From a virus: a stretch of DNA of 32,175 bases. The translations under genes and the position numbers were made by a program. Positions 1 to 32,175 of this stretch are shown here, piece by piece. The notes beneath the pieces are model-generated. The model was not told the origin of the DNA. It ran no database searches and saw nothing but the letters and a program-made list of their open reading frames with translations. The stretch covers positions 1 to 32,175 of IMG/VR virus record IMGVR_UViG_3300017742_000057; one strand, given 5' to 3'. Positions within the stretch are counted from its first letter, which is position 1; every line of letters begins with the position of its first letter.

Positions 1-330
1 CTTTTCACCAGTGATGTCAGCTGTTGATCTACTAGTTGGTTTAATCTTAAGTTTAAACTTGCGCTGAGAAACGTTTGTAAAATAACTGTCACCAATATAA
101 TCTACATCAACTGTTGTTTTACCGCTGCCAGCACGAAGCCTTTCAGTCAGTATATTTGCAAGATCCAAAGAAATGGTAACTTCAGCAGATTCTTCAATCG
201 TTTCTTCAACTCCTTCAACTTCTTCAACTTCTTCAGCAGATTCAATTACTTCGGCTTCTTCTTCTTTACGATTAAATATCGCTTCAGCAGCTTGAGCTAA
301 ACTGTCATAGGATTTATGGAAATCACTCAT
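1..330 (-). CDS. Partial head-region gene, gp68 position (N-terminal 110 residues)
   Basis: An open frame starts with ATG at 328-330 and runs off the left edge without a stop, so only the N-terminal 110 residues are present. The protein begins MSDFHKSYDSLAQAAEAIFN. A strongly acidic stretch of Glu and Val follows (about residues 23-51), then a mixed alpha/beta-looking region containing VDVDYIGDSYF and RKFKLKIKP. In T4 the gene after portal gene 20 and gene 67 is gene 68, a minor prohead core protein, so position suggests a gp68-like scaffold component that acts inside the prohead. I do not recognise the sequence itself with certainty. It starts 31 nt after the gp67-like stop. No exact late promoter precedes it, so it is probably co-transcribed with the upstream gene. 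The alternative is an unrelated head or protease-associated protein. Confidence 0.6.
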   Translation of the reverse strand, partial: MSDFHKSYDSLAQAAEAIFNRKEEEAEVIESAEEVEEVEGVEETIEESAEVTISLDLANILTERLRAGSGKTTVDVDYIGDSYFTNVSQRKFKLKIKPTSRSTADITGEK

Positions 331-361
331 TTGTTTTTGATTTGGTTTTAAATTTTAATTG

Positions 362-1207
362 TTAAGAAGAAGCGTCAGCATCATCTTTCTTTTCAGAATC
401 AGCGGCAGCATCTTTCTTTGCCTTTTCCTTTTCTTCCTCAGCTTCCTTTTCCTGCTTTTCCTTTTCAGCAGCAGCGGCGGCAGCTTCCTTTTCCTTCTTT
501 GCCTTTTCAGCGGCAGCTTCCTTTTCCTTCTTTGCCTTTTCAGCGGCAGCTTCCTTTTCCTTCTTTGCCTTTTCAGCATTGTCTGAAGAATCGCCGCCAT
601 CTGCTTTCTTAGCCTTTGCAATGGCCTTTTTATATACAATTTCTGGGTCTTCAATTCCAGCGTCTTGATAACCTCTTGGGACAGGTTTACCTGCTCGCTT
701 GGCCGCTTTTTGAGCTTTACGAAGAGCCTTCTGAGCTTTCATCGTAGCCTTAGCCTTCATTAGTTTTGCACGATCAGCAATCTTTTTCTCACCCTTCTCT
801 GCCTTTTTCGCAGCACGATCAGCGCGACCTGAAACGGTAACACGAGATGCAATTCCTTTACCAATCTTTTTAAGCAAGCTGTCCTTTTCGCTCAATGTAT
901 TAAACCTATCCTCAAGAAGGCCTTCAATCTCTTCATCAGACATCTCAGAGATATTAATGGTTTCATCTTCGAGAATACCGTCAATCGCGTATTCGTAAAG
1001 AGCATCTTCAGTTGCTTCTTCGGAAAGCTCAGTGCTTTCGTTAACACTGGTTTCTTCTTTGTTATTATAAACCTTATCAGCAACTTCCACCGTTTTGGTA
1101 TCAACAGCGCTTTTAACTTTATTTTGCATTAAGTCGTTAAAGGTTGAAGCAGCTTCATCTTTATCGCCCAACGCAAGTGACGTGATTAATTTTTTAATAT
1201 CGGTCAT
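362..1207 (-). CDS. 67: Prohead core (scaffold) protein, gp67-like, expanded
   Basis: Likely an internal scaffold protein of the prohead core. The first roughly 45 residues (KKLITSLALGDKDEAASTFND and the following helix) resemble the start of T4 gp67 and its cyanophage relatives: a short helical segment of the type 'small domain, LF/FN, AM/LM, then K-rich helix'. T4 gp67 is only about 80 residues and very acidic. This protein is 281 residues. An acidic middle (about 50-95) is followed by a long basic Ala/Lys-rich region (about 105-200), then a charged Lys/Glu/Ala tail (about 210-281) with an 11-residue repeat (EKAKKEKEAAA), probably a continuous helix or coiled coil. The gene lies between portal gp20 and the partial gp68-position gene, as in T4. 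An exact TATAAATA lies 5 nt before the ATG and there is no Shine-Dalgarno. The family call rests on position and the N-terminus only. Confidence 0.7.
   Translation of the reverse strand: MTDIKKLITSLALGDKDEAASTFNDLMQNKVKSAVDTKTVEVADKVYNNKEETSVNESTELSEEATEDALYEYAIDGILEDETINISEMSDEEIEGLLEDRFNTLSEKDSLLKKIGKGIASRVTVSGRADRAAKKAEKGEKKIADRAKLMKAKATMKAQKALRKAQKAAKRAGKPVPRGYQDAGIEDPEIVYKKAIAKAKKADGGDSSDNAEKAKKEKEAAAEKAKKEKEAAAEKAKKEKEAAAAAAEKEKQEKEAEEEKEKAKKDAAADSEKKDDADASS
484..576 (-). repeat. 33-bp in-frame tandem repeat (2.8 copies) in the gp67-like gene
   Basis: Identical 33-base units occupy 484-516 and 517-549, and a partial third unit runs over 550-576. A degenerate version continues into 442-483. 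Each unit encodes 11 residues (EKAKKEKEAAA), so gain or loss of a unit keeps the frame. The near-perfect DNA identity points to recent slippage or unequal recombination rather than only protein-level constraint. The encoded segment is expected to be helical. Confidence 0.9.
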
Positions 1208-1212
1208 GTTGT

Positions 1213-1220
1213 TATTTATA
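1213..1220 (-). promoter_or_regulatory. T4-type late promoter TATAAATA, 5 nt before the gp67-like start
   Basis: The minus strand reads TATAAATA, then ACAAC, then ATG. This is the exact T4 late (gp55-dependent) promoter consensus. In T4 the box is centred near -10, so the transcript would start at or next to the A of the ATG. No Shine-Dalgarno is visible between box and start. Confidence 0.7.
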
Positions 1221-1263
1221 TTGTTTTAAGTCTTAAGTATTTAAAGTGTTACATATTTTCTAT

Positions 1264-2763
1264 TTAAAACAGATCGTCTTCCTCTTCTTCAGGTTCATCA
1301 GAGATCTCTGCTTCCATTCTTTCAACGTCTTCTTCAGACATATTAAGAACGTTACTTCTTACCCACTTATTTGAGTAATATTTTCCAATATGAGGTTGAA
1401 TTTGATCAAGCATGTTAAGGCGCTCGCCAAGGATCTCAAAGTCCTTGAGTTCGGAAAAGAAGTTATCCTCAATATAGTCAACAGAGATTGACTCACGAAT
1501 GTCAGGCCATTCAGATTCGGTACAAATGTTTTTCAGCAGGCATTGAACCTTAAGCATTTCGATAAACAGTGCAGAGAACTTCTTCCTTAAACGGTTAATA
1601 AACTTTTGGAATTTAACTTCCTCTCTGCTAATCTCACTTGCTCGGCCAACACTAAACTGAGCGCCTTCAACATCAAGACGACCAACAGGAACGTTCAGTG
1701 AGCGATAAAGTTTCTTTTGAAAGAATACAACGTCATCAATCTGACTAAGGTTTTCACCACCAGGAAGGGTAGTAATTTCCGTTCCTCGTCCACCTTCTCG
1801 CCGTGGCAACCAAAAGTCTTCCAGCATACTCATGGCTTTGCGGTCATCTTTAACTTCACCGCTTGTTGCATCGTAAACAAGTTTGTTTCGATACTTACTC
1901 ATGATACCCTGAACATATTGTTCTGCCTTACCTTTTGGAAGGTTACCAATATCAATGTAAAAGATTCGTCGTTCAGGGGCTCGTGAGATACGGTAAATAA
2001 CCAACGCATCTTCCATGATACGAAGTTGGTTTACAAGTTTAACACTTTTGTGAAGGTAAGAAACCGCGTACTTACCAGCATCATCTAGGTTACCACTTGG
2101 AACATAAACAATACTTGTTGGATCAATTTTAATTGCGTTCGTATTTGATCCTAAATTGTCGCTGTAAAGAAAGTATTCTCTTGCAACGTAATGAGTTTTA
2201 ACCTGACTGTCAGGATCGGTTTTACTTTTAATCTCTTTAATCTTTTTAATCTTAAGAGGATCAATCATTCTTACTTCCTGAATACCCTTTTTGATATTCT
2301 CAGGATCAATAAGAAGGTGATAATAAAGTTTACCGTCAATGTACCACCGGCGGAAAATATCGTGGCCGTTGAAGTTAAAAGAAAGAAGTTTACAAACGTT
2401 TTGAAATTCTTCTCGAATCAAATCTTTAACATTATCAGGAACGTCGAGCGCATCGGTATCGAGATTAACTGGGGTACCTGAGTTATCAGCAACAATTGCT
2501 CCGTTAATAATATCGGAAATAGCGTTATCACATTCGGGTTGGGATGCTGCTTGGCGATATTTAAGAATAGCGTCGCGTTCGTTACCAACGCTTACATCGT
2601 CAAGGTCAAGTGTTTGTCCGTAGTAACCACTTGTGCTATTCCCTGAAATGACCTGACTTCCGTCCGTTTCAATAGGAGGAGCAAAAGACGATATCTTTTT
2701 TTCTTCTTCGCTATCGTCGATTTCTTTTATTCTGCGTGAAATGTCAAGTCCGAATATTTTCAT
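1264..2763 (-). CDS. 20: Portal vertex protein gp20
   Basis: Twelve-subunit portal ring at the unique head vertex, through which DNA is packaged and ejected and on which the prohead assembles. The protein is 499 residues against about 524 in T4. Family-typical segments are visible: N-terminal MKIFGLDISRRI, GYYGQTLDLD, YRQAASQPECDNAISDIIN, FRRWYIDGKLYYHLLIDPEN, SYLHKSVKLVNQLRIMEDALVIYRISRAPERRIFYIDIGNLP (two adjoining pieces), DFWLPRREGGRGTEITTLPG and LNVPVGRL. The C-terminus is a short acidic tail (PEEEEDDLF). The order gp17-18-19-20 is the canonical T4 order. The start is preceded by an AT-rich TATATAAATT element and no clear Shine-Dalgarno. A strong stem-loop separates it from gp19. Confidence 0.96.
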   Translation of the reverse strand: MKIFGLDISRRIKEIDDSEEEKKISSFAPPIETDGSQVISGNSTSGYYGQTLDLDDVSVGNERDAILKYRQAASQPECDNAISDIINGAIVADNSGTPVNLDTDALDVPDNVKDLIREEFQNVCKLLSFNFNGHDIFRRWYIDGKLYYHLLIDPENIKKGIQEVRMIDPLKIKKIKEIKSKTDPDSQVKTHYVAREYFLYSDNLGSNTNAIKIDPTSIVYVPSGNLDDAGKYAVSYLHKSVKLVNQLRIMEDALVIYRISRAPERRIFYIDIGNLPKGKAEQYVQGIMSKYRNKLVYDATSGEVKDDRKAMSMLEDFWLPRREGGRGTEITTLPGGENLSQIDDVVFFQKKLYRSLNVPVGRLDVEGAQFSVGRASEISREEVKFQKFINRLRKKFSALFIEMLKVQCLLKNICTESEWPDIRESISVDYIEDNFFSELKDFEILGERLNMLDQIQPHIGKYYSNKWVRSNVLNMSEEDVERMEAEISDEPEEEEDDLF

Positions 2764-2765
2764 AC

Positions 2766-2775
2766 AATTTATATA
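2766..2775 (-). promoter_or_regulatory. Late-promoter-like element before gp20
   Basis: The minus strand reads TATATAAATT followed by GT and the ATG of gp20. It contains TATAAATT, one mismatch from the T4 late consensus. The box lies only 2-4 nt from the start codon depending on register, so a promoter placed exactly here would start transcription at or inside the first codons. It is a weaker case than the exact boxes elsewhere in the window. Confidence 0.35.
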
Positions 2776-2784
2776 TACATTAAA

Positions 2785-2816
2785 TTATCTCGGGAGGAAT
2801 ACACCCCCCGAGATAA
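2785..2816 (-). terminator. Strong 13-bp stem-loop between gp19 and gp20
   Basis: Inverted arms lie at 2785-2797 and 2804-2816 with a 6-nt loop at 2798-2803. In the transcript (minus strand) TTATCTCGGGGGG pairs with CCTCCCGAGATAA through all 13 positions, with one G-U wobble. It lies 31 nt after the gp19 stop and 21 nt before the gp20 ATG. It is followed by TTTAATG rather than a long U run, so it may act as a leaky terminator, a 3'-end stabiliser for the abundant tube mRNA, or both. It is the strongest hairpin seen in the intergenic regions of the window. Confidence 0.75.
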
Positions 2817-2847
2817 CTGTTTTTAATTTTTACACTGAATAATTTAA

Positions 2848-3405
2848 TTAAGAAGTAACTCCTTCAGCTGTCCAGTATTGATACTGGAAGTCAACTGTAA
2901 ACTCCTCAATCGCGTCATTCGAGTCAGCAGCAAGTGCAATAGCGCTTACGTTTGTTGGAAACGCGTCAACGAAGGTGTATGTTTTAATACCATTTTCGTC
3001 ACCGTCTCGGTCAAGTTGAACCATTTCCATGTTTCGCATGTAGCCCAAGTGTTGCCCGAAAATAGCGTCATCACTAACGTTAGCTTCGTGGTTATTAATA
3101 CGATTTACCCAACCTTCAAACGCATCGCGAAGGTTAAAGTCAACGTCGTTAATAACAGTAATCTGCCAAGCTTCAGCAAAAGTCATATCACCAGCAATTT
3201 TAAGATTTCTTCCTCTAAAGGGAATTTCAATCTGTCCAATAGCGCTAGTAGGGATACCGCTTGTTGCTTTAATCAAAAATCGAGATTGCTCTCTAAGAGC
3301 CTGATTGTTGTCAGGGAATGTAACCCTGCACTCAAACAGGTTGGGTCGAGCGCCACCTTGAAAGTTTGATTTGAATTTTGAAATACCTGTGTTGGTAGTA
3401 GCCAT
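2848..3405 (-). CDS. 19: Tail tube protein gp19
   Basis: Major subunit of the inner tail tube through which DNA passes. The protein is 185 residues (T4 163, marine relatives slightly longer). Recognisable family features include the N-terminus TGISKFKSNFQGGARPNLFE and the following strand, RFLIKATSGIPTSAIGQIEIPFRGRNLKIAGD, EAWQITVINDVDFNLRDAFEGW (in part) and the C-terminal DAFPTNVSAIAL with a final beta strand. It directly follows the sheath gene, as in T4. It has its own exact TATAAATA box 27 nt upstream and a Shine-Dalgarno-like TAGGAT, so it should have a conventional leader. The stem-loop downstream may stabilise or end its mRNA, which suits a highly expressed gene. Confidence 0.96.
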   Translation of the reverse strand: MATTNTGISKFKSNFQGGARPNLFECRVTFPDNNQALREQSRFLIKATSGIPTSAIGQIEIPFRGRNLKIAGDMTFAEAWQITVINDVDFNLRDAFEGWVNRINNHEANVSDDAIFGQHLGYMRNMEMVQLDRDGDENGIKTYTFVDAFPTNVSAIALAADSNDAIEEFTVDFQYQYWTAEGVTS

Positions 3406-3432
3406 AATTTTTTTATCCTAACTATTTGTTAT

Positions 3433-3440
3433 TATTTATA
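3433..3440 (-). promoter_or_regulatory. T4-type late promoter TATAAATA upstream of gp19
   Basis: An exact TATAAATA on the minus strand lies 27 nt before the gp19 ATG. The predicted leader is about 22 nt and contains TAGGAT as a plausible ribosome binding site. This is the conventional arrangement, in contrast to the boxes 5 nt from the start elsewhere in the window. Confidence 0.75.
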
Positions 3441-3450
3441 TCCTTATTGC

Positions 3451-5184
3451 TTATCTTCCGATTAATTCCTCGAATGATATACCAGTTCTAGTAGCAACGA
3501 AATTCAACGTTACAAAGTTAATCGAACGTGTAGGCTTGATAAAGATATCTGCCACAAAACGATTTGCGTCAACTACCGCACTGCCATTATTGGTTTCGTC
3601 GCAAACAACGCGAAAGTCAGTAATACCTCTCCGGCCTTGAACATCCCGAAGGAATGGCTCAATAGCGTTACGGAAAGTAGAGCGGGTAAACGTGTCGTTA
3701 AGTTCAAACAGTTGAAACTTACTTGCAGTAGCAATCGCTTTCTCGATAGTAATAAAGAGACGGCGAACGTTAATGCGATCAAACGCACTAGGCTTGGTTA
3801 AAGCAGTCTTGTCACCAAAGAGAACCGTGCCTTGCCCAGGTAGGGTAACAACAGGGTTGATTCGCTTTTGGTAAAGCTCATCACGATCCGCTTTCTTAGG
3901 GTTATACGCAAGACGTGTAACACCTCGAAGTTGACCACGATTAAGACCAGCAGGAGAGAACCAAGTATCGGCGGCATCGTCAGTAGCAGCACAAAGACCA
4001 GCAATGTGGCCATGAAGCTGAATAAATGCGAATGCGTCGCGATACTTATTATAAACATAAGCTGGAGTACTGTCAAACACAATATAGCTGCTAGAACTAA
4101 TAGCATCAAAGTGTGTTGTGATTGAGGTCTTCTTAGAAGAATCTGATGTTAAATCCTTAATTGCAAGAGGAGCAGAGATAAATCCAACAAGATCTTTACG
4201 GCTATCAGCAATAGTTTTAATCTTAGCATCAGTTTCACCACCGCTATCTTCAAAAGCGAAGAGCAGGTTAACCTCTACGGTTTCCGAATCTTCAAGCAAT
4301 TCAAGCGCGGTTACAACAGTAGCATTCGTGTAAGTGGATGCATCAGCACCACCTGCAAGCTCTACGTATGTTTCGCCGGGGCTATCGTCTCCAAGCCAGG
4401 AAATTGCTCCAAGGTCAGTAGAAACTGAAGTAATCTCTGGATCAGTTGATGTATCCTTAACACCAAAGATAAGTGAGGAATTAGTATTAACAAAATCTGC
4501 CCAGTAGTTCGATTCGCCAAATTGGTTTTTAGCATTACGTGCAATGGAAAGACCTTCGTGAACTTCAAGAATTTCTCCTTTAACTCCCGAGAATAGGCCG
4601 CCATTATCAACAACTACAACGGATACTTCGTCGTTAATAACAGTTCCTCCCGTGAGATCCAAAGCAAAATCGCTTGTCCCAGGTTTAAACTGTAATGATC
4701 CTCGAACGCTTGCGGGTTGAGAGTCATAGTTTTCTTCATTAACAACGTGAACCCTGAGTGAGTTACCAAGAACACCAGCATAGCGAGCAACAACGTGTGC
4801 GCCAAGCGTATTAAGAGCGGCTTGATTACTTTCGAGTTCTGTTACAGTACTAATAGTAAATCCGGCCGATTCAGGAGAATCATCTCCGTGGCTAGAATAC
4901 GAGTTAAGTGCTGTAGCTGCGTTTGCCCGGACGACTTTCAAGTTGTTGCTGTATTTCAAGAATGCAGCAGCTTCTAAAAAGCTCCGTTCGAGTGTGGCGT
5001 CTTCTGATGAGGGGGCTCCAAAAATTCTTGCGAGTTCCTTCTCCGAACTGACGGTTACGACTTCTCCAATCGGTCCCCATCTGAAGTGACCAGCGTATCC
5101 ACCAATAGAGGTAGACTGTGCCGGAATGATGTCTGTAAGGTCGATTTCTTTGACCTCGACACCTGGTGATACTAAAAATCCCAT
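3451..5184 (-). CDS. 18: Contractile tail sheath protein gp18
   Basis: Subunit of the contractile sheath that drives the tube through the host envelope. The protein is 577 residues, shorter than T4 gp18 (659) and typical cyanophage sheaths. The N-terminus MGFLVSPGVEVKEIDLTDII and the next segment STSIGGYAGHFRWGPIGE are characteristic. The C-terminal sheath core is clear: FSPAGLNRGQLRGV, LAYNPKKADRDELYQKRINP, GQGTVLFGDKTAL, FDRINVRRLFITIEKAI and FRVVCDETNN. The middle (about residues 100-330) is the variable protruding region and carries two D-D-S-P-[EG] loops (around residues 101 and 266). It lies after gp17 with an 86-nt gap, a late-promoter-like TATAAATT and a good Shine-Dalgarno (AAAGGATAA). 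Confidence 0.96.
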   Translation of the reverse strand: MGFLVSPGVEVKEIDLTDIIPAQSTSIGGYAGHFRWGPIGEVVTVSSEKELARIFGAPSSEDATLERSFLEAAAFLKYSNNLKVVRANAATALNSYSSHGDDSPESAGFTISTVTELESNQAALNTLGAHVVARYAGVLGNSLRVHVVNEENYDSQPASVRGSLQFKPGTSDFALDLTGGTVINDEVSVVVVDNGGLFSGVKGEILEVHEGLSIARNAKNQFGESNYWADFVNTNSSLIFGVKDTSTDPEITSVSTDLGAISWLGDDSPGETYVELAGGADASTYTNATVVTALELLEDSETVEVNLLFAFEDSGGETDAKIKTIADSRKDLVGFISAPLAIKDLTSDSSKKTSITTHFDAISSSSYIVFDSTPAYVYNKYRDAFAFIQLHGHIAGLCAATDDAADTWFSPAGLNRGQLRGVTRLAYNPKKADRDELYQKRINPVVTLPGQGTVLFGDKTALTKPSAFDRINVRRLFITIEKAIATASKFQLFELNDTFTRSTFRNAIEPFLRDVQGRRGITDFRVVCDETNNGSAVVDANRFVADIFIKPTRSINFVTLNFVATRTGISFEELIGR

Positions 5185-5206
5185 GTGTTATCCTTTCAGT
5201 GTAATT

Positions 5207-5214
5207 AATTTATA
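5207..5214 (-). promoter_or_regulatory. Late-promoter-like TATAAATT upstream of gp18
   Basis: The minus strand reads TATAAATT, one mismatch from the T4 late consensus, 22 nt before the gp18 ATG. The following leader contains AAAGGATAA, the best Shine-Dalgarno noticed among the starts examined, at normal spacing. The 86-nt gap after gp17 leaves room for an independent transcription unit for the abundant sheath protein. Confidence 0.55.
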
Positions 5215-5270
5215 AGTGTTAAGAATCATTATAAGGTTATTTCAATAATACTATTTATTATTTTTAAGTT

Positions 5271-6860
5271 TTAGAGAGACCTCCAACGTTCCATCTCTTG
5301 AATGATATCCTGATAATGATCGAGTGACTCTGGTGTTTCATTACCAGAATCAACAAAACCAAAGGGTGGCAAATCCTCTTCCATCTCCAGTAGCTTTTCC
5401 TGATAAAGAAGATCTTTAAGTTGCACGTTACTCATGCTTTCAAATATATCGGTACTAACAAACCACGCAAAGAGGACAAAGTTCATTACTGAGTCATCAT
5501 GTGTACCATCTTTACCGGCATAACTTTCACCTTTGGGCTCAAACGAACTCAACTCTGAAATGGTTTCAGGGTCTACTATATGAAGCTTTGAATCTTCAAT
5601 AAGGTCTTTTAAGTTAGAGCAACCAATCCTTTTAACTTTACGCGACATGGTAACACCGATACCGTTACTCTTAACGGTACTTGTGGTAAAGGTATTTTCG
5701 TATTCGTGATCATAGTAAACGGAGTTACAAACAACCATACCAGCATCATTGTTTTCGATAATTACCAGTGCTTCATTATAAACCTTGGCAGCACGAATAA
5801 TTATGTTGGGAAAGAGCAGTGGAGAGATTGTGTTATTCCGATAAGTACAAACTTGCTTAAATGGATTTTGAGAGATATCAATTACAGAGAATGTACTGTA
5901 ATCCTGTCCTCTTCCCTTTGATACATCTGCACAAAGAATGTATTCATGACCTTCAATAGGTTCTTGATAATAGCTAATCTCGTGCTGGGTCTTTATCGGA
6001 GATTGCGCTTGCATTCCAAGTAACACGTCGGAATCAATAAGGGTTTGAGAACTGCCTATAAAGCTACATTCAAATTCTTGTTTAAACTGCAGCTCACTTG
6101 TGTTAGAAATGGTTTCTTGTTTCCATTTTTCATCCCGCCCAGGCACGTCACGCCACTTAATGGTAAAAGGTTTAAATTCGTTTGCACCTTGAGTTGCACC
6201 TTCCCATATTTTGTAAAACATATTACCTACCCCGTTTGGAGTACTGGTGATAATAACCTTTGTGTCTTTACCACTTGAAATAACGGGATAAGTTGAAGTA
6301 TAAAATTCATTTGCTTTATTAACGAATCCAAACTCATCAAGGAAAATACAGTTAAGTGAAAGGCCTCGAATTGAATCACCACTTGTTGCAGAAGCGATAA
6401 TCTCAGAGTTGTTACTAAACTTGATACTACCTTTGTTAAGAACTTTACATCCTGGCTGTAAAAAGAACGGAAGGTTTTCTAGCATCAGTGTTAAACGTCC
6501 CAGCATCTCCCTTGCAGTTGCACCTTTGTTGGCCAAAACACCTACCTTTTTATCAGCATTGAATATAACATAGTGAAGAAGCCACGCAACTGATGTAATA
6601 CTTTTACCACTTTGGCGGCAGGCTAAGATGATAGCAAAACGGTTATCGTTAAAGTGCTCAACCATTTTCTTTTGATAACCCCGCAGAACAAATGGTGTCA
6701 GGCCTGTATCAAGACTAATAACCTTTACATAGTTCTCACAGAAATAAGCTACATCTTTACTGCACCGAATGTATTCATTGATCTCGTGCTTAGTAAATTG
6801 TTCTTGAACGCCGTCAGCCTTTACATGAGGGTTTCCATTATATGACAGCGGACTAGACAT
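5271..6860 (-). CDS. 17: Terminase large subunit gp17 (packaging ATPase and nuclease)
   Basis: Motor that pumps DNA into the prohead through gp20 and cuts the concatemer. The protein is 529 residues (T4 610). The ATPase domain shows Walker A ACRQSGKS at residues 80-87, Walker B CIFLDE at 171-176 with the catalytic Glu at 176, and the coupling motif TSTPNG at 205-210. The C-terminal RNase H-like nuclease domain shows the first acidic residue in CADVSKGRGQDYS (Asp312), the second in IIENND (Glu369), and a final Asp cluster in GTHDDSVMNF. Before the start is an A-rich Shine-Dalgarno region (AAAGGAAAAAAG). It follows gp16, as in T4. I see no frameshift or missing catalytic residue. Confidence 0.98.
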   Translation of the reverse strand: MSSPLSYNGNPHVKADGVQEQFTKHEINEYIRCSKDVAYFCENYVKVISLDTGLTPFVLRGYQKKMVEHFNDNRFAIILACRQSGKSITSVAWLLHYVIFNADKKVGVLANKGATAREMLGRLTLMLENLPFFLQPGCKVLNKGSIKFSNNSEIIASATSGDSIRGLSLNCIFLDEFGFVNKANEFYTSTYPVISSGKDTKVIITSTPNGVGNMFYKIWEGATQGANEFKPFTIKWRDVPGRDEKWKQETISNTSELQFKQEFECSFIGSSQTLIDSDVLLGMQAQSPIKTQHEISYYQEPIEGHEYILCADVSKGRGQDYSTFSVIDISQNPFKQVCTYRNNTISPLLFPNIIIRAAKVYNEALVIIENNDAGMVVCNSVYYDHEYENTFTTSTVKSNGIGVTMSRKVKRIGCSNLKDLIEDSKLHIVDPETISELSSFEPKGESYAGKDGTHDDSVMNFVLFAWFVSTDIFESMSNVQLKDLLYQEKLLEMEEDLPPFGFVDSGNETPESLDHYQDIIQEMERWRSL

Positions 6861-6928
6861 TATTTTTCTTTTTTCCTTTACAAGCCTTTTGCGTTTTGAT
6901 ATAATTAATTCCCGAAGGGATCAAAGGA

Positions 6929-7378
6929 TTAAACATCAATAGGCTCGCTATCCGATCCTTTAAGGAACTTCTGGAGTTCAGAAGTGGTTCCAACAAAGAT
7001 AGCGTTATTAGTGGTTGATCCACCTTCATTACCTTTTAGATCATCCGATTTAACAAGAGTCTTACGTTGCTTTTGAAGATCCAAAAGTTGTTGGTTCATT
7101 TCCGCAGCTTGTTTGATAAGGGTACCAAGAACTTCAAATGCTCGCGGATGTTCGGCATCAGCAGCAAGACACGACATGGAATCAATAGCAATCTCAGAAG
7201 TTTCAATAAGCTTTTTTATTCGATCCCGTGCGTAACGATAATCCTCTTCGGTTTCATCCACAAGCTGAGCATCAGAAGGACCAATCAAAGAATCAATCGT
7301 AGCAAGATCGTCGGAAGTCTTTTTTACCTCGTCCAGATTCTTCTGTAACGCGGCGACCATCGCATCCTTCTTACTCAT
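6929..7378 (-). CDS. 16: Terminase small subunit gp16
   Basis: Small packaging subunit that recognises DNA and stimulates the gp17 ATPase. The protein is 149 residues (T4 164). It is mostly helical. An N-terminal helix with DDLATID leads to EEDYRYARDRIKKLIETSEIAI (in part), a central helix pair around HPRAFEVLGTLIKQAAEMNQ, and then LLDLQKQRKTL, consistent with the coiled-coil oligomerisation core of this family. The C-terminus (NNAIFVGTTSELQKFLKG) matches the conserved tail of marine T4-like gp16 proteins. It sits between the second gp15 and gp17, as in T4. A GATAAATA sequence 9 nt upstream is one mismatch from the late promoter. No strong Shine-Dalgarno is visible. Confidence 0.92.
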   Translation of the reverse strand: MSKKDAMVAALQKNLDEVKKTSDDLATIDSLIGPSDAQLVDETEEDYRYARDRIKKLIETSEIAIDSMSCLAADAEHPRAFEVLGTLIKQAAEMNQQLLDLQKQRKTLVKSDDLKGNEGGSTTNNAIFVGTTSELQKFLKGSDSEPIDV

Positions 7379-7412
7379 AATTAATTTTATTTATCAGAAT
7401 ATTTTCCAGCCG

Positions 7413-8189
7413 TTATGGGGAATCATCCCATATTACGTTTGGATCAGGAGGGCCACCAATTTCAATCACAACAGTGTTGGATTCGGGTGTATCGGTACTT
7501 GAACCCGTTCTTACCCTAACACCAGCATCGGTATAACGTTTCGAAGTATCAAAGTCATTAAAGAAAGTATCCACAGACTTGATAAGACCGGTGGTTTGAG
7601 GGTTACTCGTGAACTTGGTTTTAACGCTAAAGGTTAGTGTGTAAACTATAAGACGTCGAGAAGATTCAAAGTCTCCTTCATACGCATCTTCTGCGCTTAC
7701 GCCTGATAACGTTATTGGTACATCTGTTATACTTTCAGGACCTTCAAGACCTTTAACGCTTAAAGTATAATTAGGATTAAAATGCGGAACAATTTGCTCA
7801 AGTATCTGAAGAGCTTCATCCTGTCCTCTTGACATAATGTTCAGTGAAAAATCAAGAGTGTATGGTACGCATTGATTTACTTTAACTTTATTTCCTTCAC
7901 TGTCAGTTTGAACATTTCGGTTTAAACGATTTAACTTGGTGGATTGGTCAAAGCTCAATCCTGTCATTTCAAACGACATGCGGGGTAGTCTAAGTGCAAC
8001 GTCCCGCTCCGCCCGAGCTTCAACTCTGACCAGATATTTTTCCTTTGGAGCATAAGCAAGTGGAACCCGCCTTGCGCCAATTAATTTACCAGCATCAAGC
8101 TGCGCTATTTGAATGTCATTAAACATTTGACCAAAAGCAGCAACCATATTCTTTATGGTTCCATTGTAAAAGTATTCGTGTCCAAGCAT
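7413..8189 (-). CDS. 15: Tail sheath stabiliser/completion protein gp15, second copy
   Basis: Caps the contractile tail and joins it to the neck. The protein is 258 residues (T4 272). Family features are the N-terminus MLGHEYFYNGTIKN, RVPLAYAPKEKYLVRVE, LPRMSFEMTGLSFD, NIMSRGQDEALQILEQIVPHF, LKGLEGPES-type region, DAYEGDFESSRRLIVYTLTF, and VDTFFNDFD near the C-terminus. It is clearly homologous to the adjacent upstream gene over its whole length, so this is a tandem duplication. It has a longer C-terminal extension than the other copy, ending in DDSP. The gap from the first copy is 8 nt, with only a weak ribosome binding site. Which copy performs the canonical function cannot be told from sequence. 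Confidence 0.93.
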   Translation of the reverse strand: MLGHEYFYNGTIKNMVAAFGQMFNDIQIAQLDAGKLIGARRVPLAYAPKEKYLVRVEARAERDVALRLPRMSFEMTGLSFDQSTKLNRLNRNVQTDSEGNKVKVNQCVPYTLDFSLNIMSRGQDEALQILEQIVPHFNPNYTLSVKGLEGPESITDVPITLSGVSAEDAYEGDFESSRRLIVYTLTFSVKTKFTSNPQTTGLIKSVDTFFNDFDTSKRYTDAGVRVRTGSSTDTPESNTVVIEIGGPPDPNVIWDDSP

Positions 8190-8197
8190 AATCTTAA

Positions 8198-8926
8198 TTA
8201 GGTTCCAGGCTTAGTTCCAATAACCGTACTGGTTTCAGTTACTCTTACTCCAGCATCAACATACACGCCGTTGGTGTCAAAGTCGTGGAAGAAAGTATCA
8301 ACCGTTTCTATAAGGCCAACTGACGACGGGTAAAACGCAAACTTTGTTTTAAGTGAGAATGTTAGAGTATAAACTATAAGTCGGCGAGAAGATTCAAAGT
8401 CTCCTTCATATGCGTCTTCAAAGTTAACACCTACAAGACTAATAGGAACATCAGTTTTACTTTCAGGACCTTCAAGACCTTTAACAGTAAGAGAATAGTG
8501 TGGACTAAAGTGCGGTAGTATTTGTTCTACTATTTGCAAAGCTTCATCCTGTCCTCTTGACATGATATTCAAATCAAATCCCAACTCATAAGGAGCGGGT
8601 TGCCATACTTTAACTTTACTTTCTGGACTACTTGTAGCATCAGTTTGAATTGTTCTGTTTAAACGATTCAGCTTTGTGGTTTCATCATAAGAGATGTCTG
8701 TCATTTCAAATGACATGCGGGGGAGCTTGAGCGCAACGTCCCGCTCCGTTTCTTCTTTAACTCTCGCTAAATATTTTTCTTTCGGCGCATATGCAAGAGG
8801 TACCCGTTTAACACCAACCATCTTCCCTCCACTAATATTGGCCACTTCAAGGTCATTGAAGATTGTGCCAAAAATAGACACAATCTTCTTTAGTGTTTCA
8901 TTATAAAAGTATTCGTTACCTAACAT
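8198..8926 (-). CDS. 15: Tail sheath stabiliser/completion protein gp15, first copy
   Basis: Homologue of T4 gp15, which terminates the tail and connects it to the neck. The protein is 242 residues. It starts MLGNEYFYNETLKKI and contains RVPLAYAPKEKYLARVK, ERDVALKLPRMSFEMTD, NIMSRGQDEALQIVEQILPHF (in part), KGLEGPESKTDVPI and DAYEGDFESSRRLIVYTLTF. These blocks are nearly identical to the neighbouring copy, while the first 40 residues and the C-terminal tail differ. It starts 2 nt after the gp14 stop, so it is probably translationally coupled. The order gp13-14-15-16-17 is canonical, with the duplication inserted in place. A small loop containing SSPES replaces a different loop in the other copy. 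Confidence 0.93.
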   Translation of the reverse strand: MLGNEYFYNETLKKIVSIFGTIFNDLEVANISGGKMVGVKRVPLAYAPKEKYLARVKEETERDVALKLPRMSFEMTDISYDETTKLNRLNRTIQTDATSSPESKVKVWQPAPYELGFDLNIMSRGQDEALQIVEQILPHFSPHYSLTVKGLEGPESKTDVPISLVGVNFEDAYEGDFESSRRLIVYTLTFSLKTKFAFYPSSVGLIETVDTFFHDFDTNGVYVDAGVRVTETSTVIGTKPGT

Positions 8927-8928
8927 AC

Positions 8929-9873
8929 TTAGAAGTTAAAAGGTTCTCCAAACGGATTCTCTTCGCTAAAGTCAAGAAAGTCGCCAACGTTAACAGCCTG
9001 ACTAAAGGTCGAGTTTTGAGCTCCGTGATCATTTCCAAAAAGCTCGTCATCATCAGCAGTTCCATCACTTATCAGATTAATATTGCTAGCGGTTACACTT
9101 GCTCCAGATGTTTGGCCGGTGAGTACTGTTCCCGTTACCAACGTGTGATACTTCCCATCGTTAAAGGTAGGAGGACTTACGTGAATCCTTTGCAGCTGCG
9201 GAGAGTCGGTTGTAGTACTGTACTTAAAGAACTCGCACGAACCTGTAACCCCACTCGGAAGAGTAAAGTTGAGTGTTTCAAATTCTTGTAGTAACTGCTC
9301 AGGCGAGTCATTGTTGGTATACTCTAAAATCTGAGAATCACCAGCCACAGCTTGTATGTTATCAACTTCCCTTATGCCGGTATCAATCTCTTGGCTTTCG
9401 TATTCAAACAACTCACAAGAAAGTCTAAAAATAGGCAAGTCTTTAAGTTGAGCAAAAGGTTTCTTATCCTCAACAAATTTGATTTCAAACAATCCTTTGG
9501 TCAAGGGGAAGTATATAAGGTCTCCTTCAAGCGGACGAGTACTGTTCTCTGAATACCCGTGTCGACCTATAAGTTGATTCCAGCGAAGATTTGAAACAAC
9601 CAAGTTAACGCTGTCTCGAATCTCAAGACCAAACTTAGAAAGTAATTGCCCATCACCTTCAAAGCCGTCAACGCTTTCAACGTACATCTCAATCTGATAA
9701 GCCTTTTCAAACGCGCTTATAAGATCTTCGTTAAGAATAAGATCCCGCTTAACAATTTTACGAGGAATGTAAAAACAATCTTGACCATATATTTGAATGG
9801 CCTCAATTATCAGCGACTCGTAAAGATCTTGCTCTTGCTTAGATCCGTTTTGAAAGTATTGATTAGTTGCCAT
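8929..9873 (-). CDS. 14: Neck protein gp14
   Basis: Head-completion/neck protein that joins the filled head to the tail. The protein is 314 residues (T4 256). The N-terminus is typical of marine T4-like gp14: NQYFQNGSKQEQDLYESLII, IQIYGQDCFYIPRKIVK, then YQIEMYVESVDGFEGDGQLL, SKFGLEIRDSVNLVVS and GDLIYFPLTKGLFEIKFVE. A variable C-terminal region (about residues 165-270) carries two D-S-P loops, and the end (GDFLDFSEENPFGEPF) resembles the common GDF...NPFGEP tail. The ATG overlaps the gp13 stop by one base (TAATG), which indicates translational coupling. Confidence 0.95.
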   Translation of the reverse strand: MATNQYFQNGSKQEQDLYESLIIEAIQIYGQDCFYIPRKIVKRDLILNEDLISAFEKAYQIEMYVESVDGFEGDGQLLSKFGLEIRDSVNLVVSNLRWNQLIGRHGYSENSTRPLEGDLIYFPLTKGLFEIKFVEDKKPFAQLKDLPIFRLSCELFEYESQEIDTGIREVDNIQAVAGDSQILEYTNNDSPEQLLQEFETLNFTLPSGVTGSCEFFKYSTTTDSPQLQRIHVSPPTFNDGKYHTLVTGTVLTGQTSGASVTASNINLISDGTADDDELFGNDHGAQNSTFSQAVNVGDFLDFSEENPFGEPFNF

Positions 9874-10619
9874 TATCCGATAAATAGGTCAACGGGTTCT
9901 TCGTATTTAAGCTGCCACGTTTCTTTAAGCGCTTGAATATCAGCAGTAGCCTGTTCGTATATTGTAGCTCCACTGATTGTAACTCCTCCTGGAAGTTGCA
10001 TACCTTCAAACTTACTAAGGTTCTGACCCCACTGCTTTTTAATAAGAAGCGTAAGAAGTTCTTTTAAACCCATGTCATCGAAAACATCTGTATAAGAAGC
10101 AGGATCTACGGTTTGATAGGTTTCAAAAATAATAAATTCGCCTTCTGCTACATGGTCTTTAATGTCCGCGTAAAACTTTACAGTATTCTTGTGACGGTTA
10201 AAAGCCATTTGTGTTCCATGCCCGTTGAGAATATCTTCAACCAAGCTCATGTATTGAGAAGTAAGCTCGTAGTTTAAAAGACCGCCGGGGTTTCTCATTC
10301 CAAAGAAGTCATTAAGATACATCTGATATTTCGCATTGAATAAAGATGCACTGGTAAAGTCTTCAAAACCAAGAACCCGAACAACAGCAATAACAGCATC
10401 GGGAACTTCAATTTCGTTACTCGTGAGTTCAGCTGCAGTTACCTGGTGTTTGATCAATGTTTTGACGGTAGCATCGCTGTGATACTCTTGCCAAAATTGA
10501 ATCGCTTCATCAATACGATCTTCAATTTGATCGTCATCAATATTGATTTCAACCACAGGAGCTCCAAGCGCTCTTAAACAGTAGTCAGCTAATTCGGTTC
10601 TAGTTGTTGGTTTAGCCAT
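9873..10619 (-). CDS. 13: Neck protein gp13
   Basis: Neck/head-completion protein that acts with gp14 at the portal after packaging. The protein is 248 residues (T4 309). The N-terminus KPTTRTELADYCLRALG, then VVEINIDDDQIEDRIDEAIQ and FWQEYHSD, is the hallmark of marine T4-like gp13 proteins. The middle (YQMYLNDFFGMRNPGGLLNY) and C-terminus (WGQNLSKFEGMQLPGGVTI) are also family-like. The start is well supported by family alignment in memory. An exact TATAAATA lies 5 nt upstream with no Shine-Dalgarno, so the mRNA may be leaderless. It overlaps gp14 by one base. Confidence 0.95.
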   Translation of the reverse strand: MAKPTTRTELADYCLRALGAPVVEINIDDDQIEDRIDEAIQFWQEYHSDATVKTLIKHQVTAAELTSNEIEVPDAVIAVVRVLGFEDFTSASLFNAKYQMYLNDFFGMRNPGGLLNYELTSQYMSLVEDILNGHGTQMAFNRHKNTVKFYADIKDHVAEGEFIIFETYQTVDPASYTDVFDDMGLKELLTLLIKKQWGQNLSKFEGMQLPGGVTISGATIYEQATADIQALKETWQLKYEEPVDLFIG

Positions 10620-10624
10620 ACAAC

Positions 10625-10632
10625 TATTTATA
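10625..10632 (-). promoter_or_regulatory. T4-type late promoter TATAAATA, 5 nt before the gp13 start
   Basis: The minus strand reads TATAAATA, then GTTGT, then the ATG of gp13. The spacing equals that at the gp67-like and gp8-like genes. With T4 geometry the +1 position falls on the A of ATG. This would be the promoter for the neck and tail-completion genes. Confidence 0.7.
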
Positions 10633-10646
10633 TAGTTTAATTCTTA

Positions 10647-10862
10647 TTACTTACACCTTCTTCTACCAATTTGAGAAGACAGCAGAACGGTAATAAAGAC
10701 CACAAGACCCATGAGAATATCATCAGTGGAATCCTTTAGCATTTGAGATGGCAGTTCAAGATCGTTAAACTTTTCTCTATACCAAACACAAGTTCCAAGT
10801 AAAGCTTTATATGAAAAGATACCAACGATTGAAAGCAAAAATATTCTAGTAAAGGTTTTCAT
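10647..10862 (-). CDS. Small membrane protein of unknown function, next to the holin
   Basis: A 71-residue protein with two hydrophobic segments. One is N-terminal (about residues 6-24, FLLSIVGIFSYKALLGTCV) and one C-terminal (about 49-64, ILMGLVVFITVLLSS). They are separated by a charged stretch, and the protein ends in a basic tail (IGRRRCK). It starts 3 nt after the holin-like stop. The position beside a holin suggests a lysis accessory such as an antiholin or second holin. I see no lipobox and no spanin-like coiled coil, so I do not call it a spanin. The function is inference from context only. Confidence 0.6.
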   Translation of the reverse strand: MKTFTRIFLLSIVGIFSYKALLGTCVWYREKFNDLELPSQMLKDSTDDILMGLVVFITVLLSSQIGRRRCK

Positions 10863-10865
10863 TAA

Positions 10866-11186
10866 TCATTTCCGAATAAATCGCGAAGGATTCTTTGCGA
10901 TCCTTTTAGCCAAAGTAACAATGCCTTCAATTACTTCTGGTGATATAACACCAACAATTCCATAAATCACAGCTTTATACAAACTATCAATTGATGTTTG
11001 CTCTAGTATGTACCACGCAATCCCACTTGATATAGCAGCGGCTGGAATCCGTTTACAAAGAAGCTGAGCGGTAATACTTTCCTTTGAAGAAAGAATTCTT
11101 GCGATCATACCCGCCGCACCAATAAGTGGAACCAACCAACCTCCATCTAAGAAGGCCTGGATTAATGATTTTTGGGGCTCTTGCAT
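10866..11186 (-). CDS. Putative holin (LydA/Phage_holin_3-like)
   Basis: Likely forms holes in the inner membrane to time lysis. The protein is 106 residues. After a short polar N-terminus there are three hydrophobic segments: about 15-33 (GGWLVPLIGAAGMIARIL), about 47-62 (RIPAAAISSGIAWYIL) and about 68-90 (LYKAVIYGIVGVISPEVIEG). They are joined by short charged loops, and the tail is basic (KRIAKNPSRFIRK). The arrangement 'L-GA-A-R-L ... R ... A..G...W ... Y..G..G..SPE..E' resembles the P1 LydA-type holin family. Context supports a phage late membrane protein. No endolysin is present in the window. An exact TATAAATA lies 18 nt upstream. The alternative is an unrelated small virion or superinfection-exclusion membrane protein. 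Confidence 0.68.
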   Translation of the reverse strand: MQEPQKSLIQAFLDGGWLVPLIGAAGMIARILSSKESITAQLLCKRIPAAAISSGIAWYILEQTSIDSLYKAVIYGIVGVISPEVIEGIVTLAKRIAKNPSRFIRK

Positions 11187-11204
11187 ATTTGCGGTGGTAT
11201 CAAG

Positions 11205-11212
11205 TATTTATA
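11205..11212 (-). promoter_or_regulatory. T4-type late promoter TATAAATA upstream of the holin-like gene
   Basis: An exact TATAAATA on the minus strand lies 18 nt before the holin-like ATG, in the short gap after the helical-repeat gene. The predicted leader is about 13 nt, with no obvious Shine-Dalgarno. It would let the lysis pair be expressed independently of the glycan-modification genes. Confidence 0.65.
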
Positions 11213-11235
11213 CAAACTCTTCTCTTAACATTGTA

Positions 11236-11991
11236 TTAAATATAGTTTTTTAACAAATCATTAGCTTTCGTGTAAAGCCTTGGACACCTTACATTATCCT
11301 TACCCATGATTGTTTCTAAAATTGCTGACGCCGCGATAATTACAGAAAGCCTGTCGACAAGTACTATTTCAAAGTTGTGAATTGCAGCTTCATAAATCTC
11401 TTTTGAATATTCTGCGTCCTGCCCTGTCACATAACACGCTCCCAACACATTTACCATTGCTGCAGGCCATAATTTAATATCAGCAAAGGAATGTATCTTA
11501 TTGAAAAAATTTAAAGCCTCGTTGACATTTCTTTCTTTTACATAGCAATGTGCCAGTGCAGTCCAAATTGAGGTGATCCAACGATAAGTAAATTTACGCC
11601 AATAAGGATCATTGAATTCTTTGAAACCTTGCAGGTCTTTATAAAGACTTTCCAGCTCATCAATAGATCCCATGTCGTCATAAATGTATCGATAAGCAAG
11701 TGTACAAAAAGACTGACTTACAACTTCAAATTTATCGGGATAGATCTGAGCTAAAAGAAAAGCCCGACATCTTTGGTACCCTGCCGGATCGTCGTTTCTA
11801 CCTTTAAAGTTTCTTACAAACCTTTTGGGGTTATAACGAAGGCCTTCTAACATTCGGTTAAATTCATCAAGATCCAAACCCGGAATAATCAGATCATTAT
11901 CAGGAAGGGATGAATAGTCAAACGAAAGCTTAGTATCCTTATAGGTTATAAAAACACTATTTTCTTTCCAAGAAATATTAGGGACCATCAT
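11236..11991 (-). CDS. Helical-repeat (TPR-like) protein of the glycan cassette, unknown function
   Basis: About 251 residues if the start is the ATG at 11989-11991; the next codon, at 11986-11988, is also ATG. The open frame extends upstream to an ATG at 12069, but that start would overlap the sulfotransferase gene by 92 nt. The internal start, with about 14 nt of overlap, fits the tight packing of the operon better. No clear Shine-Dalgarno separates the options. The N-terminal 40 residues look beta-rich (ENSVFITYKDTKLSFDY). The rest is helical, with TPR-like alternation around WTALAHCYVKERNVNEALNF and VNVLGACYVTGQDAEYSKEI. It could be a scaffold or specificity partner for the two upstream transferases. 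I do not recognise a specific family. Confidence 0.68.
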   Translation of the reverse strand: MMVPNISWKENSVFITYKDTKLSFDYSSLPDNDLIIPGLDLDEFNRMLEGLRYNPKRFVRNFKGRNDDPAGYQRCRAFLLAQIYPDKFEVVSQSFCTLAYRYIYDDMGSIDELESLYKDLQGFKEFNDPYWRKFTYRWITSIWTALAHCYVKERNVNEALNFFNKIHSFADIKLWPAAMVNVLGACYVTGQDAEYSKEIYEAAIHNFEIVLVDRLSVIIAASAILETIMGKDNVRCPRLYTKANDLLKNYI

Positions 11992-12967
11992 TTTCGGAGG
12001 TATTATTAAGTTGATCTGAAAGTTCTTTAACCTTATCTTCAAGCTGGTCAATACGACCCATGGCTTCAATAGAGAAGATGATTGCTTGGTCCACCAGTCT
12101 TTTGTAATCTTCTTCGCTTATCTTCCGTTCTTTAGGGGGCGGGTCATTTTGAAACGAGATAGATTCGTCTCTCAGAATCATCGCTAAGCTTTCTATGTCT
12201 TTTAACGAAAAATAATTTTTTGAATACTCTTGAACGCTACCGTAGTTTACATACGTGTCAAACTTGTGAGGTGTGACGGGGTCTGAATACGTATTATTAT
12301 AGATAGCTCTCGACAAAATTTCAGATGATGATGGAGTTTCATACGCTCGGATTCGTGGAAGGTCTAAGCCCGTAACCTCACAGAAGTCGTCAATAATATT
12401 TTCCCCTTCTTTATATTGTCTAATTTCAGCAATTTTTCTCCACCACTTCCAACTGTTATAAGTTCCAGCGCCAAATTCATGAAACCATCGAGGTAAAGTC
12501 ATTGAGCGTAAAATCTTTTCGTCCATCCTCCTTCGCCGCTCAAATATTTTGCCTTCAAGAACTTTATGTCTAAGACCCCACTGCTCCCATGCTGACTTTA
12601 GCCACTGCCCGGGCGCTCTAACATAAAGTATAATCTGAACATCAAGATCAGGTGACCAGGTCGAAAGATGTCTAAGTAACTTAACAGCTTCTGGGGTATT
12701 GGATATTGCTTCGTTTGACCAAAAAACGTGATCACAGCCGGTCTTCTTTGAATGAGAGACAATAATCTTATACAATGTTTTGGTCTTTTCTGCGGTGTGC
12801 TGCGAAACTAACCACTCGTGATTCATTCGATTCCCATCGGGTAAAATTGGCCACAGCCTTCCCAGACCCGTTTTACCCGCCGTAAGATTTCCTTTATACT
12901 CTTGTAATGCAAACTGAATTGCACTTGTTCCGGTTTTACCTAAACCGATATGTGCTGTAAACTTCAT
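11978..12967 (-). CDS. Sulfotransferase-like protein (PAPS-dependent type)
   Basis: Probably transfers a sulfuryl group from PAPS to a glycan or protein acceptor. The protein is 329 residues. The N-terminal HIGLGKTGTSAIQ (residues 6-18) matches the 5'-phosphosulfate-binding loop of sulfotransferases (HIG..KTGT..IQ). A second strand-turn, IILYVRAPGQWLKSAWEQW (residues 112-130, with Arg117 and Ser125), matches the 3'-phosphate-binding motif. A conserved-looking VFWSNEAI lies between them. The C-terminus is a charged coiled-coil-like segment (about 295-325, EAMGRIDQLEDKVKELSDQL). The ATG overlaps the glycosyltransferase stop by 4 nt (ATGA), so the two are coupled. No PAPS-synthesis gene is visible, so PAPS would come from the host. 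The acceptor is unknown. Confidence 0.8.
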   Translation of the reverse strand: MKFTAHIGLGKTGTSAIQFALQEYKGNLTAGKTGLGRLWPILPDGNRMNHEWLVSQHTAEKTKTLYKIIVSHSKKTGCDHVFWSNEAISNTPEAVKLLRHLSTWSPDLDVQIILYVRAPGQWLKSAWEQWGLRHKVLEGKIFERRRRMDEKILRSMTLPRWFHEFGAGTYNSWKWWRKIAEIRQYKEGENIIDDFCEVTGLDLPRIRAYETPSSSEILSRAIYNNTYSDPVTPHKFDTYVNYGSVQEYSKNYFSLKDIESLAMILRDESISFQNDPPPKERKISEEDYKRLVDQAIIFSIEAMGRIDQLEDKVKELSDQLNNTSENDGP

Positions 12968-14124
12968 CCAATTAATCTTTCTACCTTTTCATCCCAAACA
13001 CTCTTAGAGAATTTTTCGTTAACTAGTTTTCTAGCAGAGTGAATTTTCGACCTACTTTGACCTGTTAGGTGGAAGTAAAGAAGTTCCGCGTATTTTTTTG
13101 CTTCATCCTCTATCTCAAAATCAATCAAATAGTTTAAAGGAACCAGTTCGCTTACAGCACCAACATTACTAACAGCCATTGGAACTGACCACTGCATTGC
13201 TTCAAAATATGTAAGAGGTATACCTTCGTCAACCGAAGGGCAAACAAGCGCACTGGCTCGTTTATAATACTCTTGCATTTGTTTATAATCAATACCTTTC
13301 TCAAATTGTATCCAGTGGCTAACTTTCAGTTTCGCTGCATGTTCTTTAATGTCTGTATAAAGCGGGCCGTCTCCAACAAACTTAAAAACCGGCATATAAG
13401 CGGCAGGTAAAAGCTTAGCCAACTCTGCAGCAATATCACAAACAAACTTAGGACGTTTTTGAAAGTGAAAGCGGAAAGGACATAGTACGTACCTGGGATC
13501 TTTATCTGTTTTCCTTAAAGGCCAAGTCTTTTCTATCTCAGGAAACCCGAACCAATAAAGGGTTTCAATCATTCTTTTATTTACGCCTTTTTCAATAAGT
13601 TCATTCTTAAGCTTATCCGAAACAGTTAGTACCAAATCAAAAGGAGTTCCTTTTTGAAGGCTTTTCTCAAAGTCCCAAGGTTCTTTTAAAATCATGTGAA
13701 ACAAAGAAATTAACTTTGTATTTGGCGCAGCTTCTTTTATTGCCCAAGCTTGATCATAAGCTTCATGCGAATTATTGACAACCGTGTAAACGGGTTGCAG
13801 CTTTCTAACGATTTCTATAACCTCACCGGCACAAATAACGTCGTCAGCAAGTTCGGTAAATGCAGATTCCCTTCGGCTTTCTTTATGCGGCATTATCCGC
13901 GTTGTTATAATGACGATTCTAAAGCCTCTGTTTTTATAATGCAGCATTAAATCCAAGCCGCATCTATCCGCTCCTCCGAGCGACATCCAAGGGATGATAA
14001 GACAAAAGACGGGCTTTTCTTCAGTGTGCTTTGACTGAGATTTTAGAATGACCGGTTTTTTACCAAGTGCATGGCGGGACGGTCGAGATGTTTGGCGTTC
14101 AGTTCTTTTGGACCTTCGGGACAT
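12964..14124 (-). CDS. Glycosyltransferase, GT4-like (GT-B fold)
   Basis: Likely transfers a sugar from a nucleotide-sugar donor. The protein is 386 residues. After a basic disordered N-terminus (about 1-35) the GT-B fold begins with PVFCLIIPWMSLGGADR, whose GGA is the usual acceptor-side glycine motif (about residues 50-52). The C-terminal donor domain shows CPFRFHFQKRPKF (about 215-227), FKFVGDGPLYTDIK, and the EX7E signature EGIPLTYFE with Glu300 and Glu308, followed by PMAVSNVGAVSELV. It starts 16 nt after the collagen-like fibre gene and is coupled to the sulfotransferase. An AT-rich TATATAAT stretch precedes the start. No membrane segment is seen, so it probably acts in the cytoplasm, on a virion protein or on a precursor of a host or phage glycan. 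Confidence 0.9.
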   Translation of the reverse strand: MSRRSKRTERQTSRPSRHALGKKPVILKSQSKHTEEKPVFCLIIPWMSLGGADRCGLDLMLHYKNRGFRIVIITTRIMPHKESRRESAFTELADDVICAGEVIEIVRKLQPVYTVVNNSHEAYDQAWAIKEAAPNTKLISLFHMILKEPWDFEKSLQKGTPFDLVLTVSDKLKNELIEKGVNKRMIETLYWFGFPEIEKTWPLRKTDKDPRYVLCPFRFHFQKRPKFVCDIAAELAKLLPAAYMPVFKFVGDGPLYTDIKEHAAKLKVSHWIQFEKGIDYKQMQEYYKRASALVCPSVDEGIPLTYFEAMQWSVPMAVSNVGAVSELVPLNYLIDFEIEDEAKKYAELLYFHLTGQSRSKIHSARKLVNEKFSKSVWDEKVERLIG

Positions 14125-14140
14125 ATATTATATATATGCC

Positions 14141-15355
14141 TTAGTAATCAGCTGCATCAAAGTAAAGACGAACTCGAAGGAAGCCACTAACAGAATCAAG
14201 TCCACTAGTACCAGATGGATCATTACTAGGATGGCCATTCTGGATAACCTTTATGTTAATGCCATCCCCGGCGGCAACTGCTACACTTACAGCACTGCTT
14301 GCTCCAGTGTAAATTTGTCCTCGGTGCGATCCAGTATCATGTGCAAGCGGGGTTGTTGGATTTCCGTCAACTGTCACCGTTGTTAAAGTTACAGCTGTTG
14401 GGCTATCATCAGGATCTCCCACAGTAATAGCAAACTCAGGATCGCCCTGATCTGACGCGACAACTGCCCATGCTGGAATATCAATTTCTGCTTTACGGAA
14501 TGTCATTGTAGTGTTAACACCCATAAAGAAAGCAGTCTCATTTACTTCCAATGGATCCACGACATTAGCCGAAGATTTAAAATCGGAAACAGGCATATCC
14601 AACGAGTAAACATAAGGGCGAACACTAATAGCACCAGCGGCTCCAGTTGCGCCTTGAACACCTTGAGCACCAGTTGGTCCAATAGGACCTGCAAGACCTA
14701 CACCAGTGGGCCCCGTAGGACCAGTGGGTCCAGTTGCGCCTTGACTTCCGGCAGGACCCGTAGGACCAGTTAAACCTGTGGATCCTTGAGGACCAACTAC
14801 ACCAGCAATTGCGCCAAGGTCATCCCATTCTTCTGGAGAATTATCAGGCCCTTTATATGCAAAAAGGTGAGGGGTTCCACTTGCAAATTCATCACCTGGG
14901 GAATCAGATAAACTCCCTGGGCCAATCTTAACAATAAAACATGTACCTTCTTTTTGAAGCTCATCAGCAAGAGGATTAGGACTTGAATAAGAAACAGGAA
15001 GGTCATCACCATAGTCAACAACACCAGCAATCGCTACACCAACACCAGGGTCTCCTTTAACATTACCAATCACTTCTGTTGAAGAATCGGACTTGACCTT
15101 TGATACATTACCGTCAGAGTCAACAGTAATATCTGTAATAATAGCAATAGTATCAAGGTATTCATTTACTTCTCCAGCAACCTCACTTGTGATATTAAGG
15201 TTGTTTGTTACCAAATCACCATTTTCGTTAAGGAAAAAGATTTTTTGATCGGCGGCATTAAACGCAATTTCACCGTCTCTTAGTGAATCGACATTCGGAG
15301 ATTCTCCAGATGAAAAGGAGTGTTTTAAAATAATTCTTGTAGGTGTAGTAGCCAT
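14141..15355 (-). CDS. Fibre protein with collagen-like stalk
   Basis: A trimeric virion fibre or whisker is likely. The protein is 404 residues. The N-terminus ([20 protein letters not shown], then [20 protein letters not shown]) is a recurrent virion-attachment module of marine T4-like fibres. A globular region follows to about residue 187. Then comes an uninterrupted Gly-X-Y tract (about 188-241) rich in Thr and Pro ([20 protein letters not shown]), which should form a collagen triple helix. A C-terminal beta-rich domain (about 242-404) is the probable trimerisation or receptor domain. The gene lies where T4 has its gp11-12-wac genes, between the long fibre and the glycosyltransferase. The Thr in the Y position resembles the O-glycosylated collagen-like region of Bacillus BclA, so modification by the adjacent transferase is an attractive inference. 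Confidence 0.85.
14634..14794 (-). repeat. Collagen-like Gly-X-Y repeat tract within the fibre gene
   Basis: About 18 consecutive Gly-X-Y triplets are encoded, dominated by GPT, GAT and GPA/GPI-type triplets with no break. The DNA is locally repetitive (GGACC, CCAGT and similar on the plus strand). Pro and Thr enrichment is typical of phage and bacterial collagen-like stalks, where Thr can replace hydroxyproline for stability or carry glycans. Confidence 0.9.
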
Positions 15356-15373
15356 GTTAGTAGTATATATATT

Positions 15374-18300
15374 TTATGAAGACAGAACCTGAGCCTCGAT
15401 TGGATGCCAATCTGCTTTACCATCGACTTGCTGTCCTGAACCAGCTCCTAGGAAGTATGTCGCGATGCCAGCTCCATAACTCCGGCCGGGTTTAGCCGCA
15501 AATTCTGCTTCGGTTTCTCCGACAACAGCGGTTTTAGCAATTGCGAACGATGCAACATAATTACCTCCACCGGATGAAACCAGCCTCGAGGTTTGTATTG
15601 CAACAATATTTTTAGGATCTTCTGGAAACGGAACTCTGATATAACGGCGTGTTGTCGAGTTAAAGTATTTACCTGTTCCTAATCGACCAGTAGTATTGCT
15701 TCCTCCAGCAAATAACGCATATTTACCTGCTTCACCTTTCGATTCAGCAACAATGAATATACTTCCTGCATTGGAGCCATAGGCACCGGATGAAACAAAA
15801 ACCTTTTCGACCCACCAATTAGCATCAATAGTAGTTGATAAAGTAAAGGCGGTATGGAGGGCCCGACTTGATAGACTACCATCTTCCCTGTCAGCTAAAC
15901 CATTGTCTGCATCTCCGGCATGTCGAATAGAACGATTTCCGTCGGTATTTTCAGTGATAACAAATGAGCTATCACTTGATGAAATTGCAATGATATCTAC
16001 AGGGCGATCATCTGTTCCTAGAGAAACCACTCCAGGACTTCGAGTATTAACAGCAGCGCCTCGACCAAGCTGACCTCTGTCATTTTGACCCCAAGACATA
16101 ACAGTTACGCCGCCAGTAATATCGGTTTCTGAAAGAGCATCTAGCTCGGTAGCGGAATTTGGCGTATTAACTGTTCGTCTTGCTAAAACAAAGGCGCTAG
16201 AGTTTGTGCTTGTCGTCGCTCCAACTGAAATATCAAACATACCTTTTAATTTTGCAAGGTGACTTACAGTCCTGTTGCCAATAGAAGCATCAGGATAAGC
16301 ACTAGTTGTTCCTCCTTCAGCAAGAGCGTTGTATGCGCGGGTTTCGTCAATAAACAATCTAAAGTGAGATGAAAGGTTTGCGTTATTTTCGTCACCGCGG
16401 ATAATGTAATAGAATCTATTATTAAATTTTAATCTTTCAAAGTCTTCAAATCCGTGATCTACATTGGCTTCACCAGATCCGGTTCCAGCTGCTGATCGAA
16501 ATACTTTATTACTAGTACCGGTAACCACTTGAAGGAATATCGCGCTATCCAATGTTGTTCCACTGTCCAAAGCAGGAACGTGTCTCATCACGAAGCTATC
16601 AGTGTCTCCATTTCCTCCCTGTCCTTGTCCGTTCCATCCGGCAAACCAAAGTTCGTTGTCGTTTTCATTACCAGGCTTCCCAACAATATGCCAAGAAGTA
16701 AAGGCATTAATAACAGATTTTTTAATGTAGTAAGAGTATTGATCAAATGTTTCCGATCCAGTGAGACCAAGCTCGGTTTTCCATGCAGCAAGAGCCGTTG
16801 CATCATCAGTATCATCAAGGCCGCCTTTTAGAGTTGCGTTGCTCTTGTAATAATGGAATCGTTTGTTAACTTTTTCAACAGCATCAGAATCAAGGCTGCT
16901 AATACCTGCAGCTCGTTCTGTATCAGTTAATCCGAATGTAGCCCAAAGACCGCTTCCCGCACTATTAAGACCATACACCAAAGGGCCGGAAGCATCGTAT
17001 GATGTCTTTGCTGTGGATCCAGTTCCTAATGTGCCGTAGGTGGCATTAGTTATTCCAATCACCCAACCGCGAGTATAAGGAACACCCGCACCGGCAACAG
17101 CAGCGCTGCTCGTTTCATATCGTTCTAAACCATTAAGGCGATTGCCACTAACGTATTCGTTGCCAATACCGTCTTTGGTCTTGATAATAATTCCAGGCTG
17201 GCTCTCTTCATTTGTATAAGTTACCGTATCAACAGTAACAGCATTGGCAGGCCATGAACTCTTTTGAGGAAGCATGGCTGGGTTTGGAGTTTCAACCGCG
17301 GTATCGTTGTATGGCTGCTCCCCGAACGAATTAAACTCAGAGTAATAATCTATAAAATCGTCTGCGGCTGTAGTGCCGCGGGATTGTTGACCAATCTCGC
17401 CGCTGATATTTCTTCCACTGCCATAAAGAACGTCATCTTCATCTATAAAGAAAAAGTTATAATGATTTGCAAATGAACGTTTAAAAATTGCTTCTTGATT
17501 CGTAATTGGTGAAATGGCAGCGAACCAACCATCAGGTTTATCATTGCGATATTGACTCGTCCCATGCCGCTCTTGATTGTTTATACCAATAACTCGGCCT
17601 CTTCCATCTCTATCTACCATAGTTACTGTCATTTGGTTATCGAAATATGATTGGTGGCCATCGATAAGTTCTGCAAAGGACTTAACGCTATCCTCGTATA
17701 CTCTAACTTTTGTAAGGGCGGAATCGACAAAGGCCTTTGTGGTAGCGTGAGCATCTTCGGTTGGAGTTGCCACAGAAAGTGTACCTGCAGAATCCCGTTT
17801 AGCAAGTGTATTAGCAGTTGCTGCAGTATCAATCTCTTCAACGAGCTCAAGTTTTCCACCTACACCAAATGCGAAATCATCGGTATTAATATTTAGTCCA
17901 ATCTTTCCTCCCGTAATATCAAAGAAACCAACCTCAGCATTACTTGTATCAAAGAGGTTAATTCCCGAAGCACCAGCAACACCTGTAGTAGTTGAAACTG
18001 CAAACGATGTAGTGTCGTCACTCTTGTATTTAATAAGGTAAACAATTGCATTACCTCCAATAGGATCTTCTTCACCTGGTGACCCGATTGTATCAGGAAG
18101 TGTTGTACTTCCGTTAGGACTGTCAATACCTTCAAGTAATTCAATAAGCTCTTTAAACTCAGTATCAATCGGGCTATTTTCTGTATCGTCAAAAGAAAGA
18201 GTTTGACCCGCGCAAGGGATCCAGCCTGGGACTGTATTTAAAATACCGTAGTTTTCAGGACTGCTTAATCCGTTTAAAGTTTCAGGCCAATTGTCAAGGA

Positions 18301-19021
18301 TTCTCGCATCTACTGCAACCATTGTTCCAACCGGAATCAAAGTAACTGGAAGAGTAAAGTTAGACTGCTGCAGTGCTGCTATAACGTCTGCAAGAATACT
18401 AGTAGCAAAAGAACTTTGACCTAGCCATTCAAGTTGACTTCCAGTTCCGCTCCATTTTAAAAGAGACGGTGTAACGCCTGGTGATGTGGCAGGTAAGTCC
18501 CATTCATAGTTGTTAACACCAATCGTTGGTGAGGAACCTGCAAGAGCAAGCTTGTTGCCATCAGCAATTTCAAAAATACCTTCTCCAGCTCCAGAATAAT
18601 CAAACTGAAGTTTTTCTGGTGTACCTGCGTTTTCAAATTTAAGAGATGCAACACTAGAAGTAGAAGAAGATTTTAAACCAATACCACTTGCCCCAATCAC
18701 TTCAAATCCACTGCCCGTGGTAAAGGTGCCAGAATTAATCTGAAACGTTGGCGCATTAATTATTCCGGTTGTTCCACCTAAAGTAAAGTTACCTGTACTC
18801 GTAATGGTTCCGGTGCTCGTAAAACCTCGCGTTAAAGTTGCGGATTGGGTAAATGATTTCTGACCAGTGATTGTTTGGTTAGAAGCTAATGTCAGAAGCC
18901 CTTCTGAACTTGTAACAAAGTCAGTAGAGTTTAGACCATCAATGATCTCATTACATTTATCCGCCCACTCTTTAAACGTGTCGGTGTTGTCAATTCGTGT
19001 TAGATTAAAGTCAAAGGCCAT
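15374..19021 (-). CDS. Large tail fibre with collar-like domain and RCC1-like beta-propeller
   Basis: Probable receptor-binding fibre, 1215 residues. The N-terminus (FNLTRIDNTDTFKEWADKCN, then EIIDGLNS) is the standard attachment module of marine T4-like fibres. It is followed by a repetitive Thr/Ser/Gly beta region (about 50-200). A phage tail-collar-like domain spans about 230-340, with VGTMVAVDARIL, GWIPCAGQTLSF, TLPDTIGSPGEEDPIGG and IVYLIKY. The C-terminal half (about 520-1200) has at least five RCC1-like blades recognised by 'WG.N..GQLG.G' patterns: LYGSGRNISGEIGQQ, LWFAGWNGQGQGGNGD, SWGQNDRGQLGRG, RHAGDADNGLAD and LFAGGSNTTGRLGTG. A propeller could bind a surface glycan or protein. A GATAAATA box lies 23 nt upstream, with an AGAAGAA region as a possible ribosome site. 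The position matches T4 gp12/wac. Confidence 0.88.
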   Translation of the reverse strand: MAFDFNLTRIDNTDTFKEWADKCNEIIDGLNSTDFVTSSEGLLTLASNQTITGQKSFTQSATLTRGFTSTGTITSTGNFTLGGTTGIINAPTFQINSGTFTTGSGFEVIGASGIGLKSSSTSSVASLKFENAGTPEKLQFDYSGAGEGIFEIADGNKLALAGSSPTIGVNNYEWDLPATSPGVTPSLLKWSGTGSQLEWLGQSSFATSILADVIAALQQSNFTLPVTLIPVGTMVAVDARILDNWPETLNGLSSPENYGILNTVPGWIPCAGQTLSFDDTENSPIDTEFKELIELLEGIDSPNGSTTLPDTIGSPGEEDPIGGNAIVYLIKYKSDDTTSFAVSTTTGVAGASGINLFDTSNAEVGFFDITGGKIGLNINTDDFAFGVGGKLELVEEIDTAATANTLAKRDSAGTLSVATPTEDAHATTKAFVDSALTKVRVYEDSVKSFAELIDGHQSYFDNQMTVTMVDRDGRGRVIGINNQERHGTSQYRNDKPDGWFAAISPITNQEAIFKRSFANHYNFFFIDEDDVLYGSGRNISGEIGQQSRGTTAADDFIDYYSEFNSFGEQPYNDTAVETPNPAMLPQKSSWPANAVTVDTVTYTNEESQPGIIIKTKDGIGNEYVSGNRLNGLERYETSSAAVAGAGVPYTRGWVIGITNATYGTLGTGSTAKTSYDASGPLVYGLNSAGSGLWATFGLTDTERAAGISSLDSDAVEKVNKRFHYYKSNATLKGGLDDTDDATALAAWKTELGLTGSETFDQYSYYIKKSVINAFTSWHIVGKPGNENDNELWFAGWNGQGQGGNGDTDSFVMRHVPALDSGTTLDSAIFLQVVTGTSNKVFRSAAGTGSGEANVDHGFEDFERLKFNNRFYYIIRGDENNANLSSHFRLFIDETRAYNALAEGGTTSAYPDASIGNRTVSHLAKLKGMFDISVGATTSTNSSAFVLARRTVNTPNSATELDALSETDITGGVTVMSWGQNDRGQLGRGAAVNTRSPGVVSLGTDDRPVDIIAISSSDSSFVITENTDGNRSIRHAGDADNGLADREDGSLSSRALHTAFTLSTTIDANWWVEKVFVSSGAYGSNAGSIFIVAESKGEAGKYALFAGGSNTTGRLGTGKYFNSTTRRYIRVPFPEDPKNIVAIQTSRLVSSGGGNYVASFAIAKTAVVGETEAEFAAKPGRSYGAGIATYFLGAGSGQQVDGKADWHPIEAQVLSS

Positions 19022-19043
19022 AGATTAATTTCTTCTTGTAGAT

Positions 19044-19268
19044 CTATTTATCACTGTACATCACAGCTTCTAATTTAATAATTCTTTCTTTTAACTCGCA
19101 AACTTCGCGTTTAAGTTCTTTAATTTCCTTATTACGTTTCTTTCTGGCAAGAGCTGATTTATAAGCATCTTGATCGGTATTAAGTACTACACCTGTTTCT
19201 AGATTTTTTACTAAATGCGGGTTATCAGCAACCTGTCTTTGTGATTCATCCATGTTAAACGGTTGCAA
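19044..19268 (-). CDS. Small coiled-coil virion-associated protein
   Basis: A 74-residue protein with two parts. The N-terminal half contains HLVKNLETGVVLNTDQDAYK, a motif (K-E/D-T-G-V-I-L-N-T) shared by a small protein found beside wedge genes in many marine T4-like phages. The C-terminal half is a basic-then-acidic coiled coil (ARKKRNKEIKELKREVCELK and following heptads). It overlaps the end of the 1814-residue protein gene by 14 nt, so it is translationally coupled to it. The role is unknown; a chaperone or connector for the neighbouring wedge or fibre proteins is inference. Confidence 0.8.
   Translation of the reverse strand: MQPFNMDESQRQVADNPHLVKNLETGVVLNTDQDAYKSALARKKRNKEIKELKREVCELKERIIKLEAVMYSDK
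19045..19052 (-). promoter_or_regulatory. Late-promoter-like GATAAATA upstream of the RCC1-like fibre
   Basis: One mismatch from the T4 late consensus, overlapping the last codons of the 74-residue gene, 23 nt before the fibre ATG. The predicted leader contains the purine-rich AGAAGAAATTAA. The overlap with coding sequence makes chance occurrence possible. Confidence 0.4.
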
Positions 19269-22200
19269 TTATTCTCAAGTCCTTAGAGAAAGGTGCATCA
19301 CCGTAATTCTTTCCTCGCATGACAATTTTAATTATAAACGAACTAAACTCTACTGGTTCAGTATTAAGATTAAATCTCACTTCACTAAATCGACCTCTAT
19401 TAATGTTAACTGGAATCGACGTAGGATTAATCGCACTAAGCGTATGAAAGTTGGTATCTGTTTCAGTGCTACTAATGATAGCATTATTGGTATCTTTAAG
19501 CTGGGCAAATACCTCAATCTCAGATGTTGTAGAAGGACGATTAACGTCAAGATAAACATCAATCTGATCACTGAGATTATCCAAAGCCATTTCACGTGTA
19601 ATGTATTGAGAAGTATCTCCAGTTTCAGAGATAAAGTAATCTCTTGTTTCTAGTGAAAGATCTCGGTTAATAACCGGTGTAAGTCTTTCGTCTGTTGAAC
19701 TGAAGAATGTTTGCAAGTTTGTTTTATCAATATTGGACGCTTGGATATTGTGATTTTGATTGGTGATATATTCTACCGGTAAGAGAGGCTCAACATCGTA
19801 TTTGGTTTCTTCAAAGAATACTTCATTTCGGATTGAAGTTTTTCCACCCAAGTTAATTGATTTTTGATTTAATGAGAATGCACCAACGTTATACCTGTTA
19901 AGGGTTCCTGTTATGGTTTCGGTTTTTGTACCATCAGTAATAGTTACGGTTGGCACTTCAAGATAACCAAATCCCTTTCTTACAAGATTGATTTTACTGA
20001 TTGAGCTGTCATCTGGATTAAACACTGGAGTAGCTGTAGTAGTAATCCCGCCGGAGACTGCAACCTTAGTTGAGTTACCATCTGAATCAATTACCGTTGT
20101 GAATGGTGCTTCAACTGTAACAGTGCAGGTAAGTTCGTTCCAACCCGTATTGTTAGAAATTGTAGTAGAATCAATCTCACCAAGGTGAGTTCCAACTTGA
20201 GGGCCCGCCACAAACTGCGCGGTTTGATTGGTCGCAAAGGAACCTCTGCGTAAGGTAAATTTCAAATCCTTGTTTTGCATTGGCGTCCAAGTAGACTTAT
20301 TGGAACTTGCAAAAAGCGATCCAAGTGCGGGCTGAGAAGTAATAACATGACCTGTTTGAAGATCGGTTTTATCTCCACCTTGTTCTGCAATATAAGCGGT
20401 GTACTCAGGACTTGTCGAGAAACAAACCGTTGCATATTCGGTATCAGCCGCAAGGTGAATCGGATGTGGAAATTCAAACGTGGTTGCAAGTGATGCATCC
20501 GTACTTGTTCTAACATCTTCCCAGTCAATAGAAATTTCACTGCCAGGAACAACTTCTCCTGTTGGATATCCGTTTGAGGTTGTTACGATATACGATTGAA
20601 CAGGGACCTTCGTGTTTTCAGTTGCGGGTTTCCCTGCAAAGAACAAGTCGATTGAAGTAGCAAAGATACCAGTTGTATCAGTAACACTAAATGATTGTGC
20701 AAGAGGATCGTAAATGGTATTTGTACGTGTTTCAGTTCGCGTCTCACGTTGTAACCTCGGAAGAGTTGTACTGATGTTTAACGCTTGCTTGTTTATTTCA
20801 AGTCCATTTGAGATGAACCTTGCCGAAGCATTACTTGTAGATTCTTCCTTTAAGTTACGCGGCGAATTTGTAATAGTAACTGTCTTTTCACCAGAAGAGA
20901 ATCGCAAGGTATCGTTGTTTGGAATAATAAAGATTCCTTCCGCAACTCCGTCAGCATCAGATATAATATCAGAAGTAGGAAACGCGGCTAAAAGAGTTGC
21001 TTCATCAGCTCCATCGTATTGACTTAAGCTTGACTGGTCGAAGCCAGGGAGCAGTGAGTTAATTTGTCGTGTCTTTTCTTCAGCACTGTTTGTGGTTGCG
21101 TTAATTGTATCAAGGATAGTTTTCACATAGCTCCAGTAACGCAATGCTGTATTTTGATTAGCAACAGTGGTTGCAAATGATCTGTCAGAAGACTTTAAGT
21201 TATACCAACGTGTACCAAACCAAGTTGGAACCGTAAGATCATTTGTAAGGAACTTCTCAACTTCACCTTCGATTTGACTCGTAAGTATCGCGGTTTCGGT
21301 ATGCTCGTGGCTATTGATAATCTCGCTTCGAGTTAAAAGGTGAGCGTTACTTGTAACGTCAACTCCGTCAATAAAGAAGTAGAACTTCGAGCTTGGTTTA
21401 AGACCTTCAGCTCTGAAGTATAACGCCTTTGATCTTGCGTATGGCCTGACCTTAACGTCAGTAACAAACTCACCCAGCGCCTGTTCAATTCTTTCTTGAA
21501 CAACTCGAGTTTCTGTAACTGTTCGGGTTTCTTCCCTTTCCCACCAAGGTCCGGTGCGGGTTGTATCGCGACGCCATCCACCGCCAAGCGCAGGATTGCC
21601 TTCACCAGGCCTCGCCGCACGCCAACCTGCGTTTGCTGAACCAATTCCGCTTGCAGCATTTGCTCGACCTGCTTGATTTTCAAGAACGTCGTTAAGAGTA
21701 TCAAACAGGGTTGTTCCACCAAAGATATCAAAATCAATTTCTGGTGCGGTGATTGTATCGTTCCACGTATCAACCTCGGGAGCAAGTATCATTTGACCTA
21801 GAGTTGCAACAAACTCATAAGGTTGAACACTCATGAATTGTGTAGCATAAGGCTGAGTAATATATGCAACTTGGTTATAAGGAAGTGTTAAAACTTCGTT
21901 ATGAAGGCCGGACTCCGTGAATTCAGAATCCGCATCAATATCAATACCGTCAGTGGAAATTAATTCAAAAGGAATGCTGTATCCTTTAAATGCAGGATAA
22001 AGATGTCCGCGTTCTCTTTCATAATGGCAAAGGAAGTCAGAACTTCGAGCATTACCAATAGTAAAGTTTCTAAAGCCATCAACTACAAGACCATTTTTAA
22101 ATCGTGCAGTACCGTCATCATCAAAAATACTTTTATCGTTTGCACCCTTTTCCAAAAGCGAGAGAGATGTGTAATACTCAAGGTTGGATACCCGTGTATC

Positions 22201-24699
22201 AATCTTACCAATATCGCGCATTGTATAGCGGCGATGGTTGTATTTCTCAACACCAATGTTGGTTGCTTTAAACGTATAAGCAGGAACAAACAAGTCGAAA
22301 AGGACCAAGCCATTTGCTGAGTTAGTAGGAGGAACAGCAGTAAGACTTGGTGTTCCTTTTTCGATTGAGAAATCTCCGTTTGGTAAAATAGTTACTGAGT
22401 CAACACGGGGTAAGAAGTAATCAATCTTACCGGTAATTGCGCTATAAGGATCAAGCGCAAGAATATCTGTTGTGCTTGGGTAAGGTCTAATATCAAAGAA
22501 GTCTCCCAAACGTTTACCGTTGTAAAGAGGAATATCCTCAAGATCAGATTGACCGCCAGAAGAGTTTCTATAACTGTTTACCGTGTAATAGTTACCTCCG
22601 CTAAACTTCCAGTGCTTTACACTAATGGTAGATGCACCAGCTTTAAGGCATCGAACTTTAGCAAGTTCGTATTCTGTTGACCTCTGACCGTCACTAACAA
22701 GTTCAAAGTTATCATCTTCAACGCTGATCAGGTGAAAGACATTCGGAACTTCAACAATATCCCCAACGGCTGGCAGAGGACTGTTATTTAAAGTTATTGT
22801 TTCGGTGGTTTCGGTTTTAATACCAATGTTGGTAAGGTCATTTACTACTGTAGCAATAATGCTAATAACATCTCCATCGGCCGCTGTTGGAATATCTAAA
22901 GTTAGCGAATCCGTGTCAGCGCTTGACACAACAGTAAATTGTGTTGGTAGTAAAACCTTATCTTGAGTAGAGTTGTAAACAGTAATTGAAGAAGGACTCT
23001 TATCAAATGTTACTCCAGTAAGATCAAAGGTTACTTCGTTACCAGAAGCTACCGGCATGTCAGCAGAGAGGTTAACTCTTTCAGTAACTTGAATTGAGTT
23101 AAACTTTCTAACCGCTATTCGAGAAAGTGGAAACAGCGTTGAATTAATTTGTGTATCGTGTAACTTAACGCCGTTCCTTGCTTCAACATTAAAATGAAGT
23201 GTGCCATAATCGGTAACTGCGGCTCCTCTAATGGTTTCTACATTGTCAAATTTCTTTCCAGTATTAAGAGAAATATCGTGAAGAAACATACGATGCTTGG
23301 CGCCGTCAATAAGCTCAACTGAAAGAATTTTACAAGTACCAATTGTTGCATCACTTGCATCCAAAAGGTTATAAGTTCGACTGTAATTATCAAAGAAAGG
23401 TAAGCCTTCACCGTTACCTGTACCATATCCTGATTCGGGACTAGAGTCAGTTTCAGGACTAGCAAGAGGGGAAGCAAAGTTATCAACATTTCGAAGTTGA
23501 CCTTCAACATAGTTACCCATATTGGCCACGGCTGAACTATCTTCCAATACTCCGCTTCGTAAATCGGCTGCGGATACCCGTGCTTTATCTCCTAAAAGCG
23601 TAAGCGGCGATTGCAGATCAACTCTTTTTCCACGAACATAAGCAACGGAAGGGGAAAGAGTAGCTGCATATTTTTTGTCCGCATCTGTTTGAGAAAGATT
23701 ATTAGCAGCGGTGCTATTTTTATAACGTCCTGTGTATGAAGCAGCGTTTAAAACTTCTTGAATTTCAATACCAAAATTGTTTACCACATAGCTTCCGCTT
23801 TCTTCAAAAGTTCGTTGGGCAAGAATTTTTTCAAGAGTAGTACCACTGTTATCAATCGCATTCTCAACAATAATAACCTTGTTATCTTTAATCTGTAAAA
23901 GAATTACATAATTGTTATCGTCCTCAAAGGCTGTAACCAAATCCAAAGTAAGAGTAATTTGATAACGATCCGCGCCTGGTGCAGCAAAGTTTGGTTGCCC
24001 GTTTGCGTTATCAAACAACGTTGAATCCGCACCACTAGTAACTTGCTTTTCACCGATTTTTAATACTGCATACCCGTCGAAAAGTTCATCTTCTCCAAGG
24101 GCTCGGCAGACAAACTGTTCTGTAGCGGAAGCTAAACAACCATTGACAAAGAAGATACCGTTTGGCAAAAACAAGCTAACAGCGTTACCGTTGTTAATCA
24201 CGGTACCATTAATAACATTTTCCAGTGTATCTTCAATCGCCACCCCGCCTGCTGTAATTTCATTTACAGTTCCGGTGGTATTAGCTTGACGATATTGAAT
24301 ATAAAGACGATACGTAAGATTCTGGAGTAACTCTCCTTTTACCAACGCTGCTGTAATGGTGTCGTTAGATGTTACAGAAATACCTGTTGTGTCAGCAAGT
24401 AATTTAGCAAATGCATCTCCATCAGTTGTGTTTTCAAATGTAACATCAATAAAGCTTAACGTATTATCAAAGGTGGTGTCACCGCCAATAATAGGACTGT
24501 TTGGTTTAAACAAACTCTGGCCAAGACGATCAAGTTGCGCTTGAAGAAGCGACTGAGCCTGGTTAAGCTCCCTTGCCTGAACGGTTCGCCCCGGCTGGAA
24601 TAAAATCCTTAAATAGTTTTTATCCAGAGGAGTTAAACCGGCAGTGTCCGGTGTGTTAATGTCGTCGTAATACTTTGATGTGTAAGCCGTGATTGCCAT
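19255..24699 (-). CDS. Giant baseplate/peripheral structural protein, DUF4815-type (gp10-like position)
   Basis: Large virion structural protein, 1814 residues, encoded after gp8 as T4 gp9/gp10 would be. The N-terminus (KYYDDINTPDTAGLTPLDKN, then YLRILFQPGRTVQARELNQA and QSLLQAQLDRLGQSLF) is the DUF4815 signature of marine T4-like phages. A linker rich in Gly, Arg and Trp (about residues 1020-1070) precedes TRTVTETRVVQERIEQALG and the conserved VRPYARSKALYFRAEGLKPS with FYFFIDGVDVTSN (about 1080-1130). The C-terminus (EFSSFIIKIVMRGKNYGDAP, then SKDLRIIATV) is also family-like. The ATG overlaps the gp8 stop by one base (TAATG). It probably sits at the baseplate rim and carries fibres. An orthology claim to gp10 would be inference, so no symbol is given. 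Confidence 0.88.
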   Translation of the reverse strand: MAITAYTSKYYDDINTPDTAGLTPLDKNYLRILFQPGRTVQARELNQAQSLLQAQLDRLGQSLFKPNSPIIGGDTTFDNTLSFIDVTFENTTDGDAFAKLLADTTGISVTSNDTITAALVKGELLQNLTYRLYIQYRQANTTGTVNEITAGGVAIEDTLENVINGTVINNGNAVSLFLPNGIFFVNGCLASATEQFVCRALGEDELFDGYAVLKIGEKQVTSGADSTLFDNANGQPNFAAPGADRYQITLTLDLVTAFEDDNNYVILLQIKDNKVIIVENAIDNSGTTLEKILAQRTFEESGSYVVNNFGIEIQEVLNAASYTGRYKNSTAANNLSQTDADKKYAATLSPSVAYVRGKRVDLQSPLTLLGDKARVSAADLRSGVLEDSSAVANMGNYVEGQLRNVDNFASPLASPETDSSPESGYGTGNGEGLPFFDNYSRTYNLLDASDATIGTCKILSVELIDGAKHRMFLHDISLNTGKKFDNVETIRGAAVTDYGTLHFNVEARNGVKLHDTQINSTLFPLSRIAVRKFNSIQVTERVNLSADMPVASGNEVTFDLTGVTFDKSPSSITVYNSTQDKVLLPTQFTVVSSADTDSLTLDIPTAADGDVISIIATVVNDLTNIGIKTETTETITLNNSPLPAVGDIVEVPNVFHLISVEDDNFELVSDGQRSTEYELAKVRCLKAGASTISVKHWKFSGGNYYTVNSYRNSSGGQSDLEDIPLYNGKRLGDFFDIRPYPSTTDILALDPYSAITGKIDYFLPRVDSVTILPNGDFSIEKGTPSLTAVPPTNSANGLVLFDLFVPAYTFKATNIGVEKYNHRRYTMRDIGKIDTRVSNLEYYTSLSLLEKGANDKSIFDDDGTARFKNGLVVDGFRNFTIGNARSSDFLCHYERERGHLYPAFKGYSIPFELISTDGIDIDADSEFTESGLHNEVLTLPYNQVAYITQPYATQFMSVQPYEFVATLGQMILAPEVDTWNDTITAPEIDFDIFGGTTLFDTLNDVLENQAGRANAASGIGSANAGWRAARPGEGNPALGGGWRRDTTRTGPWWEREETRTVTETRVVQERIEQALGEFVTDVKVRPYARSKALYFRAEGLKPSSKFYFFIDGVDVTSNAHLLTRSEIINSHEHTETAILTSQIEGEVEKFLTNDLTVPTWFGTRWYNLKSSDRSFATTVANQNTALRYWSYVKTILDTINATTNSAEEKTRQINSLLPGFDQSSLSQYDGADEATLLAAFPTSDIISDADGVAEGIFIIPNNDTLRFSSGEKTVTITNSPRNLKEESTSNASARFISNGLEINKQALNISTTLPRLQRETRTETRTNTIYDPLAQSFSVTDTTGIFATSIDLFFAGKPATENTKVPVQSYIVTTSNGYPTGEVVPGSEISIDWEDVRTSTDASLATTFEFPHPIHLAADTEYATVCFSTSPEYTAYIAEQGGDKTDLQTGHVITSQPALGSLFASSNKSTWTPMQNKDLKFTLRRGSFATNQTAQFVAGPQVGTHLGEIDSTTISNNTGWNELTCTVTVEAPFTTVIDSDGNSTKVAVSGGITTTATPVFNPDDSSISKINLVRKGFGYLEVPTVTITDGTKTETITGTLNRYNVGAFSLNQKSINLGGKTSIRNEVFFEETKYDVEPLLPVEYITNQNHNIQASNIDKTNLQTFFSSTDERLTPVINRDLSLETRDYFISETGDTSQYITREMALDNLSDQIDVYLDVNRPSTTSEIEVFAQLKDTNNAIISSTETDTNFHTLSAINPTSIPVNINRGRFSEVRFNLNTEPVEFSSFIIKIVMRGKNYGDAPFSKDLRIIATV

Positions 24700-26699
24700 T
24701 ATAGTTGGATGATAAGTTTAAGCTCTTCGTTTTGCCCTTCAGCTCGAGTAACTGTAGATCTGTTATCAATAAAGACCACGTCTCCAGTTCCTTTTTGGTA
24801 TGTAGAAGTAAATTTAGCGTCGGGTGTCAAGCTGGTCGTAACGGTTGATGAACCAAGTGTGTCATCTTTAGGTGCCTCAAAAGTAATTGCAGAAGCTTCG
24901 CTAGTTTCACCTGATACAAGAATTGGCTCGTAACCATAGTAATGATCGGTGTAATAGTAGTATCTAAAAGTACTTAGTTCACTACCAGACTCTCGTGTTT
25001 GCACGTGAGAAATAACGCCAACCTTTTTACCATCTTGAACGATTTGCCACCCAGCACCAATATTATTTGCGCCGTCTGCAGGAATTACTTGAGTCCCTGG
25101 GAACGTAAAATACTTAAGAGGTTGAACGTAATCCGCAGTAAGATTCGCGTCAGCTGCATTGAGAGGATTTTTAATAACGCTAACCTGATGATATTCTGTA
25201 GCATCAGGAATATAAGTAGCATTACCGGTATCAATAAAAAGTCCAAGGTAAAAGGCTGGAAGCGTTTCAAACTTGGCAAACCCAAATCCTTCAATAGGAC
25301 CAATCTTTGGCATGATAACCGCATCTCTTCTCAAACTTGCGGAAGCGTAACTCGATACATCAGGGCTATCATCGAATCCTAGAATACCTGAAGTATTACC
25401 ACGAAGATCTTCAAGTCTGGTGGTTGTGAGCGGCGAACCGCCAGCTGCGCTTATATCAACCCTGCAATCTTTCCATGCAAGAATATCAGCAAAATCAGTT
25501 GTGTAATTTGTATCAGTAAGTCTAATTTCTGAAATTGATTTGGTCGCAATATTAATCACGTGATCAACGTCGGTGATTGTTTCACTGCGAGAAAATCCAA
25601 ATTCATCTATACCGCGTAAGGTAATATCAGCTTGAATAGTAACGGTTGTATCTCCGCCAGTAAAGAGACCTGGGTCAGGCTCGTAAACGTTACCGCCATC
25701 AATTATATTAAATCCGAATACCAAACCACCAGTTTTTGTTTTGATATAAGAAGTAAGGTTATCACTTCCAGCAAGAGTAAATACAGCAGGAGATTCGCTT
25801 AGGCTTTCAACATCCGCTTTGGTATCTCCACCAGAAAGAGTTGTAGCCGTGACTAGTGTATTAACTTCAGGGGAGTCTGCGATTGAATCGCGAATCGCTT
25901 GAGCAAGTTGGTCAATCGTAAGATCAACTTCACCAGGGCTATCAGCAGAAGCTGGAACAGTGATTGTTATATCCGTTCCAGTAACCGCAACTGCAATAGC
26001 ACTTGCTTGAGGACTCGATTCATCAACCACAAATGTAACCGTAATACCGTTTCCGGAAATACCAGTTGTTTGAGCTTCAAGTTTTAGCGTACCATCAGTA
26101 AATTGCACAAACGCAAAAGCTGCAGTGGTGTTATCACTTGAAGAAGTTGTAGCACTGCCGTTTCCAATATCAATAAACTGAGAACTGTTAATGTCGCTGT
26201 ATTGCTCAAACCTTCCAAGGTATGTAAACACATAACCTGAAGTTGTTGAAAGAATTCCGTAATCAGTAAAGGACTGGCCAAGACGCGCAATCACGTCAGC
26301 ATCAACCGCAGATCCATCAACCGGAGCCTGTAGAACCAAAAAGATTTGATCACTAACTGTAACGTAGCAAGGTTTAAGGTCATTGGTCGTATCGGTATAA
26401 AAACACGTTGGATCAAGAGGATCAAACGCCTTGTATTTAGTTGATATCGCAAGATCGTTACGTGGAATCACTCGGGAAATATTTGTTGAATTAATTCTAA
26501 ATAATCCAGTGATGTGATCCAAAACGCGTTGTTGATCGTTAAATGTTCCAACCGGAAATGGAGCGGTAGCAGAAGTACCTGCAACATCGTCCCATGCATC
26601 TTGTTGACCAATCCCTACGTAATAGGAATTACTCGTAATATCCGATTCCAGTATGTCCGCAGAATTTCTTCGGAACTGTTCTGTAATGATTGCTGCCAT
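24699..26699 (-). CDS. 8: Baseplate wedge protein gp8-like, enlarged
   Basis: Wedge subunit of the baseplate. The protein is 666 residues, twice T4 gp8 (334). gp8-type features are the start (IITEQFRRNSADIL, YYVGIGQQDAWDD, PFPVGTFNDQQRVLDHITGL, ISRVIPRNDLAI) and the C-terminal strand block (GFGFAKFETLPAFYLGLFID, ATEYHQVSVIKNPLNAADA, VQPLKYFTF). An extra domain interrupts the family between about residues 200 and 312. It begins TGISGNGITVTFVVDES and contains ITITVPASADSPGEVDLTID, QLAQAIRDSIADSP and LVTATTLSGGD. This pattern recurs in phage structural proteins as an inserted beta module. An exact TATAAATA lies 5 nt before the ATG. The stop overlaps the next start. Confidence 0.88.
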   Translation of the reverse strand: MAAIITEQFRRNSADILESDITSNSYYVGIGQQDAWDDVAGTSATAPFPVGTFNDQQRVLDHITGLFRINSTNISRVIPRNDLAISTKYKAFDPLDPTCFYTDTTNDLKPCYVTVSDQIFLVLQAPVDGSAVDADVIARLGQSFTDYGILSTTSGYVFTYLGRFEQYSDINSSQFIDIGNGSATTSSSDNTTAAFAFVQFTDGTLKLEAQTTGISGNGITVTFVVDESSPQASAIAVAVTGTDITITVPASADSPGEVDLTIDQLAQAIRDSIADSPEVNTLVTATTLSGGDTKADVESLSESPAVFTLAGSDNLTSYIKTKTGGLVFGFNIIDGGNVYEPDPGLFTGGDTTVTIQADITLRGIDEFGFSRSETITDVDHVINIATKSISEIRLTDTNYTTDFADILAWKDCRVDISAAGGSPLTTTRLEDLRGNTSGILGFDDSPDVSSYASASLRRDAVIMPKIGPIEGFGFAKFETLPAFYLGLFIDTGNATYIPDATEYHQVSVIKNPLNAADANLTADYVQPLKYFTFPGTQVIPADGANNIGAGWQIVQDGKKVGVISHVQTRESGSELSTFRYYYYTDHYYGYEPILVSGETSEASAITFEAPKDDTLGSSTVTTSLTPDAKFTSTYQKGTGDVVFIDNRSTVTRAEGQNEELKLIIQL

Positions 26700-26704
26700 A
26701 ATGT

Positions 26705-26712
26705 TATTTATA
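26705..26712 (-). promoter_or_regulatory. T4-type late promoter TATAAATA, 5 nt before the gp8-like start
   Basis: The minus strand reads TATAAATA, then ACATT, then ATG. It has the same 5-nt spacing as at gp13 and the gp67-like gene, in the 27-nt gap after the gp7-like gene. No Shine-Dalgarno is present. Confidence 0.7.
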
Positions 26713-26726
26713 TATGTATTAAGAGA

Positions 26727-29192
26727 TTAGTCTTGAGTAAATGTGAAAGAATTTAAAAAAGGTTCTTTTGTATCGTATTCGTAGCCAACTGGAGAATCAT
26801 CCAATCCTCCTAAAAAGCTCCTTGAATTTAACGGGGAATCAAAGGGAGGAGAGTTATCTGTCCAAGCTGTATTATATATTGGGTTGATAAAGCGATCGTT
26901 TGATACAATCGCAGCTAAAGCATAACTGCTTCCAAAAAGTGGAGTGCTATCATCATATGATGCTATAGTTTCCCATAAAGTAAAATCAAGTTCAAATAAT
27001 TCTGGAATATGATCGGTTGTCCAAGGGTCGCGATTAATAAATAATAGCTCGCCTTCAGGACTTGAGTCTGAAGTATAAAGTCCCCAATAACGATTTGATT
27101 CAGAGAACTGGAAAAACAAATTTGAGTTATCCGATTCATATGTATGAAGTGTATCAATAATTGCTTCTGGGCTGTTGCCATCTACAACACTTGTTGTTCC
27201 AGTAAATACAAAATGTTCTGATGCAACTTCTCCTTCAGCGAGACCTTCGGCGTGAGCATCCATAATAAAGTCAAACTCTGCAATATTAAATTGACCTAAG
27301 TAAGATAAGGTATAAAAGTCAATAAGTGCTTCAGTACTAAAGTTGTTAAAGTGCGTATTATAACTAACCCCAAACGCAGAAGCAGTATCTGAAAACCTGA
27401 TATTACCTTGTAGTCTGTTGATAATATCTGGAACCGCTTCTCTAAATTTTTGAATGTTTAAAGTATTACTTGAAAAGGTGGCGTCTTCATACAGCGCTCT
27501 AAAGGTAGGATCAATTCCGCTCTCTGAAGTGATTGTTCCAGTTGGGAGTTTCCATTTATACTTTAGTAGCACTTGTTTAAACCCACCGTCGAGAAGAGGA
27601 ACATCATTATTAAAAGTTGCACTTGTACTGTGTTGGTAATTTGTTTCGTCTCGGTTAAGAGCCAAAGCACCGTTAACATATACATCTCCAACCTGTAAAA
27701 GATCGTTTCCAATTTCAATGCGGTCGCTGTAAATGTGTATAAAACTAGCAGTCTCGGGCGAATCATCGTTACTGGTAAATCTAATAAGATTTTGATCAAC
27801 AGCAAAAGGACTAGGATCGCCGGCGTCAAAAATAAACGAAACCCAACCTTCCTTATATTCAGTTGAACTTAAATACGTAGGAAGATATGTAATAGGTGAG
27901 TTGGCAGGCTCGTTAAAGTCTTCAATAATCAAGCTGCTATCAACAAATGTTGAAAACGAATCGCTTGAAGCTTCAAGCGGCTCAAAGGCAGAAGCAAATT
28001 TAAATGCACCGTCAGAAACTTTTGTATATTCAGCATCTCCTTCAGATATTGAAAGGTTTCCAAACTCACCCCAACCTGCGTTATCAACAAACTTTCCATC
28101 TTTATTCCACGTATCGCGATAAGCGGTTTGAACGGTGTTTTGATTTACTGCGGAATAGCAAATAATAAAGTTAACGAAAAACGCTTTAAGTAAATCTCTA
28201 TCAACCCCATCCCTTCTATTGTTACCAAAAATTGATCTGGTGTGTGTCAGGTAATGAAAACCTCTGTCACCCATCAACACTTTAATTAAAAACGTAAGAG
28301 CAAGATTCGAGTATTGATTCAGCGGAGAATGCCGCCCGAAAAACGTATCCCAATCAATAAAGTCTGCAAAGGAATTAAGCGATTGTGTTTCGGCCCAGCC
28401 TTCTGGGGATGTACTTGTTTTATATTCAAACAACCGTGGGATGTTATTAAATTTTGTAACACTACTTTCAAGATCGTCAGCATCAGTAACAATATAAAGC
28501 GTACCGTCTGCGGGAGCATCAGCACCAGTAGGAAGTTCTGAAGTAAGCTTAACAACCTTGGTTACGTCCAAGTAAAACTCAAGCGCTTCTTTGATCCAAT
28601 CATTATCATGAATGAGTTCAAGAGTTAGCGCAACAAAGAATTTAAGGCCAGCTGGGTGAACGAACTTAAGGTATTCATTTCTCCAATTTGCTTCATCGTC
28701 TTTAGATTTAACAACATAAGAAAACTCTTGATACCGAAAGCTATCACGGATCTTATTTACTGTTGAAGTTGTTCCTTTTTCTAAATCAGCCACTGTAAAT
28801 AGCACGTCTTTTGGATACACCAGAGTTACAAATTCATTATAGAAAATACGGAAGAAGGCATAAATACTTTCTTCAGATCCACGTGCATTGTAGTAATCAG
28901 CAATAATCTTATACAGTCTTACACGATCAAGGGATCTGCTTTTAGGAATTGCAGACGCGATCATGCGTTCAATCGCATCCAAATACCTTGAGCTTGCTGT
29001 ATCAACGTCGTGTTGACGAATTAAGTTATTCAGCTCAAAGGAAGGTTTAAGCTCTTTGTTAAGGTGACGATAATAAGCCTTTAACAGCTTTATCATTTCT
29101 GGTGCAGATGTTTCAAAGTGCTCGGGTAAAACCGATTCGACCATCTGTGTTTCAACCGCGGTTGCGGTACCTGTTGCTATGCTTAACTCCAT
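26727..29192 (-). CDS. Baseplate wedge protein, gp7-like
   Basis: Large wedge protein between gp6 and gp8, the position of T4 gene 7 (1032 residues there, 821 here). The N-terminal helical domain (residues about 18-135) is the part shared with marine T4-like phages: LPEHFETSAPEMIKLLKAYY, RHLNKELKPS, RQHDVDTASSRYLDAIERMI, IPKSRSLDRVRLYKIIADYY, ARGSEESIYAFFRIFYNE and VYPKDVLF. This 'short of T4' domain has the form 'Y-.-.-L, R-D-I-D, Y-x-x-K-G-[ST]-E, F-R-[IL]-F-[FY]-[NG]-E'. The rest is beta-rich, with segments that could be jelly-roll or LamG-like (about 400-720), and holds many S-P loops. An upstream TGTAAATA 6 nt before the ATG is one mismatch from the late box. The gp7 assignment is by position plus N-terminal domain. 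Confidence 0.75.
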   Translation of the reverse strand: MELSIATGTATAVETQMVESVLPEHFETSAPEMIKLLKAYYRHLNKELKPSFELNNLIRQHDVDTASSRYLDAIERMIASAIPKSRSLDRVRLYKIIADYYNARGSEESIYAFFRIFYNEFVTLVYPKDVLFTVADLEKGTTSTVNKIRDSFRYQEFSYVVKSKDDEANWRNEYLKFVHPAGLKFFVALTLELIHDNDWIKEALEFYLDVTKVVKLTSELPTGADAPADGTLYIVTDADDLESSVTKFNNIPRLFEYKTSTSPEGWAETQSLNSFADFIDWDTFFGRHSPLNQYSNLALTFLIKVLMGDRGFHYLTHTRSIFGNNRRDGVDRDLLKAFFVNFIICYSAVNQNTVQTAYRDTWNKDGKFVDNAGWGEFGNLSISEGDAEYTKVSDGAFKFASAFEPLEASSDSFSTFVDSSLIIEDFNEPANSPITYLPTYLSSTEYKEGWVSFIFDAGDPSPFAVDQNLIRFTSNDDSPETASFIHIYSDRIEIGNDLLQVGDVYVNGALALNRDETNYQHSTSATFNNDVPLLDGGFKQVLLKYKWKLPTGTITSESGIDPTFRALYEDATFSSNTLNIQKFREAVPDIINRLQGNIRFSDTASAFGVSYNTHFNNFSTEALIDFYTLSYLGQFNIAEFDFIMDAHAEGLAEGEVASEHFVFTGTTSVVDGNSPEAIIDTLHTYESDNSNLFFQFSESNRYWGLYTSDSSPEGELLFINRDPWTTDHIPELFELDFTLWETIASYDDSTPLFGSSYALAAIVSNDRFINPIYNTAWTDNSPPFDSPLNSRSFLGGLDDSPVGYEYDTKEPFLNSFTFTQD

Positions 29193-29198
29193 ATTGTT

Positions 29199-29206
29199 TA
29201 TTTACA
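29199..29206 (-). promoter_or_regulatory. Weak late-promoter-like TGTAAATA before the gp7-like gene
   Basis: The minus strand reads TGTAAATA, then AACAAT, then ATG. It has one mismatch from TATAAATA and lies 6 nt from the start codon, similar in geometry to the 5-nt exact boxes. The mismatch at position 2 makes function uncertain. Confidence 0.3.
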
Positions 29207-29213
29207 ATCTTTA

Positions 29214-31202
29214 CTAATATGAACTCCCGCCAGTAGAAGTTGATCCAGTACCACTGCTGCTACTGCTGCTCGAGCTTGAATCTCCAAGTGTTGTTGTGTT
29301 ACGATCTTTACTAAAGGCGCTGTAATCAACTGAGCGAGAACTACCTCCTCGGGCAATCTCATCAGGAAACGCCGTAAAGGTTGAGTTATTAAGGTCAATG
29401 TTTAAAAGCAAGTTTCTTTTACCAACAATATCATTACTTTTAGGATTGGCTATAAAGGTTATTTCGGTTGTTTCATCTGCAAACACATTAGCCAAATCCA
29501 TTACACCTGTGCTAAGATTAATTTGGCCGATGTCAGCAACGCGTGTTACGGTTCCATTATTAATTGTGCATGTAAAAACGTTTCTTATAACCCGGTCTGA
29601 GGTTGCTTCATCCTTAATATAAATTGCTTCACCACCAAGTTTATGAACAGGATTGGTGTTAATGTTAATAAGTGTTTTACCATCATCAGGTACCAGCTCT
29701 GCACCGAACTTAATATTAAAATCTGAAATACTTCCGTCTGCAGGAATGGTAATTTTCTTACTTAATAAAACACGAACCAAAGAGTTCATTATAGAATTAA
29801 GATGTGTATCAATCTTTCGTTGAAACAAGGAATGCCTGAAGATAACATCAAACCCGTTAATATCATTTTGTGCAAAAGGAACAACAACATTGTTTTTAAT
29901 TTCCAGTGCCAGTTCTGTTGCACTAAGAGAAGAAATACTTGGGTTGTATTTAACAAGAACATCAACCACAATATCTACAAACTCAGGGTCCACAATTTGT
30001 GGTGTAATGGCAAGAACCTTTTTAGATTCAAGAAAGTCAAGAATGGCAGTTTTATCAGCTTCAGAAATAACACTTTCTGTATAAGAAGAATTAGGCTTTG
30101 CAGAAATAAGGGCCGATCCAAAGATAGGTGGATCGTTGTCCTCCCCACCCCAAGCACTAACACTTTGAACAAACGAAAAGTTAGAAAGAATTAAATTTTT
30201 ATAATCTTCAGAAGTAACCGCTCGGTTCTGTGTTGTGAAACTGTTGATTGCATTACTTTTTAAATGATCAACCGTTTCTTTATTGCTTCCTCCACTTGAC
30301 CTAGCTCCGCACATAATTGAAAGGGAAGTACCTGCCGAAGTAAAGTTACCACTGGTATCACCTGCAATACTAAAGGCAGCATTTACGTCGTTTCCTGCTG
30401 TACCACTTGTCACAAGATATTGAACTTCAATCACGTTACCTGCATCAAGCTTGTCGCCATAAATTCCGTTACCAAAAGTAAGCTCGTAGCGACCAGAACT
30501 GTTCTCATTAATAAAGTAAATTTTGGATTCTGAATTAATACCAATTGTATCAAATTGATTGTAGCGTGTTGCGGTTCCTTCACTCTTGGCTCCTGTTGGA
30601 TAAACCAAAACGCGAAGCGAAGTTATATCAACATCTTCATCGCCTAATTCGTAACGCTGACCGGTGTCAACCGCATTAGCTTCAAACGTTGTTGTAACAA
30701 GTCGGCCTTCGTACCCAATCAGTGGTTCATCTTCGCCAACGGTATAAAAGTGTGAGTCGCCAACCGTTGTCTTTTTAAGCGTAGTAATATCATCAAGAAT
30801 AACAAAAGAATAGTTTTCAGAATTATAAGTTGTTGTTAGTCGAGTACCACGAGGAACTACATAAGTGTTGTCAGAATCAGCTTCAGCGCCAATGGTTCCA
30901 ACAAGGTCCACTCGAGCTGCAGCAAAACTACGAGGAATATATCCAAGGAGTTTGGCCGCGGAAACAACACTGCTTCTAAGTTGAGCAGAGTCAATAAAAC
31001 TTTCGTTCACCGCCACATGCGCAAGCATTGCGTTATAATGAGTGTTGTATGCTAGCAGGTCAACAATGTTGTTAAGGTTGGAACCTTCAAAATCCCAATC
31101 AGTAAATTCTGTTTCGCTGTTCTTAAAATAATCAATTAGATTCGCTTTAATTTGCGCAAAGTCTAATTCAGAAACATTGAGCTGTTCTCCGTTAATTGCC
31201 AT
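29214..31202 (-). CDS. 6: Baseplate wedge protein gp6
   Basis: Core wedge subunit, which in T4 forms the ring of dimers around the hub. The protein is 662 residues (T4 660). The N-terminus is highly characteristic: LDFAQIKANLIDYFKNSETE, FTDWDFEGSNLNNIVDLLAY, NTHYNAMLAHVAVNESFIDS, AQLRSSVVSAAKLLGYIPRS. Further typical parts are FTTQNRAVTSEDYKNLILS, SVSAWGGEDNDPPIFGSALI (the baseplate J-like region) and the C-terminal FTAFPDEIARGGSSRSVDYS. The last residues are a Ser/Gly-rich tail with a run of seven or more Ser, which may be flexible. It starts 4 nt after the gp25 stop without a clear Shine-Dalgarno, suggesting coupling. Confidence 0.97.
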   Translation of the reverse strand: MAINGEQLNVSELDFAQIKANLIDYFKNSETEFTDWDFEGSNLNNIVDLLAYNTHYNAMLAHVAVNESFIDSAQLRSSVVSAAKLLGYIPRSFAAARVDLVGTIGAEADSDNTYVVPRGTRLTTTYNSENYSFVILDDITTLKKTTVGDSHFYTVGEDEPLIGYEGRLVTTTFEANAVDTGQRYELGDEDVDITSLRVLVYPTGAKSEGTATRYNQFDTIGINSESKIYFINENSSGRYELTFGNGIYGDKLDAGNVIEVQYLVTSGTAGNDVNAAFSIAGDTSGNFTSAGTSLSIMCGARSSGGSNKETVDHLKSNAINSFTTQNRAVTSEDYKNLILSNFSFVQSVSAWGGEDNDPPIFGSALISAKPNSSYTESVISEADKTAILDFLESKKVLAITPQIVDPEFVDIVVDVLVKYNPSISSLSATELALEIKNNVVVPFAQNDINGFDVIFRHSLFQRKIDTHLNSIMNSLVRVLLSKKITIPADGSISDFNIKFGAELVPDDGKTLININTNPVHKLGGEAIYIKDEATSDRVIRNVFTCTINNGTVTRVADIGQINLSTGVMDLANVFADETTEITFIANPKSNDIVGKRNLLLNIDLNNSTFTAFPDEIARGGSSRSVDYSAFSKDRNTTTLGDSSSSSSSSSGTGSTSTGGSSY

Positions 31203-31206
31203 AAGT

Positions 31207-31638
31207 TTATCGTGTTCTTGTTAAAAGAAAAATAAATTCTACTTCAGTGCCATACGACATTTGAAAAGTTGTTGTAATGCGGTAAGCGTTTCTTTCGTGA
31301 TCATCAGTAACCTGAACCTTAAAATTTAAAATTCTTTTTTCAAACTTCTTAATGCCGCGGTCAATTTCATCTTTAAGCAAAGAAGCAGTAAAGTTATCTG
31401 CAAGTTCAAATAAAAGACTGGTGGCCCGTGTACCAAATTCTGGGAAAAATGGACGAGTACCAATTGGTGTTAACACAATGTTTTTAATACTGTTTTTCAC
31501 CGCATCAATATCCGTGGCAGGAACCACATCACCAGTAACGGGATGAATAAATGTAAAGCTTACATCTTTAAAAACACTTCCTGCTACAACAGTTGGTTGA
31601 TAATTGGGTTTGTTAAAGTCTGAAAGAATGCTGTTCAT
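31207..31638 (-). CDS. 25: Baseplate wedge protein gp25 (lysozyme-like fold)
   Basis: Wedge core protein of the gpW/gp25 family that forms a sheath-initiating element with gp53 and gp6. The protein is 143 residues (T4 132). The family core is visible: DVSFTFIHPVTGDVVPATDI, AVKNSIKNIVLTPIGTRPFF, PEFGTRATSLLFELAD, then LLKDEIDRGIKKFEKRI and a C-terminal beta hairpin. T4 has gene 25 elsewhere, but in marine T4-like phages it precedes gene 6 as here. An exact TATAAATA lies 10 nt upstream, giving a predicted leader of only about 5 nt. Confidence 0.95.
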   Translation of the reverse strand: MNSILSDFNKPNYQPTVVAGSVFKDVSFTFIHPVTGDVVPATDIDAVKNSIKNIVLTPIGTRPFFPEFGTRATSLLFELADNFTASLLKDEIDRGIKKFEKRILNFKVQVTDDHERNAYRITTTFQMSYGTEVEFIFLLTRTR

Positions 31639-31648
31639 TACTTATTTC

Positions 31649-31656
31649 TATTTATA
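31649..31656 (-). promoter_or_regulatory. T4-type late promoter TATAAATA upstream of gp25
   Basis: The minus strand reads TATAAATA, then GAAATAAGTA, then the ATG of gp25 (10-nt spacing). With T4 geometry the leader would be about 5 nt, too short for a normal Shine-Dalgarno. It heads the gp25-gp6 baseplate unit. Confidence 0.7.
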
Positions 31657-31685
31657 TACTAACACCGCACCTTATTTGTTTTTTG

Positions 31686-32175
31686 TTAAGCATTCCTAAG
31701 TGAGGCATCAGCTTGTAAAACCGACGCATCAGCAATCAAAAGGTTTGAAACGTTTGTGCTTCTTTCTCTAAATTCGTTTAATATATCGCCTGACCATTCA
31801 TCCCGCCTTGAGTCAACAACTCTTTGTATTTCCCTTTCGGTCTTTTCTTCGGTGCCTTCTGTACCATTTGTAATAACTTCAGATTTAACTCCGTAATAAA
31901 ACGAGTTTAAAGCAGTTAGCATTGAGCCATATGAAGGGTCTGATTCCAAATCGTTTGAACTGTATACCCCGTTAATTAAATCACCTGCTCGACCGGTATG
32001 ATCAATAAAGTCAGCTTTTGTTTTTTGCCTGTTGGTATTAATGCGAATTAAATCACCTGGGTCAGGATGTCTTGCCGCAGCTGGTGGACCAACCCGTAAA
32101 AGCGTAGGAAGATCAATACCTCCATCGGTAACATCCAGCATATTACAAACATCAAAAGAATCAATGTTGGCAATA
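31686..32175 (-). CDS. Partial baseplate-region structural protein, unrecognised (C-terminal part)
   Basis: The frame is open to the right edge. Reading in from the edge it begins IANIDSFDVCNMLDVTDGG, so the ATG at 32141 is probably internal and the true start lies outside the window. About 162 residues are visible. They are polar and probably helical in the second half (EKTEREIQRVVDSRRDEWSG, DILNEFRERSTNVSN), ending in ADASVLQADASLRNA. A proline-rich segment (LLRVGPPAAARHPDPGD) followed by IRINTNRQKTKADF is distinctive. In T4-like phages the gene before gp25 and gp6 is usually a baseplate or hub protein, but I do not recognise this one and assign no function. Confidence 0.7.
   Translation of the reverse strand, partial: IANIDSFDVCNMLDVTDGGIDLPTLLRVGPPAAARHPDPGDLIRINTNRQKTKADFIDHTGRAGDLINGVYSSNDLESDPSYGSMLTALNSFYYGVKSEVITNGTEGTEEKTEREIQRVVDSRRDEWSGDILNEFRERSTNVSNLLIADASVLQADASLRNA

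Follow-up and report, generated by a model that had tools for sequence, protein, structure and literature searches.

Late promoter boxes placed five bases before the start codon predict leaderless late mRNAs in certain T4-like phages

Introduction

Textbooks use phage T4 as the model for late transcription in viruses and for translation driven by Shine-Dalgarno (SD) pairing, and the leaderless mRNAs known from phages mostly concern single regulatory genes. In a survey of T4-like phages, the T4 late box was placed at positions -13 to -6 (PMC1524935). The 5′-terminal AUG of leaderless mRNAs is recognised by ribosomes, according to the passages of PMC5312081 and PMC5607370 that cite Brock 2008 and Moll 2002, and for T4 gene e and similar genes a promoter-dependent translation has been described that is brought about by a hairpin in the read-through RNA (PMC3014915). 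A full-text search of open-access papers turned up no description of late mRNAs without a leader in phages of the T4 type.

The window analysed here is the whole stretch of 32,175 nucleotides of the viral record IMGVR_UViG_3300017742_000057. An initial annotation had pointed to three genes in which a late promoter octamer is followed by exactly five bases and the ATG (the N5 layout), and had proposed that their late mRNAs would lack a leader.

Late promoter boxes in the window

The octamer TATAAATA occurs six times in exact form in the window, always on the minus strand, which is the coding strand, against 1.9 occurrences expected from shuffles. The N5 layout was confirmed at all three genes, with the ATG at 1207, 10619 and 26699, and several of the genes that carry TATAAATA upstream on the coding strand are virion genes by their PHROG matches. 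The sites and the genes that they precede are as follows.

1205..1207, minus strand: ATG start with predicted +1 at 1207, gene 362..1207 (281 aa, “gp67-like”), adjoining the portal gene
1213..1220, minus strand: late promoter octamer TATAAATA, spacer ACAAC, 5 nt to the ATG of gene 362..1207
3433..3440, minus strand: TATAAATA, 27 nt to the ATG of the gp19-like tail tube gene 2848..3405 (phrog_45); its longer leader contains AGGA and serves as a contrast within the window
9873..10619, minus strand: gp13 / head-tail adaptor Ad2 gene (phrog_211), predicted leaderless, +1 at 10619
10625..10632, minus strand: late promoter octamer TATAAATA, spacer GTTGT, 5 nt to the ATG at 10619
11205..11212, minus strand: TATAAATA, 18 nt to the ATG of gene 10866..11186, a leadered contrast
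24699..26699, minus strand: gp8 / baseplate wedge gene (phrog_438), predicted leaderless, +1 at 26699; leaders of its orthologs are treated below
26705..26712, minus strand: late promoter octamer TATAAATA, spacer ACATT, 5 nt to the ATG at 26699
31649..31656, minus strand: TATAAATA, 10 nt to the ATG of the gp25-like wedge gene 31207..31638; predicted 5-nt leader

The product of gene 362..1207 had no match in PHROG, and the name “gp67-like” is putative. For the gp25-like wedge gene, a box 9–10 nt from the ATG, i.e., a very short leader, is kept in the orthologs of the window's clade (L084–L248). Inside the virion gene cluster, two genes at 11978–14124 have no virion match, and one of them has a weak glycosyltransferase match (phrog_2170).

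Since boxes also lie 18–27 nt upstream of start codons in the same phage, including the gp19-like tail tube gene at 27, the coexistence of two late modes that had been proposed for this window is borne out at the level of promoter placement.

A longer record, IMGVR_UViG_3300020469_000036 (71.7 kb, referred to as G009), overlaps the window. All three N5 sites are found in it, each shifted by 38,936, and the two gp8 sequences are 100% identical. The longer record has seven sites with a spacer of five or six bases, all on one strand, and encodes a homolog of the late sigma factor gp55 (phrog_234, 32001–32462, E 1.6e-49). It also holds a homolog of the RegA translational repressor (phrog_242, L112:956–1390), again with TATAAATA-N5-ATG, and a tRNA-Ala(TGC) at L112:3551–3623. 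When the host was sought with this tRNA, the longer pattern gave no match, and the shorter core pattern matched many unrelated bacteria and phyla.

Box-to-start spacing in related phages

Related loci were fetched with the gp13, gp8, portal and gp6 proteins, and pieces of T4, RB49, KVP40, Syn9, S-PM2, S-SRM01, C48C1, HTVC008M, Mosig and Melnitz-3 were added. A nucleotide search with the gp8 gene and a tblastn search with gp8 gave no matches among the named phages, and gp13 and portal were for this reason used as queries. The distance (d) was counted from the end of the box to the ATG of the called gene, and each N-terminal cluster (60% identity) was counted once at any given distance.

Among the 320 non-redundant gene-start clusters so obtained, from a sample biased toward relatives of the window, there was one at each distance from 0 to 4, followed by 55 at a distance of 5, 17 at 6 and 28 at 7–10. 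The distances of 11–14 formed a trough (3, 1, 5 and 2 clusters; 11 in total), which was followed by a broad hump at 16–37 (7–16 clusters at each distance from 16 to 31). A second sample of 80 loci, collected via the gp13 of HTVC008M, had six boxes at a distance of 5 and a single one each at 3 and 6; the distances of 7–15 were empty, and 54 boxes lay at 16–59. The distances are thus two-peaked, which speaks strongly against the even spread that had been named as the outcome contrary to the leaderless reading. Distances of 7–10, equivalent to short leaders of 2–5 nt, do occur, and the placement is not always exact.

The octamer consists of A and T only and the window is 60% AT, and one might suppose that such spacings arise by chance in an AT-rich genome. 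This is extremely improbable: in the window's clade a box lies at a distance of 5 or 6 in 32 of 319 starts, where 200 dinucleotide shuffles averaged 0.3 and never exceeded 2, the reversed-pattern controls were near zero, and permuted octamers had no peak at 5.

Where transcription would start

With the box at -13 to -6, a spacer of five bases puts +1 on the A of the ATG, provided that the start position calibrated in T4, as is assumed here, is valid for the gp55 and the host polymerase of these phages. The base composition around the predicted start was followed in the leadered genes and in the N5 class, all of these statistics resting on a home-made gene caller. In the leadered genes (200 clusters), the sixth position past the box held A in 69% and G in 14%, i.e., a purine in 83%, and C in 3%, and the fifth position held G in only 7% and C in 10%. 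A purine was likewise found at the sixth position in 31 of 42 genes of T4, RB49 and KVP40. A pyrimidine preceded the ATG in 54 of 55 clusters of the N5 class, compared with 220 of 319 background starts (P = 3e-7; the P values here and below treat clusters as independent) and 107 of 187 leadered genes. With a spacer of six bases the sixth position is mostly T (65%), so that the A of the ATG would again be the favoured +1.

Leaderless initiation depends on AUG, and the start codons at distances of 5–6 were ATG in 105 cases, GTG in none and TTG in two, as compared with 249 ATG and 28 others at distances of 15–35 (P = 0.005). The base composition and the start codons are independent signs of a start on the A of the ATG. 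The proposal of leaderless late mRNAs made in the initial annotation gains support from the spacing, the published box position and this composition.

A variant of this reading is that transcription starts a few bases away from the A, giving leaders of 1–3 nt, so that the mRNAs would be short-leadered and not strictly leaderless. Distances of 6–10 are indeed common in the SD-free clade of the window, and transcription start sites often wobble by 1–2 nt. Against it stand the phages that use SD, with 34 cases at a distance of 5 and only 2 at 6, and the signature of a pyrimidine at -1 and an A at +1, which fits initiation at the A itself; on balance, such an offset is unlikely.

Shine-Dalgarno sequences

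The three N5 genes were correctly described as having no SD. This turns out to say nothing about leaderless translation, because the whole clade of the window has no SD above background: a motif was present at 0.10 of 175 starts as compared with 0.13 in the control window, and G001/G002 and G010 had no enrichment either. In T4, HTVC008M, Mosig and Melnitz, by comparison, the proportion was 0.53–0.70. The SD-free starts extend over the window and loci L004–L018, L084–L094, L111–L123 and L227–L248, unlike nearly all other T4-like phages examined, and suggest that these clades infect a host without SD pairing. The N5 peak is nevertheless sharpest in the phages that do use SD (34 and 2 cases, as given above), so that promoter placement without a leader is a question distinct from translation without SD.

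Terminators abutting the box

Of the 70 gene clusters with a distance of 5–6, 13 were scored as having a terminator-like hairpin and a T-run in the 25 nt that precede the box, and about a dozen of the 13 are convincing, with the T-run ending 0–6 nt from the box (e.g., L025, L168, L190 and L112:15380, the last of which is in the longer record of the window's phage and has a hairpin of -21.3 kcal/mol). In these isolated genes, box and spacer (13 bases) fill nearly all of the gap between terminator and ATG. As the terminator abuts the box, transcription from upstream can hardly feed this dozen of N5 genes, which would leave them only their own promoter.

These terminators bear on the view that the boxes are late promoters whose proximity to the ATG merely reflects tight packing, the proteins being made from leadered polycistronic mRNAs begun further upstream. 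In the window itself this view has something in its favour, in that folding found no strong terminator hairpin in the gaps of 27–56 nt between co-directional genes in which the three N5 boxes lie, and in a clade without an SD signal any AU-rich upstream region might serve for initiation. Read-through, leadered mRNAs probably also exist at these three genes, because they are not isolated by a terminator. As a general explanation, packing is nevertheless quite improbable: it would not lead one to expect nearly empty distances of 0–4, clusters piled up at exactly 5 or a trough at 11–14, and it accounts neither for the genes closed off upstream by a terminator nor for the pyrimidine at -1 in all but one of the N5 genes.

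Upstream of the portal gene a hairpin was found in the window next to a variant of the box.

2764..2830, minus strand: hairpin, then variant box TATATATA 6 nt from the ATG of the portal gene 1264..2763 (phrog_213)

The hairpin has a folding energy of -24.4 kcal/mol, and none of 200 shuffles was equally stable. The portal gene is a possible further near-leaderless late gene. Whether TATATATA is a full variant of the promoter was considered, and it may be, the counts being too small to say more.

A different arrangement is seen in a set of cyanophage-like gp13 genes (L056, L057, L058, L065, L074, L075 and L079), where TATAAATACCTCTAGGAAACTAGGGGTATTTTTTT or a near copy lies directly before the ATG; this terminator-like hairpin separates the late promoter from the gene.

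Orthologous genes in two modes

Among gp13 orthologs with matching N-termini, the nearest box lies at a distance of 5–9 or at 16 and more, with hardly any in between. On a tree of 100 rows, the near-box state needs at least seven changes, and the 16 rows surrounding the window all have it. The gp8 orthologs that share the motif MxAII..FR fall into two groups: those of the window's clade and of G001/G002 have distances of 5, 6 or 9, and those of HTVC008M and its relatives have distances of 15–25, mostly with AGGA-type motifs. The leaderless mode would accordingly have been gained or lost several times among marine T4-like phages, judging from box placement.

The starts of these genes were called by machine, which raises the question of whether the ATG behind the box is simply wrong and the protein begins downstream, behind a normal leader. 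The N-termini of gp13 and gp8 align from residue 1–3 with orthologs that have long leaders, and this occurrence of the same N-terminus in both modes all but excludes a misplaced start codon.

The N5 layout is present in the window and in many uncultured relatives. None of the 50 exact-box genes in the coliphage, vibriophage and cyanophage genomes (T4, RB49, KVP40, Syn9 and S-PM2) lies 5–6 nt from its box, compared with 21 of 64 in HTVC008M, Mosig, Melnitz, G009 and G002 (P = 1e-6). The window's phage, the pelagiphages HTVC008M and Mosig and the methylophage Melnitz each have 2–6 boxed genes at this distance, and the genes so placed include gp8, gp13, gp25, a tail-tube protein, the DNA end protector gp2 and RegA. 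The N5 placement thus belongs to some T4-like clades only; the classical T4-like phages examined do not have it.

Proposed mechanism

The positions of the boxes, the distribution of their distances, the bases at the predicted start and, for some genes, the terminator just upstream were observed directly. They are very probably explained by octamers that act as gp55-type late promoters, with transcription starting on the A of the AUG or at most one base from it, such that leaderless or nearly leaderless late mRNAs would be made alongside leadered ones. The gp55-polymerase would open the DNA at the octamer and start on the A of the AUG. Ribosomes would then bind the 5′-terminal AUG directly, probably as 70S monosomes, instead of by SD pairing. 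Both the 5′ ends and this ribosomal route are predictions from the promoter layout. The trough at distances of 11–14, which correspond to leaders of 6–9 nt, might mean that only leaders close to zero length, or with enough room for a ribosome site, are tolerated.

The layout could also serve as a timing gate: if read-through RNA has no ribosome site, only late-sigma transcripts that start at the AUG would be translated. This is a speculative idea, with the chances rather against it; were it true, translation of chosen structural genes would be tied to replication-coupled late transcription and to initiation at a 5′-AUG, and the absence of a leader would achieve what hairpins in the leader achieve in T4.

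Comparison with known systems

The phages described here share with T4 the octamer TATAAATA of the gp55/gp33/gp45-dependent late promoters, its use in front of late structural genes and a gp55 homolog. They differ in its placement, in that 0 of 42 exact-octamer genes in T4, RB49 and KVP40 start 5–10 nt past the box (the nearest in T4 is at 14), whereas many in the relatives of the window start at exactly 5. The likeness to T4 gene e is that efficient translation would be reserved for the transcript from the late promoter; in gene e this is due to a hairpin in the read-through mRNA, and here the cause would be the absence of a leader or ribosome site.

With leaderless mRNAs of the lambda cI type, the N5 genes have in common the predicted 5′-terminal AUG and the strong preference for AUG; an SD is also absent from the three N5 genes of the window, where the whole clade has none above background. 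Here it is a whole set of late structural genes, under a phage sigma-like factor, that would be expressed in this way. In practical terms, the N5 layout helps the calling of gene starts in viral metagenomes. If the reading is true, widespread marine relatives of T4 make part of their virion proteins from leaderless mRNAs, as a second mode of translation within the same promoter system.

Follow-up and report, generated by a model that had tools for sequence, protein, structure and literature searches.

The window, by which we mean the whole stretch of DNA analysed, is a viral contig of 32,175 bp from an uncultured marine phage, with a GC content of 40%, and it covers the late region of a T4-like myovirus. 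Its structural genes are all located on the minus strand and run, in the order of transcription, from gp25, gp6, baseplate proteins, a 1,814-aa phrog_358 protein, and a small virion protein, through an RCC1-repeat fibre, a collagen-like fibre, a glycosyltransferase (GT), a sulfotransferase (ST), a TPR-like protein (TPR), a holin-like protein, and a 71-aa protein, to gp13, gp14, gp15, gp3, gp16, gp17, gp18, gp19, and gp20. The portal protein shares only 51–55% with those of the nearest isolates, which are phage C48C1, cyanophages, and Methylophilales phages. The gp3-like and gp15-like genes at 7413–8926 are tandem paralogues with about 68% protein identity, and both match the tail sheath stabilizer family. 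The features in and around the cassette of GT, ST, and TPR are the following:

15374..19021, minus strand: RCC1-repeat fibre protein, 1215 aa, with PF00415 and PF25390 matches; candidate acceptor
14141..15355, minus strand: collagen-like tail fibre, 404 aa, with PF01391 and PHROG tail fibre matches; candidate acceptor
12964..14124, minus strand: GT4-family glycosyltransferase (GT), 386 aa, GT-B fold by family; first gene of the cassette
11978..12967, minus strand: predicted PAPS-dependent sulfotransferase (ST), Sulfotransfer_4-like, 329 aa, assigned from motifs, profile, and AF2 model
11236..11991, minus strand: TPR/PPR-like helical repeat protein (TPR), 251 aa, with weak TPR/PPR matches
11205..11212, minus strand: T4-type late promoter motif TATAAATA, found by motif scan just downstream of the cassette and serving the holin gene
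10866..11186, minus strand: holin-like protein, 106 aa, with weak PHROG and Pfam holin matches; downstream boundary of the cassette

A preliminary description of this DNA had reported three tightly packed, overlapping genes between a fibre gene and the lysis and neck genes, and this layout holds. All three are minus-strand ORFs; the overlap is 4 bp between GT and ST (12964–12967, ATGA) and most likely 14 bp between ST and TPR. The holin-like gene, the 71-aa ORF, gp13, and gp14 lie to the left of the cassette, and the collagen-like fibre gene followed by the RCC1-repeat fibre gene lies to the right. The holin-like protein matches the PHROG holin family weakly (E = 0.002) and is 84–100% identical among relatives. 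Only a few bases separate the two fibre genes and the cassette, and the motif scan found no exact late promoter copy between the 11205–11212 motif and position 19163, hence none directly before the cassette; the fibres and the cassette therefore probably share one transcript. The collagen-like fibre contains 19 G-X-Y triplets, nine of which have threonine or serine in the Y position. The RCC1-type propeller repeats of the neighbouring fibre are unusual in a protein of this kind from a phage.

The GT4 assignment of the first cassette gene stands well clear of the threshold, as GT matches the Pfam family Glycos_transf_1 (PF00534) with 60.4 bits against a curated cut-off of 26.4 (E = 2e-16) and the stretch DEGIPLTYFE is conserved (EG...YFEA). 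Its nearest PDB relative is WaaB, an LPS 1,6-galactosyltransferase. In all 17 contigs that contain both genes, the window included, GT directly follows the collagen-like fibre.

ST matches the Pfam family Sulfotransfer_4 (PF17784) with an E-value of 5e-4 and 20.5 bits, which is under the cut-off of 22.8, and as a predicted protein it is therefore filed in the PAPS-dependent sulfotransferase superfamily, outside that family. A single-sequence search of the PDB with ST gave no match. A scan of bacterial genomes yielded 43 homologues, and plasmid records contain further ones in Rhodobacterales that are about 24–30% identical over the full length, several of them annotated as polysaccharide biosynthesis protein. 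The 5'- and 3'-phosphate motifs named in the preliminary description are borne out by conservation, with H6, G8, K11, T12, G13, Q18, S84, E86, and R117 invariant across 38 sequences. The 5'-phosphate loop reads H6-x-G-x-x-K-T-G-T-S-A-I-Q18 and is accompanied by S84-x-E86; in the 3'-phosphate motif, R117...S125, the arginine is invariant in the homologues and the serine in the phages. The invariant residues correspond to the putative 5'-phosphosulfate loop and the putative arginine of the 3'-phosphate site.

The alignment profile of ST extends this assignment to solved structures. All PDB matches at E ≤ 0.02 are sulfotransferases, led by 3rnl (2e-5) with cytosolic SULTs near 1e-3, and the 3'-phosphate region aligns with the SULTs and 3rnl. 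An earlier structure prediction from seven phage sequences only, with a pLDDT of 55 and a meaningless Foldseek result, was repeated with the bacterial homologues. The resulting AlphaFold (AF2) model from 35 sequences has a pLDDT of about 90 in the core and 72 overall, and places strand 2–8, a loop, and helix 14–21 around the 5'-phosphate loop, and strand 109–117 followed by a helix at the 3'-phosphate motif. The top four Foldseek matches of the core are SULT2A1 with PAPS, the curacin sulfotransferase, a Schistosoma sulfotransferase, and human TPST1, with E-values of 1.5e-3 to 5e-3, probabilities of 0.94–0.99, and low TM-scores of 0.26–0.33 that make this support for the fold only. Against viral models, the Synechococcus phage S-SCSM1 sulfotransferase was found (2e-4). 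A PAPS-binding fold, on whose presence in the 329-residue protein the preliminary description had made its reading depend, is thus what both profile and Foldseek point to. Weak by Pfam alone, the case is solid with homologues, motifs, profile, and fold, and ST is predicted to be a genuine PAPS-type sulfotransferase.

For the third gene, the preliminary description was right about the ORF, and the TPR-like label that it gave is weak. The protein has one TPR/PPR-like repeat, with all Pfam scores below the cut-off and a single, weak NCBIfam PPR match just over it. The listed start of the ORF is a TTG at 12069, but translation most likely begins at the ATG at 11991, giving 251 aa and an overlap with ST of 14 bp rather than 92, because this is where the homologues have their start (MIVPKISW... 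in L021 and L023; 251 aa in L006). Phage and plasmid records contain no relatives of TPR, and none were found outside the clade. Between relatives, dN/dS is 0.10–0.24 for GT, 0.17–0.30 for ST, and 0.15–0.26 for TPR, and by this measure none of the three is a chance ORF. Purifying selection acts on all cassette genes, the comparisons for the two further sulfotransferases described below (ST2 and ST3) being recent and noisy.

Relatives were gathered with ST, gp13, and GT as queries, which gave about two dozen distinct contigs. The trio, which the preliminary description had proposed to look for in related phages, recurs in several of them, and other relatives have swapped content. In addition to the genes of the window, the site holds ST2 (Sulfotransfer_2, 4e-24), ST3 (Sulfotransfer_3, 1e-6), and PyrT (polysaccharide pyruvyl transferase, 7e-18), in these combinations:

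GT-ST-TPR: the window, L002, L006, L101–L106, and L108
GT-ST2-ST-ST3: L008 and L112
GT-ST-ST3-TPR: L110
GT-ST-TPR-PyrT-TPR: L022, and also L125, a contig that begins after GT
GT-ST-TPR-PyrT: L124
GT-ST2-PyrT-TPR: L109
GT-ST2-PyrT: L107
GT-TPR-PyrT: L113 and L114
No cassette (empty site): L024, with about 120 bp and a late promoter between fibre and holin

Every cassette that can be read through to the holin gene contains at least one anionic transferase, either of the ST families or PyrT. No function other than GT, anionic transferases, and TPR was seen at the site in the roughly two dozen contigs, and no membrane partner (flippase or GtrA) in any cassette read. Exchange is visible in L008, whose DNA is 99.2% identical to the window from the holin onward, whereas its GT is 90% and its ST 66% alike and TPR is replaced. 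Recombination also appears within the ST gene: the similarity of L007 and L021 is 98–100% in the first 80 columns and falls to about 60% in the 120 that follow, and L007 and L009 are 91–92% alike over the last 120 columns only, so that near-identical ends occur in some pairs with the rest divergent. The mosaic genes are located as follows:

L007:1678-2634: mosaic ST gene
L009:6001-6945: mosaic ST gene
L021:135-1106: mosaic ST gene

The late promoter motif is conserved at the empty site of L024, and beside gp13 in this contig (L024:1340-2158) lies a homing-endonuclease-like gene with NUMOD3 repeats. Members of the cassette families were found in none of the more distant T4-like contigs L028–L096. 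The annotations of P-SSM7 and S-SRM01 show no sulfotransferase between the fibres and gp13, and those of S-SRM01, P-SSM7, and Melnitz-2 show no cassette families beside gp13. That a sulfotransferase coupled to a glycosyltransferase in the late region is unusual, as had been remarked, agrees with 50,697 phage records, in which ST has no match and GT has only two weak ones (about 26% identity, in one case over the full length and in the other over a part). The trio is one state of a clade-specific, recombining, swappable cassette with a constant GT, which could not be seen from the window that the preliminary description was based on.

These observations can be joined in a model in which the cassette decorates glycans late in infection, together with the fibre genes, the acceptor being a virion component and probably a fibre; we give this model about an even chance. 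By its family, GT would act as a soluble GT4 enzyme that uses a nucleotide-sugar of the infected cell as donor for the sugar it transfers. ST, by family and motifs, would then sulfate a hydroxyl group of the sugar added by GT, with PAPS made by the host as the sulfate source, and in relatives other sulfotransferases or the pyruvyl transferase would take its place, each adding negative charge. Action of ST on the GT product is likely, because three sulfotransferase families and PyrT interchange beside a constant GT, each able to charge a sugar, and the same combination is found in a Paracoccus cluster. The TPR-like protein is a possible adaptor, which at a guess might hold enzyme and acceptor together. 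From position, the acceptor would most likely be a co-made virion component, with the collagen-like and RCC1 fibres as first candidates; this is favoured because the cassette follows the fibres by a few bases with no exact late promoter between them. Recombination would change the type of charged glycan found on the virions, and this may alter adsorption, non-specific binding, or recognition while the fibre's own sequence stays unchanged. No APS kinase is encoded in L097, a near-identical but incomplete contig of 71.7 kb, and so a phage-borne source of PAPS is set aside and PAPS would come from the host. SAR11 is a host without assimilatory sulfate activation, and a host supply of PAPS would disfavour hosts of this kind.

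The absence of a membrane partner, the purifying selection, the cassette swap in L008, and the empty site in L024 count for decoration of a virion component. The lack of an exact late promoter directly before the cassette and the lack of an APS kinase in L097 count against it, and so does the relation between cassette and fibre types, which might be expected to vary together if each enzyme set served one fibre. No such co-variation was seen among the relatives compared: L101 and L108 have ST 98% and TPR 99% alike, yet their collagen fibres are only 57% alike, and L006 and L113 differ in their cassettes, yet their collagen fibres are 91% alike. A correlation of 0.80 between the RCC1 fibre and ST rests on 15 non-independent pairs. 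In Bacillus BclA, threonine in collagen GPT repeats is a glycosylation site. Such repeats are not a marker of modification here because they persist in L024, which has as many without a cassette, and this too is counted against the model.

The missing co-variation would fit a target other than the fibre, and the cassette could instead edit a host surface glycan such as LPS, capsule, or exopolysaccharide, with GT adding a branch and ST or PyrT a charge, which would stop superinfecting phages, or progeny released close to debris, from binding. The closest bacterial ST homologues do lie in Rhodobacterales polysaccharide clusters with glycosyltransferases and other sulfotransferases, and GT resembles LPS enzymes. 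In a T4-like phage, however, enzymes encoded in the late structural operon beside the lysis genes would have little time to make a surface change matter, and no cassette has a lipid-linked or membrane partner; we regard this as rather unlikely. The genes could also have unrelated targets and have nothing in common but a permissive insertion site behind the fibre, ST sulfating a host lipid or small molecule as auxiliary metabolism. Isolated auxiliary sulfotransferase genes of unclear function occur in cyanophages and OM43 phages (PMC10580990), and the site clearly accepts gene exchange, but cargo taken up at random should include other functions, whereas here GT is constant and its partners are all TPR or anionic transferases of glycan type, which makes this explanation improbable.

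DNA glycosylation has to be considered because L097 encodes a T4-type dCMP hydroxymethylase on its minus strand (L097:11692-12357, E = 7e-84 against the solved T4 enzyme), with a dCMP deaminase nearby, and the phage group may have hydroxymethylcytosine DNA. GT would then glycosylate 5-hydroxymethylcytosine as in T4, and ST or PyrT would further modify the sugar to block restriction. T4-like phages glucosylate or arabinosylate hydroxymethylcytosine (PMC6024577), and neither AGT nor BGT was found in the 71.7 kb of L097. GT is nevertheless a late-region gene of LPS-type GT4 likeness, unlike the T4 DNA glucosyltransferases, and when tested for the AGT (PF11440) and BGT (PF09198) families it matched GT4 families instead; the related L024, moreover, has no cassette. 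Beside the deaminase and hydroxymethylase genes lies a 426-aa orphan (L097:9573-10853, minus strand) whose C-terminus looks GT-B-like by eye, a reading for which no database support was found. It is a candidate DNA glycosyltransferase of an unrecognised family and a better one than GT, and DNA glycosylation by the cassette is therefore ranked low, as quite improbable. On the same strand, L097 also carries a sugar nucleotidyltransferase gene followed by one for an EcbF/BcbF capsule-type phosphatase (L097:7711-9586), possibly for nucleotide-sugar supply, and a flavin-dependent halogenase-like gene (L097:13880-15133, PF04820, 2e-30) that recalls cyanophage halogenases.

Returning to decoration of the virion, we propose tentatively, and with less than even confidence, that T4-like marine phages of this clade coat their virions in part with glycans that are sulfated or pyruvylated, and swap the type of charge by cassette, in parallel to change in the fibre sequence. 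Position and exchange tie the sulfotransferases here to GT and PyrT, which gives the testable hypothesis that charged glycans are produced during late infection. Sulfated sugars on virions, if present, would give phages a post-translational layer of surface variation. Such a layer would bear on adsorption in sea water and on how hosts and grazers recognise the particles, and it would offer a source of new glycan sulfotransferases.

Virion glycosylation is known in mycobacteriophages, whose glycosyltransferases are thought to act on virion proteins, and to our knowledge no sulfotransferase or pyruvyl transferase partner is known there. Such glycosylation is hinted at in one report (PMC11256854). 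Among open-licence papers, we found neither a phage glycan described as sulfated or pyruvylated nor a swappable cassette of this kind, and nothing relevant on phage sulfotransferases together with tail fibres or glycosylation. Sulfotransferases themselves are known in marine phages, where their role has been called unclear (PMC10580990); those of S-SCSM1, P-SSM7, and OM43 phages (phrog_3347) resemble the gene of the window in being PAPS-sulfotransferase fold genes of marine, mostly T4-like phages (PMC10580990), but belong to different families with no detectable sequence match. DNA glycosylation in T4 and RB69 shares with the present case a T4-like phage and, through the near-identical contig, hydroxymethylcytosine synthesis (PMC6024577), and differs in its glycosyltransferase families, its gene location, and the lack of sulfate or pyruvate. 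The polysaccharide cluster of Paracoccus pantotrophus pPAN2 (L172) has the order GT-ST3-ST2-ST1-ST2 with overlapping ends, like the cassette, and its ST is about 30% identical to that of the window over the full length; unlike the cassette, it is a large, plasmid-borne, non-viral exopolysaccharide cluster with a UDP-galactopyranose mutase and a large GT. Set beside these systems, a swappable cassette for anionic decoration appears to be new, while phage sulfotransferases are already known.
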